This document shows positions 1 through 64,000 of a stretch of 64,000 nt of DNA, in pieces; the stretch's first letter is position 1, and every line of letters starts with the position of its first letter. The stretch spans positions 1 through 64,000 of the forward strand of contig PLMU01000006.1 in the NCBI GenBank assembly GCA_003142595.1. The letters run 5' to 3'. The position numbers and the translations under genes are program-made. This DNA comes from Phycisphaerales bacterium (GTDB taxonomy: Bacteria > Planctomycetota > Phycisphaerae > Sedimentisphaerales > UBA12454). The notes under the pieces are model-generated. The model was not told the origin of the DNA, searched no databases, and saw only the letters and a list, made by a program, of their open reading frames with translations.

Positions 1-1
1 T

Positions 2-40
2 AATGAGCTCTATGATCGGCTGGTTGCGGGTGGTATTTGA
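2..40 (+). CDS. Possible C-terminal tail of an upstream gene (partial)
   Basis: An open frame enters from the window edge and reads NELYDRLVAGGI before a TGA at 38-40. The third frame is also open until a TAA at 51-53, so the frame is not certain. Too little is visible to name a product. Its position just ahead of a glycosyltransferase suggests another surface-polysaccharide gene, but that is inference only. Confidence 0.25.
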   Translation, partial: NELYDRLVAGGI

Positions 41-165
41 TGGCCATGGATAATTTTATGATTAAAGTATAGTTAAGGTATAGCGCGGCATTCGCGCGCA
101 AACCGTTGATGAGGTAATTGAGACAATGGGGAAACTTTTATGAGAGAACCATTGCGGGGCAATTA

Positions 166-993
166 ATGACGAACAATGTCATATACGCGTCTATTGTAGT
201 ATATAAAAATGCAGCTAACGTTCTGAAACGATGCATAGACAGCATTCTATGTTCTGGCTTAACAGCTAAACTATATATAATTGATAACTCCCCTACAGAT
301 GAGTTGAAAGAATTTGTAGGGGGAGATGCAAGAATAGAATATATCTTCAATCCATCAAATTCCGGCTTTGGCACTGCGCATAATATTGCCATAAAAAATT
401 CAATAGAAAATGGCGTCAAATACCATTTGGTCTTAAATCCAGATATATATTTTGAAAAGGGGGTTATAGAAGAGTTATATAACTTTATGGAGAATAACCT
501 GGATGTAGGTTTGGTTATGCCGAGGGTTTTATATCCCGATGGCTCTGTTCAGTATCTGTGTAAGCTATTACCCACGCCGTTGGATTTAATACGAAGACGT
601 TTTCTTCCGGAAAAGATATTCTCAAAGCAGAATTCTTTATATGAGTTGCGTTTTACGGGCTATAACAAGATAATGGATGTGCCTTATTTGTCCGGCTGTT
701 TTATGTTTATCAGAACAGAGGCCTTAAGCCGTGTTGGTTTATTTGATGAGCGTTTTTTTATGTATTTAGAGGATACGGATATTACCAGAAGAATATATAA
801 ATATTACAGAACCGTGTATTATCCGGATGTCTCTGTTTTCCATGAGTATGAAAAAGGCTCTTATAAAAATAGTAAATTATTGATATATCATTTACGGTCT
901 GCTGTCAGATATTTTAACAAATGGGGCTATTTCTTTGACAAAGATCGGCAAGAAATAAATAAAAATGTTTTAGAAAAATTAAACGCCTTATGA
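166..993 (+). CDS. Family 2 glycosyltransferase (rhamnosyltransferase-like)
   Basis: A cytoplasmic GT-A glycosyltransferase that probably adds one sugar to a lipid-linked surface polysaccharide. The N-terminus has the GT2 pattern: a hydrophobic strand (IYASIVVYKN), IIDNSP, then NSGFGTAHN and the metal-binding LNPD near residue 107. The later SGCFMFIRTEAL and FDERFFMYLEDTD motifs are typical of the dTDP-rhamnosyl/galactofuranosyl transferase branch. I chose the ATG at 166, which follows GCGGGG; a TTG at 118 in the same frame would add 16 residues unlike the family. Its stop overlaps the next start (ATGA at 990), so it is translationally coupled to the sugar transferase. The exact donor and acceptor cannot be read. 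Confidence 0.85.
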   Translation: MTNNVIYASIVVYKNAANVLKRCIDSILCSGLTAKLYIIDNSPTDELKEFVGGDARIEYIFNPSNSGFGTAHNIAIKNSIENGVKYHLVLNPDIYFEKGVIEELYNFMENNLDVGLVMPRVLYPDGSVQYLCKLLPTPLDLIRRRFLPEKIFSKQNSLYELRFTGYNKIMDVPYLSGCFMFIRTEALSRVGLFDERFFMYLEDTDITRRIYKYYRTVYYPDVSVFHEYEKGSYKNSKLLIYHLRSAVRYFNKWGYFFDKDRQEINKNVLEKLNAL

Positions 994-2243
994 AAATACA
1001 ATTTTTTATATTTCTGATAAATATTATTTTAATAAACCTTGGCTTTCTCGTTTCTTTTTTTATCCGATACGGCCTATCATTTCCTGAGGGAAATTTTTCG
1101 TCTTACAAAAACAGCTTTGTATTTTTGACATTGATATACCTATCAGCGTTGACTGTTTTTGGTGTTTATAAAAGCAGATTCAAATCTTCGTGGGATTTGT
1201 TCAAAAGGGGGGTTTCGGGATTATTTCTGGGAACATTATTGAGCGTTGCTTTAGTTTATGTTTTTAGAACCAGATGGGGAGCTTTTCCGACGGCTGTTTT
1301 TATTATTTCCTTTCTTGTCAATATTCTCCTGATTTTTAAATTCAACCAGCTTGTCCTTAGACTCTGTGGAAGAATAAAAAAGAAGATTTTGGTCATTGGC
1401 GAAGGGAATATCGAGGATATTACCATAGGAAAAGCTGATATAAAAAGAATTGGGACTGATAATATTGAAAACCTGACCGAGATCACGGATATAGACGAGG
1501 TTATTGTCTGCGATATCCCTGAAGAGAAAGGTATGGGATTTATAACCTGTCTTGCTCAAAAGTTTAAAATAGATATCATTTTCAGTCCTGCCTGCTATGT
1601 GAAACTGCTGCCTGAAAGGATTAATGGAAATAATTTAAGTCATTCATTACTTACTTTTATTGGCAGAAAGCGAGAGGCTGAGGAAGTTGCAATGAGAATC
1701 TTGGACATTGTGGGAAGTATAGCCATTTTAGTACTTTCTCTTCCTGTAACTATCCTTGCTGCCATACTGATTAGACTTACTTCCGGCAGACCTGTTCTAT
1801 ACAAACAAGAAAGAGTTGGTAAAGACGGCAAGGTTTTTACATTGTTCAAATTCAGAACTATGATAAATGACGCCGAAAAAGAACTCGGACCCGTTTTAGC
1901 CACAGAAAACGATCCGCGAGTTACAAAAATTGGTCGGTTCTTAAGGGACACACGCCTTGATGAATTTCCACAATTAATAAACGTCCTATTGGGTCAGATG
2001 AGTCTGGTTGGGCCAAGGCCTGAACGCTCATATTTTGTAAAACGCCATAAAGCGTTGATGGAAATAAGATTGGCTGTCAGGCCCGGACTTACAGGGTTGG
2101 CACAGGTAAGAAATGCTTATGACCTGTATCCTGAACACAAGATAAAGTATGACTATTTGTATATCCAACGGCGTTCTTTACTCTTGAATCTTTATATCCT
2201 TGCAAAGACTATTCCTGTTATATTATTGAAAAAAGGCCAGTAA
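990..2243 (+). CDS. Polyprenyl-phosphate sugar-1-phosphate transferase (WcaJ/WbaP-like)
   Basis: Integral membrane enzyme that loads the first sugar phosphate onto undecaprenyl phosphate, the committing step in exopolysaccharide or O-antigen synthesis. Residues 1-115 hold about four membrane segments, 120-210 a degenerate nucleotide-binding-like region, and 225-417 the bacterial sugar transferase domain. Seen there: a membrane hairpin (ILDIVGSIAI), the KQERVG and FKFRTM motifs, the catalytic-type acidic pair in RLDEFPQL, then SLVGPRPE and RPGLTGLAQV. The length (417) is a little short of the usual 460-480, mostly in the middle domain. It overlaps the upstream GT2 and converges on the next gene with a 14-bp gap. 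Confidence 0.88.
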   Translation: MKIQFFIFLINIILINLGFLVSFFIRYGLSFPEGNFSSYKNSFVFLTLIYLSALTVFGVYKSRFKSSWDLFKRGVSGLFLGTLLSVALVYVFRTRWGAFPTAVFIISFLVNILLIFKFNQLVLRLCGRIKKKILVIGEGNIEDITIGKADIKRIGTDNIENLTEITDIDEVIVCDIPEEKGMGFITCLAQKFKIDIIFSPACYVKLLPERINGNNLSHSLLTFIGRKREAEEVAMRILDIVGSIAILVLSLPVTILAAILIRLTSGRPVLYKQERVGKDGKVFTLFKFRTMINDAEKELGPVLATENDPRVTKIGRFLRDTRLDEFPQLINVLLGQMSLVGPRPERSYFVKRHKALMEIRLAVRPGLTGLAQVRNAYDLYPEHKIKYDYLYIQRRSLLLNLYILAKTIPVILLKKGQ

Positions 2244-2257
2244 CCTCTCCATAACTT

Positions 2258-3763
2258 TCAATGAATAACCTTATAAATTACCAGTTTATCCTTCTTTTGC
2301 TTATCTGTCCACGTTGAATATTCCGGTCCTGTTTCTTTTCCAGTCCCCGCCTTTTCATCCTTATCTTTCACAATTCTTACAACATAATCAGCCTGCCCGG
2401 GAATATTCGCATCATAATATTCCACTCCCTGCCGTTGAGCATAAAAAGTTATCCGCGTATCCGGCACAGCTATAATATTTATCGGAGCGGTATTTGCCAT
2501 TAACCATTTTGCCGTTTCTCTATAGCCTTTTATTTCTACATCGGCCAGCCTCGGCAGCTTCATAGTGCAAATCAGTATTCCCACTGTCAATAAAATGAAA
2601 AACCATTTTTGCGTGTTTTTCTGTTTATTCTCATTTCCTGTTATATTAATTCCGCTTATCCAGTCCGCAATTATAAGCAGTCCTGTCGGTATATAAAAAG
2701 CAGTAAAGACAATCATCGGCATAAAGTGTCTTCTGCTCATATATCCGAAATTAATGTGCAGCATCATCATCATCGCTACATATAGAATTATCAAAGCTGA
2801 TATAAATAGTCTTCCGTCTGTCAGAAGTTCCTTTGGCCTTCGGAAATGGTAATAAAGGCCGATTATCAATGGCAGCACAAAAAAATACATCAGATTTTCG
2901 CCGATTCTCTCAGTTAATTTTCCTAAAGCCTTTAGTATATCTTTTGGTGTTACGGATGCTATATAAACCGGCTTTTCAACTCTTTCAATTTGATAATTCC
3001 TATTTGAGCTTACAACGGTTTTTAGCTTTGGGGGTAGAAGTTCGCCTCTCATTATAGAATAAGGAATAGCGGGTATCAAAAATCCAATAATCAGGATAAG
3101 TGTCAGGCAGACGGCTTTAAATTTGTTAATGCCAGCCCTTGGGATAAATAAGCCGACTAATAACCAGAGCATTCCATATAACACAATTTGGGCACATTCA
3201 GGCCTTATTATATATCCGATTCCTGCAAATAACCCGGCGGCTGCAAACATCCGCCAGTTCCCATTGGTACTTGCCAGGATCAGGAACAAAAAGGCTGTTG
3301 CCAGAAAAAAAATATGAGGCCATTCGCGGACAATCTCACTGCCGTATTCTGCCGGATAAGGTAAAAAAATCAATATCAATAATGCTAAATAGCTATTGCG
3401 GGATCCGACAAGTAATTTGCCAATAAAATAAAGCGGTATCAAAGAAAGCATTCGACATAATAAGCTTATACTTTGAGCGGAATATATCCAAGTCTCAACA
3501 GATACGTTATTGCTAATCAAAGTAACGATTCGATGTGCTATATAAATGAGAAATGGGTATCCGGGTGGATATATCCCTCGCATGCCTAAGGAGGGATCGC
3601 TTGAAAAGTTCCGGGCTTGCTCAATGTACACAACACCATCTTTGTTAATGAGAATGGTTGTGGCAATCAGATACATGCCAATCACGAGAGCAATAGTTAG
3701 TAAGATTGCTATATGGATAAAATCCTGCTTTTCGACTAATCGATGGGTTTTATTGTCCAGCAT
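2258..3763 (-). CDS. GT39-type membrane glycosyltransferase (ArnT/PMT-like)
   Basis: A multi-pass protein of about 11-12 hydrophobic segments with a soluble C-terminal tail of about 90 residues. The first periplasmic loop carries KDGVVYIEQA, the position of the conserved acidic residue in GT-C enzymes, and GIYPPGYPFLIY follows, as in ArnT-like proteins that move a sugar from a polyprenyl-phosphate donor. The substrate is unknown. It is the last gene of the minus-strand unit that begins at proS, 19 bp after the pseudoprotease. Loop and length fit the family; the assignment rests on topology and a few motifs rather than a complete catalytic signature. Confidence 0.75.
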   Translation of the reverse strand: MLDNKTHRLVEKQDFIHIAILLTIALVIGMYLIATTILINKDGVVYIEQARNFSSDPSLGMRGIYPPGYPFLIYIAHRIVTLISNNVSVETWIYSAQSISLLCRMLSLIPLYFIGKLLVGSRNSYLALLILIFLPYPAEYGSEIVREWPHIFFLATAFLFLILASTNGNWRMFAAAGLFAGIGYIIRPECAQIVLYGMLWLLVGLFIPRAGINKFKAVCLTLILIIGFLIPAIPYSIMRGELLPPKLKTVVSSNRNYQIERVEKPVYIASVTPKDILKALGKLTERIGENLMYFFVLPLIIGLYYHFRRPKELLTDGRLFISALIILYVAMMMMLHINFGYMSRRHFMPMIVFTAFYIPTGLLIIADWISGINITGNENKQKNTQKWFFILLTVGILICTMKLPRLADVEIKGYRETAKWLMANTAPINIIAVPDTRITFYAQRQGVEYYDANIPGQADYVVRIVKDKDEKAGTGKETGPEYSTWTDKQKKDKLVIYKVIH

Positions 3764-3782
3764 TAAAGGCTTTCTTCGTCAT

Positions 3783-5261
3783 TTACTTATTAATATTGTA
3801 AATTTTATCTATGCCGTAATTTTGGGCTATTGAAATGCCTGCCGAATCGAGCTGGCTTCTGTCCAACACAATTGCGGGCTGTTCCATCTCGAATTCAATA
3901 ACGTGAAATTTTGATTCAGGCTTTAACGAAAGCGCCGCCGGAACATCTTTGATAGAGTTAATCTTCATGCCGTTAATACTGTCAACAACTAACTGACCTA
4001 AATTATGATAACCGAGGTTGATATTGGCAGGCAAAACATAACTTAAAACGACAATCTGTTTTCGCTGCTCGTTGGGTTCGAAAGCATGGTTAAGCAGGTA
4101 ATCGTAAATATGCGGTTCGACTTTTCCCTGCCAATCATGGCCTCTTGCGGCAAGATATGTTTTTGTAAGCTTCTGCAGGATGCAGCCGCCGACGATAATG
4201 TATTCCGGCTGGCGGTCATAATCGTACCAGGGAACAAGCATTTGAGATACGTCAAAATGTTTGACAAGCGTATCGATTTTCTGTGCTCGACCGTTCCGCC
4301 AGACATTGAATGTGATTTTATCGCCGGCAGTTTTGTTTGTAATCAGAAAATCGAATGAAAGCACATCGAATTGCGGATGTTTAAATTTTCCGTAAGGGTC
4401 GATATCGAAGCCGTCGATGGAAAGCAGCACATCGCCGACTTTAAGAACATCGCTGCCGGTGCCGATTGTGTGGACAGCGGAGATGTAAACACCATTCTGA
4501 AGATTATCCGGCATCTTGAGATATTTTCTTGTTGCAGGCTCCAGCAGGCTGGATGTGTCAAAACCTGTCATTCCTGCGCCTTTATATTTACCGCCTTTTA
4601 CGTCGGCCAAAAACCGGTTGATTACCTTTGACGGAATTATACCCGACTCTTTGTTTTCATTGGACCAGCAGGCGATGCCGAGCGGTTTGTTATCGAGGCA
4701 GTACAAATGGCCGAAACTGGTGGAATCCGAAATGCCTGCGGCGATGAAAGTGAGCATTCGTGAAAAGGAAATTGTTGAAACGTCAACCGCGGCCCTGTCG
4801 AGGAAGCCTCTTCCGTTGTAAATCTGTCCGCCGGCCGAGAGCCAATAGAAATTAACGCCGGCGCCTTTTTTATAATTTTCCGAAAAGACCAGCGGGACAA
4901 GAGGTTTGCCCAGCGAGTTTGAATCCAGTTCAATCAATGCGAGATTGCTTTCGTAATCGATAATTTCGATTTTTGCAGATATATATTCATTGATGCCTGT
5001 TTTTTTGGCCCTGATAAACGCAGCATTGGCGACGTTATACGCGGTAGTAATGACCTTATTGGCTCCGACTGCGCAGCCTACGCCGGAACTTTCAGTAAGC
5101 TCTTTGTTTCGCCATGGCTGATATTGTTCGTAAGCATAATACGATATTTGAAGATAAACGATGGAGTCCTTTAATTTTTCGGATATGTCCGAACTGCCGC
5201 CGGCAAAAGCCGAAGACATAAAAGAGCTAATCAATGTTATAAAAATTATGGTCCTGTTCAT
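3783..5261 (-). CDS. Degenerate Deg/HtrA-like protein (predicted pseudoprotease) with PDZ domains
   Basis: Envelope protein with a signal peptide (MNRTIIFITLISSFMSSAFA), a trypsin-like fold at about 30-215, a PDZ domain at about 225-330 and a second PDZ-like C-terminal domain. It is clearly a paralogue of its upstream neighbour, but the catalytic residues are gone: the histidine position is Tyr75 (TTAYNV), the aspartate position is Asn106 (SNLALI), and the GNSGGP block reads STSFGH. It should not cleave peptides by the usual mechanism and is more likely a regulator, scaffold or partner of the active enzyme. The start at 5261 is set by a strong GGAGG and by the ATGA overlap with the upstream stop (5258-5260), which should couple the two products. 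Confidence 0.8.
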   Translation of the reverse strand: MNRTIIFITLISSFMSSAFAGGSSDISEKLKDSIVYLQISYYAYEQYQPWRNKELTESSGVGCAVGANKVITTAYNVANAAFIRAKKTGINEYISAKIEIIDYESNLALIELDSNSLGKPLVPLVFSENYKKGAGVNFYWLSAGGQIYNGRGFLDRAAVDVSTISFSRMLTFIAAGISDSTSFGHLYCLDNKPLGIACWSNENKESGIIPSKVINRFLADVKGGKYKGAGMTGFDTSSLLEPATRKYLKMPDNLQNGVYISAVHTIGTGSDVLKVGDVLLSIDGFDIDPYGKFKHPQFDVLSFDFLITNKTAGDKITFNVWRNGRAQKIDTLVKHFDVSQMLVPWYDYDRQPEYIIVGGCILQKLTKTYLAARGHDWQGKVEPHIYDYLLNHAFEPNEQRKQIVVLSYVLPANINLGYHNLGQLVVDSINGMKINSIKDVPAALSLKPESKFHVIEFEMEQPAIVLDRSQLDSAGISIAQNYGIDKIYNINK

Positions 5262-6724
5262 AATTGTTCCTCCGGAAATGTCCACGACTTGACGTTGTAT
5301 TTTTTCAGAATAATATCGTTTTGCTTATGAGCCTGTCGGGCATCCAGCAGCAAAGGCTTTTCGGTGTTCATAAACTTAAGTACATAAAAATCGCAATTTT
5401 TATTTTCAAAAGCTTTGCGCACATCATTAAGACTCCGAACATCGGCTCCATTAATGTTCTCCAGCGGTTTATTGTTATACTCGTCGGCGTATTGGTTTAT
5501 CTGGTCGGGCAGAATTTCTGACAGCACGACATATTCCTTTAGGCCCCGGTCTTTGTTGAGTTGCTGAGAATCATTGAGAAGATATCTTAATGTATGAGGA
5601 ATACTATCGAGCCAGTCTCTGCCCCAGGTCTCGAGAAAGTTCCTGCTTGCCGCAACAAATGTAAAGCCTGCGAAACAAACATAAGGCGGCTGATTATCGT
5701 AAAGATGCGCAGGCTCAAAGACAGGACGATTAAGCTGAACGACTAATTGTTCGGTTTGTTTTTTGCCGTTGCGCCAAAAGGTCAGGTTTACAGTTTGGCC
5801 GATTTGTTTTGTCTCCACTACCTCAGAGAGATGATATTTTTTGCCGTAAATCATAATCATACCGTCATTATCAACGTCGTAATTGTCTATCTGCGTAATG
5901 CAATCGCCTCGCTGCAAAACTTTTTCAGCCGAGCTGTTAAGCAAAACAGAAGTTACGACAACGCCCTGGACATTGGGCTCAAGTTTAAGATAGTCCTTAT
6001 AACTGTCATTATGCAGGCCGGAAAAAAGACTTACACCGATTGAACCGAAACCATCATATTTGCCGTCATTGACGTCCAAAAGAAAATGATTGATTACGGT
6101 AGTCGGTATCATATAACCGATATTTTCTGCCTGTGACATTCCCTGGAACGCAACGCCAACGACATTACCGTCGAGTATGACCGGTCCGCCGCTGTTGCCG
6201 GGATTTATCGCAGCGTCAGTTTGGATGACAAGATGACCGTCGGCGCCGCTATGAACATAGATATCGGTCTGGATGCGGGAGACGATGCCTTCGGTAACGC
6301 TTATATGTGTGCCGCCCATTGGAAAACCGTAAGTTGATACCTTGCTGTGAATTTCAGGCAAAGTGCCCAGCGTCAGCGCCTCTGTGTCGTCAAAAAAAGA
6401 TTTATCGATTACCTTCAGCAAAGCAAGGTCGCAGTCATGACCGACAAATTCGACTGTCGCCGGATATTTTTTCGCGACATTTTCTTTTTTGACAATTATA
6501 TATTTACTGTCCGATACATTGTGAGCGTTAGTAATAATTTTGTTGCCGGCAATTATAAAACCTGACCCGATGCCCTGCGAAACCGAGGTCTGTTTCCAGG
6601 GTGTTGTGTAATCAAAGGGCTGTTTTACGACCTGAATCATTACCACCGATTTTGACATATCGGATTGCGCCGAAAAAACGGCCGCTGAGAACAATAATAA
6701 TAGAATGATTGCTGCTTTTTTCAT
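5258..6724 (-). CDS. Deg/HtrA-type serine protease with two PDZ-like domains
   Basis: Exported serine endopeptidase for envelope protein quality control. The signal peptide (MKKAAIILLLLFSAAVFSA) is followed by a trypsin-2 domain with an intact triad: His68 in TNAHNV, Asp99 in DLALL, Ser178 in GNSGGP. A PDZ domain covers about 215-320. The C-terminal 150 residues form a second, divergent PDZ-like domain (starting near PPYVCFAGF) like that of the plant Deg9/Deg2-type proteins rather than E. coli DegP. I chose the ATG at 6724 because GGAG lies 7 nt upstream and the signal peptide then starts directly; longer starts run into the preceding gene. It is followed with a 4-nt overlap by the inactive paralogue. 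Confidence 0.85.
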   Translation of the reverse strand: MKKAAIILLLLFSAAVFSAQSDMSKSVVMIQVVKQPFDYTTPWKQTSVSQGIGSGFIIAGNKIITNAHNVSDSKYIIVKKENVAKKYPATVEFVGHDCDLALLKVIDKSFFDDTEALTLGTLPEIHSKVSTYGFPMGGTHISVTEGIVSRIQTDIYVHSGADGHLVIQTDAAINPGNSGGPVILDGNVVGVAFQGMSQAENIGYMIPTTVINHFLLDVNDGKYDGFGSIGVSLFSGLHNDSYKDYLKLEPNVQGVVVTSVLLNSSAEKVLQRGDCITQIDNYDVDNDGMIMIYGKKYHLSEVVETKQIGQTVNLTFWRNGKKQTEQLVVQLNRPVFEPAHLYDNQPPYVCFAGFTFVAASRNFLETWGRDWLDSIPHTLRYLLNDSQQLNKDRGLKEYVVLSEILPDQINQYADEYNNKPLENINGADVRSLNDVRKAFENKNCDFYVLKFMNTEKPLLLDARQAHKQNDIILKKYNVKSWTFPEEQL

Positions 6725-6743
6725 ATCTTGCTCCATACAGGTA

Positions 6744-9017
6744 TTATTTTTTATAATTGTCCGCTTTTTTGGTAAGTTCTTCAAGTCTTTCCTTTGCGAA
6801 ATTGTATTTTATTTCTCCGAGCCTGCTGAAAATCTCCTTGCCGGGATACATAATTTTAAATTGTTCTCTATAGGCGTCCTCAATTGCTATTGCCTGGCTG
6901 TAGTTCTCAATGGCACAATCAATTTTGTTTAACTGCTGTGCTATTGTGGCCAGAGTCAGATGCAGTTCTGCCGAAGATGGGTATAGATTGACCGCACGGC
7001 TGAGCGATTCGAAAGCTTTTTCGAACCACGAAAGACGCTGCTGCGGATATGCCTCTGCCAGCGACTGGTAAACATCGGACAGTTTGTCATAGTTTTTAAA
7101 GTCCGCAGGATTTCTTGGAATGGCTGTCTGAAAAGCTTTTTCAGCTTGAAATAATATTTCCTGGTTTTCTTCGGGATTATTTTTATAACTCTGCAGAAGC
7201 ATTACGCCCTTTAGCGTGTCAGGTGTCGGGTCCAACCGGTCATCATCCGCTGCCGAATCAAGAATTATCGTTGCTTCGTTTAACCTGCCGTAGTAAGAAA
7301 GCATTTTCGCGGTTTCGATTTTCACGGCAGTTTTTCCAACAGGAATAATATACATCCACAGCAAAGCGCCGGCCAAAGCCGCGACAGAAATTATGGAAAA
7401 AGTTTTTTTCAGCGGCGAAGATTTTTTTGCTTCGTTGGTATTGGAAGGTAAAGATTGGCAGGTGGCCAGGGCCGCAGATGCCCACAGGGCGGTCATAATA
7501 CCAGGCTCGAAAATCGCAAAATCGATAAGATTATGAAGCAGAACCGCAAATATGCCGCACAGTAAAGGCGCAGTCCAGACGGAAAATTCGTCGTAACTTT
7601 CCCTGCTTCTCACGCATAGCCATAAAGTTACGCCGAAGAAAAACACAGGCGCCGCATACATCATTGCTATAATATAAAGAGCCACTGCGATATTCGAGGC
7701 AAGCTCGATCCTGACGGCAATGGGCCGCAATAAAAGAAGGACCAGAACGGCAGATATCCCGCACCAGAGAACTGTCGAGACGAAATTATTTTTTTCCAGC
7801 CCAGGCCGAGGTATGGGGTTATTCAGCCGCCTGATAATCGGCACAAAAAGTGCGACGCAAAAACCCGCAAGACCGACAATGCCGTAACTGCTCAGAACGC
7901 TAAGCAAAAAACAGTGCGGGTCTCGAACGGTTTCAAGGCCTTCGGGAATTTTGTATTGTGTATAAAATGAGCCGAAATTATTGCCTCCGACCCCTGTGAA
8001 AAAATGGTCGGCAATTATCGTTGCCGCCCCTGTCCAGTACTGCCACCTGACCAGCATTGAATTTCCGCCCGGAAGGGCATTGTGTTTAAGGCCGTAATGG
8101 ACAATTAATAAAACTCCTGCGATAAAAACGGATGCTGTTGTAATGAAAATTAAAATTTTATGTACTTTGAGAAAATCAGCGAATTTGCTTGAAACCAGCA
8201 GGATAATGAACGCCAGAACAAATGAAATTATTGCCCCTTTGCTTGCTGTCAGTATTAGACCGCCGAAGAGAACAAGCAGTATCAATATCGGGAAAATGAA
8301 TGTTTTCAGTTTTTTTTCTTTAAATTTTTTTAGACCAGGTGCGAAAACAGCGATAGCTGAAAATATCGCCAGGTTAAAAAAACATCCTGCGCTGTTACCG
8401 GTGGCGAAAAACCCCTTGACGTCTTTCGAATAAAGCCTGTGCTCATATAGCATCTGCTGAAATGAGCCGCGCTCTATACCGAGTCTTTCAAGCTGAAACT
8501 CAGGTTCTGCTTTGTATTGTTCTATCATCATTTTGTTGCTGTTATGATACTGGTCGAAGCACTGATAGACATTGACTATCGCCATCGCGATAATAACAAA
8601 AATCAGAATCTTTTTTCTTGTTTCAGATTCGAGAACCTGCGCCAATGCCGCCGCACCAACGATTCCGCCCAGCATTGTGAGAGAGTCGTTCATTGCGGCT
8701 CTTCGGTTTGGCGCAAAGTATGTGCTTATAACCGCTGCGATGATAAATAAGAAAATGCCTGGTTCGAAACCGGTATATTTGTAACGGCGATTATTGCGGC
8801 ATAATAAAATGACCAGCCATATTACTGCCGCCAGGAAAAGAATTGCCGAGATGCAGATGCTGATGAGATTATCATAAAAAACTCCTTCGAGGCTGAACGA
8901 TTCTATTGTGGAATTTTCCGCAAAGCTCAATCGCAGCGCGATTATGCAGACCCAAAAAATGAAAAATACCTTTGCTGCGGCATCTTTATTGTTTTGTATC
9001 AGATTGCTTTTTGTCAT
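6744..9017 (-). CDS. O-antigen ligase family membrane protein with C-terminal TPR region
   Basis: Polytopic membrane protein with roughly 12 hydrophobic segments over residues 15-560, including the Wzy_C/O-antigen ligase core (GNSAGCFFNLAIF, then the large loop with GVGGNNFGSFY and the downstream DPHCFLLSVL, which supplies the conserved periplasmic His). Residues about 580-750 are soluble and look like tetratricopeptide repeats (for example SAELHLTLATIAQQLNKID). The family joins or polymerises lipid-linked glycans on the periplasmic face. Its start overlaps the end of the WecA-like gene by 32 nt and has GGAAGA just upstream. The ligase-plus-TPR layout is common in planctomycete and deltaproteobacterial genomes. 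Confidence 0.85.
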   Translation of the reverse strand: MTKSNLIQNNKDAAAKVFFIFWVCIIALRLSFAENSTIESFSLEGVFYDNLISICISAILFLAAVIWLVILLCRNNRRYKYTGFEPGIFLFIIAAVISTYFAPNRRAAMNDSLTMLGGIVGAAALAQVLESETRKKILIFVIIAMAIVNVYQCFDQYHNSNKMMIEQYKAEPEFQLERLGIERGSFQQMLYEHRLYSKDVKGFFATGNSAGCFFNLAIFSAIAVFAPGLKKFKEKKLKTFIFPILILLVLFGGLILTASKGAIISFVLAFIILLVSSKFADFLKVHKILIFITTASVFIAGVLLIVHYGLKHNALPGGNSMLVRWQYWTGAATIIADHFFTGVGGNNFGSFYTQYKIPEGLETVRDPHCFLLSVLSSYGIVGLAGFCVALFVPIIRRLNNPIPRPGLEKNNFVSTVLWCGISAVLVLLLLRPIAVRIELASNIAVALYIIAMMYAAPVFFFGVTLWLCVRSRESYDEFSVWTAPLLCGIFAVLLHNLIDFAIFEPGIMTALWASAALATCQSLPSNTNEAKKSSPLKKTFSIISVAALAGALLWMYIIPVGKTAVKIETAKMLSYYGRLNEATIILDSAADDDRLDPTPDTLKGVMLLQSYKNNPEENQEILFQAEKAFQTAIPRNPADFKNYDKLSDVYQSLAEAYPQQRLSWFEKAFESLSRAVNLYPSSAELHLTLATIAQQLNKIDCAIENYSQAIAIEDAYREQFKIMYPGKEIFSRLGEIKYNFAKERLEELTKKADNYKK

Positions 9018-10113
9018 TTCTTCCTATTGATTCAAGCAGGGCGACGATTTCGAGTACCACGATTGTCTGCAGAAAAACCAGCAGGCCGTAAGGCCATACG
9101 GCTTTGGTCAGCACCACTGCGCCTAACCCGGTGGCGATTGTGGCAAGATAAAGCGTCAATACCGTTTGAAAATCCGTCAGGCCGAGTTTTTTCAGCCTGT
9201 GCGAAAAGTGCTGTGTATCGCCGACAAATGGGCTTTTGCCCTGGCTGATTCGAAGTATCGTTACGCTGATGAAATCGTAAAGCGGGATTGCCAATATAAC
9301 AAGCGGAGCCATAACGGCATACCAGTCGTTTTCTTCCGTTATTTCATGATAATATGTTGTCCGCAGAGTTAGAAAAGCGATGAAGAAACCTATAACCAAT
9401 GAGCCGGCGTCGCCCATAAATATTGAGGCCGGATGCAGATTAAACACCAGGAAACCTGCCAGCGTACCGGCGAATATCATTGCCGAGCATGCGACAAACA
9501 CCTGTCCCGATAGAATCGCGATGACAAATAAAAACAGCGAGATGATAACCGCTATACCGGCGCTTGCGCCGTCCATATTATCGAGAAAATTAAAAACGTT
9601 AATTATCAGGACAATCCAGAAAGAGCTCAGGATTGAAGTGATGATTTTATTTTCGATAAACAACGAAACCCTGACATCTGCCCAGTATGCCACGACAAAA
9701 GCCACCGCAAATTCCACAATAAGTTTCGACCAGGGAGACAAATTTTTAATGTCGTCCCACAAGCCCAGCAAAAATAATACCCCTGCGCATAAAACAGTTA
9801 TCAATAATTCGTTTGCTCTATTGGCGAATCCCACAATGTATTCTCCGAAATCCCGGCCGCAAAATTCCATTATATCTTTTGCTAAAAGATATTCGATTAG
9901 TGCAAATGCGCCAAGAAAAACAATCAGAATCGTAAAGTATATGGCGATGCCGCCTCCAAGAGGAATGATTTTGCTGTGAAACCGGTCGCTCTTTGGATGA
10001 GCGAGAAGCTTGAATTTCACGGCAATCTTTTTTGCGACAATTGTCAGCAGTATGGACACGACAAATGCCGCAAGAAAACACAGTACGGAAAATACACCTA
10101 CTGAATCTGTCAT
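8986..10113 (-). CDS. MraY/WecA-family undecaprenyl-phosphate sugar-1-phosphate transferase
   Basis: Membrane enzyme that transfers a UDP-linked HexNAc-1-phosphate (often GlcNAc) to undecaprenyl phosphate, starting a lipid-linked glycan. About ten or eleven membrane segments are visible. Family motifs are present in order: HPKSDRFHSKIIPLGGG near residue 39, LWDD near 117, FNFLDNMDG near 176 (the catalytic aspartates), MGDAGS near 232 and HFSHRL near 300. It lies 4 bp after the DUF4416 gene and overlaps the O-antigen ligase, so initiation and ligation enzymes are made together. The exact sugar cannot be told; MraY itself is less likely because the neighbours are O-antigen-type genes, not cell-wall genes. 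Confidence 0.85.
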   Translation of the reverse strand: MTDSVGVFSVLCFLAAFVVSILLTIVAKKIAVKFKLLAHPKSDRFHSKIIPLGGGIAIYFTILIVFLGAFALIEYLLAKDIMEFCGRDFGEYIVGFANRANELLITVLCAGVLFLLGLWDDIKNLSPWSKLIVEFAVAFVVAYWADVRVSLFIENKIITSILSSFWIVLIINVFNFLDNMDGASAGIAVIISLFLFVIAILSGQVFVACSAMIFAGTLAGFLVFNLHPASIFMGDAGSLVIGFFIAFLTLRTTYYHEITEENDWYAVMAPLVILAIPLYDFISVTILRISQGKSPFVGDTQHFSHRLKKLGLTDFQTVLTLYLATIATGLGAVVLTKAVWPYGLLVFLQTIVVLEIVALLESIGRNDKKQSDTKQ

Positions 10114-10117
10114 AGGA

Positions 10118-10654
10118 TTACTCCTTTAATTGCTGAACAAGTTTTTCTCTGACCTGGCTGAAAAAATTATGATACCTCTGTTCTTTATGGTCGGGAAAGG
10201 TATATTCAAACGTCGTCCACCGGCCTTTACTGTAAATAAGCGTTACTTCGGCCCATATTTTTTTGCCGATATAAATCCGATGCGAAAAATTTTTCGTGCT
10301 GGCCAGCACCAGCTTGGACGGCTCGATATAGCCGGGGTCAAGATTGACAGGACGGCTCAGTCCGCTGTCCTGCATACCCGCAAGTTTCTCTTCCATTTTA
10401 TTTGTCTTGTGCTTGATTGCCGCCAGACTGTCGGGGGCTATCAGTTTTTCGACCGTTACGAATTTTTTCAAAATCTCTTTGCCGGTCTCTTCGGCGTAAT
10501 ATTCCGTGTGACTGAACGGCCATGCCGGGCTTTCCATATCGCAGGCGCCGAATTTGTCCTTTATCATATCGACTGCGGCATTTACGGCATTGGCATTGCA
10601 GCCGAGTATGCCGATAATCAGTTTTACAGGGTCAGGTTTTTTAAGCGTCCACAT
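10118..10654 (-). CDS. DUF4416 family protein
   Basis: A soluble 178-residue protein matching the DUF4416 pattern as I recall it: an N-terminal KLIIGILG strand, a paired-acid HTEYYAEE segment near 50, LDPGYIEPSKLVLAST near 106-120 and a C-terminal YTFPDHKEQRYHNFF. The function of the family is unknown. It overlaps the 3' end of proS by 14 nt and sits 4 nt ahead of the WecA-like gene, so it is within the proS-to-GT39 unit. No signal peptide or membrane segment is visible. Confidence 0.75.
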   Translation of the reverse strand: MWTLKKPDPVKLIIGILGCNANAVNAAVDMIKDKFGACDMESPAWPFSHTEYYAEETGKEILKKFVTVEKLIAPDSLAAIKHKTNKMEEKLAGMQDSGLSRPVNLDPGYIEPSKLVLASTKNFSHRIYIGKKIWAEVTLIYSKGRWTTFEYTFPDHKEQRYHNFFSQVREKLVQQLKE

Positions 10655-12380
10655 TCTGTTCAGCTTTAAGCTTTTCTATTAATTGTAATATCTTTTCCTT
10701 AACCTGTGCAAGCGGAACTTTTGTTATTTCTTTTTCACGCCGAAGCTTGATTTCCGCGTTGTTTTCTGCCAGTGACTTTGCTCCGATTGTAATACGAATC
10801 GGGATTCCCAGTAAATCGGCGTCCTTGAACTTTACTCCGCCGCGGGCGTCTCTGTCGTCGAACAATACTTCCACTCCGCAGGCCATAAGTTCGTTATATA
10901 TCTTTTCCGCCGCGGCTGATAGTTCTTCGCTATTTCCCGCCGGAGTGATAATGACCTCATAAGGTGCGATGCTTATGGGCCAGATTATTCCATCGTTATC
11001 GTGAAATATTTCTATAGCCGATGCCGCGATTCTGTTTATCCCGATGCCGTAGCAGCCCATAATGCAGGGCTTTTCAGTGCTGTCTTTGTCGAGAAATTTC
11101 GCTCCCAGTTTTGCGCTGTATTTTGTGCCTAATTTGAAAACCTGCCCGACTTCAATGCCTCTTTTGAATATGAGTTTCTTTCCTTTATATGTATCGCCTT
11201 CGACGGCGTTTCGTATATCGGCGATTATTATATTGTTGCCTGTTAGCGGGAAATCGCGCCCCGGCACTACATTTTTAATATGATAATCTGTTTTATTTGC
11301 TCCGGTTATTCCCGCTTCGATTGTCAGCACCGAATGGTCGATAATCAGTTTGTTAATCTTTGACGTAAGCCCGACCGGTCCCGCGAACCCGACTTGGGCG
11401 CCCGTCAGATTTTTAATTGTCGCTTCATCGGCAAGTTCTATCGACTTACCAACCGTGCATCGTAGCTTTTCTGGGTTTATTTCGAAATCCCCGCGCACAA
11501 GAGCGAGAATCAAATCGTTTCCTGATTTGTAAACGAGCGTTTTAATCATCTCTTTTGCGCTCGCCTTCAAAAACGTGCATATTTCTTCGATTGTTTTCTG
11601 ATTTGGCGTATGAATTTCCTCTATCGGCTTGTAATCTTTATTTACTGTTTTGGCAGGCAGGGCATCGACCGGCGCTTTTTCGATATTAGCCGCGTAACTG
11701 CCGTCTTCTGTCTGGACTATGACATCTTCGCCGGACTCGCATGGAACTGTAAACTGATGAGAGCCGCTGCCGCCCATTTCGCCGGATTCCGCCTCGACAA
11801 TTACATATTTCAACCCGCATCGGCTGAAAATTCTTTTATAGGTTTCGTACATTGTCTTATAAGTTTCATCGAGACTTTGTTCGTCGGAATGAAAGCTGTA
11901 AGCGTCCTTCATTATAAATTCCCGACTGCGCAGCACGCCGAACCGCGGCCGAAATTCATCTCTGAATTTAAAGCTTATCTGGTAGAGATTGATTGGTAAC
12001 TGCTTATAAGAATTAATCTCCCCGGCAGCGATGCTTGTTACGACTTCTTCAGCGGTAGGGGCCAGAACATTTTTTCTTCCGTGCCGGTCGGTAAAGTATG
12101 CCATTGTCGGCCCGTAATCTATATTTCTGCCGGTTGTTTCCCAAAGTTCCATCGGCTGAACTGCGGGCATCAGAATTTCCTGCGCCCAGCTTTTATTCAT
12201 TTCCTGGCGGACTATATTCATTATTTTCGTCAATGTCCGCCAGCCCAGCGGCAGATAGGTATAAGTTCCGCTGGCAAGCTTGCGCATAAGTCCTGCACGA
12301 AGCATTAACTGATGGCTTGGAATCTCTGCATCGGACGGAACTTCTTTAACTGTAGGGATTAACGCTTTACTATACCGCAT
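10641..12380 (-). CDS. proS: Prolyl-tRNA synthetase, bacterial type with editing domain
   Basis: Class II aminoacyl-tRNA synthetase that charges tRNA-Pro. The order is that of the bacterial enzyme: motif 1 in the first 100 residues, motif 2 with FGVLRSREFIMKDAYSFH near 145, a YbaK-like insertion domain at about 220-400 that removes mischarged alanine, motif 3 (GCYGIGINRIAASAIE) near 440, and the anticodon-binding domain at the end (APYEVIITPAG onward). The ATG at 12380 gives 579 residues, normal for the type, and has AGGAAAAG just upstream; an ATG 36 nt earlier adds unlike residues. A well-spaced promoter lies at 12438-12466. It heads the operon that continues through DUF4416 and the glycan and protease genes. 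Confidence 0.95.
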   Translation of the reverse strand: MRYSKALIPTVKEVPSDAEIPSHQLMLRAGLMRKLASGTYTYLPLGWRTLTKIMNIVRQEMNKSWAQEILMPAVQPMELWETTGRNIDYGPTMAYFTDRHGRKNVLAPTAEEVVTSIAAGEINSYKQLPINLYQISFKFRDEFRPRFGVLRSREFIMKDAYSFHSDEQSLDETYKTMYETYKRIFSRCGLKYVIVEAESGEMGGSGSHQFTVPCESGEDVIVQTEDGSYAANIEKAPVDALPAKTVNKDYKPIEEIHTPNQKTIEEICTFLKASAKEMIKTLVYKSGNDLILALVRGDFEINPEKLRCTVGKSIELADEATIKNLTGAQVGFAGPVGLTSKINKLIIDHSVLTIEAGITGANKTDYHIKNVVPGRDFPLTGNNIIIADIRNAVEGDTYKGKKLIFKRGIEVGQVFKLGTKYSAKLGAKFLDKDSTEKPCIMGCYGIGINRIAASAIEIFHDNDGIIWPISIAPYEVIITPAGNSEELSAAAEKIYNELMACGVEVLFDDRDARGGVKFKDADLLGIPIRITIGAKSLAENNAEIKLRREKEITKVPLAQVKEKILQLIEKLKAEQNVDA

Positions 12381-12437
12381 ATCTTTTCCTATTCTCGCAA
12401 CTTTACCCGGTTTCACAGATACGGATTTCGTCCTGAA

Positions 12438-12466
12438 TTTATACCCTCAGACCCCTTTTTTTGCAA
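12438..12466 (-). promoter_or_regulatory. Sigma70-like promoter for proS operon
   Basis: On the minus strand, TTGCAA (12461-12466) and TATAAA (12438-12443) are separated by 17 bp. Transcription would begin near 12431, about 50 nt before the proS ATG at 12380. It faces away from the promoter at 12502-12529. Confidence 0.6.
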
Positions 12467-12501
12467 GATAAACTTTGCCGCACAAGTTTTCTTAAAACCT
12501 T

Positions 12502-12529
12502 TTGACAGCGACTCTTAGTCTGGTATAAT
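12502..12529 (+). promoter_or_regulatory. Sigma70-like promoter for the TPR lipoprotein and lspA
   Basis: A consensus TTGACA (12502-12507) and TATAAT (12524-12529) with a 16-bp spacer. The predicted start near 12536 leaves a leader of about 58 nt to the GTG at 12594. Confidence 0.7.
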
Positions 12530-12593
12530 TGCCGAAAAGAATTTAAGGCTGGACTGTTTTTAAGGATTTTTGCCGCAAGGAAAGGATTTGTTC

Positions 12594-13586
12594 GTGCCTG
12601 ATAAGTTCAGATGTTTTGTTTTCCAATCGCTTTTAGTGGGGTTATCTCTTGTTTTCCTGGCCGGTTGCCAGCAATCTCAGAAAAAAAATGGAGCGATAGG
12701 TTTATATGTCGATGCAATTGCGCTCAGTGACGGCAACGACCCAAACCAGGCCATAGATAAGCTTCAGCAGGCCGTTGCGAAAAAACCTGATTTTGCACTT
12801 GCCTGGTCGCTTATGGGGAATATTTATCTGCGTCAGGAGAAATATCCCGAAGGTGCGAATGCTTTTCAAAAGGCCACTGAGATTAATCCATGGTCGTTTG
12901 AAGATTATCGCGGTCTTGGCAGGGCATACAGCCTGATGAATGATAATGCCGCATCGGCAAAAGCCTTTGCAAAAGCTTGTCAGCTTGACCCGCAGAGTAC
13001 TGAAGTCTGGTGCGGAGCGGCAGGTTCCTATTATAAGCTTGGCGATTACGAGGCCGCCCTTAAGTATGGCCAATCCGCCCAGGAACTTAACCCTTCCGAC
13101 ATCGAAGTCGCCAAACTTTTAGGAGATATTTATACTGCCCGCAAAGACAACGAAATGGCTATCGATTCTTATAAGAAGGCGCTGCAGATTGACGGCAACG
13201 ACCCCAATATAATGTTTTCTCTTGCGGTTGCGTATCTGCAGTCTGATAAATTCGATCCCGCAAAACAGGTTCTGCAGGCCGTCGTCGTTCTGCAGCCGAA
13301 CAATTCCGAGGCCTGGCGATATCTTGGTTTTGTCTGTCTCAAGCTCAGAGAAGTCGATATGGCAACCACAGATTATGAAAAGGCCGTCCAGCTTAACCCG
13401 GACGATTGGCGGGCGCACAAAGGTCTTGGCGTCGCGTATATGATGAAATATCAAACTCTCAAAAGCTTCGATAATCCTGAAGCCGACAATTACAAAAATC
13501 AGGCTCTCATACACTGGGGCAAGTCGCTCGACTTGAATCCCGCACAGAACAACCTCCTGAAATTATACAGAAAATACGTGAAGTAG
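12594..13586 (+). CDS. TPR-repeat lipoprotein
   Basis: A predicted membrane-anchored lipoprotein built of about seven tetratricopeptide repeats, which usually act as protein-binding scaffolds. The N-terminus has a signal peptide ending in the lipobox LAGC near residue 25. The repeats follow from about residue 45 to 330, each with the usual small and aromatic positions (for example AWSLMGNIYLRQEKYPEGANA and AWRYLGFVCLKLREVD). I chose the GTG at 12594 because AGGAAAGG ends 8 nt upstream; a TTG at 12570 is also open. The next gene, 9 bp downstream, is lspA, the peptidase that would process this lipoprotein. Confidence 0.8.
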   Translation: MPDKFRCFVFQSLLVGLSLVFLAGCQQSQKKNGAIGLYVDAIALSDGNDPNQAIDKLQQAVAKKPDFALAWSLMGNIYLRQEKYPEGANAFQKATEINPWSFEDYRGLGRAYSLMNDNAASAKAFAKACQLDPQSTEVWCGAAGSYYKLGDYEAALKYGQSAQELNPSDIEVAKLLGDIYTARKDNEMAIDSYKKALQIDGNDPNIMFSLAVAYLQSDKFDPAKQVLQAVVVLQPNNSEAWRYLGFVCLKLREVDMATTDYEKAVQLNPDDWRAHKGLGVAYMMKYQTLKSFDNPEADNYKNQALIHWGKSLDLNPAQNNLLKLYRKYVK

Positions 13587-13595
13587 GAGTGCGAT

Positions 13596-14129
13596 TTGGC
13601 CGTTTTAACTAAACAGATACCCGACACTGCTGCGCATCTGATATTCTGGCCTGTCTTTATTATTGGTTTTGCCGCCGATTTATGGTCTAAATACGCTTCT
13701 TTCAATTGGCTCGCCCCTCTGTTCCCGCAGCGATACAGTATTATAGATGGCTTTTTTCAGTTTGTGCTTGTCGAAAACAGCGGCGCCGCATGGGGAATTG
13801 CTGCCAATAAAACTATGACTCTGATAGTAATTTCAGTAGTGGCGATTATTGCCGTGTTAGCCATTTTTATCTTTGGCCGAAAATTACAGTTGGCCATTGT
13901 TCTGGCCCTTGGCTTGTTCGCTGCCGGCATCTGCGGAAATTTATATGACAGGCTTTTCAACGATGGAAGCGTTCGCGATTTTCTCGATTTTTATTATAAG
14001 GACTGGCATTTCCCAGCCTTTAATCTCGCCGACTCAATGCTTACTGTCGCGGTATTTATTTTGATTTTGATGACTATCTTCTGCCCAAAACCGCAAACAG
14101 ATGACTCAAATTCCAATTCTGATATTTAA
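13596..14129 (+). CDS. lspA: Signal peptidase II (lipoprotein signal peptidase)
   Basis: Inner-membrane aspartic peptidase that removes signal peptides from diacylated prolipoproteins. Four membrane segments are visible, with the family blocks in order: AADLWSKY near 27-34, ENSGAAWGIA near 60, GNLYDRLF near 112, VRDFLDFYY near 124-132 and FNLADSMLTV near 140. The two catalytic aspartates are those of RDFLD and NLADS. Start is a TTG at 13596, 6 nt after AGGAG. Length 177 is slightly above the usual 160-170. It follows the TPR lipoprotein gene in the same transcript and converges 3 bp from the next gene. Confidence 0.93.
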   Translation: MAVLTKQIPDTAAHLIFWPVFIIGFAADLWSKYASFNWLAPLFPQRYSIIDGFFQFVLVENSGAAWGIAANKTMTLIVISVVAIIAVLAIFIFGRKLQLAIVLALGLFAAGICGNLYDRLFNDGSVRDFLDFYYKDWHFPAFNLADSMLTVAVFILILMTIFCPKPQTDDSNSNSDI

Positions 14130-14132
14130 TTC

Positions 14133-14522
14133 CTACGCGTTTGCAAACACATGTTCTGCCACGTAAAGCGGCACTTGCGATGCGACAGCAATTGCGATTG
14201 CATCGCTTGGCCGTGAATCGACATTTGCCGTTTTGCCGTTAATACTTAAATGAATCGTTGCGTAATAAGTATGGTTTTTCAGGTCGCTTACCACTACTTT
14301 TTCTATTTTTGCCCCCAGCGCATCGATTATATTCCCCAGCAAATCATGTGTCATCGGCCGGATAGTTGTTTTGCCCTTTAGTCTTCGATCGATAGCCATT
14401 ATTTCGACAATGCCTATAACTATCGGCAGGGTGCGCTGACCGTGTTTTTCTTTCAGCACGATTACCTGCTGGTCGCTGGCCTCATCGATTATTATGCGTG
14501 ATAATTCTACTTCTATTTCCAT
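14133..14522 (-). CDS. Bifunctional nuclease (BFN/DUF151) family protein
   Basis: A 129-residue protein consisting almost entirely of the BFN domain: VELSRIIID, RTLPIVIGIVEIMAI, RPMTHDLLGNIIDALG and the conserved DSRPSDAIAIAV. Members have been reported to have RNase and DNase activity, and similar domains sit beside UVR domains in other bacteria; the physiological role is not settled. It stands alone on the minus strand and converges on lspA with 3 bp between stop codons. Confidence 0.88.
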   Translation of the reverse strand: MEIEVELSRIIIDEASDQQVIVLKEKHGQRTLPIVIGIVEIMAIDRRLKGKTTIRPMTHDLLGNIIDALGAKIEKVVVSDLKNHTYYATIHLSINGKTANVDSRPSDAIAIAVASQVPLYVAEHVFANA

Positions 14523-14629
14523 ATGTTCTTATTATACATCCCTATTCTTTTTTCTGCAAATACTTGTCTCCGCTTGACGGCTGTCCGCTTTAACAGGTAC
14601 GCTCGACCCCATTGTTTGGAGTTGTCACA

Positions 14630-15793
14630 TTACTTCTCATCCTGATATGGGATATCCTTCATATATTCTTTAGTTTTATTTGATGTTGGCTCAACCCTTA
14701 CGACGCGGGCCTCTACAGGCGACCGTTCTCGTACACTAATAGTAACATCATCATAAAAAATAATTGAAGTCATCATTTCAGCAGGTGGTGGTGTGCCGAT
14801 TTTATAATGTTTACCCTTAAGTTGAATAACATCAGCTACGCTCATTCCGTAATGCACGCCGCCAACGACCTTCGAGCGTTCTTCTATAATTTTTGCTATA
14901 GCGAAATCTTTATCTACTTCATCACAGCGATCGAGACTATATAATGCAACCCAGTCTTCGCCTTTAATACGGGATTGAGTTGGCTCCGTTAACTCCGCAA
15001 TCCAGGCATTTTTGTTGTTAAAACAGACAAGGATCAGGTCATATATACGCCATTCGTTGCCTTCTTTGGTACGGTATATAAAAAAATCAGGGTAACAATT
15101 CTCATGGAGGCTTATGTACTTGTTTTTAAGTTTTCTGTACTCTTCAAGCGTTATCTTTTTCTCTGGGGGCATCGCGGCTCTAAATGCACCTCTATCCAGA
15201 GCCTCAAGAACAACCTGCATGTTGTTCGGATAGTTACATGCAATTCTATCGGCTTCTGTAAGTTTATCGAGGTGCGATCGGATGATTGCATTGACTTCAT
15301 CAAGGAGACCCGGCGAAGGATTAGAACCCGTTCCAATCAAGATCCACCCATAGAATTGAAGATTATCTAAGTAGAGTGCCGGTGGGGGCATCTGATACGC
15401 CGGCTGATGAAGCGGGTGCATTGCCTTGCACGAGAGGCGGATAATAAAGCCGTTCTCGCCAAAATCAGATGGAAGAGTACTACTCCACATTCTTTGTGGA
15501 CGTGTAAAATTATGGCTATATTCGCACGAAATTGTATCTTCTGATTGATTTATTGCTTTATCTCTACTGTATCCCGCCATCTCAGGATACTTGGACGAGA
15601 TTTTTTCGAGTGCATCTGCAAAGCTGTCGAAAACAGGAGTAAGAGTCCGAAGTCGTTGTTCCATGGTGAGCGGCTGAGGCAGTCCTTCTTCCATAGGCGG
15701 CTTTAAGTAAGCAACTTCATCATTCGAACTATTACAGTCGGCACAAACCAGTAAACTGAAAAGAATGCCCGCAACAACAAAATACCTTTTCAT
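14630..15793 (-). CDS. Exported protein of unknown function
   Basis: I do not recognise this 387-residue protein. It starts with a signal peptide (MKRYFVVAGILFSLLVCADC); a cysteine follows the hydrophobic stretch, but ADC is a poor lipobox, so lipidation is uncertain. No further membrane segment is visible. Near the C-terminus, HYGMSVADVIQLKGKHYKIG resembles the short SmpA/OmlA-type module that marks some outer-membrane-associated proteins; this is a weak match. The start has GGAG 8 nt upstream. A 17-bp perfect palindrome overlaps its likely -10 box, so it may be specifically regulated. Confidence 0.65.
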   Translation of the reverse strand: MKRYFVVAGILFSLLVCADCNSSNDEVAYLKPPMEEGLPQPLTMEQRLRTLTPVFDSFADALEKISSKYPEMAGYSRDKAINQSEDTISCEYSHNFTRPQRMWSSTLPSDFGENGFIIRLSCKAMHPLHQPAYQMPPPALYLDNLQFYGWILIGTGSNPSPGLLDEVNAIIRSHLDKLTEADRIACNYPNNMQVVLEALDRGAFRAAMPPEKKITLEEYRKLKNKYISLHENCYPDFFIYRTKEGNEWRIYDLILVCFNNKNAWIAELTEPTQSRIKGEDWVALYSLDRCDEVDKDFAIAKIIEERSKVVGGVHYGMSVADVIQLKGKHYKIGTPPPAEMMTSIIFYDDVTISVRERSPVEARVVRVEPTSNKTKEYMKDIPYQDEK

Positions 15794-15823
15794 TATTTTT
15801 CTCCATCTATGTATCCAGTAATG

Positions 15824-15841
15824 ATTATACAGTCTGTATAA
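15824..15841 (-). promoter_or_regulatory. Palindromic operator overlapping a -10 box
   Basis: TATACAG-T-CTGTATA at 15826-15840, extended by one pair on each side, is a perfect inverted repeat. On the minus strand its edge forms TATAAT (15824-15829), about 30 nt before the ATG of the exported protein. The -35 region is weak (TGAACG-like). The overlap would let a dimeric repressor block this promoter. Confidence 0.45.
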
Positions 15842-15870
15842 AAGGCGTTCACTTAAACCGATAACTGTTT

Positions 15871-18579
15871 TTATTTCAGCTCCGCAAGATTCTTTTCCAC
15901 GGCCGCCAACTGTTCATTCAGTTCCGCAAGTCTCAACTTCGTTTGCTCGACGACTTCCGGCTTGGCCCGTTTTACGAAATTCTCATTGCCAAGTTTCGCC
16001 TGGTTGGATTTCACGCCCGCAAGTATTTCATCTCTCTGCTTTTCAAGCCTCTTTGATTCCGCGCCAGTTTCGATAATGTCGTGCACGAATACCTGAATCT
16101 GCTCGACTATCGCCGCCGCTGCTGTCTGCGGTTTTTCTTCTGTTGGCGAAGCGGAAAATTTATCAAGCCCGCCTCTGTCGCAGATTAAATCCGCGTTGTC
16201 GTTGAGAATTTTCGACAATTTGGCCGATGCGTTTGCCGATGCAGTCAGTTTTTTATTCGGCACTACGGTATATTTATTCCTGATTTCACGAATTCCGCGC
16301 ACAACTTCCTGACAAATCGCGATTTTCTCTTCAATCTCCGGCTCAAAATACTTATCCGATATCTTCGGCCACTGGGCGATAATCAGCGCATCGGTTTTTC
16401 CGAATTCAATCAGTCCTTTAAGCCCTCTTTGCGGCACTACTTCGTTTAATTTCTGGAATATCCCTTCCGTAATGAACGGCACAAACGGATGCAGCAACCG
16501 AAGCGTGCAATCCAGCACAAATGCCAGCACATTCTGCGGCGTTTGCTTTTGCTCCGCATCCCTCAACCGCGGCTTAATCCATTCAAGATACCAGTTGCAC
16601 AAATCGTTCCAGAAAAATCGGTAAATCGCCATCAGCGGCTCGCTCACTCCGAAATTATCCAGCATTTCCGTAACTTCTCGAACGGTCGTCGTCAGCCTCG
16701 ACAAAATCCATTTATCTGTAATCGTCATTTTCTTTGCGTCGAAAGCGTCGAAGTCGATGCCCTCAAGATTCATCATCGCAAAGCGGGATGCGTTCCACAG
16801 TTTATTGCAGAAATTTCTGCCGATATCGAATTTCTCGCTGATATTTCTGCCTTGCTCGTCTTTGGTTACAGGCAGTTTCAAATCCTGACTTTCGGTCGTC
16901 ATCTGGCAAAGGCTGAACCTCATCGCGTCGGCGCCGTAAGTATCGATAATATCGATTGGGTCGATTCCGTTTCCTTTGCTCTTGCTCATCCGCTCGCCGT
17001 TTCCGTCGAGTATCGTCGGATGAATAAAAACATCTTTAAACGGCACCTGGCCCATATTTTCCAGTCCCATCATCACCATTCGCGAAACCCACAGCGTAAT
17101 AATATCTCGTGCCGTAACCAGCGTATTCGTCGGATAATAAAATTTCAGCTCTTCCGTCTGCTCCGGCCAGCCAAGTGTGCTGTGCGGCCAAAGCGCCGAG
17201 CTGAACCAGGTATCGAGAACATCCGGGTCCTGCTGCAAATCTTTCGACTTGCATTTCTCGCATTCTGTCGGGTCTTCGATGCCCGTATTGTTATGGCCGC
17301 AAGTTTCACAATACCAAATCGGAATCCGATGTCCCCACCAAAGCTGCCTGCTTATGCACCAGTCGCGAATCCCATACAGCCAGTCGAGATAAGTCCTCGC
17401 GAATCTTTCCGGATGAAACTTAATCTTGCCGCTCTCGACCGCCTTGATTGCTTCTTTTGCTAGCGGCCCGACCTTCACAAACCACTGATCGGACAGATAA
17501 GGCTCGATTATATCTCCGCTGCGGTCCGAATGTCCCACCTCGTGCTCTCGCGGCTCGACTTTTTCAACCAATCCCTGCGATTCCAAGTCCGCAACAATCG
17601 TTTTCCTTGCTTTATACTTGTCAAGACCGGCATATTTCCCGCCGTTTTCATTTATTTTTCCGTCAGGCGTTAATATATTTATCATTTCAAGTTTGTGCCG
17701 CTGCCCGATTTCATAGTCGTTCGGGTCGTGAGCAGGCGTAACCTTCAAAAAGCCTGTTCCTTCGCCGAGTTTCACATAATCGTCTGCGATAATCGGAATC
17801 TGCCTGCCTGTTAGCGGCAAATGAACCATCTTGCCGACAAATTTCTTTGCGTTCTTGTCCTTCGGATTTACCGCAACCGCAGTATCGCCGAGCATCGTCT
17901 CCGGCCGGGTCGTCGCAACGGTAATATTTCCGCTGCCATCGACAAGCGGATAATGGATATACCAGAAATTTCCTTGAACGGTTTTATGAACGACTTCATC
18001 GTCCGCAACAGCCGTCTGCAGAACTGAATCCCAGTTGACAAGTCTTTTGCCTCGATAGATGAGCCCTTTTTTAAATAAATTTACAAAAGTATATCTGACC
18101 GCCTTTGCGCACATTTCATCGAGAGTAAATCTTGTTCGCTCCCAGTCGCAGCTTGCCCCGATTCTTTTTAGCTGTTCGAGGATTTTATTGCCGTATTGCT
18201 TTTTCCAGTCCCAAATCATTTCGACTAATTTTTCGCGTCCGATGTCGTGGCGTGTTTTTCCTGTTTCGGCCTTGAGAGTTTTTTCAACAACTGATTGGGT
18301 AGCGATACCCGCGTGGTCTGTTCCCGGCATCCATAAAGTATTAAATCCCTGCATACGTTTAAATCGGACAAGAACGTCCTGGATGGTATTATCGATTGCG
18401 TGTCCAAGGTGCAGTGCGCCTGTAACATTCGGCGGCGGTATTACGATTGTGTATGGATGACCTTTCCTTCCGCCTTTGGCGGGCGGTTCGGTATGAAAAT
18501 AATTGCCTTTCAGCCAGATTTCATCTGCAAGGCGTTCTATTTCCTTTGGTTCATATACCTTTGATAATTCTTCTGCCAT
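15871..18579 (-). CDS. valS: Valyl-tRNA synthetase
   Basis: Class I aminoacyl-tRNA synthetase that charges tRNA-Val, with editing of threonyl products. Seen in order: the HIGH-type motif HLGH at 57-60 after PPPNVTGAL, the CP1 editing domain at about 190-340 (NITVATTRPETMLGDTAVAV), a zinc-type cysteine cluster (YCETCGHN...CEKCKS) near 415-440, the KMSKS-type motif ERMSKSKG near 527, the anticodon-binding domain, and a C-terminal coiled coil (about 830-902) ending LAAVEKNLAELK. The length of 902 is typical. The gene follows hisI by 48 bp on the same strand and probably shares its transcript. The Shine-Dalgarno sequence is weak. Confidence 0.95.
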   Translation of the reverse strand: MAEELSKVYEPKEIERLADEIWLKGNYFHTEPPAKGGRKGHPYTIVIPPPNVTGALHLGHAIDNTIQDVLVRFKRMQGFNTLWMPGTDHAGIATQSVVEKTLKAETGKTRHDIGREKLVEMIWDWKKQYGNKILEQLKRIGASCDWERTRFTLDEMCAKAVRYTFVNLFKKGLIYRGKRLVNWDSVLQTAVADDEVVHKTVQGNFWYIHYPLVDGSGNITVATTRPETMLGDTAVAVNPKDKNAKKFVGKMVHLPLTGRQIPIIADDYVKLGEGTGFLKVTPAHDPNDYEIGQRHKLEMINILTPDGKINENGGKYAGLDKYKARKTIVADLESQGLVEKVEPREHEVGHSDRSGDIIEPYLSDQWFVKVGPLAKEAIKAVESGKIKFHPERFARTYLDWLYGIRDWCISRQLWWGHRIPIWYCETCGHNNTGIEDPTECEKCKSKDLQQDPDVLDTWFSSALWPHSTLGWPEQTEELKFYYPTNTLVTARDIITLWVSRMVMMGLENMGQVPFKDVFIHPTILDGNGERMSKSKGNGIDPIDIIDTYGADAMRFSLCQMTTESQDLKLPVTKDEQGRNISEKFDIGRNFCNKLWNASRFAMMNLEGIDFDAFDAKKMTITDKWILSRLTTTVREVTEMLDNFGVSEPLMAIYRFFWNDLCNWYLEWIKPRLRDAEQKQTPQNVLAFVLDCTLRLLHPFVPFITEGIFQKLNEVVPQRGLKGLIEFGKTDALIIAQWPKISDKYFEPEIEEKIAICQEVVRGIREIRNKYTVVPNKKLTASANASAKLSKILNDNADLICDRGGLDKFSASPTEEKPQTAAAAIVEQIQVFVHDIIETGAESKRLEKQRDEILAGVKSNQAKLGNENFVKRAKPEVVEQTKLRLAELNEQLAAVEKNLAELK

Positions 18580-18627
18580 AACTATTGTCCAATATAATCT
18601 TAACCTGTGTAGCTAAGTGATGAGAGG

Positions 18628-19044
18628 CTAATTATTTTTTTTGTATGCTTCTTTAGGGTCGTAAACTTTTTCAGCGGTAAATTCAAGTTTGCCGCCGCCC
18701 AATTTTAACGTTCTATAAAAGCAGGACATATAGCCGACGTGGCACTGGCCCTGGTCAACTTCAACTTTTAGAATCAAACAATCCTGGTCGCAGTCAACGA
18801 GAATTTGCTTAACCTTTTGGTAGTGGCCGCTTTCTTCGCCTTTTTTCCAGAGCTTTTTTCTGCTTCTGCTGTAAAACACTGCCTGGCCTGTATTTATAGT
18901 CAAGTCCAGCGCCTCTTTATTCATATACGCGACCATTAAAATCTGGCCGGTTTTCGCGTCCTGCGATATAGCTGTAATCAGGCCGTTTGAGTCGAATTTC
19001 GGTTCAAAATCAGTGCCGAGCTCAATTTTATTATCTGCTGTCAA
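18628..19044 (-). CDS. hisI: Phosphoribosyl-AMP cyclohydrolase
   Basis: Zinc enzyme for the third step of histidine synthesis, opening the purine ring of phosphoribosyl-AMP. The family signatures are visible: MVAYMNKEAL near 38, YSRSRKKLWKKGEESGH near 57, DCDQDCLILKVEVDQGQCH near 85 and SCFYR near 107; the cysteines and aspartates bind metal. No fused HisE domain is present. The start is a TTG with GGAG 9 nt upstream. It is an isolated his gene ahead of valS, which is unusual only in that no other his gene is near. Confidence 0.92.
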   Translation of the reverse strand: MTADNKIELGTDFEPKFDSNGLITAISQDAKTGQILMVAYMNKEALDLTINTGQAVFYSRSRKKLWKKGEESGHYQKVKQILVDCDQDCLILKVEVDQGQCHVGYMSCFYRTLKLGGGKLEFTAEKVYDPKEAYKKNN

Positions 19045-19127
19045 TTTTTCATCTCCAATTTATCTGCTTGCCGATAAATGTTTTACGCGTTATTATATCG
19101 AAATTCAAGCTTTTTTGTAAGGAATAA

Positions 19128-20156
19128 ATGAGCAAAAAAAGTAAACATCTTTCGCACCTTATACGGATAGCCGTTGCAATAATAGCCTTTTTATATTTTG
19201 TAGTCAAAAATGACCCAAAAGCTATTATAAAGGATTTTAGCAGTTTAAATATATTTATTTTTCTCTTTGCGTTCCTGCTTTTTGTGGGTGGAAATTTAGT
19301 TTTTGTTTTGCGATGGCTTTTATTGCTGCGAACGCAGAAGGTTTATATTTCGTATTGGCCGGCACTTAAACTTCACCTCCTGGGCCTGTTTTATAATAAC
19401 TGCCTGCCGGGCTCGGTCGGCGGCGATTTGCTGAGGGCTTGGTATGTTACAAAACATACCGAAAAAAAGCTTGAAGCCGCGATGAGCGTTTTTGTCGACA
19501 GGGTTATAGGTCTTATTTGTACTGTGGCAATGGCGTTTCTTGCATACTGGCTAATTCCTTCGGGGGATAGCGGAACAAAACTTACGTTCGGCAGTAAATT
19601 TAACTTTGTTTCCTTTTCTATAAAACTACTGCTGGGCATTGCGGCTATGGTTTTATTGGGGCTGGCGGTTATTGCAGTAATGTATTACAGCAGGAAACTG
19701 CGGCCTATCCTTTTGAAATACGTGTTTATCCTTGGTATCAAGTGGAAATTATGGCTGAGCAGAATTGTTACAGCCGTGAAACTTTACTGCTCCAGACCAT
19801 TTATTATTCTGATAGCAGTTATACTTAGCTTTATATGCCAGGCGATGCCGATTTACGGTTTATACCTGGTAGGAAAGGACTTAGGAATCGCAGCACATAT
19901 CAAATACTATTTTATTTTCTTCCCGCTTTCATGGATAATCGGCGTGATACCGATAAGCGTCGGCGGAGCAGGCGTTATGGAATTTGGTATTCAGGGTATG
20001 TTTAAAGTTATTGGGGTTTCTTATAGAATTCCAACACTAGCGCTGGCGCAGAGAATAATGTGGCTGATAATATCAGTACCCGGCGTGATAATTCATTTGA
20101 CCGGCAAACACCTTCCGTCAGAGGCTCCGCTAGAAGCGGAGAATATAGAACAGTAA
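19128..20156 (+). CDS. Flippase-like membrane protein (LPG synthase TM / UPF0104 family)
   Basis: An integral membrane protein of 342 residues with about eight hydrophobic segments, matching the UPF0104/lysylphosphatidylglycerol-synthase transmembrane family: FLFAFLLFVGGNLVFVLRW near 45, YNNCLPGSVGGDLLRAWY near 92, SVFVDRVIGL near 122 and SVGGAGVMEFGIQG near 277. The catalytic GNAT domain of true MprF is absent, so a transport or flippase-like role for a lipid or lipid-linked sugar is likelier. AAGGA lies 7 nt before the ATG. A second family member occurs at 32918-33892. Confidence 0.8.
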   Translation: MSKKSKHLSHLIRIAVAIIAFLYFVVKNDPKAIIKDFSSLNIFIFLFAFLLFVGGNLVFVLRWLLLLRTQKVYISYWPALKLHLLGLFYNNCLPGSVGGDLLRAWYVTKHTEKKLEAAMSVFVDRVIGLICTVAMAFLAYWLIPSGDSGTKLTFGSKFNFVSFSIKLLLGIAAMVLLGLAVIAVMYYSRKLRPILLKYVFILGIKWKLWLSRIVTAVKLYCSRPFIILIAVILSFICQAMPIYGLYLVGKDLGIAAHIKYYFIFFPLSWIIGVIPISVGGAGVMEFGIQGMFKVIGVSYRIPTLALAQRIMWLIISVPGVIIHLTGKHLPSEAPLEAENIEQ

Positions 20157-20166
20157 GGCAGGGATA

Positions 20167-20874
20167 TTAAAAGCCGTAGTGATGGCCGGGATAGAGAAGA
20201 TTGATTGCAAAGAGGTGAATAGGGGAAAATATATAGCCGAAAAACTGCCAAGCGATAATAAGGCCAATAATCGAATTGGCCGGTCGGCGAATAAACTCCT
20301 TGTATTTGTAAGCATTTTCACTACTAAAAAAAAGCGGGACAAGATTGCTGCCATCCAACGGCGGAACAGGCAAAAGATTGAAAACAAATAACACGAGATT
20401 CAATGTAAAAAATATGCTTGCCATAACAGCCAAGCCGTTTGTCCAGCCAGTATCGAGGGGTTGAGTTACGTGCGAAAACGAAATGCTTTCGGGCGGACAA
20501 AACCAGCCTACGGCAATTCCAAGGCGAATTATTATCGCGGCGATAAGAACAAGAATCAAATTTGCAGCAGGGCCGGCCAAGGCCATCAATACCTCACGTT
20601 TTGGGTGTTGCCGGGCCCAGACAGGGTCGAAAGGCGTGCTTGCCCATCCAATCATCCAGCCATTATAAAAATACGACATAATCGGAATCACAATCATTCC
20701 GAAGGGCGATCTTCTTATATGAGCAAACGGGTCGAGAGTGGCAAGGCCGTGGTAAAAGGCGGTATTGTCGCCGAGCATTGTAGCGGCAAAGGCATGAGCA
20801 GCTTCGTGAAAGCTCAATGATACTATGAATGCCAAATACCAGCCACAACCTAATAAAATCTTATCGCTGTCCAT
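20167..20874 (-). CDS. Site-2 protease family membrane metallopeptidase (M50)
   Basis: A 235-residue membrane protein of the minimal site-2 protease class. The zinc-binding HEAAH is near residues 23-27 inside the first membrane segment, and the third ligand lies in NLLPVPPLDGSNLV near 166-177. Other conserved features are DPFAHIRRSPFG near 49 and the GPAANLILVL helix near 102. There is no PDZ domain, unlike the RseP homologue at 27913-30006. The substrate is unknown. It converges with the flippase-like gene, 10 bp away. Confidence 0.85.
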   Translation of the reverse strand: MDSDKILLGCGWYLAFIVSLSFHEAAHAFAATMLGDNTAFYHGLATLDPFAHIRRSPFGMIVIPIMSYFYNGWMIGWASTPFDPVWARQHPKREVLMALAGPAANLILVLIAAIIIRLGIAVGWFCPPESISFSHVTQPLDTGWTNGLAVMASIFFTLNLVLFVFNLLPVPPLDGSNLVPLFFSSENAYKYKEFIRRPANSIIGLIIAWQFFGYIFSPIHLFAINLLYPGHHYGF

Positions 20875-20936
20875 CGCAGTAATAATAATGATTTTTAGTT
20901 AAGGCACAAGAAAGAAAAGATTGTAAATTAAAAATA

Positions 20937-20953
20937 GAAGATTTATAATTTAA
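20937..20953. repeat. AT-rich 17-mer, left copy
   Basis: GAAGATTTATAATTTAA here and GAAGATTTAAAATTTAA at 21688-21704 differ by one base. They bracket the hairpin repeats and the peroxiredoxin gene. Similar AT-rich words are common intergenic filler, so the pairing may be chance. Confidence 0.4.
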
Positions 20954-20973
20954 CGACGTACTTTGAATTACGC

Positions 20974-21063
20974 GATTTCTCGACTGTGCTCGAAATGACG
21001 TAGATTCCCGCTTTCGCGGGAATGACAAAACGAGATTGCCGCGGCCTGCGGCCTCGCAATGAC
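20974..21063. repeat. Three successive REP-like hairpins ending in AATGAC
   Basis: Three units lie head to tail upstream of the peroxiredoxin gene: 20974-20999, 21003-21026 and 21034-21063. Each starts GATT, folds into a hairpin and ends AATGAC. The middle one is a perfect 8-bp stem (ATTCCCGC/GCGGGAAT, loop TTTC); the third has ATTGC/GCAAT around GGCC-TGC-GGCC. A fourth related unit is at 60667-60693. This form is typical of dispersed intergenic palindromes. Confidence 0.7.
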
Positions 21064-21105
21064 AACGAAGCGGAGAAAAGGTTGACCTTAGGAAAGGGGT
21101 AAACG

Positions 21106-21672
21106 ATGGGTGATAAAAAATACAAATCTGTGATTATGAATCTTTCGGCAATACTTATCATTTTAGTGTTATTAACCGGCTGCGAGCATAAAGAAAAGGC
21201 TGCCGATGTTTCGAAAGGGAAAGAAATGGTAAAATTAAAAATTGGAGATACGGCACCGGCGTTCGAACTGTTAGAGCAGAACTCGAAAATGGTCAAACTG
21301 TCAGACTTCGAGGGCAAGAAAGTGCTTGTTTATTTCTATCCCAAGGCCGATACGCCCGGATGCACCAAGCAGGCGTGCAGTGTGCGGGATTTCGCTGAGC
21401 CGCTTAAAAATGCCGGCGTCGTTGCGCTGGGCATTAGTCCTGATAAGCCAGATGCCCAGAAAAAATTCGATGAAAAATACAAATTAGGCTTTCGGCTTCT
21501 CAGCGACCCTGACCATAAAACCGCCGAGGCATACGGCGTTTGGGGAAAGTCAATCTTCGGCATAACCCGTTCGTCATTTTTGATAGATGAACAGGGCAAA
21601 ATCATCGGGGTATGGTATGATGTCAGCCCATCCGATACGGTCCCTAATGCGATGGAGAAGCTGGGAAAATAG
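21106..21672 (+). CDS. bcp: Bcp-type peroxiredoxin, predicted lipoprotein
   Basis: Thiol peroxidase that reduces hydrogen peroxide and organic hydroperoxides. The AhpC/TSA domain spans about 45-188: IGDTAPAFEL, VYFYPKADTPGCTKQACSVRDF with the peroxidatic Cys (PGC) and a second Cys five residues later as in atypical 2-Cys Bcp proteins, GISPDKPD and the conserved Arg in ITRSSFLID. Unlike ordinary cytoplasmic Bcp, it has an N-terminal signal peptide ending LLTGC near residue 26, so it is probably a membrane-anchored periplasmic lipoprotein. AGGAAAGGGG precedes the ATG. REP-like hairpins fill the region before it. Confidence 0.87.
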   Translation: MGDKKYKSVIMNLSAILIILVLLTGCEHKEKAADVSKGKEMVKLKIGDTAPAFELLEQNSKMVKLSDFEGKKVLVYFYPKADTPGCTKQACSVRDFAEPLKNAGVVALGISPDKPDAQKKFDEKYKLGFRLLSDPDHKTAEAYGVWGKSIFGITRSSFLIDEQGKIIGVWYDVSPSDTVPNAMEKLGK

Positions 21673-21687
21673 CGCGAATTTAAGATT

Positions 21688-21704
21688 GAAGATTTAAAAT
21701 TTAA
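21688..21704. repeat. AT-rich 17-mer, right copy
   Basis: Right-hand copy of the AT-rich word at 20937-20953 (16 of 17 bases identical, same orientation), in the gap after the peroxiredoxin gene. The surrounding bases continue as ATTTAAGATT-type low-complexity sequence. Confidence 0.4.
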
Positions 21705-21733
21705 GATTTAACATCGAATAAATGAGGTGGTAA

Positions 21734-22336
21734 ATGACAATGCTAAAAGTTTTCTATTTTGTTGCGGGTTTTGTGGTCGGTATTATCTGCCTTTATTTAA
21801 TAGAAACTTATTCGGCTTATCTTTCTCCAAACGCGGAGTTATACGGCTATCCCAAGAAGTTCGGGGACGTAACAATCACGGCTTTTAAATCCACAGGCCT
21901 GCAGGAGAGCAAAGGCATTGATAAAATCTTAATGATTACAAAAGGTGAATCGCCGTTTTTTTATGCCTCTAAAAATAAAGCCGGTAGAGTTACGGAGGTC
22001 GCAATACTGGGACAGGAAAAGCAAATTCGATTCGTTATGTTCGCAGCAGAAAAAAATGAAACCGGATGGGCAAACGCTATGTATGCATACGGCAAAAATA
22101 ATCTTACTATAGGGGACAAGTATACAGATATTAATTTTGACGGGAAGTTCGACGAAAAAGAAGTTTATAATGAAAAAGGAACAAAACTGACAACGTATAT
22201 ATACGTCGATAATAACTGGAAACAGGCAGATTCCGTTATGGATGGAGGAGTTAAAGTCGGCGGAATTAAATATGTTTTCGACGCTGATGCCGGCTGGCGA
22301 AAAGATGATGCGAATTCAATAAACAAGTTATTCTAA
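21734..22336 (+). CDS. Membrane-anchored protein of unknown function
   Basis: A 200-residue protein I do not recognise. One N-terminal membrane segment (about 5-25, VFYFVAGFVVGIICLYLI) is followed by a soluble region. Near residue 130-150 a segment with spaced acids, DINFDGKFDEKEVY, resembles a single calcium-binding EF-hand-like loop of the kind often seen in exported planctomycete proteins. AGGTGG lies just before the ATG. It is last on the plus strand before a converging operon. Confidence 0.6.
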   Translation: MTMLKVFYFVAGFVVGIICLYLIETYSAYLSPNAELYGYPKKFGDVTITAFKSTGLQESKGIDKILMITKGESPFFYASKNKAGRVTEVAILGQEKQIRFVMFAAEKNETGWANAMYAYGKNNLTIGDKYTDINFDGKFDEKEVYNEKGTKLTTYIYVDNNWKQADSVMDGGVKVGGIKYVFDADAGWRKDDANSINKLF

Positions 22337-22384
22337 TTGATGAGCAAAGAAGGCGAACTGCGAGAGGGGGGACGTTGCCAATTA

Positions 22385-22825
22385 TTATTCAATTTTTATC
22401 TGGTCCGGGGAATCGAGGACAATTTCCGCTCGGCCCTGATAGGCGGTTATAAAGCCGGTGATTTCAACATTTTTTCCCGTGTATTGCTGCGGGTTAGGAA
22501 ATTTGGAAACGCTGGAATCGAAAATTACGGCACCGAACGGACAAGTTTTATAATCAGGACAGAAATTTATAAATACAGTTCCCTTGTCAGAAGTATAAAC
22601 GTGGTCAACTTTGCCTGTTACGCAAACAACTTTTCCAATATTTTCCGGTGCCTGTGTAAAATTTATACGCTTTGAAGGCGACTGCCAAGAAGTTTGCCGG
22701 TTTTCGTTATCAGGCGACAAAGAAGCCCAAGGCGGTCTTCTCGATAATAAGATTGAGGCGGCAATGATAATCGCAGCAACAATGATGGCTAATGGTACTT
22801 TATTTTTATCGTGAAGATTTTTCAT
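22385..22825 (-). CDS. Membrane-anchored OB-fold protein
   Basis: A small protein with one N-terminal membrane segment (about 8-28, VPLAIIVAAIIIAASILL) and a C-terminal domain with the strand pattern of an OB-fold (GKVVCVTGKVDHVYT, TVFINFCPDY, KNVEITGFITAYQGRAEIVLD). Such domains bind nucleic acid or oligosaccharide, but here it would sit outside the membrane, and no ligand can be named. I chose the ATG at 22825, preceded by AGGCGG, which overlaps the end of folD by 20 nt. It closes the fhs-folD operon; the link to folate metabolism may be only transcriptional. Confidence 0.68.
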   Translation of the reverse strand: MKNLHDKNKVPLAIIVAAIIIAASILLSRRPPWASLSPDNENRQTSWQSPSKRINFTQAPENIGKVVCVTGKVDHVYTSDKGTVFINFCPDYKTCPFGAVIFDSSVSKFPNPQQYTGKNVEITGFITAYQGRAEIVLDSPDQIKIE

Positions 22826-23708
22826 ATAATCCGCCTGCAATTTTTGCACTTTCAACGGTATTATATAACAACATAGTGATAGTCATAGGTCCGACGCCAC
22901 CGGGGACGGGAGTAATTAAACTTGCCTTTTTGCTGACTCCCTCAAAATCGACATCGCCGGCAAGTCTGAAACCATTCTTCTTTGTCGAATCTTCAACCCT
23001 TGTTATGCCGACATCAATAACTACGGCACCATCCTTTATCATATCAGCAGTTATAGTATTGGGTTTGCCGATTGCCGCGATAACAATATCAGCTCTTTTC
23101 GTATGGGCGGCAATATTTTTTGTTCTCGTATGGCAGACGGTAACGGTCGCGTTGCCTGCGGGAGATTTCTGCATAAGCATATTGGCAAGCGATTTGCCGA
23201 CAAGATTGCTTCTGCCGACAATGACGACCTCTGCGCCGTCGAGTTTTACGCCGCTGCGGATTAATAATTGAATAACGCCGTGCGGGGTGCAGGACAGGAA
23301 GGTTTTTTGGCCGACGACCATTTTGCCCATACTTAACGGATGAGAAGCGTCAACGTCCTTGACGGTGTCGATTGCAAATAGAATCTTTTGTTCGTCAAGG
23401 TGTTTGGGCAGGGGAAGCTGGACGAGAATGCCGTTGATTTTAGGGTCTTTATTCATTTTATTGATAAGAGCGAGCAAATCTTTTTCGGAAGTCTGGTCGG
23501 GCAGACGGTTATCGCTGGAATAAATACCGATTTCGGAGCAGGCCTTTTCTTTTGCGGTTACATAAGAGATAGAAGGAGGGTCATGGCCAACGAGTATAAC
23601 GCCGAGGCCGGGCGTAATGCCTTTTGCTTTGAGTTTGGCAACTTCAGCTTTTAATTCGCTGCGGATATCAGTCGCGATTTGTTTGCCATCGATAATTTTA
23701 GCGGGCAT
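22806..23708 (-). CDS. folD: Bifunctional methylenetetrahydrofolate dehydrogenase/cyclohydrolase
   Basis: Cytosolic enzyme that interconverts 5,10-methylene-, methenyl- and 10-formyl-tetrahydrofolate. Seen: SYVTAKEKACSEIGI with the catalytic-type lysine, GILVQLPLPKHLD, DVDASHPLSMGK, the Rossmann region VVIVGRSNLVGKSLANML and the C-terminal VPGGVGPMTITMLLYNT. Length 300 is slightly above average. GGAG precedes the ATG. It lies 11 bp after fhs, so the pair converts formate to methylene-THF. Confidence 0.95.
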   Translation of the reverse strand: MPAKIIDGKQIATDIRSELKAEVAKLKAKGITPGLGVILVGHDPPSISYVTAKEKACSEIGIYSSDNRLPDQTSEKDLLALINKMNKDPKINGILVQLPLPKHLDEQKILFAIDTVKDVDASHPLSMGKMVVGQKTFLSCTPHGVIQLLIRSGVKLDGAEVVIVGRSNLVGKSLANMLMQKSPAGNATVTVCHTRTKNIAAHTKRADIVIAAIGKPNTITADMIKDGAVVIDVGITRVEDSTKKNGFRLAGDVDFEGVSKKASLITPVPGGVGPMTITMLLYNTVESAKIAGGLYEKSSR

Positions 23709-23719
23709 TTAAACTCCGA

Positions 23720-25483
23720 TTAAAATAATCCTTTAACTTTTCCTGTTTCGACGTCGACGTCGATATTTCTGAACGCAGGGTTCGAAGCTGTGCCGGGCAT
23801 AAGTTTAATATCGCCGGCGACGGGGACGATAAAGCCTGCGCCTTTGTAAATCATAATATCTTTTACGGGCAGTGTCCAGCCTTTTGGACGGCCTTTAATG
23901 TTCGGGTCATGCGAAAGCGAAAGATGGGTCTTTACCATACAGGTGCCGAGTTTTTGAGCCTGTGGGTCGTTTTCGAACGACTTTGCTTTTTCGAGAGCCT
24001 GCGGTGTGTATTCGACGCCATCGGCGCCGTAAACTTCTTTTGCAATCAGCTCAATCCGCTGACGCAGAGGAGTTGCCAGTTCGTAGAGGAATTTGAAATT
24101 ATTTTTTTCATTTGCAGCGGACATTACAGCTTCGGCAAGTTCAATCGCACCGTCACCGCCTTTGAGCCAATGCTGCGAAACGGCGCAGAGGGCACCATTT
24201 TGCTCGGCAATCTTTTTGACGAGCTGGATTTCAGATTTTGTATCGGTATAGAAACTGTTAATGCAGACGACGGGGCGAACGCCGCTTTTTTTGACGATTT
24301 CGATATGTGCGATGAGGTTTTCGCAGCCTTTTTCGACCAGCGCTAGATTTTCCTTTGTGTATTCCTCGCTTAGTTCGACGCCGGGCTTGACGGCAGGGCC
24401 TCCGCCATGCATTTTTAAGGCGCGAATTGTCGCGACGATAACAATGGCGCTGGGAGTAAGGCCTGACATACGGCATTTTAAGTTCCAGAATTTTTCAAAG
24501 CCGATATCTGCTCCGAATCCGCTTTCAGTAATATGGTAATCGGCAAGTCTTGTGCCGAGTTCATCGGCGATGATTGAACTTTGGCCGATGGCGATATTCG
24601 CAAATGGGCCGGCGTGGACGAAGACGGGCTGGCCTTCGATGGTCTGAAGCAGGTTTGGATTTATCGTTTTGGCCATTATCGCGGTCATAGCGCCGTCAAC
24701 TTCGAGGTCGGCGGTTGTGACTTCGTTTCCTTTTTTGTCATAAGCTACGACGATTTTCGCCATTCTTTGACGCATATCGGCAAGGTCCTTTGAAACAGCG
24801 AGAATCGCCATAACTTCGCTTGATACGGAAATGGCAAAACCTGAGGGCATTTCAAAGCCGTCCATTTTTCCACCTCTGCCGATGACGATGTCGCGAAGGG
24901 ACTGGGCGCAAAAATCCATTACCCATTTCATCTGGACTCTGGCGGGGTCGATGTCGAGACGCTTTAAGCCGCTTTTTGCCAGGCGGGCATCGTCGTAATT
25001 GTTTTCGTGCTGCATTCTGCTGGTCAGGGCGACCATCGCGAGGTTGTTGGCGTTTGTGATTGAGTCGATGTCGCCTGTCAGGCCGAGCGAAAGCGGAGCC
25101 AGCGGGATACATTGAGCCAGGCCGCCGCCTGCGGCAGAACCTTTTATGTTGAAAGTTGGGCCGCCGCTGGGCTGACGAATTGCACCGGTAACTCTTTTGC
25201 CGAGTTTGCCGAGACCTTCGATAAGGCCGATAGTGGTCGTTGTCTTTCCTTCGCCAAGCGGGGTCGGAGTTATCGCGGTAACGTCAATATATTTTGCCTT
25301 GGGAGTATCCCCAAGGCGGTTGAGGACTTTTTTGTAGTCGATTTTGGCAAGGAGCCTGCCCATCGGAATGACTTCGTCATCCAGCAGGCCCATATCTTTG
25401 GCAAGGCGGGCAATGGGTATGGCGTGTTGTTCGGATGCTTCGGCGATTTGCCAGTCTTTAAGTTTTGTAGGGTCAAGTTTCAT
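23720..25483 (-). CDS. fhs: Formate-tetrahydrofolate ligase
   Basis: ATP-dependent enzyme that makes 10-formyl-THF from formate and THF, the first folate step of formate assimilation and of the methyl branch of the acetyl-CoA pathway. The P-loop [14 protein letters not shown] is near residue 73. Other conserved blocks are [41 protein letters not shown] and [10 protein letters not shown]. At 587 residues it is about 30 longer than many homologues, mainly in the first 60 residues and the C-terminal half. AAGGATGATGA precedes the ATG. Upstream is a BioD/DRTGG protein, downstream folD. Confidence 0.95.
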
Positions 25484-25520
25484 TCATCATCCTTAATCGG
25501 TAGTCGCGTAAATAAAGTTA

Positions 25521-26618
25521 TCAGCTTGTCAGATTTTGCAGAATCAAATCGACATTAACGTTATCTTTCAGCAATTCGTAAGTACTGGCAATTTTGCCGC
25601 GGTCGTTAGCGCGAATCTTAAAATGCAAATCCTTCATTTTTGCCGTTACAGAGAAAGTGTCCTCGTCGGTAAGCAGGACGGGAATAGTGCTTTTTAAGAG
25701 TAGCGACAAGATAGTCGAATCCGGCTGGAGGCCGCCGGTGAGAATCAGGCCGCAGGAACATAATTTATCGTGATAGTCGGTGGATTCGGACAGGGCGAGG
25801 GTGAGCAGAATGTTGTCAATGCGGTCGCCGGGGGTGATTATCAGGGTGTTTTTATCGATATAGTGCAGGACATTCTGCGGCTCCATTGCGGCGACAACAG
25901 TATGCTCAATTGTGTTCGTAAGAGAATCATTTCCGCTCAAAACCTTATAGCCAAATTCATCGGCAACCTGACCGACGGAAAAAAATGAAAGCTTAGAATC
26001 AAAAGGAATACAGCCGATAAGTTTGGTGCCAATAAGCTCCAAACCTTTAGGAGCAATCGAAGAAATTTTCTGGTATTTCTGAGGGTAGATTTTGTTCAAA
26101 ATCACGCCGATAACGTTGACATTGTATTGCTTGAAAAGCGCCAGCGACATCGCGATTTCATCTATTGGTTTGCCGATGCCTCCGGAAGCGACTATTATCA
26201 CGTCGGCACCGAGCATCTGGGCGACACGGGCATTCGACAGGCCGAAACAACTGCCGACGCCTGCGTGGCCTGTGCCTTCGACAATTACCATAGAGTGCTT
26301 TTCTTTAAGCCTGTTGAAACTGCCATTAATCTGCTGCTCAAGAGATGAAACGTCAGGATTCATAATAAACTTCGCCGTGAAACCTTCGGCGACTGCGATG
26401 GGACTCATATCCTGTGGACGGTCCTTGAAGCCGAAAGCCTGGTGAGCAAGCACGGCATCTTCATCGATACTATGATTATCGTAAAGCACGTATCGCTGGC
26501 CGACAGGCTTGCAGTAGCCGGGGTCGTGACCTTTGTTACGCAAATATTGAATCAGGCCGCAGATTACGGCGGTCTTGCCGCTATCCTGACCTGTAGCGCT
26601 AATATAAAGCGGTTTCAT
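25521..26618 (-). CDS. P-loop BioD-like/DRTGG domain protein
   Basis: Resembles the N-terminal half of long phosphotransacetylases without the catalytic Pta domain. Residues 1-220 are a dethiobiotin-synthetase-like P-loop domain with SATGQDSGKTAV (Walker A) near 6-17 and VEGTGHAGVGS near 112. Residues 250-340 are a DRTGG domain (TPGDRIDNILLTL, LILTGGLQPDS). In Pta the module senses metabolites; alone its role is unclear. I chose the ATG at 26618 because the family starts just before the P-loop strand, although the ribosome-binding site is weak. It is 37 bp ahead of fhs, suggesting a sensor of acetyl-phosphate or one-carbon state, which is inference. Confidence 0.78.
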   Translation of the reverse strand: MKPLYISATGQDSGKTAVICGLIQYLRNKGHDPGYCKPVGQRYVLYDNHSIDEDAVLAHQAFGFKDRPQDMSPIAVAEGFTAKFIMNPDVSSLEQQINGSFNRLKEKHSMVIVEGTGHAGVGSCFGLSNARVAQMLGADVIIVASGGIGKPIDEIAMSLALFKQYNVNVIGVILNKIYPQKYQKISSIAPKGLELIGTKLIGCIPFDSKLSFFSVGQVADEFGYKVLSGNDSLTNTIEHTVVAAMEPQNVLHYIDKNTLIITPGDRIDNILLTLALSESTDYHDKLCSCGLILTGGLQPDSTILSLLLKSTIPVLLTDEDTFSVTAKMKDLHFKIRANDRGKIASTYELLKDNVNVDLILQNLTS

Positions 26619-26773
26619 AAAGGTATTTATAGCGGACAAATGTGAATTTGACAAGCACAAGCTTAAATTTAGCGGACATAATGATAACTTCTTGTATTTG
26701 AAGTAATTATGGCAATTTGAGCAAAATAGTGCTAAAATTCATTGCATAATGTATAATTGGCCGAAATTCATAT

Positions 26774-27937
26774 ATGACTAAACGGATAGCAATACTCGGT
26801 TCGACAGGTTCAATAGGCACAAATGCCTTGAAGGTGATAGATGCGCTTGGCGCGGAATATAAAGTAATTGCGCTTACCGCTCACAATAATGCCGAACTGC
26901 TTGCAGAACAGGTCAGGAAATTCAAACCGAAAATCGCAGTGATTACCAATCCTGAGAAACTCAATACTTTAAAAAAACTTCTGGGCCCAGTTAAAACCGA
27001 AATATACGGCGGCGATAAAGGACTTTCAATCGCGGCATCAAGCGAAGATGTCGATATTGTAATTGCGGCGGTTGTCGGAGCGGCGGGGCTTGAAGCAATA
27101 TTGTCGGCGGCAAAGGCAGGGAAAATACTGGCCATAGCGAATAAAGAGCCGCTGGTTATCGCAGGAGAACTGCTGACGAAAATCGCAAAACAAAGCGGCG
27201 CGAAAATACTGCCGGTTGACAGCGAACATTCGGCTGTGTTTCAGGCGATGCAGTCAGGAAATGCCGATGAAGTAAATAGGATAATTCTGACAGCAAGCGG
27301 CGGGCCGTTCAGAGGCGCTACGGCAGAGCAAATTCAAAACGCGACAATCGAACAGGCACTTGCGCATCCGACGTGGAATATGGGCAAAAAAATTACTATA
27401 GATTCAGCGACGATGATGAATAAGGCACTTGAAATAATCGAAGCGAAATGGCTGTTCGATGTTCCGGTGGAAAAAATCGAAGTGCTTGTTCATCCGGAGT
27501 CGATAGTGCATTCGATGGTCGAATTTGTGGACGGGTCGATAATAGCGCAGATGTCGGAGCCGGATATGTGTCTGCCGATACAATATGCCCTTACGTTTCC
27601 AAAGAGGGTAAAAGGAATTGCAAACCGGCTGCGGCTGGAAGAGATAGGCAGTCTGACGTTCGAAAAGCCGGATATGGAAGTGTTTAAAGCCCTGAAAATC
27701 GGTTACGAAGTCAGTAAAACCGGCGGAACGGCGGCGGCGGTATTTAACGCGGCAAATGAGGCGGCGGTTAAAGAATTTCTGGAAGGAAAAATAAAATTTG
27801 TTAATATAGTCGAAATTATCGAATATTGTCTGGCTAAGCATAAGGTAAAAACCGAAGCGACGCTGGAAGAATTGATTTTGGCGGATAATTGGGCAAGAAA
27901 TGAGGCAAAAGAATGGCTGATGAGCAAAACAGTATAA
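26774..27937 (+). CDS. dxr: 1-deoxy-D-xylulose 5-phosphate reductoisomerase
   Basis: NADPH-dependent enzyme that makes methylerythritol phosphate, the first committed step of non-mevalonate isoprenoid synthesis, needed among other things for undecaprenyl phosphate. The NADPH site GSTGSIGTNAL is at the N-terminus; IANKEPLV, PVDSEHSAVFQ, LTASGGPFRG, HPTWNMGKKITIDSATMMNK and HPESIVHSMVEF follow in the family order. Length 387 is normal. A TATAAT at 26752-26757 lies 17 nt before the ATG, but no good -35 is visible. The 3' end overlaps the rseP start by 25 nt, a common arrangement. Confidence 0.95.
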   Translation: MTKRIAILGSTGSIGTNALKVIDALGAEYKVIALTAHNNAELLAEQVRKFKPKIAVITNPEKLNTLKKLLGPVKTEIYGGDKGLSIAASSEDVDIVIAAVVGAAGLEAILSAAKAGKILAIANKEPLVIAGELLTKIAKQSGAKILPVDSEHSAVFQAMQSGNADEVNRIILTASGGPFRGATAEQIQNATIEQALAHPTWNMGKKITIDSATMMNKALEIIEAKWLFDVPVEKIEVLVHPESIVHSMVEFVDGSIIAQMSEPDMCLPIQYALTFPKRVKGIANRLRLEEIGSLTFEKPDMEVFKALKIGYEVSKTGGTAAAVFNAANEAAVKEFLEGKIKFVNIVEIIEYCLAKHKVKTEATLEELILADNWARNEAKEWLMSKTV

Positions 27938-30006
27938 AAACCAAAAATTATATCAATGCCCTGATACTATTGCTGATAGTCGGCTGGGTAGTGTATTATA
28001 TTTTCAATCACTTCAGCAAAAGCAGCAGTGTAATTATGTCATTTGTAGGGCTTGGTATAGTGATTTTTATACATGAACTCGGCCATTTTGCCGCAGGAAA
28101 ATTTTGCGGCATAAAAGTCGAAGCGTTCTCGGTAGGATTCGGGTCAATTGTTCTTGGAGTGAAAAGAATCGAAAATTATCTGCGATTCAGGATTCTGCCG
28201 ACAGTTCTTCAGAAAGATAACGACCCGGACGGAGAGGGTCTTTTGTGTATTAAAATACCGATGCGCTGCAAAGCAGGCGCGACGGAATATCAACTGAGAA
28301 TATTTCCGTTAGGAGGATTTGTAAAACTCATGGGGCAGGAAGACCTTGGTTCAGACAAGCCAAGCGAAGACCCCCGTTCATTTGTCAATGTGGCGATATG
28401 GAAACGAATTGTTACAGTCTCGGCGGGCGTAACAATGAATATCATCCTTGCGGCGATACTTTTTGTAATCGTATTTAAAGTGGGAATAAAACAGCCTCCG
28501 GCGGTGATTGGAGATTGTCTGCCGGGTTATCCGGCGGCACAGGCAGGGCTCAAGGCAGGCGACGAAATAATCGCAATTAACGGCAGAGGCAATCTCGATT
28601 ATACGAGCGTCATAATCTCGGAGGCACTGACAGGAAAAGACAAGGCAGTAGATTTCAAGGTTAAAAGAACAGACGGCAGCATCAAAGATTATAATCTTGT
28701 GCCAATACCGCTGGCTTCGACAGGACTAAAGGGAATCGGCATAATGCCGGCGACATCGCTTAAAATCGCAAAGGTCCAGAACCCAAAAGAACTAAACGAA
28801 CAGTACGGTTTAAAGAGCGGCGATGTACTGACGGCAGTAAACGGAGAAAAAGTCGAGCAGGCGTGGCAGCTGAGCAATAAACTTGAGAATTATTTCGAGC
28901 CAACGGTTGCACTGACATTTACACGACCCGGGCAGTCGGAACCCGAAGAGAAAAAAATCGAACTCAATTACTATGCGAACCTGAAAGATAAAGGACATGA
29001 AAATTATGTCCTTGCCAATATTTACGGACTGGTACCGAGACTAAAAGTTATTCCTATGGGATTCGACGAAGCAAATGAGCCTCTAAAGAGCGGCGATATA
29101 ATACTAAAAGTCGGAGATATATCTAATCCAACATATAATCAGCTTAGAGAAGTAACGGTGGCAAACGCGGGCAAATCATTAGGAATCGCGGTGCTGCGGG
29201 GCGATAAAATCGTTGAAGTGAATGTGGTGCCAAAGAATGAAAATGGAAGAGTGGTAATCGGCATTGCGGTCGGGATGGATGCAGAAAGCCTCTATGTAGC
29301 GGGGACGACGGACTCAAATACATATTCGTGGCCGGCAAATATTCCGCAGGGAGCGGAAATTGTTTCAATCGGCGGGGCTAAAGTAAATAATTATTTCGAT
29401 ATAGCCGCAAAACTTGAAGCGAATAAAGGCAAAACCATAAAAATAGAATACAGCAGCGTGTTAGGTGATAAGAAATTCGAATTCGCGGTGCCTGCCGCAG
29501 GCGGCACCAACGTCAAAGAACTGACATCGCAAAATCTGCCATTCGATATGCTGACCCGGCTTTACCGGGCGAACGGGGCGTCGGAAGCGTTGAAAATGGG
29601 AAGCAGAAAGACGCTGGAATTCGTCGCGCAAACATATATGACTCTCAAAGGTCTGATTACACGCGATATAAGCCCCAATAGCCTGATGGGGCCGGTAGGA
29701 ATGATAGCGGCGAGCACAAAAATAATCTCCGAAAGAGAATTTATTCATTATCTTCATTTTCTGGGGATGATAAGCGCATGTCTTGCGGTGTTCAATTTTC
29801 TGCCGCTGCCGATATTCGACGGCGGACTTGTTGTGCTGCTGATAATAGAAAAAATTAAAGGCTCTCCTGTGCATGCAAAAATTCAGGAGGGACTTGTGTA
29901 TATCGGTCTTGTATTAATCCTGGGATTGTTCATATTGGTAACATACAATGATATTGTCAGGTGGGGAATTATCAAATGGATTTTGAAATGGATTTTAAAC
30001 AGATAA
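27913..30006 (+). CDS. rseP: RseP-type site-2 protease with four PDZ-like modules
   Basis: Membrane zinc metallopeptidase that cuts signal-related membrane proteins within the bilayer. An extra N-terminal membrane segment (about 14-33) precedes the active-site helix with HELGH at residues 54-58; the third ligand is in NFLPLPIFDGG near the C-terminus, and a final helix ends the protein. Between them are four PDZ-like units at roughly 190-262, 265-350, 358-435 and 440-535, each with an AGLKAGDEII- or LKSGDVLT-like signature. E. coli RseP has two. Length 697 against about 450 is explained by these insertions and by an insert near 80-110. It overlaps dxr and is followed 12 bp later by a GT2 gene. 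Confidence 0.88.
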   Translation: MADEQNSIKTKNYINALILLLIVGWVVYYIFNHFSKSSSVIMSFVGLGIVIFIHELGHFAAGKFCGIKVEAFSVGFGSIVLGVKRIENYLRFRILPTVLQKDNDPDGEGLLCIKIPMRCKAGATEYQLRIFPLGGFVKLMGQEDLGSDKPSEDPRSFVNVAIWKRIVTVSAGVTMNIILAAILFVIVFKVGIKQPPAVIGDCLPGYPAAQAGLKAGDEIIAINGRGNLDYTSVIISEALTGKDKAVDFKVKRTDGSIKDYNLVPIPLASTGLKGIGIMPATSLKIAKVQNPKELNEQYGLKSGDVLTAVNGEKVEQAWQLSNKLENYFEPTVALTFTRPGQSEPEEKKIELNYYANLKDKGHENYVLANIYGLVPRLKVIPMGFDEANEPLKSGDIILKVGDISNPTYNQLREVTVANAGKSLGIAVLRGDKIVEVNVVPKNENGRVVIGIAVGMDAESLYVAGTTDSNTYSWPANIPQGAEIVSIGGAKVNNYFDIAAKLEANKGKTIKIEYSSVLGDKKFEFAVPAAGGTNVKELTSQNLPFDMLTRLYRANGASEALKMGSRKTLEFVAQTYMTLKGLITRDISPNSLMGPVGMIAASTKIISEREFIHYLHFLGMISACLAVFNFLPLPIFDGGLVVLLIIEKIKGSPVHAKIQEGLVYIGLVLILGLFILVTYNDIVRWGIIKWILKWILNR

Positions 30007-30018
30007 AAGGAGTTTAAA

Positions 30019-30981
30019 ATGAAGCTTGTTGTAACAATACCGGCATATAACGAACAGGCAACTGTAGGAGAGGTGATATCTAATATACCGAAGACAATTT
30101 CAGGGATTGATAAAATAGAGGTTATAGTTATTGACGACGGAAGCAGCGACCAGACAGCGAAAGTCGCGACACAGGCGGGAGCTTTTGTGCATAGCTTCGG
30201 GCGCAACAAAGGGCTTGGAGCGGCGTTTGCGCAGGGGATTCGCACGGCACTGGCTCACGGAGCGGATATAATAGTCAATATCGACGCGGACGGCCAATTC
30301 GACCCGAAGGATATTGCCAAGCTGATAGAGCCAATATTAAATGATAATGCGGATATGGCAACGGCAAGCAGATTCGCGGATATAAACCTGATACCAGAAA
30401 TGCCGTGGATAAAAAAATGGGGCAACAGGCGAGTGGCAGGCATAGTAAATCAACTTGGCGGTCTTGATATGAAAGACGTATCGTGTGGATTTCGTGCATA
30501 TAAGCGTGACGCAGCTCTGCGAGTAACGCTGCTGGGCGGTCATACATATACTCACGAGGTAATACTGGATATGGCGTTCAGAGGGCTTCGCATAGTTGAG
30601 GTTCCTGTAAAGGTTCTTGGCGTGCGGAAAGTCGGCAAGAGCAAAGTGGCATCCAATGTAATTACTTACGGCTGGAGAAGTTTGGTAATAATGCTGCGGG
30701 CGTTCAGAGATTACAAGCCGATGTGGGTATTCGGCGGCATAAGCGCAATTTTCGCGATAATGGCGATGGCCTGTGCAGTGTTTGTTCTGATGCACTATAT
30801 AACAACAGGTGCGTTTTCGCCTTATTTGTTTGTTGCGTTTTCAGCAGCGGCATTCGGATTTGTTGCTTTGGTTTGCTACATAACGGCTCTTTTGGCTGGG
30901 ATGATTAACCGGCTGAGAATTTTGCAGGATGAGCAATTATTTTTGCTCCGTAAAAAAGAATATGAAAAAAATAATGGTTGA
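30019..30981 (+). CDS. Family 2 glycosyltransferase, dolichol-phosphate mannosyltransferase-like
   Basis: Makes a polyprenyl-phosphate sugar or transfers a sugar to a lipid carrier. The GT-A domain covers 1-235: VVTIPAYNEQATVGEVI, VIDDGSSDQT near 35, NKGLGAAFAQGIR near 62, IVNIDADGQFDP near 88 (the DXD-type site) and SCGFRAYKRDA near 156. Two membrane segments follow at about 240-265 and 275-305, as in the DPM/GtrB group. AAAAGGAG precedes the ATG. It is third in the dxr-rseP unit and precedes the DUF354 gene by 16 bp. GT39-type transferases elsewhere in the window need such lipid-linked donors. Confidence 0.85.
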   Translation: MKLVVTIPAYNEQATVGEVISNIPKTISGIDKIEVIVIDDGSSDQTAKVATQAGAFVHSFGRNKGLGAAFAQGIRTALAHGADIIVNIDADGQFDPKDIAKLIEPILNDNADMATASRFADINLIPEMPWIKKWGNRRVAGIVNQLGGLDMKDVSCGFRAYKRDAALRVTLLGGHTYTHEVILDMAFRGLRIVEVPVKVLGVRKVGKSKVASNVITYGWRSLVIMLRAFRDYKPMWVFGGISAIFAIMAMACAVFVLMHYITTGAFSPYLFVAFSAAAFGFVALVCYITALLAGMINRLRILQDEQLFLLRKKEYEKNNG

Positions 30982-30997
30982 GGAAACTCTATAAATA

Positions 30998-32026
30998 ATG
31001 CGAGTTTTAGTAGATATCAGCCATCCTTCACAGGTTCACTTTTTCAAGAATCTTATTTTTCGGTTTCGCCGGAATAAGGATAAAGTCCTGGTAACGGCAC
31101 GAGAAAAAGATGTTACAATCGATTTAGTCAGAAATCTCAATCTGAAATATATATGCCTCAGCCGGCAGAAAAATGGTATGCCGGCAATGGCCTGGGAGTT
31201 GATTATACGATACATCCGAATGTGGGCGATTGTAAGGCGATTCAAGCCGGATATTTTAATCGCGGAAACAGGCGTCACAGTGGGGCTGATAGGGACGATA
31301 TTAAGAATTCCGCGGATTGTCGAAGAGGATACGGAACACGCGAAACTTCAGAGAATGATTGGATTGCCTTTTGTCTCGATTATTATGACCGGGCTGGGAT
31401 ATTTGGGAAATCACGGCTCGCGCGAACGGAAATTTAAAGGCGTGTGGGTGCAGTCTTATCTGAATCCGGAATATTTCACGCCGGACGCGTCGATTCTTGC
31501 CAATGCCGGGATAGATGTAAGCAAACCTTTTATTGTAATGCGGATGGTGTCGTGGACGGCAGCTCATGATACAGGACTGCACGGGTATGATGAGACGGGA
31601 TATCTTGACATTATTAAAAGATTGTCGAAGTACGGCAGAGTTATTATAAGTTCAGAAGAAACTTTGCCGGAATCAATGGTGCAATATAAAAATCCTGTCG
31701 CGCCGGAACAAGTTCATCATTTACTTGCTTTCGCTCATTTGTATATCGGCGAGGGAGCAACGATGGCTGCCGAGGCGGCTGTGCTGGGGACGCCGGCAAT
31801 ATTCTGTAATCCGCTGCCTCTGGGGTATTTGATGGCAATGGAAAAGGAATACCAACTGCTTTATAACTGCAAATCGTTTTCAGAAGGGATTGAAATTGCG
31901 GAAAAACTTTTGAATACAGAAAATCTTACACAACTATGGCAGCAAAGACGACAAAAACTGCTTGATGAAAGCGAAGATATCAATGAATTTATGTATAAGA
32001 TTGTCAAGGAGCTTGTCAGGAGCTGA
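30998..32026 (+). CDS. DUF354 family protein (glycosyltransferase-B-like)
   Basis: A 342-residue protein of the DUF354 family, which resembles UDP-GlcNAc 2-epimerases and GT-B glycosyltransferases. The start is characteristic: MRVLVDISHPSQVHFFKN. Later blocks are ARE near 38, ILIAETGVTVGLIG near 85, EDTEHAKLQRMIGLPF near 107, and the C-terminal YIGEGATMAAEAAVLGTPAI near 246, equivalent to the sugar-nucleotide site. The reaction is not established. GAGGAA precedes the ATG. It ends the plus-strand unit, 2 bp from a converging glycan cluster. Confidence 0.8.
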   Translation: MRVLVDISHPSQVHFFKNLIFRFRRNKDKVLVTAREKDVTIDLVRNLNLKYICLSRQKNGMPAMAWELIIRYIRMWAIVRRFKPDILIAETGVTVGLIGTILRIPRIVEEDTEHAKLQRMIGLPFVSIIMTGLGYLGNHGSRERKFKGVWVQSYLNPEYFTPDASILANAGIDVSKPFIVMRMVSWTAAHDTGLHGYDETGYLDIIKRLSKYGRVIISSEETLPESMVQYKNPVAPEQVHHLLAFAHLYIGEGATMAAEAAVLGTPAIFCNPLPLGYLMAMEKEYQLLYNCKSFSEGIEIAEKLLNTENLTQLWQQRRQKLLDESEDINEFMYKIVKELVRS

Positions 32027-32028
32027 AA

Positions 32029-32931
32029 TTATAATTGCTTTTCGATTTGTTCCACACATTTTTTCCATAAATCCTGGTTGTCAGATTTGCCGGTTTTAAA
32101 GACCAGAGAATTTGTGGAGTATTTGTGAGTAAGTATTAGTTCGTTTTGATAGCAGTATAATTCGAAATATTTTGCTATCATTGAATAGGGGTCGTCGGGT
32201 TTAAATTCATTTGAAGAGACTATCCGCGGCTGGAAAATTATAGTTTTTATCCGGGCTTTTTTTGCTTTTTGCGCTCTTCTCCAGCCGGTATCCCTGCTGC
32301 AAAGTCCTATGATTTTCTCGAATCGCGTCCAAATAGCTCTTATCGGTTTTGAATTTTCAATTTTTTTTCTACCGATAAAGATGCCGAGTCGTAAAATATT
32401 TCTTCTTATAAAGTCCCAGTAAAGAACAAGTTTATTTACATCATAAGCCGACCAGTCCGGCGAAAATTCGAGATACTGCTTTGTTTTGAAAAAGCAGAAA
32501 ACGGGATTGGGGAAATTATGATACATTCCAAGCTGCCAGGGCGGAAAACTAACGCCGATCGCAAAGATATCGTTTTGATTTATCAGAGCTGTCAAAAAAT
32601 CGTCCCAGTCTTTTTTGAAGATATGAACATCGGGGTCGAGAATTAAAGCGAACGGGGTTTTGATGTTCTTCATTACGACATTTAAGCCGTGAGCATGCGC
32701 AGGAGAGCCTTTGAGGCTGCCTGGGTCGTTATTGATTATAGTAATATTCTGAAAAATGTTTTTAAGTTTTTGCAGATTGTTATCTTTGCCGCCGGTGTTA
32801 TCGACGATGAGAAATCTTAATCTGTCCGGGCGATGTGCTTTGTCGAGCAAATTTTTAAATAATTGCTCCAAATAGGCAAAGGAATGCCAATTAACGGTGC
32901 CAATAGTAATCAGTTCGTCAGGATTTGACAT
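32029..32931 (-). CDS. Glycosyltransferase (GT2-like)
   Basis: A soluble GT-A-type transferase, 300 residues. Visible motifs are ITIGTVNWHSFAYLEQLF at the N-terminus, FLIVDNTGG near 41, AHAHGLNVVM near 79 and the DXD-like LILDPDVHIFKKDWDD near 97-112. The C-terminal third has no clear motif. It is the last gene of the second glycan cluster and overlaps the upstream flippase-like gene by 14 nt. Donor and acceptor unknown. Confidence 0.75.
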   Translation of the reverse strand: MSNPDELITIGTVNWHSFAYLEQLFKNLLDKAHRPDRLRFLIVDNTGGKDNNLQKLKNIFQNITIINNDPGSLKGSPAHAHGLNVVMKNIKTPFALILDPDVHIFKKDWDDFLTALINQNDIFAIGVSFPPWQLGMYHNFPNPVFCFFKTKQYLEFSPDWSAYDVNKLVLYWDFIRRNILRLGIFIGRKKIENSKPIRAIWTRFEKIIGLCSRDTGWRRAQKAKKARIKTIIFQPRIVSSNEFKPDDPYSMIAKYFELYCYQNELILTHKYSTNSLVFKTGKSDNQDLWKKCVEQIEKQL

Positions 32932-33892
32932 CGTCTATTTCCGTTATATTTTTTCTTTTGAAGAACAGGCCGCTGCCGCTGAGGATTAGGGCTAAAATAA
33001 TTATAATTGATGAACCCAGTACACGCGATATGGCGGAAATGAGAATGCCCTGCGCCATTCCGCCGCCAATTTGTGTGCTTAGAACGCCGAAAGCGATTTC
33101 CTGGATTCCAATATTGCCGGGAGTGATAATTACGGCTGAGGATAATTTAAGCAAAGCATAGAACAGCATTAATGATGGAATATCTAATTTAATCTCAAAA
33201 CTCGTAAATAAAATGTAGTAAACAATCAATGTTTGAGCGGCGACGAGCAAGCCCCAAATTACAATTTTGGCAAGATACGACAGGTCTTTTATATTACTGA
33301 TTGTTGCGGTAATTACCTGTGACAATTTTGATTTTATCCAGAGCAGTACGGAAGCATTTGTCGATATTCTTTTCAGCAACAAATCAGCGAGTATCGGCAG
33401 ACATATAATAACAAGCAACAGCAGTGCGACAAATTGATATGCTTTAAAGTCGCCTAATTTGAATTCTGGCCTGATTAAAATAATAATCGCTCCGGTGATT
33501 ATCAGGTCAAGGCATATATCCATCCATCCGAATGAGACGGATGCACTTACGTAATCGGTATAGGATATTCCGAATCTTCTCTTAAGCTCTACTCCTCTGT
33601 AAATATTGCCCGACTGCGCGAAGAACAGGTTATAAAACCTCGCCAGCATTATAACTTTGAACCATTCCCAGAAAGGAGGATTTTTGCCGCTGCATTTGTG
33701 CATTATGATTTTGAACCTGTATGCGTATGTAATAAGAGTGGTAATCGAAAGCAAAATGATTAGGGCAATCATTAATTTGTTGATTTTAAAAGCGATTTGA
33801 AGGGAATCCCAGTTGGCGTAAAAATACTTTACAATGTAAACCGCGCAAAGAAGGAATACAGCAAGTTTTAGTATTTTTTTAATCTTGTCCAA
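32918..33892 (-). CDS. Flippase-like membrane protein (LPG synthase TM / UPF0104 family)
   Basis: About eight membrane segments over 324 residues, with the family signatures AQSGNIYRGVELKRRFGISY near 93, a short SFGWMDICLDL near 122 and the later ITPGNIGIQEIAFG near 255. It is paralogous to 19128-20156 but embedded in a glycan cluster, which favours a role in moving or modifying a lipid-linked product. The start is a TTG 7 bp after the stop of the upstream GT2, with AGGA from that overlap region as ribosome-binding site. Confidence 0.78.
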   Translation of the reverse strand: MDKIKKILKLAVFLLCAVYIVKYFYANWDSLQIAFKINKLMIALIILLSITTLITYAYRFKIIMHKCSGKNPPFWEWFKVIMLARFYNLFFAQSGNIYRGVELKRRFGISYTDYVSASVSFGWMDICLDLIITGAIIILIRPEFKLGDFKAYQFVALLLLVIICLPILADLLLKRISTNASVLLWIKSKLSQVITATISNIKDLSYLAKIVIWGLLVAAQTLIVYYILFTSFEIKLDIPSLMLFYALLKLSSAVIITPGNIGIQEIAFGVLSTQIGGGMAQGILISAISRVLGSSIIIILALILSGSGLFFKRKNITEIDDVKS

Positions 33893-33899
33893 AGCCGAT

Positions 33900-34733
33900 T
33901 CATCCTGAAATCCGGGAATTTTTTGTTTTTACTTTCCGTGCTATTTCCGAGACAAGTATTCTGGCAATCAGTATAACAGGATTTATTTCGGGAACAACTT
34001 TTTTAACTACATTATATTGATTAATAATTCGGGCTTTGTAATCGGATATCCGATAAGGATTTTTTTTGCCGGCGCTGATAACATTGCCGCTGTGCTGCCG
34101 ATAGAGAATGGTCGGTGCCGTTATCTGAATTATTTTGCCGAGTTTGGCGACGTTCATCGCTATCCACCAGTCGTGAATCGGGGCTTGCGGCGGAATGGGC
34201 AATGAGATATCTCTGGCTTTGCTGTTTATCATCATTGTACAGCCTGTAACAGAGTTCCTTATAATGAGTTTATCGAGGTTACTGGCGGTTCGAGGGTCAA
34301 TGCCGATAAGATGCCACAACGAATCAGCGATGATGTTTAAATTTTCGTCAACCACGCGAAGGTCTGTATGAACCAAAAGAGGCAGGCCTGGATAAGTTTG
34401 TTCTGCCTCTTTCATCGTGTTTATAGTCAGTTCTATTTTAGTTGGCAGCCACACATCGTCCTGGTCGCAGAACATAATATATTTGCCTTGAGAGGATTCG
34501 AGCAGGGCAGCGAAATTCTGGGCAAGGCCAAGATGTCCTTTGTTATCAATAATGAGGCGAATTCTATCAGGAAATTTGGAAATGTAATTTTTTATGATGT
34601 TTATCGTATTGTCACAGGAGGAGTCGTCCCTTATCAGGAGCCGGAAATCTTTACAGGTTTGGGCGAGGATAGAGTCTATCTGCTGATTTAAATACTTTTG
34701 TCCATTATAGGTCGCCAGTAGTATATCAATCAT
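33900..34733 (-). CDS. Family 2 glycosyltransferase (rhamnosyltransferase-like)
   Basis: GT-A enzyme with IDILLATYNGQKYLNQQIDS at the N-terminus, LLIRDDSSCDNT near 32, GLAQNFAALLE near 68 and the metal-binding FCDQDDVWLPTKIE near 88. These match the branch that adds rhamnose or similar sugars to O-antigen chains. The stop of the methyltransferase gene runs directly into this ATG (TAAATG). Downstream is the flippase-like gene. Confidence 0.85.
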   Translation of the reverse strand: MIDILLATYNGQKYLNQQIDSILAQTCKDFRLLIRDDSSCDNTINIIKNYISKFPDRIRLIIDNKGHLGLAQNFAALLESSQGKYIMFCDQDDVWLPTKIELTINTMKEAEQTYPGLPLLVHTDLRVVDENLNIIADSLWHLIGIDPRTASNLDKLIIRNSVTGCTMMINSKARDISLPIPPQAPIHDWWIAMNVAKLGKIIQITAPTILYRQHSGNVISAGKKNPYRISDYKARIINQYNVVKKVVPEINPVILIARILVSEIARKVKTKNSRISG

Positions 34734-35378
34734 TTAAATATTTTTCGCCATAACGATATATTGCATCGTCCAGAACTCTTCGAGTAAGCCCAAGGTAATG
34801 CTATTGATGAAGTTGTCAGGTTTTTTGGGCTGCAGTTTAAATCTGGGAGTGACTAAATCCACTGAAAAACCAGCCGATTGAAACAAGTTTATTATACTTT
34901 TTTTCGTAAAAAATCTAAGGTGTGTGTCATCCAGTATGCCGTCGGAGTGATATGTCCACCGGCCTTTAATGACAAGTTCATTGAGGATTTTCCAATATCT
35001 GATGTTGGGAATACTGGCGATTATCCAGCCGCTTTTTTTGATATATTTTTTCAGTCTCTCGATAGTTTGCGAAGGATTGTGAAGATGCTCTAATATGTCG
35101 GCCAATATAACATAATCAAAATATTCATCAGCAAAAGGCATCTGCAGTTTTTCTATGTCAGCGACGATTACTTTATCAAGGTTTTTTTCGGCCTCCGCAG
35201 CGGCGGCAGCGACTAATTCAATTCCAATCACTTCTGCGGCCTTGTTTTGCTCCTTGAGGGTTTTGCCGGTATTTCCGGTACCGCATCCTATTTCGAGAAT
35301 TCTATGTTTGCCTGCCGGAATGAGACTAATAATGTCCCACCGTATATCGCTGAAGTAACTGTTGTTTTTCTCAAGCAT
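34734..35378 (-). CDS. Class I SAM-dependent methyltransferase
   Basis: A 214-residue Methyltransf_11/23-type enzyme. The SAM-binding motif I is ILEIGCGTGNTGKTL near 28; motif II and post-I are VIGIELVAAAAAEAEKN and VIVADIEKLQMPF; YVILADILEHLHNPSQTIER near 98 is the usual motif IV. In this position it probably methylates a sugar or caps a glycan chain, though a small-molecule substrate is possible. Ribosome-binding site weak. It sits 6 bp after the membrane transferase gene. Confidence 0.82.
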   Translation of the reverse strand: MLEKNNSYFSDIRWDIISLIPAGKHRILEIGCGTGNTGKTLKEQNKAAEVIGIELVAAAAAEAEKNLDKVIVADIEKLQMPFADEYFDYVILADILEHLHNPSQTIERLKKYIKKSGWIIASIPNIRYWKILNELVIKGRWTYHSDGILDDTHLRFFTKKSIINLFQSAGFSVDLVTPRFKLQPKKPDNFINSITLGLLEEFWTMQYIVMAKNI

Positions 35379-35384
35379 AATATT

Positions 35385-37019
35385 TTACTTTTTGCCTGAC
35401 AGGTCGAAAATCATATAAGGATACATACCGGCTTTGAGAAATCTGCCGTTTTTCGCTGTTTCGCCCGAGACGCCTTGTACAAGTTCATAAGGATAATCCT
35501 GCGCCAGCCTGTTTAGCAAAGGTTTCAATTCGTTTACCGCAGGAACAAGATAATAAGGATATCGGCCTGTAGAAGCGTATTTCTTGATTTCTTCGTATGT
35601 TTGGGCGGGAGTAATATCCCTGTCGAGATACCATGCGATTTCCGGGCGGATAAAACCTCCTTTAGATTCGTTTTGATTGACAATGAAATCCTCGAAACTT
35701 AATAAGGCTTTATCAGGAGGAATTTGATGATTTAGTTTTTTGAACATTTCTATTTTGGCCTCGGGCTGCCAGCGAACATCGTAATAATATTTTGCGCCGA
35801 GAAAACAGGAAAATAATAATACGGCAGCGACAATCAACTGAACGGCAAGGGCGAAGTGCTTATTGAAATTTTTCTTAAGAATCCAGCCGATTCCTATAAT
35901 CGCATAGGCGATAGCGATGGCGAGGAACGGAGTCAGCGGCATTTCCCATGTTTGGTGCCTCCAGAGACAGCCCCTTAGCACAAAAAGCTGGAAAAAAGGA
36001 ATAAAGAAAAACAGCCAAAAGCAGGGGAACTGCAATTGTCTTTTGCCGGTTTTGTCTTTGGGCATTGTAAAGACAATAAGCTGGCCAAAAGTCAGATAAA
36101 TAATCGCGATAATAAGTCCTGTGACGGAAAAATTTGTGGAAGCGAATTCCCACAATTGCGCAAACCAGGCGTTCCAATCGAAAGACTGCATTTGCTGCAT
36201 TTCGCCTTTGGCGGCGCGCCATTTGTACAGCGAAGTAATTTTGCTGATGTCCCAGCCGTAACCGGCGGCCATAATTGTGAAGTTTAAAAGCATACTGGCG
36301 GCAGGAGCGGCGGCAAGTATGATTAACAAAGGCCAATTAGGCAGTCTTTTTTTGAACAGGCAGGCCAGGACGTAGTGCACGCCGATGCCCATAGCAAAGA
36401 AAAAACCAACCCAGCTGAATTGTATTCCCAAAAACAGCGTTATCGCCAGGATAATGTAATGGAATTTTTTAACAGTTCTGCCGGTATGACCAGTTATTAT
36501 CAGGTATAGCCACATAGACAAATAGCCCAGCAGAACGGGCCAACTGCCCATACCGAAGTAACAGGTAATAGGAAAGGCTAAATATATCATTGCTGAAATA
36601 ATCGCCGCAAGATTTCCGGCAATGTCACGAAGCATTAAAATAAAGACGAGCATCACAAAGACAGAAATAATTATTTCGCTCAACTTCATTCCCCATTCGT
36701 TAATTCCGAAGATTTCCATAAAACCGGCAGCGACGAGAACATTCAGTTCCGGATGGTCCATATACCGCTGAGGATTTGCTGCGGGGGGCATACCGACAGC
36801 CCAGGTCGAAAGACCCTTAGTATAGGCTAACCCATATTTAACGTGTGAACGGGCGGCCCATGCGCCGCTGGCCTGCGCCCAACTATGCAAGCCGTAGAAC
36901 GGCCGATTAATGTCGTAAGCCAGAATTGCTACCAGAAAGACGAGTATCAAAATCGCAAAGAGCCAGAAACCTTTAGGATTCTGACGCTCAATGTTATTTG
37001 CCGCTTCTTTTTTTGCCAT
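35385..37019 (-). CDS. GT39/ArnT-like multi-pass membrane protein
   Basis: About twelve hydrophobic segments in the first 430 residues and a soluble C-terminal tail. The first external loop has the GT-C-like PFYGLHSWAQASGAWAARSH followed by DHPELNVLVAAGFMEIFG, where the acidic and histidine residues resemble the active site loop of PMT/ArnT-type glycosyltransferases. Substrate unknown. I chose the ATG at 37019; GGAG lies 12 nt before it, and a TTG at 37037 is a possible alternative. It is the first glycan gene of the cluster, 33 bp after a small membrane protein gene. Confidence 0.7.
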   Translation of the reverse strand: MAKKEAANNIERQNPKGFWLFAILILVFLVAILAYDINRPFYGLHSWAQASGAWAARSHVKYGLAYTKGLSTWAVGMPPAANPQRYMDHPELNVLVAAGFMEIFGINEWGMKLSEIIISVFVMLVFILMLRDIAGNLAAIISAMIYLAFPITCYFGMGSWPVLLGYLSMWLYLIITGHTGRTVKKFHYIILAITLFLGIQFSWVGFFFAMGIGVHYVLACLFKKRLPNWPLLIILAAAPAASMLLNFTIMAAGYGWDISKITSLYKWRAAKGEMQQMQSFDWNAWFAQLWEFASTNFSVTGLIIAIIYLTFGQLIVFTMPKDKTGKRQLQFPCFWLFFFIPFFQLFVLRGCLWRHQTWEMPLTPFLAIAIAYAIIGIGWILKKNFNKHFALAVQLIVAAVLLFSCFLGAKYYYDVRWQPEAKIEMFKKLNHQIPPDKALLSFEDFIVNQNESKGGFIRPEIAWYLDRDITPAQTYEEIKKYASTGRYPYYLVPAVNELKPLLNRLAQDYPYELVQGVSGETAKNGRFLKAGMYPYMIFDLSGKK

Positions 37020-37052
37020 TTTATCGATGTTCTCCAAAACGTGATAAACAAG

Positions 37053-37415
37053 TTAAGCAGAGTATACTAAAAGTGCGCCGATAAGCAGATAAATAATTGA
37101 CAGAAACCTCAAAATTGTATTATTTCTCGCTGCGAACCAGGCGACCATTGCTCTCGACTTTTGCGGCAACGCAACGATAAAAACCGCACCTGCAAGGGCG
37201 AGAATTCCGAATAAAATGATGACCCATTCGTGAGCACATCCTTTTGATGCGCCGAAAAGAAAAATCAGAGCAAAAACCGCCTTGATAACCGCGGCAAGAT
37301 AAATTTTCGAGCCCTGAGTGAAAATTTCGAAGAACTTTTTCATAAAATCGGGCTTGAGCAGCACTACAATGCCGTCAATAATAATAAGTATTGCGACAAT
37401 TTTCAGCAATAACAT
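37053..37415 (-). CDS. Small four-helix membrane protein of unknown function
   Basis: A 120-residue protein made almost entirely of four hydrophobic helices (about 3-20, 42-57, 66-84 and 99-118). No catalytic motif or named domain is recognised. The ATG has a near-ideal GGGAGGT 5 nt upstream. It is probably the first gene of the transcript that continues into the glycan cluster, so a helper role there is possible but unproven. Confidence 0.65.
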   Translation of the reverse strand: MLLLKIVAILIIIDGIVVLLKPDFMKKFFEIFTQGSKIYLAAVIKAVFALIFLFGASKGCAHEWVIILFGILALAGAVFIVALPQKSRAMVAWFAARNNTILRFLSIIYLLIGALLVYSA

Positions 37416-37534
37416 AAAATACCTCCCTGATTAAAAGCATCTATAACTATTTTAAGTATAACAGATAAGTCCTTCATCCGCCAGAGGTTTTACTAAAAGC
37501 GGACAGAGAATAGATGAATAAATTATTGAGAAAT

Positions 37535-37566
37535 AAAAAACCCCCGGCTGAAAACCGGGGGTTTTG
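37535..37566 (-). terminator. Rho-independent terminator of the DUF11 gene
   Basis: CCCCCGG (37541-37547) and CCGGGGG (37555-37561) form a 7-bp GC stem around a CTGAAAA loop. Read on the minus strand it is followed by six T residues (37535-37540 as A), 32 nt beyond the DUF11 stop. Four T residues on the plus side make it weakly bidirectional. Confidence 0.85.
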
Positions 37567-37592
37567 AGATTCAATAATTGAAAGACTAAAGT

Positions 37593-39212
37593 TTATTCAT
37601 GATAGAAGTTAGTCGATTCTGTATGTTCAACGTCTCTGGTGAGCTGGTCGGTTCTCATAACCGCTTTAAAGCGGACATCTCCGACAGCTTTGGCCCTGAC
37701 GGTAACTTCCCAGATGGCCCTTGTTTTTGGATCGAGTTTAGACAGCGGTGCGAATGTAATCGTGCCGTCAGCAAATGTGCCTTGGGTAGCGCCGGCATTA
37801 CTTACATATTCCATCTGCGGTTCGAGTATCGCTTTTACCGCGACATTTGTCGCAATAGCAGAACCCTGATTTGTGACGACGATTTTATAGGTTGTTTCCT
37901 GTCCGATTTTTACCGGGTCAACCAGGTCAATAGTTTCAAGTAGAACAGCCGGAACGCCGACAATCTCTGTCTTAATAGAAGATGTCGCCGAATCACAGCA
38001 ATTCCCGGAGGTGTTGGCGGTATCAACAACCGAACTCAAGCCGTCTGTCATAAATGTGACCGAAGCTTTTGCGACAGCGCCTGGATTGAGTTTGGCAACC
38101 TGCCACATAACTTTGTTATTAATAAGAGCGCCGTCCTGGCTTGCCCTTACAAATTTGAGGCCTGCGGGCACAGGATTTTCAATCATAGTATTGAATACGG
38201 GCCAATCGCCGTTATTAGTTACCGCGATATCATAAGTAACCTCTCTGTCGATGTATGATGTTTGCGGGCCGGTAGTTGAAATCGCAAGAACAGGTTTTCT
38301 TACCGCTGTTGTAACTGTCAGGGATTCTATGTTTATATTGCCGTCGGCAGTGGCAACGGCCTTGCCGGTGAAAGTTCCCGGATTTTGAGCCTTGAGGGTA
38401 ACCGTAGCCATTCTCGCCGCGCCGGCAGGCAGAGTACCGACTGGAATTTCAATCCTGGATGAACCCTGAGCGGTTACAAGGCCGGCAGGCAGGGTGTCGG
38501 TGATTCTTACGTTATTGGCCGGGCCTGTGCCGGTGTTTTGAATTTTGTATTCGACGTTAATCGTATCGCAAATTGAAACTTCGGCAGGAGCGGTTTTTGT
38601 AATAACTATAACCGGCTGGACACTTAACGTTTGTGCGCAGACAGGCGTTTTATATGTAACGTCGGCACAATTCTTGACAATACCGCTTGCGGTAGCTACG
38701 CCGACGACTTTAATTAACTGATATTCCTTTGGTCCGAGACTTGCGTAAATCCAGGTGAGTTTACTGCCTTCAATATTCGCAGGAGGGGTTGAAGATTTAT
38801 ACTGAAGATTTTCACCCAGCATATCTGTTACGACGACATCGGTAATTGTCGCATCGCTGAGATTGGTAACTTTGATTGTATATTCGAAATCGGCATTGGT
38901 TTGCACCTGATTCGGCATACATTTTTGAAGCTCAACCGTTCCGCAGCTTCCGCAGGGATAGGTTTTTGTAGCGCAGTTAGGAAAAACAGGCGGCGGAGGC
39001 GGTGGAGGGACAACTACATGAGGAGGATTGCAAGCCATTGTACACTTTGGAGGCAATAGCTTTGGAGCGGGGCGACAGTTTTTGTCCCACATCCATTTTG
39101 CCGTGGGGTCTGCCGGCTTTTTGCCCTGGTAACTGAGCCATTGTTTGCAGCAAATACAGCCGTTAATTGATACATACGAAGCAAGCAATAATAGCAGTAA
39201 TATTTTCTTCAT
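37593..39212 (-). CDS. Cysteine-rich DUF11-repeat envelope protein (OmcB-like)
   Basis: A 539-residue surface or periplasmic protein. The signal peptide ends in a possible lipobox (SINGC near 19). The next 85 residues are rich in cysteine (CICCKQW, CTMACNPP, YPCGSCG) and contain a run of seven prolines. The rest is four immunoglobulin-like DUF11 repeats at about 105-205, 208-305, 310-410 and 422-520, each marked by a phrase like VTDMLGENLQY or ITDTLPAGLV. Chlamydial OmcB, a disulfide-linked outer-membrane protein of the PVC superphylum, has a comparable make-up. AAGGAGGAAAG precedes the ATG and a strong terminator follows, so it is a single-gene unit. Confidence 0.82.
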   Translation of the reverse strand: MKKILLLLLLASYVSINGCICCKQWLSYQGKKPADPTAKWMWDKNCRPAPKLLPPKCTMACNPPHVVVPPPPPPPVFPNCATKTYPCGSCGTVELQKCMPNQVQTNADFEYTIKVTNLSDATITDVVVTDMLGENLQYKSSTPPANIEGSKLTWIYASLGPKEYQLIKVVGVATASGIVKNCADVTYKTPVCAQTLSVQPVIVITKTAPAEVSICDTINVEYKIQNTGTGPANNVRITDTLPAGLVTAQGSSRIEIPVGTLPAGAARMATVTLKAQNPGTFTGKAVATADGNINIESLTVTTAVRKPVLAISTTGPQTSYIDREVTYDIAVTNNGDWPVFNTMIENPVPAGLKFVRASQDGALINNKVMWQVAKLNPGAVAKASVTFMTDGLSSVVDTANTSGNCCDSATSSIKTEIVGVPAVLLETIDLVDPVKIGQETTYKIVVTNQGSAIATNVAVKAILEPQMEYVSNAGATQGTFADGTITFAPLSKLDPKTRAIWEVTVRAKAVGDVRFKAVMRTDQLTRDVEHTESTNFYHE

Positions 39213-39462
39213 AACTTTCCTCCTTCAAAGGACCATTAAGTTACTTTTATCTTATTGTTATCATCTTTCCTGTTTCGATATTTCATACCGGATAACAGGT
39301 AATCCTTTACAATGAGAATACTAATCCTCACCGGGGTAGTATTATAACGCTCAAAATCGACATAATAAAGAATATTTTGAAAAAATATTGCCTATCTTTC
39401 CCAATTTTAACGAAGCAATTATACCGGACATAATAAATCTTTAATTTGTTTTTTTATAGTTT
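39213..39462. other. AT-rich divergent intergenic region
   Basis: The 310 bp between the DUF11 gene (minus) and rmuC (plus) carry no gene that I can support. The part next to rmuC holds a good promoter (39463-39491). On the minus side a TATAAT (complement at 39340-39350) is visible but without a convincing -35 box. Confidence 0.5.
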
Positions 39463-39491
39463 TTGACGATTTAAGATAGAAAAGCTATAAT
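39463..39491 (+). promoter_or_regulatory. Sigma70-like promoter for rmuC operon
   Basis: TTGACG (39463-39468) and TATAAT (39486-39491) are 17 bp apart. Transcription would begin near 39498, about 25 nt before the rmuC ATG. Confidence 0.7.
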
Positions 39492-39522
39492 TTCGGCAAA
39501 TAAGAATAATCTGGAATCAATA

Positions 39523-40515
39523 ATGGAGCAGGCACTAATAATAATACTTGTAATAACTTTTTTGGCAGCAATAGCTGTTTTGCTGTGGCTGGCCCACTCA
39601 TTCGGCAGTATGCGGTCGCTTGGTCAGCAGCTTGAGGCGCTCAGGACGGCACAGGATAATCTTTCTCAAAATCTTCAAAAGTCTCTGATATCAGGTCAGG
39701 ACACCGTAAATAAAAATCTGCAGTTCCAGGTTCAGACTCTTGAAAAAGTTAATAATCAGCTTGGTCAGCTTCAGGGCACAAGTCAGAGGATAATCGAGTT
39801 AGGTTCGGATATTAAAAGTCTTCAGCAGATACTCGCAAGTCCCAAACTACGCGGCGGACTTGGCGAATGGTCGCTTGAAAATATTCTATCAGCCCTGTTG
39901 CCTGCGGATAGTTTCGCTCTTCAATATAGTTTCCGTGACGGTAAAATTGTCGATGCACTGGTAAAGATGCCGCAATATTCAGTACCAATCGACGCGAAAT
40001 TTCCGCTGGAAAATTTTAAGAAACTCCAACTGGCACAAAATGAAGCTGACGCGAAAAAACTCCACAGAGAATTTTTAAAGGATGTCCAGAAACATATCGA
40101 CAAGATTGCACAAAGCTATATCAAGCCTGACGAAGGAACACTGGATTTTGCCATGATGTTTATACCCGCTGAAAACGTTTATTATGAGGCAATGGTAAAA
40201 ACTGCCGAGGATACGATAAGTATTCAGGATTATGCGATGGAAAGAAAGGTCTTTCCTGTTTCGCCGAACCTGCTTTATGTTTATCTTATGACGATAGTAA
40301 TGGGCCTTCACGGTTTGCAGATAGAAAAACAGGCCGCTGAAATTCGCAAAAATCTCAAAACTCTCAATTCCTCATTTGGAGATTTTATTGCAACCTGGGA
40401 TACTCTCGGCAGTCATCTGCGAAACGCCAACGGCAAACACGATGAAGGCCAGAAAAAATTAGATAAGTTAGTAATGCAATTGGAGCAAATACAAAACGAG
40501 GAAAAACCGCAATGA
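39523..40515 (+). CDS. rmuC: RmuC family DNA recombination protein
   Basis: Nuclease-like protein reported to limit recombination at inverted repeats in E. coli. An N-terminal membrane segment (about 3-24) is followed by a coiled coil (about 30-105) and the RmuC domain (about 115-320), with GGLGEWSLENILSALLP, VPIDAKFPLENFK and VFPVSPNLLYVYLMTIVMGL as family blocks. At 330 residues it lacks the long C-terminal tail of E. coli RmuC (about 475) but matches shorter homologues. The last bases overlap the next ATG (ATGA at 40512). Confidence 0.88.
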   Translation: MEQALIIILVITFLAAIAVLLWLAHSFGSMRSLGQQLEALRTAQDNLSQNLQKSLISGQDTVNKNLQFQVQTLEKVNNQLGQLQGTSQRIIELGSDIKSLQQILASPKLRGGLGEWSLENILSALLPADSFALQYSFRDGKIVDALVKMPQYSVPIDAKFPLENFKKLQLAQNEADAKKLHREFLKDVQKHIDKIAQSYIKPDEGTLDFAMMFIPAENVYYEAMVKTAEDTISIQDYAMERKVFPVSPNLLYVYLMTIVMGLHGLQIEKQAAEIRKNLKTLNSSFGDFIATWDTLGSHLRNANGKHDEGQKKLDKLVMQLEQIQNEEKPQ

Positions 40516-41273
40516 TTTACGAAGATTTAAAAGGCAAAAGAGTATTGGTTACCGGTTCGAGCAGCGGAATCGGTGCGGCAACTGCAAAAATGTTCGCACA
40601 GCAGGGCTGCTTTGTCGGCGTTCATTACTTCAGAACTAAAGAAGGCGGCGAAGAGACATTTGCCCAGGTAAAGAAAGTTTCTGACGGCTGTCTTCTTAAA
40701 GCGGATTTGCGCGATAAAAATGAAGTAACTAAACTGATACAAAATTTTGTTAAAAACTGCGGCGGGATAGATGTCCTTGTCAATAACGCAGGCTCACTTA
40801 TAGCAAGGGAGTTTTTTGCTGATGCAACTGATGAATATTTTGATGATGCTTTCGCTACGAATGTCAAAAGTGTGTTTCTGGCGGCACAGGCGGCTCTTGA
40901 GTATTTAAAAAAGTCAAAAGGATGTATTGTAAATATCGGTTCTATCGCGGGCCATAACGGCGGGGCAGGCGGAGGCGGGATTTACGCATCGGCAAAGGCC
41001 GCGGTCGCAACAATGACGATAGCGATGGCAAAGGAGTTCGCTCCTTTCGGCATTAGGGTTAATTCCGTTATGCCGGGCTTGATTGAAACCAGATTTCACG
41101 AGCAGTTCAGCACGCCGGAAAGAAGAAAACAAGTCGCTGCGGAAACGCCGCTGGGTCGAAACGGCAAGGCTGAAGATGTGGCCAAAGCTATTCTATTTCT
41201 TGCAAGCGAAGCGTCAAGTTTCATCACAGGCGAATATATCGCCGTCAATGGCGGCTTATATATGCGGGCATAA
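40512..41273 (+). CDS. Short-chain dehydrogenase/reductase (FabG-like)
   Basis: NAD(P)-dependent oxidoreductase of the classical SDR class. The cofactor motif is VTGSSSGIGAATA near 13-25, the NNAG motif is VLVNNAGSL near 88, the catalytic Ser is in IVNIGSIAG near 139 and the YxxxK is YASAKAA near 154. VMPGLIETRF and ITGEYIAVNGGLYM complete the fold. The N-terminal pattern resembles 3-oxoacyl-ACP reductases, but the substrate cannot be assigned. It overlaps rmuC by 4 nt. Confidence 0.88.
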   Translation: MIYEDLKGKRVLVTGSSSGIGAATAKMFAQQGCFVGVHYFRTKEGGEETFAQVKKVSDGCLLKADLRDKNEVTKLIQNFVKNCGGIDVLVNNAGSLIAREFFADATDEYFDDAFATNVKSVFLAAQAALEYLKKSKGCIVNIGSIAGHNGGAGGGGIYASAKAAVATMTIAMAKEFAPFGIRVNSVMPGLIETRFHEQFSTPERRKQVAAETPLGRNGKAEDVAKAILFLASEASSFITGEYIAVNGGLYMRA

Positions 41274-41276
41274 AAT

Positions 41277-42191
41277 ATGAAAAAAGCGAATATAATCGTA
41301 ATGTGGATAGCGGGTATTTTTTTAATCGGCGCTTCGATATTGAAGATTCACCAGCTTGTTACCGAGCCGATAATAAGCAAGGGATTGTGGGAATCATGGG
41401 AGTTTTTCCTGATTCAGATACCGCTCGAACTGGGGCTGGGTATCTGGCTGGTCTGCGGGCTGTTTAGAAAGGCCGGATGGCTGCTTGGCTTAATCGTCTT
41501 TGGCGGATTTATCGGTGTAACGTTATATAAAAGTTTGAGCGGCGCAGAATCCTGCGGCTGTTTCGGTGTGGTTAAAGTCAATCCGTGGATTACGCTTTCC
41601 GCTATTGATATCCCGATATTTATATTGCTTGCGGTTTTCAGGCCGAAAGATTTAAAGTTATTTCCGCCTCCGTGGCCGAAAGCAGCACATTTTTTGGCAA
41701 TTGCCATACCAACTTTTATTTTACTGCCGGCGATTGAGTATGTTCTTATCACGAACAAGCCGCCGATGAAGGCTGAAAAATATGAAGTAATCGACATAAA
41801 GCAATGGGGAAATCAGCAGCGATGGTCATTGCTCGATCATATAGATATGAAAGAGCAGTTGCAAAACGGGGAGTGGGCGGTTCTGATGTATCATTATGAT
41901 TGTCCCACTTGTGCCAAAGCTGTTCCAATATATGAGGAAATGGATAAATCGCTGAAAGGCAATGACAACGCTATTAACTTTGCCTTTATTGAAATACCGC
42001 CTTACGGCAATGAAAAGCAGCAATTAATAAAGCCGGACAGCACAGTTACCCGCGGCAGATTAAGCGAGGCAAAAAAATGGTATGTCCAGACCCCCGTTGT
42101 TGTTATTTTGCGCGACGGCAAGGTGCTCAAGGCATGGCAGGGCTATGCGCCAAATCTTGACGAATTGCTCAACGCCGCGTTTGGACAATAA
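41277..42191 (+). CDS. MauE-like membrane domain fused to a thioredoxin-like domain
   Basis: Residues 1-165 form about five membrane helices like MauE/DoxX proteins, with the MauE-type ESCGCFGVVKVNPW near 97. The C-terminal 110 residues look like a thioredoxin-fold domain with CPTC in the active-site position (MYHYDCPTCAKAVP near 215-220) and TPVVVILRDGKVLKAW near the end. The pair would pass electrons across the membrane to periplasmic disulfides, as proposed for MauE and MauD in amine dehydrogenase maturation, or for vitamin-K-reductase-like fusions. It starts 3 bp after the SDR stop and converges on the redox cluster. Confidence 0.75.
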   Translation: MKKANIIVMWIAGIFLIGASILKIHQLVTEPIISKGLWESWEFFLIQIPLELGLGIWLVCGLFRKAGWLLGLIVFGGFIGVTLYKSLSGAESCGCFGVVKVNPWITLSAIDIPIFILLAVFRPKDLKLFPPPWPKAAHFLAIAIPTFILLPAIEYVLITNKPPMKAEKYEVIDIKQWGNQQRWSLLDHIDMKEQLQNGEWAVLMYHYDCPTCAKAVPIYEEMDKSLKGNDNAINFAFIEIPPYGNEKQQLIKPDSTVTRGRLSEAKKWYVQTPVVVILRDGKVLKAWQGYAPNLDELLNAAFGQ

Positions 42192-42197
42192 TTTTTC

Positions 42198-43430
42198 TTA
42201 TGCCAGTAATTGTTCCGCTTCTGACATCCATTTGCCGATTTTGTTACCATTAGGACAAACTGCTTCGGCTGCAGTATAATCAATGGAACCAATCGGGCAA
42301 TTTACCCTGCGTGCGACATCAGCATAAACTTCTTTGGCCAAGGCTTTGTTGCCATAGCTGTTATGATACATAAGCGAACGCATTACATCGCTGACGTAAG
42401 GCATTTGAGGAACAGCAGCGGCGCAGGCATTGCAGCCGGTGCAATAACTGTCGGCGGTTTCTTTTGCGTAATTGCCCATAAATTGTAAATCGCTTTGAGA
42501 GAGCTGAGTTTTATCGAGAGCTGCCGCAACGGCCAGAGTCAGATACGATACGTTTGTCATTCCGACGCAGGCGGAGCAGATTCGATTGTCCTGAAGGACA
42601 GTTTTAATTTTAGCTTGTCCTTCGGTGAAACCTTTTTCGATGAAGTGCTTACTAATTGATGAATCGCCTTCAGGAGTGCGTCTTTGGGCCTGAGTTTTCA
42701 TTGCAATAAGAGCAATGCCGGCTTTGTTGCAGGCGTCAATGGCGGCCGTTAATTGCGGGTCTTGCATTACTCGGAAATTATAAAGCAGCATAATTGCATC
42801 AATCCAGTCGCATTTTGATGCGGCCATCAAGCAGGCGGGCATATTGCTGTGAATGCTGAAGCCAAAATATTTAATCAGGCCTTTGGCTTTGGCATCGGTA
42901 GCCCACTGCTTTAATTCATCCGTCAATTGTGCCGGGTCGGTAAGATTGTGAACGCCGTAATACAGGTCGATATAGTTCGTATTCATTCTTTTAAAAGAAG
43001 TTTGCAGTTTTTCTGTGCGCGAAGCGGCGTCATTTTCACCGGATGCCTTGGTGACCAAAAAGACCTCTTTCCGCTTTTGGAGGTTTTTGGCAAAGAACTG
43101 GCCGATTCCGATTTCGCTGTTGCCGCCGGCGTAGCTATTGGCGGTGTCCCAGTAATTGACGCCCCATTGCAGACATTTGTGCAGGAGTATCTGATTGTCC
43201 ATAATGTCAAACATAGCGCCAAAAGACACTATCGGCACGGTTATCTTTGTGCGGCCGAACGGTCTTCGTGGAACCTGCTCAAAAGACTGGTTTGCGGGCT
43301 TGTTGGGTTCAGATGGTTTATTGGCATCAATCGCGGAAGCGAACTTTGAGCCTGATGCAATCGCAGCTGTTATTCCTATGCCGGCGGCGGATTTGAAAAA
43401 TTCTCTTCTATTGATTTTTTCATTCTTCAT
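42198..43430 (-). CDS. Tat-exported aldo/keto reductase with C-terminal Fe-S motif
   Basis: Begins with a twin-arginine signal (NRREFFKSAAGIGITAA), unusual for an aldo/keto reductase. The catalytic barrel runs from about 55 to 330, with WGVNYWDTANSYAGGNSEIG carrying the Asp-Tyr pair, and YGVHNL near 155. The C-terminal region has YCTGCNACAAAVPQMPY, three closely spaced cysteines plus a later VNCPIG, as in Fe-S-tailed AKR proteins of anaerobes. Start at 43430, where GGAG lies 9 nt upstream; a start 69 nt earlier adds residues of no family. It follows the NapH/NapG-like gene by 22 bp. Confidence 0.85.
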   Translation of the reverse strand: MKNEKINRREFFKSAAGIGITAAIASGSKFASAIDANKPSEPNKPANQSFEQVPRRPFGRTKITVPIVSFGAMFDIMDNQILLHKCLQWGVNYWDTANSYAGGNSEIGIGQFFAKNLQKRKEVFLVTKASGENDAASRTEKLQTSFKRMNTNYIDLYYGVHNLTDPAQLTDELKQWATDAKAKGLIKYFGFSIHSNMPACLMAASKCDWIDAIMLLYNFRVMQDPQLTAAIDACNKAGIALIAMKTQAQRRTPEGDSSISKHFIEKGFTEGQAKIKTVLQDNRICSACVGMTNVSYLTLAVAAALDKTQLSQSDLQFMGNYAKETADSYCTGCNACAAAVPQMPYVSDVMRSLMYHNSYGNKALAKEVYADVARRVNCPIGSIDYTAAEAVCPNGNKIGKWMSEAEQLLA

Positions 43431-43452
43431 AAGTTTGTTCTCCGAAAATTTT

Positions 43453-44976
43453 TTATAAATATAACCTGTTTTCCCTGCTTTGTCCATCAGGGGTAACAAT
43501 TATAGCGCCTTTTGAGCCGACAGGGCATTCATGCTGACAAATTCCGCAGCCGATACACAGTTTCGCATCTACATAAGGCTGCAAAAGCTCTGTATCAATT
43601 TGCGGCTGGGAGTCTTGTTTTGCAAGGACAAGTGCCGGCTTGGCGAAAATAGCTTTTGGACTGACCGGGCAATTTTCCTGGCAGACAAGACAGGGCGTGC
43701 CAAACGCCCAGGTCAGGCATTTCGACCTGTCAACGTAAGCAGTACCGATTTTGACAGGGCCATTGCCGCTGAAATCGCCTTTACCAAGCTTTTCAGCAAG
43801 CGTAAGCGGTTTTATCGCTGATGTCGGACAGATATATCCGCAAGCGACGCAATCGAGCTGGCAGCCGCTTGTGCCGACGCGATTGTTCATTACCGGCGTC
43901 CAGAGATTTTCAAGACCGGACTCTAAACCTGCCGGCTGAATAACGTTCGTTGGGCAAAGTTTCATACATTGGCCGCATTTGAGACAGCGTTTTATAAATT
44001 CCTTTTCGGGGATTGCACCGGGCGGGCGAACTAAATTATTGTCCCTTGTTGAAATGCCGGAAAGTCTGAACGCAGGCAGGGCGAGCAGGCCGGTAAACGC
44101 CGCCGCTAAAATTCCCCGTCGCGACAGGTCGGGGGCGACCTGACTTGTTTGAGAATCGGCCGTATTGTAATCGATAGCGTCAAATTTACAGTCGTCGAGG
44201 CAATTAAAACATAAGACGCACTCGCTTAATTTAAGTGTTTCGGCAGGCTCGCAGGAGCCCTGGCAATGTGAATTACATAATTTGCAGTCGGTGCAGGTTG
44301 AAAGATTACGGTTAATTCGCAGGATAGAAAACCTGTTGATAATTCCAAATAAAGCGCCCAGCGGGCAGATGAAAATGCAGAAAAATCGCGGCTTGTAAAA
44401 ATTCAAGAGCACAAAAATTAAAAAGACAGACAAAGTGAGCAGAGATATTTGATAAAATCTGCCGGAAGTCAGGATTTTCGCCGAGTCGCCGATTATCGGC
44501 AGGATTAAAAGATTTATCGTACGTGTAAAAAGCGGTATAGGGTCGAGCAGGCCGCTTTGAAGACTTGAGTATCTGCCTAAAACGGCCATTATGAGAATAA
44601 CAAATAGAATATAGTATTTAATGCTCTGAGCCTTGCTATATTTGTGAAGGGCAATCAAGCCTGAATTGTTTTTGCCATGGGCAAGATGAGAAACAAGCTG
44701 ATGCAGCGCGCCGAACGGGCAGACAAGGCCGCAGAAAAACCTGCCGAATAAAATGGTAAGAATTATTGTTATAAGGGACCATAACAAAGGAGCATAAAGT
44801 TTATGCGTTGAAAGGATGGTCGCTATCACGTTGAGTGGGTCGAGATTGAGAAAGAAGTTTACAGGCCAGCCGCGAAGCTGCCAGAATTTCTCTCCGACGG
44901 TTGTTACGGCGCAGAGCCAGATAAACAGTGCGAAAAAGAAAACCTGACTTATTCTTCTTGCCGTTGTGATTTTCAT
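43453..44976 (-). CDS. NapH/NapG-like fused polyferredoxin membrane protein
   Basis: The N-terminal half (1-210) has about five membrane helices with CGLVCPFGALHQL and CIFICPLGALFG, as in NapH/CcoG-type quinol oxidising proteins. Two ferredoxin-like clusters follow at about 225-270 (CTDCKLCNSHC, CVLCFNCLDDC). A second twin-arginine-like hydrophobic stretch lies near 290 (LSRRGILAAAFTGLLALPAF), and after it come NapG-type clusters: CLKCGQCMKLCP, CQLDCVACGYICP, CLVCQENCP and CIGCGICQHECP. It therefore looks like NapH and NapG in one chain. Electrons from the quinone pool probably go to periplasmic partners such as the neighbouring AKR. It starts 1 bp after the DUF362 stop. Confidence 0.82.
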   Translation of the reverse strand: MKITTARRISQVFFFALFIWLCAVTTVGEKFWQLRGWPVNFFLNLDPLNVIATILSTHKLYAPLLWSLITIILTILFGRFFCGLVCPFGALHQLVSHLAHGKNNSGLIALHKYSKAQSIKYYILFVILIMAVLGRYSSLQSGLLDPIPLFTRTINLLILPIIGDSAKILTSGRFYQISLLTLSVFLIFVLLNFYKPRFFCIFICPLGALFGIINRFSILRINRNLSTCTDCKLCNSHCQGSCEPAETLKLSECVLCFNCLDDCKFDAIDYNTADSQTSQVAPDLSRRGILAAAFTGLLALPAFRLSGISTRDNNLVRPPGAIPEKEFIKRCLKCGQCMKLCPTNVIQPAGLESGLENLWTPVMNNRVGTSGCQLDCVACGYICPTSAIKPLTLAEKLGKGDFSGNGPVKIGTAYVDRSKCLTWAFGTPCLVCQENCPVSPKAIFAKPALVLAKQDSQPQIDTELLQPYVDAKLCIGCGICQHECPVGSKGAIIVTPDGQSRENRLYL

Positions 44977-44977
44977 T

Positions 44978-45967
44978 TTATGCTTTTACCTCCGCGCGTA
45001 AAGGTTTCAGCGACTGATAATCGGTCGTACCGAGTCCGAGTTTTTCGGCTTTTACAAGATACGGCAGGTCGTTGGATTTAAGGCCGAGCAGCGTAGCGCC
45101 GAAACTATCTGCGGCGACCTGGTCACAGGAGGCAATCATAGTATCGGTCTGCTTGAGGTCGGATTCCGAACCACCGGTCGGGCCGTTCGAGACCATAACC
45201 TGCGTGGCGTCGAGAATGACAAGGGTTGGTTTTATCAGCATAGCAAGCTCGACAATGATTTTGTCGATGTCCTGATGGAAAATACTCCTGTTGCCGCCAA
45301 GCAGGCCATACCAGTTTTTCATCAGCATTGAAGCGATGCTTCTTCTATGGTCTTTTACGCCGGCAATGCCGATGACTTTGTTGACATTTTTTAAAGGCTC
45401 ATAGAGTATCGGCCAATTTTTAATCAGTTCCGCTCCCTTGAGTGTTACCTGTTTGAAGTGGTCCTGGCGGGGCAGGATTATTTCAGCGCCGCATTTTTTG
45501 GCGGCGGAGGCGATTTGCGTAAGCTCAAAGCAGCTTTTCGGGTCATTAATAGGATTATCGGTGATATAGACTTTTTTCGCACCGGCCTGATAGCAGAGTT
45601 TTGTTATCTGCTCAATCAGTTCAGGATGCGAGGTGGCACATACTCGCGGCGGCAGTGAAAATCCGACATTCGGTTTCAGCAGAACATTGTCGCCCGGCTT
45701 AATAAATCTTTGCATACCGCCGAGCAATTCGACAGCCTTAGTTACCGTTGACTGCCGATTGGAGCCGGTTACAATGCTGATTGCTTTACCGGCGACAGGC
45801 AGAACGGAAAAATTCATAGCTTCAACGATGTTGCTGGATTGAGGAGATATTTTCGCGGGGTCGGATTCGTATAGAATACCTGCCAGTACCGCGGCAGCTG
45901 CTGTGGAAAGGCCTGCCTTTGTGCAGCGAATAAAGAAATCTCTTCTTGATATTTTATCGTTTGTCAT
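44978..45967 (-). CDS. DUF362 domain protein with twin-arginine signal
   Basis: A 329-residue exported protein with ISRRDFFIRCTKAGLSTAAA as Tat signal. The DUF362 core is visible: VLLKPNVGFSLPP, CATSHPELIEQITKLCYQAG, VYITDNPIND, KVIGIAGVKDHRR, and a C-terminal LVILDATQVMVSNGPTGG. No ferredoxin domain is attached here; in this operon the Fe-S clusters are supplied by the next gene. The family function is unclear. Its start overlaps the DUF6599 stop by 14 nt. Confidence 0.82.
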   Translation of the reverse strand: MTNDKISRRDFFIRCTKAGLSTAAAAVLAGILYESDPAKISPQSSNIVEAMNFSVLPVAGKAISIVTGSNRQSTVTKAVELLGGMQRFIKPGDNVLLKPNVGFSLPPRVCATSHPELIEQITKLCYQAGAKKVYITDNPINDPKSCFELTQIASAAKKCGAEIILPRQDHFKQVTLKGAELIKNWPILYEPLKNVNKVIGIAGVKDHRRSIASMLMKNWYGLLGGNRSIFHQDIDKIIVELAMLIKPTLVILDATQVMVSNGPTGGSESDLKQTDTMIASCDQVAADSFGATLLGLKSNDLPYLVKAEKLGLGTTDYQSLKPLRAEVKA

Positions 45968-46964
45968 TTTTTTGCTTAAAACTCATCATTAATTCTCTAA
46001 AAATTATATCTAAATCCTTTGACGGTGCAGAGCCACGGACGCCGACAAAAAAATTGCCTGCTTTAAAAAACATATCTATAGTGCCGAAAAGCTCGACAGT
46101 TCTGAAATCGAACATCTCTATATTGACAGACCAATCTTTACCGCCGTTATCGATTAGAAATTTATGATACTTATCAAAAAGAGCCTGCGCCGAATTGGCG
46201 TCATTCATATCGGCAACATACGCAGTTATATCATTTGAATCAATTCTATATGTCGCGGTGAAGATATTATCCATACCCTCACAACCGAAAGCGTCTTTGC
46301 CGATAAGTCTGTATGAATCCGCAACGAGATTATCTTGCGGGAAGAATCCGATAGCGAAAGGTTCGGAAGGCACTTTTGAGGCAAGGGCGGCAAGCTGCTT
46401 TGCGCCAACTTCAGCGGCCTGTAAAAGTCCGTTTGAATCGGCCGATAAAATTATTTCAAAATAAAAATTGCCTGCCGCGATGTAAATGGAGTCTGTAGTT
46501 TTGTATCCAAATTGTGCCCAGTCCAAAGATTTACGATCGGTTCTTTTCTGGCTACTATAAACGGCAAAGGCGTTTTTGGTTCTTGCCATATCGTAAACGT
46601 AAACTTCCGCCCAGTTCTGTTCGGACGACTTGCTGCTGTATCGTCTGCACTGCAGAGAAACGAAACCATTCTGAAGGTATAAATCAGCTTTGCCGTCAAT
46701 TTTTTCATAGAGTTTTTCAGAGTTATAGTTTTCCACATCATTTGCAGGTTTAAAATCCTGGCCGAAGAGCTGCTCGCTGAGCCAGGAGGGCGGTTGTGAG
46801 GTTACGGACCGGTTTGCGGCAAAGGTTTTTTCCGCGATTGAGGCGTTCGGAACATAATAATGTTTTTGCTTTATAAGTATGGCAATGAAGATAACGACAA
46901 GTGCAAGGACTATAGCATAGCTTATAATTGTATGCGACTGATTTTTGCTGCTTTTGTAAGGCAT
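45954..46964 (-). CDS. DUF6599 family membrane-anchored protein
   Basis: One N-terminal membrane segment (about 14-32) precedes a soluble domain. The phrases YNSEKLYEKIDGKADLYLQNGF near 85, VYVDYMARTKNAFAVY-like (VYVYDMARTKNAFAVYS) near 120, and VRGSAPSKDLD near the end match DUF6599 as I recall it, a family found beside DUF362 and polyferredoxin genes. Its role is unknown; a periplasmic partner of the redox module is plausible. No ribosome-binding site stands out. It is the first gene of the minus-strand redox operon. Confidence 0.75.
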   Translation of the reverse strand: MPYKSSKNQSHTIISYAIVLALVVIFIAILIKQKHYYVPNASIAEKTFAANRSVTSQPPSWLSEQLFGQDFKPANDVENYNSEKLYEKIDGKADLYLQNGFVSLQCRRYSSKSSEQNWAEVYVYDMARTKNAFAVYSSQKRTDRKSLDWAQFGYKTTDSIYIAAGNFYFEIILSADSNGLLQAAEVGAKQLAALASKVPSEPFAIGFFPQDNLVADSYRLIGKDAFGCEGMDNIFTATYRIDSNDITAYVADMNDANSAQALFDKYHKFLIDNGGKDWSVNIEMFDFRTVELFGTIDMFFKAGNFFVGVRGSAPSKDLDIIFRELMMSFKQKNDKR

Positions 46965-46994
46965 AACTACCGGTTATTTTAAACTATTAGATAC

Positions 46995-47023
46995 TTGCAA
47001 CCGTAATTGTTTAAGATTATACT
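46995..47023 (+). promoter_or_regulatory. Sigma70-like promoter for tatA
   Basis: TTGCAA (46995-47000) and TATACT (47018-47023), 17 bp apart, would start transcription near 47030, 66 nt before the tatA ATG. Confidence 0.6.
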
Positions 47024-47095
47024 ATTATGCAACTTGGGCGTCAACTTGTATTGATTTTATAACAGATAATTCACAGCGGAAAAACGGAGTTTAAT

Positions 47096-47329
47096 ATGAC
47101 GAATTTAGCTCAAAATGTTCTGGCATTTGGTTCCGTCGGCTGGCCGGAGATGCTGGTTATATTGGTTATCGCTCTGCTTATCTTTGGCAAACGCCTGCCG
47201 GAAGTCGCCCGCTCACTTGGCAGAAGTCTTAACGAATTCAAAAAGGGGATGAATGAGACGAAAGACGATATTGAAAAGAAGATGTCGTCTGAAGACAAAG
47301 ACCAGTCCACGAGCGAAAAAAAAGACTAA
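47096..47329 (+). CDS. tatA: Twin-arginine translocase subunit TatA
   Basis: A 77-residue protein with one N-terminal membrane helix (GWPEMLVILVIALLIFG), the hinge FGKRLPEVARSLG, an amphipathic helix (RSLNEFKKGMNETKDDI) and a charged tail, the standard TatA/E layout. It forms the export pore of the Tat system. CGGAG lies about 9 nt upstream. Its stop and that of tatC overlap tail to tail by 4 nt. No tatB is visible nearby; the protein may serve both roles, as in minimal systems. Confidence 0.92.
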   Translation: MTNLAQNVLAFGSVGWPEMLVILVIALLIFGKRLPEVARSLGRSLNEFKKGMNETKDDIEKKMSSEDKDQSTSEKKD

Positions 47330-48096
47330 TCCTCCCGTAAGGTGTGCCTTTTGCCGGTCGGAACGGAGAAGAGTATCGCTATTTCGTAGAGGATATACAT
47401 CGGCACCGCTAAGGCAATCTGGCTTATCATATCCGTCGATGGCGTAACGACAGCCGCGACAATAAATATTACCAGCAAAACGTATTTCCTCGATTTTTTC
47501 AGATTATCAACCGAGACAATTCCTATCCTGTTAGCCGCGATAATCGCTATTGGTAATTGAAAGCATAGGCCGAAGACCAGCATCATTGAAAACATAAAAT
47601 CTATATAGCTGGAAATTGTTACCTGGGTCTGAACTTGTTTTATACCGACGTCAAAATCGGTGAAAAACTTAATCATAATCGGGGCGATGATTAATAAAAA
47701 GAGCATCGCTCCTGCGATGAACAGCATGGCGCAGGCAGGCGATATTATGTAAACAAGCCGTCTTTCGTGCGGGTAAAGACCTGCCGAAATAAACTGCCAC
47801 AACTGGTAGAACACCCACGGAGAAGAAAAAACAAGGCTGAACAGCAGGGCGGTTTTCATATATACCATAAACTTTTCAGACAGGGTTATCGCCTGAAGCG
47901 ATATCGACACACCGGCCTGCTGTTGGATTTGGAGATATGGCCGGGCAAGGAGCGAGAGGAAATAACCTGAGAAAAACATACAAATCGTCAGCCCCACAGC
48001 GATACCGATAATCGCGAGGATTACCCTTATACGCAATTCCTCGAGATGGTCGCCGAGGGACATTTCAGTAAATTTTATATCTCTTTTTTCGGCCAT
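47326..48096 (-). CDS. tatC: Twin-arginine translocase subunit TatC
   Basis: Multispanning receptor that binds twin-arginine signals. Six membrane segments are visible, and the family signatures are SLGDHLEELRIRVILAI near 12, SPWVFYQLWQFISAGLYPHERR near 95-115, and FGLCFQLPIAI near 165 preceding SRKYVLLVIFIVAAVVTPSTD near 195. I chose the ATG at 48096, giving 256 residues as usual; the 23 residues upstream of it do not look like TatC. Ribosome-binding site weak. It converges with tatA, so the two are not in one transcript, which is uncommon. Confidence 0.92.
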   Translation of the reverse strand: MAEKRDIKFTEMSLGDHLEELRIRVILAIIGIAVGLTICMFFSGYFLSLLARPYLQIQQQAGVSISLQAITLSEKFMVYMKTALLFSLVFSSPWVFYQLWQFISAGLYPHERRLVYIISPACAMLFIAGAMLFLLIIAPIMIKFFTDFDVGIKQVQTQVTISSYIDFMFSMMLVFGLCFQLPIAIIAANRIGIVSVDNLKKSRKYVLLVIFIVAAVVTPSTDMISQIALAVPMYILYEIAILFSVPTGKRHTLRED

Positions 48097-48223
48097 ATTT
48101 AACAAAATATCATACCAATACTCTATAAACAATGCAAAAGGTTTGCGTGGCCTTTGTAATTGCATTTAAATGCCTGAACGTATAAAATTAGATACACTAA
48201 TCCGCTTCTTGAAAGGACGTGTT

Positions 48224-49366
48224 ATGACGCAGGAATATTCTGTAAGTGCGAAAGTATATAAAAACGCTGAATTCGGCAGTTGGAGTATGGAGGATATGCT
48301 GGCCTATGTTAAAAGGCACGGCGTAATGAGAGTCTCCGACCTGCACATAAAAGTCGGCGTTCCGCCGGCATACCGATTTGACGGTAATCTTATGAAGCTT
48401 CGCGGCGATGCCGTAACGAAGGAAGTTTTTGAAGGTTTGGTTTTCCCGTTGCTTGGCGAAAGTAAAATCGCGGAATTCAAAGCCAATAACAACGTCGATT
48501 GTTCATATCACTATTCCGGTTTGCAGTTCAGAATAAATGCTTTTGTAGACAACGACGGACCTGCCGTCGCCATCAGGGCGCTGGGAAGCGATGTACCGAA
48601 ACTTGAAGACATCGGTTTTCCAAACGATGTTTATAAGGATATTGTTAAACTTCAGAACGGCCTTGTTCTTCTTACAGGCATTACAGGCGCCGGCAAATCG
48701 ACCACTATCGCCTCGTTTCTTGATAGGATTAGCGAAACAAAAGCCTGCAGGATACTTTCCGTTGAAGAGCCGATTGAGTACCTGCTTAAGCAGAATAAAT
48801 CCGTTGTTTCACAGCGTGAAGTCGGCAGGGATGTATCCACATTTTCCGAAGGTCTGAAATATATGCTTCGTGAAGACCCGGACGTGATTTTTGTCGGCGA
48901 AATGAGAGATGCGGAGACAATCGCGATGACGCTTATGGCCGCTGAGACGGGCCATCTGGTTTTCTCGACGCTGCATACCCGCGATGTTTCGGGAACCATC
49001 ACCAGGATTTTGGATTATTTTCCATCGACTCGGCAGGATGAGGTTCGAAATCAGCTTTCACTTGGGCTTGCTTATGTCGTCAGCCAAAAGCTCATCCCCA
49101 AAAAGGACAGCACGGGAAGGCTTGTTTGTATGGAAATTCTCAACAATACTTATGCCTGTGCGAATATTATCAGGCAAGGTAAGCTGGAACAGCTTTATTC
49201 GCAGCTTCAGACAAGGACCAAAGATAAGTCGGACGAAAAAATGATAACCTTTGAGGCACATCTTGCCAGGCTTGTAAAGAGCGGCCAATTGGACCTGCTC
49301 GAAGCTAAAAAATGGGTCAACGATTATAAGTGCTTCCTTGACGCGATGAACACTATTACGGTGTAA
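48224..49366 (+). CDS. PilT-type ATPase (type IV pilus retraction family)
   Basis: Hexameric secretion ATPase of the GspE/PilT group. An N-terminal PAS-like domain (about 15-105, with SDLHIKVGVPPAYRFDG) precedes the RecA-like core: Walker A GITGAGKST near 158, the Asp box RILSVEEPIEY near 185, Walker B DPDVIFVGEMRDAETI near 220 and the His box ETGHLVFSTLHT near 242. Start at the ATG at 48224, with AAAGGACG just before; 18 codons upstream are also open. No pilin gene is close by, so a link to pili rests on the family alone. PilT and PilU cannot be separated here. Confidence 0.85.
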   Translation: MTQEYSVSAKVYKNAEFGSWSMEDMLAYVKRHGVMRVSDLHIKVGVPPAYRFDGNLMKLRGDAVTKEVFEGLVFPLLGESKIAEFKANNNVDCSYHYSGLQFRINAFVDNDGPAVAIRALGSDVPKLEDIGFPNDVYKDIVKLQNGLVLLTGITGAGKSTTIASFLDRISETKACRILSVEEPIEYLLKQNKSVVSQREVGRDVSTFSEGLKYMLREDPDVIFVGEMRDAETIAMTLMAAETGHLVFSTLHTRDVSGTITRILDYFPSTRQDEVRNQLSLGLAYVVSQKLIPKKDSTGRLVCMEILNNTYACANIIRQGKLEQLYSQLQTRTKDKSDEKMITFEAHLARLVKSGQLDLLEAKKWVNDYKCFLDAMNTITV

Positions 49367-49385
49367 TTGCCAATGACTACAATTT

Positions 49386-50318
49386 ATGGCTAAACAACTC
49401 GAAAAAAAAGAATATGTTTTTGGGCCTGTGCCTTCGAGGAGGCTCGGCCGATCGCTGGGCATAGACCTTGTGCCGTCAAAAACCTGCACCTATGACTGCC
49501 TGTATTGTCAGGTAGGCCGCACAACTCAGAAAACAACAGAAAGAAAAAACTGGGCATCTGTCGATGAAATTATCGCCGAGCTTAAAAATAAATTATCGTC
49601 AAAGCCGGATTTTATAACCCTTTCCGGTTCCGGCGAGCCGACCCTGAATAGCGGTTGCGGCCTGCTTATCGAAAAAATTAAACAAATTACGGATGTGCCG
49701 GTTGCGGTGATAACCAACGGCTCGCTTCTGTTTATGCCGCAGGTCAGAGAAGACCTTAAACGAGCCGATGTCGTAATGCCGACTCTTGTCGCCGGCGACG
49801 AAGAAACGTTTAAAAAGATTAACAGGCCTTCCTCGGAAATAACATTCGATAAAATGCTTGGGGGCCTGATTGACTTCCGCAAAGAATTTACCGGCAAATA
49901 CTGGCTTGAAGTTTTTATTGTCGCAGGACTCAACGATAGCGATGAACAGATTGACAAAATCGCAAAATGTATTGAGAAAATCCGGCCGGATAAAGTTCAA
50001 ATCAATACTGTAACCCGTCCGCCTGCTGAAAATGTAAATGCGATTAGCCGCCAGAGGCTCGAACAAATCGCGAAAAGGATTTATAAAGACGCCGAGGTAA
50101 TAGCGGATTTCAAAAGCGATGAAAAAGGCGGCGATTTTAATATTAAAAGCAATGATATTGTCGAAATGCTCAAACGAAGACCCTGTTCTGCGGATGATAT
50201 CACGGCGGGACTTAAAATTTCAATTTTAGAGACTTTAAAACATATCGAAGCGTTGATTAAATCGGGCAAAATCGAAGCCGTAAAACAAAACGGTAAAATT
50301 TATTATAAAGTTGGCTAA
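49386..50318 (+). CDS. Radical SAM protein (COG0731-like)
   Basis: Iron-sulfur/SAM enzyme. The opening FGPVPSRRLGRSLGIDLVPS followed by CTYDCLYC (CxxxCxxC near 34-41) is typical of the COG0731 group, related to wybutosine-synthesis Fe-S oxidoreductases. TLSGSGEPTLN, VAVITNGSLLF and PTLVAGDEETFKKINRP continue the barrel. Residues about 225-310 look like a winged helix (VEMLKRRPCSADDITAGLKIS), which the tRNA enzyme lacks. Substrate unknown. It is 19 bp after the PilT gene and 8 bp before the RACo-like gene. Confidence 0.85.
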   Translation: MAKQLEKKEYVFGPVPSRRLGRSLGIDLVPSKTCTYDCLYCQVGRTTQKTTERKNWASVDEIIAELKNKLSSKPDFITLSGSGEPTLNSGCGLLIEKIKQITDVPVAVITNGSLLFMPQVREDLKRADVVMPTLVAGDEETFKKINRPSSEITFDKMLGGLIDFRKEFTGKYWLEVFIVAGLNDSDEQIDKIAKCIEKIRPDKVQINTVTRPPAENVNAISRQRLEQIAKRIYKDAEVIADFKSDEKGGDFNIKSNDIVEMLKRRPCSADDITAGLKISILETLKHIEALIKSGKIEAVKQNGKIYYKVG

Positions 50319-50326
50319 TAACTTAT

Positions 50327-51898
50327 ATGACTCAAAATCAGATTAAAGTTACATTTCAGCCGCAAGGCAGCACGGTTTATGTCCTGCCGGGCACAAAAAT
50401 CATCGAAGCCGCGGCTATCGCCGGGATAATTATCGATACTCCCTGCGGCGGTGAGGGGACCTGCGGCAAATGTAAAGTTAAAATATTGCAGCCTCAGCAA
50501 AAACAGGGCGACTGTCTGTCCTGTCGGCAGGAGATTTCTGAAGATACGGTTATTGAAGTCCCGCAGGATTCGCTGCTGCTGGGACTGGATAAAATTGTTG
50601 TCGATTCGAATATTGTTCAGAAAATTATTCCCGATAAACGCTGCGAAAAAGTCGGCAAATGTTACGGCGTAGCAGTCGATATCGGCACTACGACCATTGC
50701 CGCGTCGCTTGTTAATCTAAAAGACGGCGTCGAAATCGCTATAACAGGCAATATCAATCCGCAAATTTCATTCGGCGATGATGTTATCAGCAGGATAAAA
50801 CACGCGTCAGCCGGCCCAAAGGCTCTTGCCGAGCTGCAAAAAACGGTTGCCAGGCAGATAAACGCAATGATAGAAAATCTTTGCAGTCAGGGCACAGTTA
50901 ATAAGAATGATATTTATGAAATTACCATTGCGGGCAATACCACAATGGAGCATCTCCTCTGCGGCATAGACCCTTCGCCGCTGGGGCAACTGCCTTTTAA
51001 GCCGTCTTGGCAGGGAGCAAACGCGATAAATGCCTCAGAGCTTAAATTTAACATTAATCAGCACGGCAAGGTTTATGTTTTCCCAATCATCGGCGGCTTT
51101 GTCGGTGGCGATATCACCGCGGGATTGCTCGCCTCGAATATATTAAATCAGCCCCAGCCTGTGCTTTTTGTCGATATCGGCACTAATGGCGAGATTGTGC
51201 TCGCCAATAACGGTAAAATTCTTGCCGCCTCTACCGCGGCAGGTCCTGCTTTTGAAGGCGCTCGGATTTCCTGCGGAACAAGGGCGGCGACAGGTGCGAT
51301 TGAAAAGGTAAAATTCGACGACGATTGTGAGTTTGGTATTATTGGAAATGTCGAACCGACAGGCATCTGTGGCAGCGGACTTATCGATATTACAGCCGAG
51401 CTTCTCAATGCGGGTATTGTTGACACTACCGGCAGAATGATTCAGCCGTCAAATGCTCCGCAAAAAATCGCTCAAAGAGTCGTCATTGACAAAAATAACC
51501 AGCCGGCCTTTGTTATTCATAAAAAATTAAAAATTACTCAAAAGGACATCCGCCAAATCCAGCTTGCCGTCGGCGCAATCAGGGCAGGCATTAGTATAAT
51601 CCTCAAAAAAGCAGGCATAAAAGCCTCCGACCTGAAAAAAGTTCTTATAGCAGGGGGGTTCGGAAGTTTCATCCGAAGAAATCACGCTCAGCGAATAGGC
51701 TTGTTGCCGGCAGATATCAGCCGCGAAAAGATTTCATTTATTGGCAATTCTTCTCTGGCGGGGGCGAAACTCGCATTGCTGTCGATTAGCGCAAGACAAA
51801 AGGCCCAAATCCTTGCTTCGCAAACTCAGCATATAGAATTGTCGATTGATAGCGATTTCCAAAACGAATTCGCTTCAGCGATGATTTTTCCAGCCTAA
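50327..51898 (+). CDS. RACo-like ASKHA domain protein with 2Fe-2S ferredoxin domain
   Basis: Resembles the reductive activators of corrinoid proteins (RACo/DUF4445). Residues 1-85 are a plant-type 2Fe-2S ferredoxin with CGGEGTCGKC near 40-49 and DCLSCRQ near 60. Residues 118-520 are an actin-like ATPase domain: VAVDIGTTTIAASLV near 120, ITIAGNTTMEHLL near 200, FVDIGTNGEIVL near 282, and VLIAGGFGSFIRRNHAQRIG near 440. In known members, ATP use drives reduction of inactive Co(II) cobalamin to Co(I) in methyltransferases. The partner corrinoid protein is not in the window. It overlaps nadD tail to tail by 4 nt. Confidence 0.85.
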   Translation: MTQNQIKVTFQPQGSTVYVLPGTKIIEAAAIAGIIIDTPCGGEGTCGKCKVKILQPQQKQGDCLSCRQEISEDTVIEVPQDSLLLGLDKIVVDSNIVQKIIPDKRCEKVGKCYGVAVDIGTTTIAASLVNLKDGVEIAITGNINPQISFGDDVISRIKHASAGPKALAELQKTVARQINAMIENLCSQGTVNKNDIYEITIAGNTTMEHLLCGIDPSPLGQLPFKPSWQGANAINASELKFNINQHGKVYVFPIIGGFVGGDITAGLLASNILNQPQPVLFVDIGTNGEIVLANNGKILAASTAAGPAFEGARISCGTRAATGAIEKVKFDDDCEFGIIGNVEPTGICGSGLIDITAELLNAGIVDTTGRMIQPSNAPQKIAQRVVIDKNNQPAFVIHKKLKITQKDIRQIQLAVGAIRAGISIILKKAGIKASDLKKVLIAGGFGSFIRRNHAQRIGLLPADISREKISFIGNSSLAGAKLALLSISARQKAQILASQTQHIELSIDSDFQNEFASAMIFPA

Positions 51899-52518
51899 TC
51901 AGTATCTACATATAATCTGCGATTTTTTATGTAATTCAGCACATCGGGATGCAGGTATTTGCTGGCATCGTCCTCATCTGCGAGTTTTCGGCGGATTTCG
52001 GTGCTGCTGATTTCGATAAAAGGCGTTTCAATCATATTTTTCTTCAGTTTTTCGATATATTCCTTATCGAGTTTGCCTGTCAGACTGTTGAAATCCGGTT
52101 TTTCATACCCGCCGCGATTCATTACGCTTATATTGCACTGATCCATTAGGTCAATTATTTGGTGCCATAGCGGCAGGGATTTGACCATATCGGCTCCGAT
52201 TAGCCAGTAGAGTTCGCAATCATCGCCGAATTTCTGTTTAAGCTGATGGATGGTATCGATTGTATAGCTGGGTTCGGCCCTGTTGAGTTCAACCGAGCTT
52301 ATCTGGAAAAGACTATTGCCTTCGATGGCAAGTTGAAGCATTGCTATCCGGTCATTATCCGGTGCAAGTGGCTTTTGGTTTTTATGTGGTGAGCGTCTTG
52401 CGGGGACAAATATGACTTTTTTAGCGCCGATTTTTTTCGCCGCTGCCTGCGCGACATCTATGTGTCCTGTATGCACAGGGTCAAATGTTCCGCCAAACAG
52501 TATAATTTTCTCTGCCAT
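51895..52518 (-). CDS. nadD: Nicotinate-nucleotide adenylyltransferase
   Basis: Transfers AMP from ATP to nicotinate mononucleotide in NAD synthesis. FGGTFDPVHTGHIDVA holds the HxGH active-site motif at residues 16-19; PHKNQKPLAPDNDRIAML, YWLIGADMVKSLPLWH and the ISSTEIRRKL signature near 172 follow. Length 207 is typical. The AT-rich region upstream holds no obvious promoter that I trust for it. Confidence 0.93.
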   Translation of the reverse strand: MAEKIILFGGTFDPVHTGHIDVAQAAAKKIGAKKVIFVPARRSPHKNQKPLAPDNDRIAMLQLAIEGNSLFQISSVELNRAEPSYTIDTIHQLKQKFGDDCELYWLIGADMVKSLPLWHQIIDLMDQCNISVMNRGGYEKPDFNSLTGKLDKEYIEKLKKNMIETPFIEISSTEIRRKLADEDDASKYLHPDVLNYIKNRRLYVDTD

Positions 52519-52920
52519 AACTCTGTTTTATTAAAAATTTAACAAACAAACTGTTGCAAACTTTTATAAATTTTTCAAAATATTTCGTAATAAGTTCTTT
52601 AAATTACAATTCTACCCGGTTTTTTTAAAAATTTCATAAAAAATATCTTGCTAAAAGATAATTTTGCAAATCAGCAATCCTGAATCTGACTCAATGTATT
52701 TTTCTATAACAACATAGAAACTGAAATTAACATTTCAAAGCTGGGAAATCCCTGATTTTCGCAAAATATAAGCGTTTTTCAGTTCGACTGCAACAAAAAC
52801 ATAATTAAGAAAAAACGCAGACAAAACAATTTGCTGCTTATGAATTTTATTCGACGCACGCTAAGTGCGCCAGTTGCATAAGAGCAAGTAATGAGAAATT
52901 GTGAAGAAAAATATAGTTAA
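52519..52920. other. AT-rich intergenic region
   Basis: About 400 bp of strongly AT-rich DNA with no gene that I can support on either strand. It contains a small dyad CGCAC-GCTAA-GTGCG near 52855-52869. It probably carries the nadD promoter on the minus side and upstream elements for the microprotein unit on the plus side. Confidence 0.5.
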
Positions 52921-52950
52921 TTGACGATAAACTTGTTAAATAGATATACT
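52921..52950 (+). promoter_or_regulatory. Promoter of the lysine-microprotein unit
   Basis: TTGACG (52921-52926) and TATACT (52945-52950) are 18 bp apart. A second candidate lies just downstream, a consensus TTGACA at 52966-52971 with the weaker TAAAAG at 52988-52993. From the first, transcription would begin near 52957, giving a leader of about 83 nt. Confidence 0.55.
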
Positions 52951-53039
52951 TATGACAAAAATAGATTGACAGTTATGTGTAATAAGGTAAAAGTGTATTG
53001 TCATTCTAACCTTTTTCTATCGAAAGGAGGTGAATAAGA

Positions 53040-53090
53040 ATGGCAAAGAAAAAAGCGAAAAAGAAAGTAGCAAAAAAGAAAAAGAAATAG
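53040..53090 (+). CDS. 16-residue lysine-rich microprotein
   Basis: ATG to TAG encodes MAKKKAKKKVAKKKKK: twelve lysines, three alanine residues... and one valine after the start Met. The ribosome-binding site AAAGGAGGTG (53023-53032) is a near-perfect match to the 16S anti-Shine-Dalgarno and is the strongest in the window. The unit has its own promoters and a strong terminator at 53196-53236. The composition resembles the lysine/alanine tails of Hc1- and histone H1-like proteins, so binding to DNA, RNA or acidic polymer is likely if it is made. It could also be a translated leader that controls the structured RNA after it. I know no named family for it. Confidence 0.6.
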   Translation: MAKKKAKKKVAKKKKK

Positions 53091-53100
53091 TTCTGTGAAA

Positions 53101-53163
53101 TGGTCATCGGAATTCATCGCACCACGGCAAAATTAGCCGATGACTTACAGGACCGTGGGCCGT
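53101..53163 (+). ncRNA. Candidate structured RNA (H-type pseudoknot) downstream of the microprotein
   Basis: GTCATCGG (53103-53110) pairs with CCGATGAC (53137-53144). Inside that loop CCACGG (53122-53127) can pair with CCGTGG (53153-53158) beyond the stem, which is the topology of a pseudoknot. The same CCACGG recurs in the loop of the terminator (53212-53217), so the two sites compete for one partner. No known RNA family is recognised. Confidence 0.45.
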
Positions 53164-53195
53164 AACTCAAAATTTTGATTTTAGCTCACAAAGTA

Positions 53196-53236
53196 ACGGA
53201 AGATTCTAACGCCACGGCAGAATCTTCCGTTTTTTT
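53196..53236 (+). terminator. Rho-independent terminator of the microprotein unit
   Basis: A perfect 12-bp stem, ACGGAAGATTCT (53196-53207) with AGAATCTTCCGT (53219-53230), an 11-nt loop containing CCACGG, and then six or seven T residues. It ends a transcript of about 280 nt. Confidence 0.9.
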
Positions 53237-53262
53237 GTGTAATTATCGTTTCATACCGTGTG

Positions 53263-53290
53263 TTGACGCAGGAAGAATTGCTGATATAAT
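53263..53290 (+). promoter_or_regulatory. Sigma70-like promoter for the coiled-coil protein
   Basis: TTGACG (53263-53268) and TATAAT (53285-53290) with a 16-bp spacer; transcription would start near 53297, 30 nt before the ATG. Confidence 0.7.
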
Positions 53291-53326
53291 CAGGGGAGTT
53301 TGGAACTTCTTATTAAAGGGCAGGTT

Positions 53327-53914
53327 ATGAAAAATACAAAATGGTTTTTGGCAGTGTTAATTTTTCTATTTATCGCGGGCGCCCAGCAGATAGGGCAAAG
53401 TAAAGACGACGAAACAAACAAACAGGCCAAACTTCTGGCAGATGAAAATATGAGTTTGACAAAAGAGCTTGCGCAATGCCGGAGCGAAATAGATAGACAG
53501 AAGAAACAGCTTGAGCAAATCAAGCAGGAAAATAAAAAACTAACACAAAAAGCTGCCAGTGATGCTAATGCGATTCGAGCTTTGCAAAATGAGCTTTCGA
53601 AATGCCGTAATGAGTCAATAAAACAAGCCAAACAAATCGAGTTGTGTCAGCAAATGGTGGATTTAAAAGATGTTCCAGCGCTATGCAGGGATAAAGTGGA
53701 AAAAGTAAAGAAACAACTTGATCAATGCCGGCAGGAAAATGAAAAGATACAGCAAGAGGCCGGCAAAAACGCTGACTTCTTTATGAAAAAAATCCCCCAG
53801 GAGTTGCAGAAAGAAAATGAGAGGCTTACCAGCGAAAACGCCGCGCTGCAGCAGAAAATAGCAGAGCTTGAAAAGAAACAAAAAGACGCCAACGAAGCCG
53901 GCAAAAAGCAATAA
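53327..53914 (+). CDS. Exported coiled-coil protein
   Basis: A 195-residue protein with an N-terminal signal peptide or anchor (MKNTKWFLAVLIFLFIAG) and then an almost uninterrupted coiled coil, rich in Lys, Glu and Gln, from about residue 30 to the end. Two CRSE/CRNE/CRQE-type phrases (ECRSE-like QCRSEID, KCRNESI, QCRQENE) recur, putting cysteines at regular intervals, perhaps for inter-chain disulfides. No enzyme motif is visible. Start at the ATG at 53327 after AAAGGG. It converges on pyrG with a 2-bp gap. Confidence 0.7.
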   Translation: MKNTKWFLAVLIFLFIAGAQQIGQSKDDETNKQAKLLADENMSLTKELAQCRSEIDRQKKQLEQIKQENKKLTQKAASDANAIRALQNELSKCRNESIKQAKQIELCQQMVDLKDVPALCRDKVEKVKKQLDQCRQENEKIQQEAGKNADFFMKKIPQELQKENERLTSENAALQQKIAELEKKQKDANEAGKKQ

Positions 53915-53916
53915 TT

Positions 53917-55629
53917 TTATTTGTTAGACATCGCCGCGGCAACCAGGCCTGTAAACATAGGTTGAGGATGCAAAGGCCTTGAAGTCAGGCAGGGATGAGC
54001 CTGGGTCGCGATAAAATACGGATGACCGGGAAGTTCAAGTATCTGCATAATAGGCTGAGTCGGCGATTTGCCTGAAAATATCAAACCGGCTTTTTCAAGC
54101 GTTTCGACATAACGGGGGTCAACTTCATAACGATGCCTGAATCTCATCCGGACAGTCTGCTTATTTCCGAATAGCTTAAAGGCCGCCGTGTCAGGTTTAA
54201 GTTTCATATCCTGTCCGCCGAGCCTCATATTTCCGCCAAGGCCTTCGATTGCTTTTTGTTCAGGAAGAATATCGATTACAGGTTCGCTGCATTTAGGCTC
54301 AATTTCGGTGCTGTTGGCTTTTTTCAGGCCGCAGACATTTCTTGCGAACTCTATCACGGCCATCTGGAAGCCGAAACATAAACCGAGAAACGGCAATTTG
54401 TGCATTCGTGCGTATTTAATGCAGGATATTTTACCTTCTGTGCCGCGAACACCGAAACCGCCGGGCACGATTATGCCGTCAACGTCTTTTAGATGTTCAG
54501 CTGCGTTCTTGTCGGTTATATCGCTTGTATCAATCCAGTTGATTTTAACTTTGCAGCCCAGAGCAATGCCGGAATGCTCCAGAGCGTTAATAATCGAGGC
54601 ATAACTGTCCCTGACAGAAGTATATTTGCCGGTGATACCGATGACAACTTCCTGTTTTTCTTTGCCGATTTTATCGGTGAAGTCGCACCATTTTGCCCAT
54701 TCTGTCCGTTCCCTGCGTAAATCAATCCTGTCCTCTATATGCAAAAGCCTTAGGACTTCAAAATCCATTCCGCATTCGCGCAGCATCGCGGGTATCTGGT
54801 AAATGCTTGCCGAATCAGCCAGGCTTACGACTCTGCTGATTGGCACGTTGCTGTAAATGCTGATTTTCTGGCGGACTTTTTCATTAACAGGGCTTGACGC
54901 TCTGCATGCGATAATGTCGGGCTGAATTCCGCATTGCATAAGTTGTTTTATGCCGAGCTGAGCGGCTTTGGATTTCTGTTCGCCCAGGATTCGAGGCTCA
55001 AGTATGTATGTCAGCGCGACAAAGCAGCAGCTATGAGCGCCTTCTTCGTAAGCAAGTTCCCTCATTGCCTCTATATAAAAAGCGTTTTCCAAATCGCCTG
55101 CGGTTCCGCCAATCTCGACAAATACAATATCGGCGTTCGATTTCATCGCCAGTGTGCGGAGCCTTAATTTTACTTCGCCTGTTACGTGCGGAATCATCTG
55201 GACATCTCTGCCGAGATAGTCGCCGCGCCGTTCTTTTTCCAGTACATCGCGGTAAATCTGTCCGCTTGTCGAAAAATTATTCCTGTCTAAATTCTGGTCG
55301 AGCATCCGCTCGTAAGTGCCCAGGTCCATATCGCATTCCATACCGTCATCGAGCACGAATACTTCGCCGTGCCTGAACGGATTTAATGTGCCCGAGTCGA
55401 TGTTCAGGTAGCCTTCAAGTTTGATAGGGGCGACTTTGAGGCCTTTATCCAGCATCAGTTTTGCAAGGCAGGAAGAGAAAATTCCCTTGCCCAGACCGCT
55501 CATCACGGTGCCCATTACGACAACGTATTTTGTTTTGCCTTTCTGATAGCCGTCTGGTATCGGCGAAAAATATTCGCTCTCCACTGATGAATCGCCTGTG
55601 CTTGCCAGTAGTTCATTATTGTCAGTCAT
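53917..55629 (-). CDS. pyrG: CTP synthase, divergent type
   Basis: Converts UTP to CTP with ammonia from glutamine. The synthase domain (about 30-300) has MGTVMSGLGKGIFSSCLAK as P-loop, HGEVFVLDDGMECDMDLG and VEIGGTAGDLENAF. It differs from the usual enzyme in several conserved places (KLEGYLNIDSG instead of KLDPYINVDPG). The amidotransferase domain (about 325-570) has the nucleophile in FLGLCFGFQ, but the C-terminal HPE motif reads HPC (QAHPCLTSRP), so the third triad residue is not glutamate. An extra N-terminal 30 residues precede the domain. The start lies 1 nt after the kdsB stop with AAGG upstream. Confidence 0.9.
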   Translation of the reverse strand: MTDNNELLASTGDSSVESEYFSPIPDGYQKGKTKYVVVMGTVMSGLGKGIFSSCLAKLMLDKGLKVAPIKLEGYLNIDSGTLNPFRHGEVFVLDDGMECDMDLGTYERMLDQNLDRNNFSTSGQIYRDVLEKERRGDYLGRDVQMIPHVTGEVKLRLRTLAMKSNADIVFVEIGGTAGDLENAFYIEAMRELAYEEGAHSCCFVALTYILEPRILGEQKSKAAQLGIKQLMQCGIQPDIIACRASSPVNEKVRQKISIYSNVPISRVVSLADSASIYQIPAMLRECGMDFEVLRLLHIEDRIDLRRERTEWAKWCDFTDKIGKEKQEVVIGITGKYTSVRDSYASIINALEHSGIALGCKVKINWIDTSDITDKNAAEHLKDVDGIIVPGGFGVRGTEGKISCIKYARMHKLPFLGLCFGFQMAVIEFARNVCGLKKANSTEIEPKCSEPVIDILPEQKAIEGLGGNMRLGGQDMKLKPDTAAFKLFGNKQTVRMRFRHRYEVDPRYVETLEKAGLIFSGKSPTQPIMQILELPGHPYFIATQAHPCLTSRPLHPQPMFTGLVAAAMSNK

Positions 55630-55630
55630 A

Positions 55631-56368
55631 TTATGCCTTTTTTACTCTTTTAACGAAATCCTTATATTGCTGCGGCGTGTCAATGCCCGGTACAATGTGT
55701 TTTACAAGGCCTGTCAGTATTCCAAACCCATATTCAATTACGCGAAGCTGCTCCAACTGTTCGATTTTCTCAAGTTTCCCAGCCGGCAGTTTTGTTATAA
55801 GCAAAAGAAAGTCTTTTGTATAGGCATAAATGCCTAAATGTCTGTAATAATCGTCGATATTTCCCACCGGCCCGTTTTCTCTGCAGCAGGGGATAACCGA
55901 ACGGGAAAAATATTTGGCCAGCCTGTCTTTGCTGATAATGACCTTTACGATATTCGGGTTTAAAATCTGTTCTTTATCTTCGAATTTTGCGACAAGCGTA
56001 GCCATTTTGGCCTGCCGATTATCAATCATCAGTTGAGCCAGAAGCTCGATGTTCGCCGGTTCAATCTCCGGCTCATCGGCCTGAACATTAATAACTATAT
56101 CTGTGTCGATCCTTGCAACTGCCTCGGCAATACGGTCTGTGCCGCTCTGATGTGAGGCGGAAGTCATAACACATTCGGCATCGAACGATTCACAGGCGTC
56201 GAAAACGAGCCGGCTGTCTGTGGCGATGATGACTTTTTGGATAAGTTTCGCTTTGCGGACCTGTTCGAAGGTGTGCTGGATGAGGTATTTGCCGGTTTCT
56301 TTAGCGAGAACTTTCCCTGGGAATCTTGTAGACTCGTAACGAGCGGGTATTACAGCTGTAATCTTCAC
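55631..56368 (-). CDS. kdsB: 3-deoxy-manno-octulosonate cytidylyltransferase
   Basis: Activates Kdo with CTP for LPS inner-core synthesis. The nucleotide-binding start VIPARYESTRFPGKVLA is at the N-terminus; MTSASHQSGTDRIAEAV near 70, INVQADEPEIEP near 95, and RHLGIYAYTKDFL near 180 follow. The start is a GTG at 56368 with CGGAGA 5 nt upstream. An ATG at 56425 would lie almost on the transcription start predicted from 56428-56456, which favours the GTG. The 245-residue length fits. It is transcribed with pyrG, which supplies its CTP. Confidence 0.93.
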   Translation of the reverse strand: MKITAVIPARYESTRFPGKVLAKETGKYLIQHTFEQVRKAKLIQKVIIATDSRLVFDACESFDAECVMTSASHQSGTDRIAEAVARIDTDIVINVQADEPEIEPANIELLAQLMIDNRQAKMATLVAKFEDKEQILNPNIVKVIISKDRLAKYFSRSVIPCCRENGPVGNIDDYYRHLGIYAYTKDFLLLITKLPAGKLEKIEQLEQLRVIEYGFGILTGLVKHIVPGIDTPQQYKDFVKRVKKA

Positions 56369-56427
56369 ATTTCTCCGACAGCGATTTTGGAATATTCCTT
56401 TATCATCCGAAAAACCCCTGTTCATTT

Positions 56428-56456
56428 ATAATAAGAGCGCTTCGAATATTTGTCAA
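56428..56456 (-). promoter_or_regulatory. Sigma70-like promoter for kdsB-pyrG
   Basis: On the minus strand, TTGACA (56451-56456) and TATTAT (56428-56433) are 17 bp apart, with the predicted start near 56421, about 53 nt before the kdsB GTG. Confidence 0.68.
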
Positions 56457-56526
56457 CTCCGCACCTTCTTTATATATTCAAATTTTTATACATTTTAGAA
56501 GGTGCCCGGTTGACAGCGCGCATTAA

Positions 56527-56556
56527 AAAACCAGGCGGAAATTTGTGCCTGGTTTT
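56527..56556 (-). terminator. Rho-independent terminator of rpsU (bidirectional)
   Basis: AAAACCAGGC (56527-56536) and GCCTGGTTTT (56547-56556) form a 10-bp stem with a 10-nt loop. Read on the minus strand a T run follows, 25 nt after the rpsU stop; the plus side also has a T-rich tail. Confidence 0.82.
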
Positions 56557-56580
56557 ATTTTTTTTGTAAAAACTCAAATT

Positions 56581-56769
56581 TTAGTATCTGCTTGAGAATT
56601 TTGCCGACCTTACAGCCTTTCGTCTTCTTCTGCGGTTCTTCTCGGATGGCTTCTCGTAGTAGGCCATACGCTTTATATCGCGAATAATGCCTTCTTTTTC
56701 GCACATCTTCTTAAAGCGCTTCACCATTTGCTCTACTGATTCACCAAGACGAGACTTAACTTTAATCAT
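56581..56769 (-). CDS. rpsU: 30S ribosomal protein S21
   Basis: A 62-residue basic protein with the S21 pattern: VKSRLGESVEQMVKRFKKMCEKEGI, then KRMAYYEKPSEKNRRRRRKAVR. It binds the small subunit near the anti-Shine-Dalgarno and helps mRNA selection. AAGGA lies upstream of the ATG, a promoter candidate at 56825-56852 and a terminator at 56527-56556, so it is a single-gene unit. It ends with FSSRY. Confidence 0.92.
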   Translation of the reverse strand: MIKVKSRLGESVEQMVKRFKKMCEKEGIIRDIKRMAYYEKPSEKNRRRRRKAVRSAKFSSRY

Positions 56770-56824
56770 GTTAACGAAATCCTTTTTTTAGCAAAATTAC
56801 AGTAAATTACAACGGAAGTAGAGA

Positions 56825-56852
56825 ATATTAGTGCTTTTTAGAGCTTTTTCAA
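56825..56852 (-). promoter_or_regulatory. Candidate promoter for rpsU
   Basis: On the minus strand, TTGAAA (56847-56852) and TAATAT (56825-56830) with a 16-bp spacer, about 50 nt before the rpsU ATG. It overlaps the last bases before the stop of the upstream radical SAM gene's transcript end. Confidence 0.45.
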
Positions 56853-56853
56853 G

Positions 56854-58002
56854 CTAAAAATTGAACAAAAATGTCTTATTTTGCATACACCCGCCAAAAT
56901 CGAGATATTTAGCGGATTTCAGCGTTTTTTTGCTAAAAATTATATCGTCATAAGAGCTTAATTTAGCCAGTTTTCGCCTTTCCAATATCCTGTCAACCGC
57001 AACAGGCCCCAGACCCGGCACCCTCAAAAGCTCATATCGCTTTGCTGTGTTTACATTTACAGGGAAAAATTCAGGATGATTCTTCGCCCATGCCTCTTTT
57101 GGGTCAACGTCCATTGATAAAAGACCAGACTTGTCGTATATTATGTCCGATTGTTCAAAACCATACTTTCTAAACAGAAAATCCACCTGATACAAACGAT
57201 GCTCCCGCATAAGTTGCTGCCCAGCTTCGCTTTGCGGCTCGGCAGGGGCCGAGGGATTTTGATAAGCGGAAAAATAAACTCTTTCAAGGCCAATCCTGTC
57301 ATATAAAGCCTTGGTGTAATTGACAATATGGCGGTCGGTTTCGCCGGCGGCGCCGACGATGAACTGCGTGGTCTGTTTTACCCTTTTTTCGCTGTTGCGA
57401 ATCAATTTGCTAATCAGTTTCACAGGCTCGACAATGTCACGCATAAAGTCTTTTTTTGTCGATAACTTTTCAAGGAATTCCTTGCCCGGCGTTTCAATAT
57501 TCAACGAAACAGCATTCGAAACCGAAATCGCCTTTTCTATCGCGGCTGCGCTCGAACCAGGCAAAATCTTCAAATGAATATAACCTTTGAAATGATGCTT
57601 TCGGCGGAGAGTGTCTGCGCAGGCAATAAGTCTTTCCATCGTGGCGTCAGTAGTTCCGATAATACCGCTCGATAGAAAAAGGCCGAAAACCTCGCCATTG
57701 TTGTAATAGTCCAAAAACGTCTTTATAAGCTCATCTGTGCCAAGCGTACAACGCGGAATATCAGCGTTGCCTTTCAAGGGGCAATACTTGCAATCGCTTG
57801 AACAGACGTTGGAAATCAGCGTTTTAAATAAAAGGGAAGTCCCGCCGTTGGGCAGGGTGACAGGATATATCCATTTGCCGGTACTTGAGCGAGTGCGATG
57901 TTCGTCTTTAGTGCTGCCGCAGGCACAGGCAAGGTCATACTGAGAGTCACGACTGAGTATCTGGAGCTTTTCAAACGTGTCTGGTTTTGAGTTGATAAAC
58001 AT
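56854..58002 (-). CDS. Radical SAM protein with helix-hairpin-helix (COG4277-like)
   Basis: Resembles the group annotated as putative DNA modification or repair radical SAM proteins. An early cysteine pair (ACACGSTKDEHR) precedes TLISNVCSSDCKYCPLKG, with CxxxCxxC near 67-74. LFLSSGIIGTTDATMERL and NIETPGKEFLEKLSTKKDF lie in the barrel. At the end, YELLRVPGLGPVAVDRILERR is a clear helix-hairpin-helix DNA-binding motif. The substrate is unknown; the name rests on family likeness. In other genomes a partner gene (DUF4130-type) often lies next to it; none is visible here. Confidence 0.82.
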   Translation of the reverse strand: MFINSKPDTFEKLQILSRDSQYDLACACGSTKDEHRTRSSTGKWIYPVTLPNGGTSLLFKTLISNVCSSDCKYCPLKGNADIPRCTLGTDELIKTFLDYYNNGEVFGLFLSSGIIGTTDATMERLIACADTLRRKHHFKGYIHLKILPGSSAAAIEKAISVSNAVSLNIETPGKEFLEKLSTKKDFMRDIVEPVKLISKLIRNSEKRVKQTTQFIVGAAGETDRHIVNYTKALYDRIGLERVYFSAYQNPSAPAEPQSEAGQQLMREHRLYQVDFLFRKYGFEQSDIIYDKSGLLSMDVDPKEAWAKNHPEFFPVNVNTAKRYELLRVPGLGPVAVDRILERRKLAKLSSYDDIIFSKKTLKSAKYLDFGGCMQNKTFLFNF

Positions 58003-58114
58003 AGTTTGAATATAAATCAGAGATTCAAATTGGCAAGGGGAAAAGTGAAAAGTTTATGTGGCAAAAATGGCTAGTAGAATTGTTGACAGTATTAAGAAAA
58101 ATTTTAATTGGCAA

Positions 58115-60352
58115 TTATTCAACACCTACCAGCCAATATTTTGCCAATTTCGCAAAATCTTTAAAATCAACATTGCCGTTTTTATCAATGTCGGCTCCAT
58201 GACACCATTCTGTTTCATTGCAATCTGTATTTAACCAATATGTGGTAAAGAATGCAAGGTCATTCAAATCTACATCTCCATCTGCGTCAAAATCACCTAA
58301 GTTATAATCGAATTCAATTTTTATTTTCTCTGTACTTTTTTTGGCATTTGGATCTGATACAACAATCTCACATGTGTAATAACCACCTTTTGAAATTGCA
58401 TTACTATCTACATTTAGAGTAACTTCATTTATTTCACCAGTCGAAATTCCCTGATTTGGCTCAATCTTTAACCAATTGCAGTCATTAGAAATTGACCAAT
58501 GCAGAATACCACCTCCACTATTATGTATATTTAGTGTCTGGCTGTTTGCATGTTCAATTCCATCTCTGGCAGAAAATTTGAAATTGTTATTTGAAAGTCC
58601 TATTTCTGGACCTTGGACAACTAATGTTATATCCACTTTCTGCGGATTATTTACCGCACAAGGGTCTAAAATCTCCAAAACACAATTATATGTACCTCCG
58701 CCAAGGCCGAAACCATTCACGGTAAGAATTATTTTATTAGTATCGCCTGCAGAACTCCCATGATCCGGATATATTTGCAACCAAGAACAATCGCTGGTAA
58801 TATTCCAGTTAAGTATTCCATCGCGAATATTGGTTATAGATAAGATTTGATTTGAAGGATTTACACCACCTTCCAACATTTGAAACTCAAAATTCTCAGG
58901 CGAATACCCGATTAAAGGCACCGAAGGGGTAAATTCATAAGCCCCAATATCAACTTTGCTGATCCCATCGCTATTCCCATCTGCTACCCGGGGATATCCA
59001 TCCAAATCTGTTAAAGGAAGGCCGCCAGTCGGGGTATTTGTTCCAGAATCTATACACGGCGAGTTAGAACGAATGGCGTAATCGCCTGTTGGGGCAAAAC
59101 AAGGATCTGCGTCTAAATTTCCCTCTCCCGTATAACCACCTTCAACATTACAGTATTTAACCTGAACACTGCCTCCTAAAGTAGCCCTAATTTCGCGTTG
59201 TCCACCCCCATCCGAATTACCGCGGCAAATACAATTCGTTACCGCAGCAACCCCATTATTACTGCATGTTATCGCGCTGCCCCATGTCCAGTGCCGATTA
59301 TCAACGACCGTGCAATTTGTTATAATATTATTACCGCCATAATTACAGTATATACACCATTGCGACTTGTTGGTGGTGAAAAGGGAATTACTTACTTTTG
59401 CCGAGCTGCCTTCCAGGGATAGAACCCCTTGATTATTTCCTGAGGCTACCCCATTATTAATGAAAATACATCTATCAATAACCGGACTTCCATCATGAAT
59501 ACCAATGGCTCCTCCTTCTCCTACATAAATGCTATTGTTCAAAAATTCACATTTTATTATTGAGGTATTTGTATTTTTGCCATAAATGCCCGCGCCTCTA
59601 TAATGGGAATAATTATTGTTTATTTCACAGTTGTTGAATATCGGACTGCTGTCCTTTATATACACCCCGCCTCCACTGCCGTTGTCGGACAAAGTCGGAT
59701 TAGGTCCAATTGCCCGGTTGTTTATTATATCACTATCAATAATTACAGGATTTGACTGTGAATCACAATATATGCCGCCGCCATGAACACCAGCCTCATT
59801 ATAGGAAAAAATACAATTATAAATTTGCGGGCTGCTACCATAGATACAATACAATCCGCCGCCTTTGCCATAATTATAAGTGGTGCCATATTGATCTACT
59901 ACTTTAACAATGTTGGCCGAGTTATAGGAGATTTGACAATTTTTAATTTTCGGGCTGCTGTTATAACAATAAATTCCCCCTCCCACGGGGTCGCCATATA
60001 TATCATTCGGCGCCTTTCCATTAATAATCATAAGCCCGTCAATTATTGTATTTGAATCTTCGTGACTGCTGAATATTAACCCGCGTCCATTTTGCTGACA
60101 GTCAATAATACAATTCCCTAATCCATTTGCTGATTTTAAAGTTATTCTTTTACCTTGAAGATTAATATTATAATTCCCCTCGCCAGTGTATATGCCGTTA
60201 GCAATAATTATAATATCTCCATTGCCGGAGTTGGTTATCGCATCTTGGATTTTATTATAATCTGCAGTTCCGCAATCATCGACTGTAATTATTTGTGCCT
60301 GGCATGGAACGACTGCAAACAAAAACAATAGTACAGATACTAACCTCGCCAT
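58115..60352 (-). CDS. Secreted right-handed beta-helix protein with BACON-like and dockerin-like domains
   Basis: An exported 745-residue protein. A signal peptide (MARLVSVLLFLFAVVPCQAQ) is followed by a parallel beta-helix at about 25-430, rich in repeats such as IKNCQISYNSA and FNNCEINNNYS, with an SPCIDSG...DIGAYEF closing segment. Two related immunoglobulin-like repeats at about 470-580 and 580-680 share ILNWNIT/ILHWSIS and CSWLQI/CNWLKI, as in BACON-type domains. The last 65 residues contain two calcium-loop repeats (GDFDADGDVDLNDLA, ADIDKNGNVDFKDFA), each ending in YWL, as in type I dockerins of planctomycetes. AAAGGAGG precedes the ATG. Carbohydrate or surface binding is likely; an enzymatic role is not shown. 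Confidence 0.85.
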   Translation of the reverse strand: MARLVSVLLFLFAVVPCQAQIITVDDCGTADYNKIQDAITNSGNGDIIIIANGIYTGEGNYNINLQGKRITLKSANGLGNCIIDCQQNGRGLIFSSHEDSNTIIDGLMIINGKAPNDIYGDPVGGGIYCYNSSPKIKNCQISYNSANIVKVVDQYGTTYNYGKGGGLYCIYGSSPQIYNCIFSYNEAGVHGGGIYCDSQSNPVIIDSDIINNRAIGPNPTLSDNGSGGGVYIKDSSPIFNNCEINNNYSHYRGAGIYGKNTNTSIIKCEFLNNSIYVGEGGAIGIHDGSPVIDRCIFINNGVASGNNQGVLSLEGSSAKVSNSLFTTNKSQWCIYCNYGGNNIITNCTVVDNRHWTWGSAITCSNNGVAAVTNCICRGNSDGGGQREIRATLGGSVQVKYCNVEGGYTGEGNLDADPCFAPTGDYAIRSNSPCIDSGTNTPTGGLPLTDLDGYPRVADGNSDGISKVDIGAYEFTPSVPLIGYSPENFEFQMLEGGVNPSNQILSITNIRDGILNWNITSDCSWLQIYPDHGSSAGDTNKIILTVNGFGLGGGTYNCVLEILDPCAVNNPQKVDITLVVQGPEIGLSNNNFKFSARDGIEHANSQTLNIHNSGGGILHWSISNDCNWLKIEPNQGISTGEINEVTLNVDSNAISKGGYYTCEIVVSDPNAKKSTEKIKIEFDYNLGDFDADGDVDLNDLAFFTTYWLNTDCNETEWCHGADIDKNGNVDFKDFAKLAKYWLVGVE

Positions 60353-60483
60353 GTAAAATATTCCTCCTTTGCCAAACGCCTGAATACAACCGAGCTATTT
60401 AACCCCATTATTATATCAAACTTATCCTTGAATTACCACCACTATCAAAAATTTATTATCCAGTCTCAACCGTTGCCCTAATT

Positions 60484-60546
60484 GAAATTTTTTGACATAG
60501 AGGTTAAGACTGGTAGTCTTATGTTTTTATAAGATAATCAGTTATA
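60484..60546. repeat. 64-bp hairpin element, copy A
   Basis: Aligns with 62996-63059 at 57 of 64 positions (six substitutions, one gap). It contains TTGACA (60492-60497), the inverted repeat AAGACT-GGT-AGTCTT (60506-60520) and CTTAT/ATAAG around TTTTT-type loop bases. TATAAT follows at 60543-60548, then a hairpin AATAGG/CCTATT (60569-60588) and AAGGAG (60592-60597). Confidence 0.7.
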
Positions 60547-60589
60547 ATTAGTTGCTTCATAAGAAATAAATAGGGGACGTTACCTATTA

Positions 60590-61318
60590 TTAAGGAGTTG
60601 AATATGGCCCCGCAATTTCCTTTTCTGCGGAAAAGAAAATTAAATCGGAGAACTTCGGTGGGGCGGGGTCTCCGCTGCGGCTCCGAGAATGACAAGACGG
60701 CGATATTTTAATTTTAAACTTATTTAGGTCTGTCTCTAATAGGAAGCTTCTGAACGGTTCATATTTAAAAGATTCAAAATTCAACGGCGCGTAATCCTCG
60801 TCGCCGGCCTGCAAAACAAATTTGTCGTGTGCGTAAGCGGCTAAAATCCTGTGCTCGGGACAATCGACAGCGTGAAAACGATATGTTTTGCCATTCCTGT
60901 CGTAAAATTCCACTTTGCAATAACTTCTGGCGATTTTCTTTTTGCAGACACTAACTCCTGAAAAACCTGTATTGTTTCTTGGTTTTACATTCAGGGCGTT
61001 TTGCCTGCGATTGGCAATCCGCAGGTTTTCTCTTCGATTATTGAATATGTCGCCGTCAATGTGGTCAACAACCATTCCCGCCGGCGGGTTCATAATGAAA
61101 CGCGTAAGCGATACTATCCTTGGCCCATTCGTGCCGTAGAGAACAGCAGGATAACTACCGCAGCCGCCGAGGCACAGACCGGTTATATCGCCTGCGTATT
61201 TTTTGTAAGGCCGGGAAAGGCGAACGTTGAAAATCTGATAGTAAATATCAGCGTCAACCTTTACAGGGCGGCCTCTAATCGCGAAAGTCAGAAAATCGGT
61301 TGTGCTTTGTGTGGACAT
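60590..61318 (-). CDS. HNH endonuclease with AP2-like DNA-binding segment
   Basis: Homing-type or phage-type nuclease layout. The HNH_3 motif is VVDHIDGDIFNNRRENLRIA near 86-105, with the histidine and asparagines in place. NNTGFSGVSVCKKKIARSYCKVEF after it resembles the AP2-like DNA-binding segment often joined to HNH_3. The C-terminal 35 residues (from about SPSCHSRSRSGDP) are encoded by a dispersed AATGAC-type hairpin repeat, so the original end was probably shorter. No partner gene or host intron is visible. The start is weakly supported. Confidence 0.72.
   Translation of the reverse strand: MSTQSTTDFLTFAIRGRPVKVDADIYYQIFNVRLSRPYKKYAGDITGLCLGGCGSYPAVLYGTNGPRIVSLTRFIMNPPAGMVVDHIDGDIFNNRRENLRIANRRQNALNVKPRNNTGFSGVSVCKKKIARSYCKVEFYDRNGKTYRFHAVDCPEHRILAAYAHDKFVLQAGDEDYAPLNFESFKYEPFRSFLLETDLNKFKIKISPSCHSRSRSGDPAPPKFSDLIFFSAEKEIAGPYSTP
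60604..60711 (+). CDS. Doubtful 35-residue ORF downstream of the copy A element
   Basis: ATG with AAGGAG 6 nt upstream and a TATAAT at 60543-60548, ending at TAA. It encodes a basic peptide beginning MAPQFPFLRKRK. It lies antisense to the repeat-derived end of the HNH gene, and half of it is repeat sequence. The start signals look real, but the peptide may not be. Confidence 0.2.
   Translation: MAPQFPFLRKRKLNRRTSVGRGLRCGSENDKTAIF
60667..60693. repeat. REP-like hairpin ending in AATGAC
   Basis: GGTCTCCGCTGCGGCTCCGA (60667-60686) followed by GAATGAC has the same layout as the units at 20974-21063: a GC-rich dyad (TCTC/GAGA outer arms) closed by AATGAC. It lies within the 3' end of the HNH reading frame. 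Confidence 0.55.
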
Positions 61319-61556
61319 AGAAAGGCTATCAGGATAAAAAATTAAGGATATAAAAAGGGGGGTTTTGAGTAAGTTTATAGTTGATAGTTTATAGTTTGCG
61401 GTGCTTTGGAAACTGTAACCTGTTTATTGTAATGGTTTTAAGGTAAAAAAGAGCTTAAAATTAACTAATTATCTAACAACATAGGTATTTTACCATATTT
61501 TGAATAAAAAGCAAGCAAATTTTGCCACAAAGACACTAAGGCACAAAGAAATTTAG
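61319..61556. other. AT-rich intergenic region with common filler repeat
   Basis: No gene is supported here. It contains GTTTATAGTTGATAGTTTAT (61369-61392), an imperfect short repeat, and a CCACAAAGACACTAAGGCAC segment (61525-61544), a word found between genes in many bacteria. Confidence 0.45.
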
Positions 61557-61592
61557 ACGCTGATCCGCCTGAGGCGGACAAGTTACGCTGAT
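61557..61592. repeat. Hairpin flanked by 8-bp direct repeats
   Basis: ACGCTGAT at 61557-61564 and 61585-61592 flank a perfect hairpin, TCCGCC-TGA-GGCGGA (61564-61578). This looks like a small palindromic unit inserted with a target duplication, though the flanks also occur as filler sequence elsewhere. Confidence 0.45.
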
Positions 61593-61600
61593 TTTAATTA

Positions 61601-61650
61601 ACCACGAATGAACACGAATAGACACGGAACGACACGGATTAACACGGCAA
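61601..61650. repeat. Five tandem 10-bp units, consensus RACACGRAWN
   Basis: The 50 bp divide exactly into ACCACGAATG, AACACGAATA, GACACGGAAC, GACACGGATT and AACACGGCAA. Each shares CACG at the same place. A 10-bp period puts every unit on the same face of the helix. Confidence 0.75.
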
Positions 61651-61696
61651 GATTGCTTCAAGATATCCCGATGGGATTTACACTATGTTTGAACCT

Positions 61697-61738
61697 TCCC
61701 GATGAATCGGGACTTTCGCTGCGCTTCAGCCTGAAGCG
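61697..61738. repeat. Two adjacent hairpins
   Basis: TCCCGAT/ATCGGGA (61697-61712) and CGCTTCA/TGAAGCG (61722-61738) lie next to each other in the gene-free gap. No T run follows either, so they are not typical terminators; they look like more dispersed palindromes. Confidence 0.45.
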
Positions 61739-61746
61739 AGCTTCGT

Positions 61747-61869
61747 CCGGGTTTATCTTTTGAAATTATAGCCCTAAGGGGCTTTTGTCTTAAAGCAATG
61801 TAACGTCCACGCTTGAGCCGGGTTTAGTGTTTGACTTTTTTGCCCCCAAGTGGCTGTGCCTTAAAGCAA
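61747..61869. repeat. Degenerate direct repeat with 71-bp period
   Basis: CCGGGTTTA starts at 61747 and again at 61818; GCCCTAAGGGGCTTTTGTCT (61771) matches GCCCCCAAGTGGCTGTGCCT (61842), and both continue TTAAAGCAA. All matching blocks are offset by exactly 71 bp. Confidence 0.6.
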
Positions 61870-61923
61870 ATACACAATAACAGGGCAAGAAAGTGAGATA
61901 AATAGTATTCGGGAGTTCTGTTT

Positions 61924-62247
61924 TCAGAGCATATCATAAAATAGCGGAAATGTCCCCAGCAGTCCCAATGCAATCATCAGCAATGCCGCGATGAACACTT
62001 TGCCAAAGCTTACCTGCCGATTTTTCCACATCAGGCTGAGTATAATCCAGCTAACCAGCCACACGATAATCGGTGCAGTGGTCTTGCCGGATAGAGGCCC
62101 AACGGCAACAGATAAAGTGAAGAAATTTGCTACCGCATTGATGGCTTGCGAAAGGCATACCGCCAATCCAAAGGCAAAACTTCCGATACCCGCGGCCAGA
62201 ATCGCGGCCGCTGCGGGGCCGTTATTAATTGTTTGTTTTGTTTCCAT
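61924..62247 (-). CDS. Three-helix membrane protein of unknown function
   Basis: A 107-residue protein with about three hydrophobic helices (13-45, 55-73, 83-102). No named domain is recognised. AAGGATT precedes the ATG. It follows the next gene by 12 bp and is presumably translated with it. ASN/Gly/Pro-rich sequence NNGPAAAAILAAG lies at its start. Confidence 0.6.
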   Translation of the reverse strand: METKQTINNGPAAAAILAAGIGSFAFGLAVCLSQAINAVANFFTLSVAVGPLSGKTTAPIIVWLVSWIILSLMWKNRQVSFGKVFIAALLMIALGLLGTFPLFYDML

Positions 62248-62259
62248 TGTTAAATCCTT

Positions 62260-62823
62260 TCAATGCAATGGTGCAGCTTTTGTGATAAAGGCACCGAATA
62301 AACCCGCCACTGCCGCAGTACCAAAGCTGATTGCAAACAGCATCATTAACGCCCATCGCAATAATTTGTCTTTGGCCAACTGGCCGCCGTAACAACTGAC
62401 AACAAAAGCCACCGCTGTGGCCAAAATCGGGCTGAACCAGGCAATGTGTTCCTTCCATTCCATACCAAAGGTATGCCACTGAGCGGTTTTCGGATTGGCC
62501 ATCAGATAGGCCTTTGGGTATCGGGTCAAATCGTTTTTTTCAGCGGCTGCTGATACAACCTGTGCGGGTTGTACCGGCGGCTTGGCACGATACCAGGGGT
62601 AAACAATATATGTGCCGGTAATGACGGTAAGCCAGGCCACAACTGCCATCGTCCATGTGCCGATTATCAGCCGGAGCACGCTTTTTTGGATGCCGGCCTC
62701 GGTTACCAACTCTTTTCGCAAACTCCATAATTCTACCATCACGCCGCTAAATGATAATAGAAAAAGCGCGCCAAGACACATCCCATGGAGCGCCGTCCAC
62801 AGTTCTCTCGCTGTCAACCACAT
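62260..62823 (-). CDS. Four-helix membrane protein with membrane-edge histidines
   Basis: A 187-residue protein with about four membrane helices at 10-35, 52-75, 125-145 and 155-180. Histidines sit at helix edges (ALHGMC near 14, QWHTFGMEWKEHIAWF near 117-129), a pattern compatible with heme or quinone binding, but I cannot name a family. AAAGGAGC lies before the ATG at 62823. A longer start at 62949 is open, but its extra residues come from purine-rich intergenic repeats. It is first in a two-gene unit. Confidence 0.6.
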   Translation of the reverse strand: MWLTARELWTALHGMCLGALFLLSFSGVMVELWSLRKELVTEAGIQKSVLRLIIGTWTMAVVAWLTVITGTYIVYPWYRAKPPVQPAQVVSAAAEKNDLTRYPKAYLMANPKTAQWHTFGMEWKEHIAWFSPILATAVAFVVSCYGGQLAKDKLLRWALMMLFAISFGTAAVAGLFGAFITKAAPLH

Positions 62824-62854
62824 ACATGCTCCTTTCAATAATCCTGATAAATTG

Positions 62855-62935
62855 TAGCGAGAAAAAGGGGGAAACAAAGGGAAAAGTGCGAAAGGTGAGA
62901 AAAGTAAGAAAGGTTTGAAAAGTGCGAAGGTGACG
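62855..62935. repeat. Purine-rich direct repeat
   Basis: GAAAAGTGCGAAAGGTGA (62881-62898) recurs as GAAAAGTGCGAAGGTGA (62917-62933), within a G/A-rich tract. On the minus strand it reads as an artificial Phe/Leu/Pro-rich hydrophobic segment ahead of the membrane protein, which is why I start that gene later. Confidence 0.5.
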
Positions 62936-62995
62936 AACCCCGTCATCAAATTTGCTGCGGCGAATTTAAGATGCCGGGGCTAACCACGAACATTT

Positions 62996-63059
62996 GAAAT
63001 TTCTTGACATAGGGGTATAAGATTGGTAGTCTTATGTCTTTATAAGATAATAGGTTATA
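62996..63059. repeat. 64-bp hairpin element, copy B, upstream of trpS
   Basis: Second copy of the element at 60484-60546. The inverted repeat reads AAGATT-GGT-AGTCTT, so the single change from copy A keeps pairing in RNA as G-U. TTGACA is at 63004-63009. It begins 177 bp before the trpS start and has the same orientation relative to the following gene as copy A. Confidence 0.7.
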
Positions 63060-63086
63060 TGTCTTTGAAATATAGGTAGTTATGTC

Positions 63087-63165
63087 CACCTAAGGTGAGA
63101 CTAAATTTAAAAGTCCGTCGTCGTCCCATAGGGACTATGACGCGACTAAATCTACGATTTAGGAG
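63087..63165 (+). promoter_or_regulatory. trpS leader with three dyads, the last covering the ribosome-binding site
   Basis: CACCT-A-AGGTG (63087-63097), GTCCC-ATA-GGGAC (63123-63135) and CTAAATC-TAC-GATTTAG (63146-63162) follow one another. The third stem includes the first two bases of AGGAG (63161-63165), so its folding could limit trpS translation. No T-box or known riboswitch is recognised. Confidence 0.45.
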
Positions 63166-63172
63166 TAAAGAA

Positions 63173-64000
63173 TTGAGAGTATTGTCAGGGATTCAGCCGT
63201 CGGGCAGGCTGCATATAGGTAATTACTTCGGGGCTATGCGCCAACACCTTCAGCTTCAGGCACAAAACGAAGGCTTCTACTTCATTGCCGATTATCACGC
63301 TATGACCAGCGGGCCGAAACCGGCCGACCTTCGCGCAAATAAACTCGCGGTCGCGATGGATTATCTTGCGCTTGGACTTGATACCGAAAAAACAGTGTTC
63401 TGGTGCCAATCCGATGTTCCGCAGGTAACTGAACTTTGCTGGATACTGTCCTGCGTTACGCCGAAGGCACTTCTGGAAAGATGCACGACCTATAAAGACA
63501 AAGTTGCGCAGGGACTTGCTCCTAATCACGGACTGTTCGCATATCCGGTTCTTCAGGCGGCGGATATTCTTATTTTCGACAGCAATCTTGTGCCGGTCGG
63601 CGCAGACCAGAAACAGCATATCGAAGTAACAAGAGATATCGCAGGCTTTTTTAATAATACTTATGGCGAAACGTTTGTGCTGCCGAAGGATTATATTCTC
63701 GCATCGGTAGCGGTTGTGCCGGGCATCGACGGCAGGAAGATGAGCAAGAGCTACGATAACACAATCGAGATATTCGAGCCTGAAAGTTCCGTCAAAAAGA
63801 AGGTAATGAAAATTGTTACCGACTCGATACCTGTCGAGTCGCCGAAAGACCCGGATAAATGCAATGTGTTCGCACTTTTAAAATTAGTAGCCTCGCCGGA
63901 GGAATTAAAAGAGTGGGACAAGAAATACCGGCAGGGCGGAATGGGTTACGGAGACGCGAAAAAGAGACTTGCCGAATTGCTGATAGAATTTTTCAGGCCT
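63173..64000 (+). CDS. trpS: Tryptophanyl-tRNA synthetase (5' part, runs off the window)
   Basis: Class I synthetase that charges tRNA-Trp. The start is a TTG at 63173, 7 nt after AGGAG. The opening LSGIQPSGRLHIGNYFGA contains the HIGH-type motif (HIGN); DYHAMTS, QSDVPQVTELCWILSC, PVLQAADILIF, VPVGADQKQHIEVTRDIA and the KMSKS motif in GIDGRKMSKSYDNTIEIF follow. There are 276 codons to the window edge and the last frame is still open, so about 50 residues should lie beyond. A folded leader and the copy B element precede it. Confidence 0.93.
   Translation, partial: MRVLSGIQPSGRLHIGNYFGAMRQHLQLQAQNEGFYFIADYHAMTSGPKPADLRANKLAVAMDYLALGLDTEKTVFWCQSDVPQVTELCWILSCVTPKALLERCTTYKDKVAQGLAPNHGLFAYPVLQAADILIFDSNLVPVGADQKQHIEVTRDIAGFFNNTYGETFVLPKDYILASVAVVPGIDGRKMSKSYDNTIEIFEPESSVKKKVMKIVTDSIPVESPKDPDKCNVFALLKLVASPEELKEWDKKYRQGGMGYGDAKKRLAELLIEFFRP

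Follow-up and report, generated by a model that had tools for sequence, protein, structure and literature searches.

A lysine-rich microprotein gene conserved across the Sedimentisphaerales carries a sigma-28-type promoter element

Introduction

Can a frame of only 16 codons be a gene, and if so, what controls it and what might its product do? This question is raised by the intergenic region next to nadD in a stretch of 64,000 nucleotides (the window; positions 1 to 64,000 of contig PLMU01000006.1) from the 2.28-Mb genome of a Phycisphaerales bacterium (GCA_003142595.1). The original prediction, made from the letters of this DNA alone, placed here a self-contained transcription unit for a 16-residue polylysine microprotein. 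We compared the locus with 148 related genomes, up to the rank of order, and asked which sigma factor could read its promoter and which known proteins its product resembles.

Results

A 16-codon transcription unit next to nadD

The predicted parts of the unit, namely the 16-codon frame, the Shine-Dalgarno sequence and the perfect 12-bp terminator, were all found, at slightly corrected coordinates (Table 1). The unit lies in the intergenic region between nadD on one side and a coiled-coil gene (ATG at about 53327) on the other, the latter having a strong promoter candidate of its own (53263-53290, 11/12). Its product contains 11 lysines among 16 residues and has a mass of 1.87 kDa. The unit is present in a single copy in the window's genome, as judged by a paralogue search and by a search for the pattern of Shine-Dalgarno sequence plus frame, which occurs once, with no occurrence of the reversed pattern used as a control.

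Table 1. Features of the nadD-linked transcription unit in the window
Feature	Position	Strand	Remarks and evidence
nadD (PF01467)	51895..52518	-	divergent neighbour kept with the unit; Pfam 2.5e-28
Sigma-28-type promoter element TGAAG-N16-GACGATAA	52902..52930	+	TNAAG -35, GWCGATAA -10; conservation
Proximal sigma-70-like promoter TTGACA-N16-TAAAAG	52966..52993	+	consensus match only; found again in most orthologues of family f1 (TTGACA-N16/17-TAAAAR)
Shine-Dalgarno AAAGGAGGTGA, 11 nt, 6 nt 5' of ATG	53023..53033	+	sequence; motif also in orthologues
CDS, 16-aa polylysine microprotein MAKKKAKKKVAKKKKK	53040..53090	+	ATG 53040, 16 codons + TAG; frame-specific synonymous bias
Structured 3' UTR	53091..53195	+	hairpins TTCTGT..ACAGGA, GTCATCGG..CCGATGAC, GTGGGC..GCTCAC; covariation
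Intrinsic terminator	53196..53236	+	perfect 12-bp stem 53196-53207/53219-53230, 11-nt loop AACGCCACGGC, T7

The segment ACCTTTTTC-TATC-GAAAGGAGGT (53009-53033) is able to fold over the Shine-Dalgarno sequence, and a comparable TTTTGG..CCAAAAGGAGG is present in family f7; these potential folds hint at translational control.

The gene is conserved throughout the order and under coding constraint

The Shine-Dalgarno and frame pattern was found in 71 of the 148 relatives' genomes, with zero hits for the reversed control, and DNA-level matches to the unit were found in 108 of them; these orthologue counts are lower bounds, because the search pattern misses variant Shine-Dalgarno sequences. The locus is conserved throughout the order Sedimentisphaerales (Planctomycetota, Phycisphaerae), and most orthologues are divergent from an adjoining nadD; in 51 loci (37 of them non-redundant) a nadD homologue is placed and oriented as in the window. 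Since the genes downstream vary between families while the divergent nadD stays, the unit stands alone.

Comparison of 13 family f1 loci revealed 469 synonymous and only 24 non-synonymous codon differences in the predicted frame, as compared to 86:226 and 54:219 (synonymous:non-synonymous) in the other two frames; for each frame the codons were aligned with the help of their translation, so that no frame had an advantage over another. Loss of the ATG, the ribosome-binding site or the lysine frame in relatives, which had been proposed earlier as a test of the prediction, was not seen. The orthologous peptides are of the type MAKKKA(A)KKKVAKKK, with AKKK(V/A/T) repeats, and their lengths change through KKKA or KKKV units gained or lost in frame. 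The 16-residue product of the window is therefore one state of a length that is not fixed, and lies near the short end of a range of 12-109 aa (cases of 9 and 17 residues run off contig ends).

A chance frame within an A-rich stretch might be suspected from the low complexity and the mere 16 codons, but this is refuted by order-wide conservation together with the Shine-Dalgarno sequence, frame, promoter element, terminator and nadD synteny, and we give it practically no weight. The 16-codon unit is a real, conserved gene, with signals well beyond what a random frame would carry, as originally proposed. Pfam and NCBIfam models matched against three longer homologues yielded no family at E<=1, a test limited by low complexity, and in the literature searched neither the peptide sequence nor a polylysine family of planctomycetes turned up, in agreement with the earlier statement that no family is known for it. 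The analysis thus brings to light a gene family that extends over the whole order and lies under the size at which gene finders usually stop.

A bipartite promoter element with two sigma-28 cores

Distinct upstream sequences of the unit were chosen on the motif GWCGATAA alone, at -60 to -160, and a TNAAG block then emerged at a fixed distance from it, with T and G present in 100% and both As in 98% of these upstreams. The combined element, TNAAG-N16-GWCGATAA, was found at one mismatch or less in 37/37 non-redundant nadD-linked units (exactly in 34), as was a looser form, TNAAG-N16-GNCGATAA; shuffled upstream sequences carried the former at a rate of 0.0002. The published sigma-28 consensus is TNAAG-N14-GCCGATA, and the hctB promoter of Chlamydia pneumoniae reads TNAAG-N15-GCC (PMC3333780). 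In the window, the -35 box (TGAAG, 52902-52906) agrees with TNAAG, and the -10 box (52923-52930) keeps the CGATA core, with A/T as its second base where sigma-28 has C. By sequence the element matches the sigma-28 consensus except for two extra spacer bases, the spacer being N16 rather than N14 in all matching units as well as before FlgM genes.

Of the two promoter candidates proposed earlier, the proximal one (TTGACA) recurs in most members of the family. The sigma-70 reading of the distal one (TTGACG..TATACT, 52921-52950) was dropped, because the conserved bases at this place form TNAAG-N16-GWCGATAA; its supposed -35 box at 52921 overlaps the GWCGATAA -10 box and belongs to the bipartite element. 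Since the proximal promoter recurs, the unit likely has two promoters, and since this sigma-70-like promoter sits downstream of the conserved element, expression may not depend on an alternative sigma factor alone.

In search of a larger regulon, we found seven exact sites of the looser form in the window's genome. Among these, the clearest other intergenic GWCGATAA site, TTAAG-N16-GTCGATAA on the minus strand (G000:C1:148463-148491), lies 89 nt before a histidine-kinase-like frame and is a possible second target.

A FliA/WhiG-type sigma factor in genomes with no detectable flagellin

FliA/WhiG (sigma-28) regulons comprise flagellar genes, and WhiG acts in Streptomyces sporulation. The window's genome encodes a sigma factor of this subfamily (G000:C6:120893-121555; TIGR02479, 261 bits against a cut-off of 189.6), and 135 of the 148 relatives have one above the cut-off. 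It lies in the order MerR - small ORF - MinD-like - sigma - dapF-like (the MinD and dapF names were assigned by eye), with no flagellar genes nearby, and the neighbourhood is the same in G003. Flagellin (PF00669) gave no match in the window's genome (98.5% complete), in G003 or in G010, all of which keep the unit, and the window's genome likewise yielded no FlgM match. In the flagellated G006 a second sigma paralogue, 30% identical to that of the window's genome, lies beside flhA and fliM/N genes.

In three genomes that are 98-99% complete (G014, G019 and G023), flagellin, FlgM and any match approaching a FliA/WhiG sigma are missing, and the unit has no counterpart at the DNA level; the promoter box is also absent from G019 and G023, and G014 has one box match. 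As all three share one family, this may reflect a single event. In some other genomes, such as G042 and G053, the sigma factor is present and the unit was not detected.

The same type of element, TNAAG-N16-GWCGATA[ATC], precedes 19 of 27 FlgM-family loci tested, where FlgM was assigned by Pfam PF04316 with several members near the cut-off. Among 30 flagellin loci, five (L209, L210, L217, L231 and L233) have TNAAG-N14-GTCGATAA and none has the N16 form. Two sigma-28-type spacings therefore occur in one order, N16 at FlgM-like genes and the polylysine unit and N14 at some flagellins (loci L207-L266), which suggests that the WhiG-like paralogue may read the N16 class and the flagellar FliA the N14 class. 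A FlgM-like gene is present and flagellin undetected in G034, G037, G045, G075 and G077, consistent with a non-flagellar sigma-28 circuit. The unit thus shares with known FliA/WhiG regulons the TNAAG and CGATA boxes, a sigma factor of the FliA_WhiG subfamily and FlgM-like anti-sigma genes in the clade, but differs from them in its polylysine target, in the undetected flagellin of the window's genome and in the N16 spacer.

It is conceivable, though we consider it unlikely, that the element is instead a two-part site for an activator, or a promoter used by a different alternative sigma factor (e.g. ECF), in which case the product may be the same. The N16 spacer would fit such an explanation, as would the coexistence of flagellins with N14 and flgM with N16 in the same order. 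There are also other candidates: PF04545 retrieved ten proteins in the window's genome, and once the WhiG-like one and a response regulator are set aside, the other eight have the look of sigma-70-family factors, several of them ECF-like. However, both cores match sigma-28 (TNAAG and CGATA), the rigid spacing is sigma-like, the FlgM-like anti-sigma-28 genes are preceded by the same element, and G019 and G023 are without both sigma and unit.

Structure and conservation of the RNA

The RNA spanning 52956-53238 folds better than all 200 shuffled sequences (z = -4.4), and among 12 family f1 sequences the 3' UTR and terminator show nine pairs changed on both sides, as compared to 2.7 in shuffles (0/500). 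The terminator stem GGAAGRTYCT is kept across the order, and the loop CCACGGC is often kept. The stem and the loop (CGCCACGGC), at 53196-53230 in the window, are more conserved than a terminator seemingly needs. Upstream CCGTGG or GCCGT segments could pair with the terminator loop; such a kissing pair could form in some sequences, and covariation was not seen by eye.

The fold, the covariation in family f1 and the order-wide conservation of terminator stem and loop would all be expected if the unit served chiefly to make a regulatory RNA, with a small frame inside it, that acts through its 3' hairpins and the CCACGGC loop. Against this stand the strong frame-specific coding constraint and the persistence of the frame beyond family f1, where the 3' UTR has a different length and sequence; moreover, Rfam gave no match at the gathering threshold in the whole window, with weak sub-threshold hits only. 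We therefore regard RNA as the main product as distinctly improbable, while a dual function of peptide and RNA is possible. The layout, with hairpins and a terminator behind a short frame rich in lysine codons, also recalls an attenuator, in which a leader peptide senses lysyl-tRNA or slow polylysine translation and controls the downstream gene. This is very unlikely, given that the downstream gene varies between families and in the window is served by a strong promoter candidate of its own, and that the products reach 109 aa.

Resemblance to Hc2 and other H1-like proteins

The likeness to chlamydial Hc1-type proteins noted in the original prediction holds in its general character, but among known proteins Hc2 (HctB), not Hc1, comes closest. 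Hc2 is a lysine-rich repeat protein that varies in length by repeat number and binds DNA and RNA, with an affinity for RNA reported to be higher than that of Hc1 (PMC2848022). In C. trachomatis, sigma-28 ChIP-seq detected binding only at hctB and tsp (PMC12282069), and recent knock-downs had modest effects on condensation and impaired development in the next cycle (PMC13317200). The unit resembles Hc2 in its lysine-rich repeats with Ala/Val/Thr/Pro and in its length variation by in-frame repeat change, here of AKKK(V/A/T) units, and resembles C. pneumoniae hctB in having a sigma-28-type promoter with a longer spacer than the consensus (N16 and N15, respectively). The two differ in size and architecture, Hc2 having 165-237 aa with pentamers arranged in 36-aa elements and the unit 12-109 aa (16 in the window) with a repeat of 4-5 residues (AKKK/AKKKV), as well as in host, an intracellular pathogen in one case and planctomycetes in the other. 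As size and repeat architecture differ and no curated family model matches, we do not claim membership in the Hc2 family; repeats as simple as these give no proof of homology.

Histone H1 C-terminal tails, protamines and polylysine are disordered lysine-rich polycations, and the microprotein, a lysine repeat expected to be disordered, almost certainly is so too. It differs from them in that it is bacterial, has no globular domain and can be as short as 12-16 residues. We know of no sigma-28 link for proteins of the Bordetella BpH1 type. BpH1 and other H1-tail-like bacterial proteins share lysine-rich pentamers and size variation with the unit (PMC2848022), but are much longer and are reported to be expressed in exponential phase. 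Planctomycete genomes had yielded no homologues of eukaryote-type histones as of a nucleoid study (PMC3440768).

Proposed function

The best reading of these results, to which we assign a probability of roughly 0.6, is that the gene encodes a WhiG/sigma-28-controlled polycation, resembling a bare H1 or Hc2 tail, whose task is to pack nucleic acid when the cell is in a special state. A FliA/WhiG-class sigma, most likely the WhiG-like G000:C6:120893-121555, would bring RNA polymerase to TNAAG-N16-GWCGATAA; the resulting short monocistronic mRNA (about 300 nt) would be translated from its near-perfect Shine-Dalgarno sequence and end at the strong terminator. We infer that the peptide, with its charge of +11, neutralises and packs DNA and/or RNA, which would contribute to nucleoid condensation or quieter gene expression in that state, as Hc2 does in Chlamydia. 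Relatives that have a FlgM-like anti-sigma, itself behind this type of promoter, would use it to adjust the response. Counting against this reading are the spacer, two bases over the sigma-28 consensus, and the lack of a detected FlgM in the window's own genome; in addition, a peptide of 16 residues, if no more than ordinarily abundant, may not have the length that stable compaction requires.

Very small basic ribosomal proteins are comparable to the microprotein in size and composition. The target of the peptide might thus be the ribosome or RNA instead of DNA, as with tiny basic ribosomal or hibernation proteins that bind rRNA in a resting state. The higher RNA affinity reported for Hc2 than for Hc1 (PMC2848022) would be in line with this, and so would 12-aa look-alikes in Rokubacteria that adjoin an apparent rpmB (by eye). 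Nevertheless, a defined ribosomal site would not be expected to accept low-complexity repeats that drift in length between 12 and 109 residues, and the units of the order adjoin nadD rather than ribosomal genes, so that we consider a ribosomal role rather improbable.

Under the preferred reading, that of a sigma-28-controlled packing peptide, the gene family gains a testable regulator, and planctomycetes are linked to the chlamydial sigma-28/Hc2 circuit. How small a chromatin protein can be and still function, and how old the control of nucleoid packing by sigma-28 is, would then become directly testable outside Chlamydia. More tentatively, and with considerable doubt, the WhiG-type sigma, accompanied by a FlgM-like anti-sigma in many members, may be an order-wide non-flagellar switch, with a naked-tail "histone" microprotein as its most constant target. 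If so, then taken together with sigma-28 and HctB in Chlamydia, sigma-28 control of an H1-like nucleoid protein would be an old PVC trait, and chromatin proteins could have as few as 12-16 residues.

Look-alikes beyond the order

Frames of the form MAKKKA(T/A)KKK behind a Shine-Dalgarno sequence were also found in Rokubacteria, Omnitrophota, Patescibacteria and others, and several of them are closely followed by a terminator. The sigma-28 element is absent from these look-alikes (2-5 mismatches), and their composition is too simple for them to be called homologous. Nine Rokubacteria loci (L033-L035, L038, L060, L067, L071, L076 and L089), likewise lacking the element, have frames of 11-12 aa reading MAKKKATKKKKK (or AAKKKKK) behind the same 11-nt Shine-Dalgarno sequence as in the window. 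These frames often directly follow another frame rich in lysine and precede the apparent rpmB, which lies on the opposite strand.
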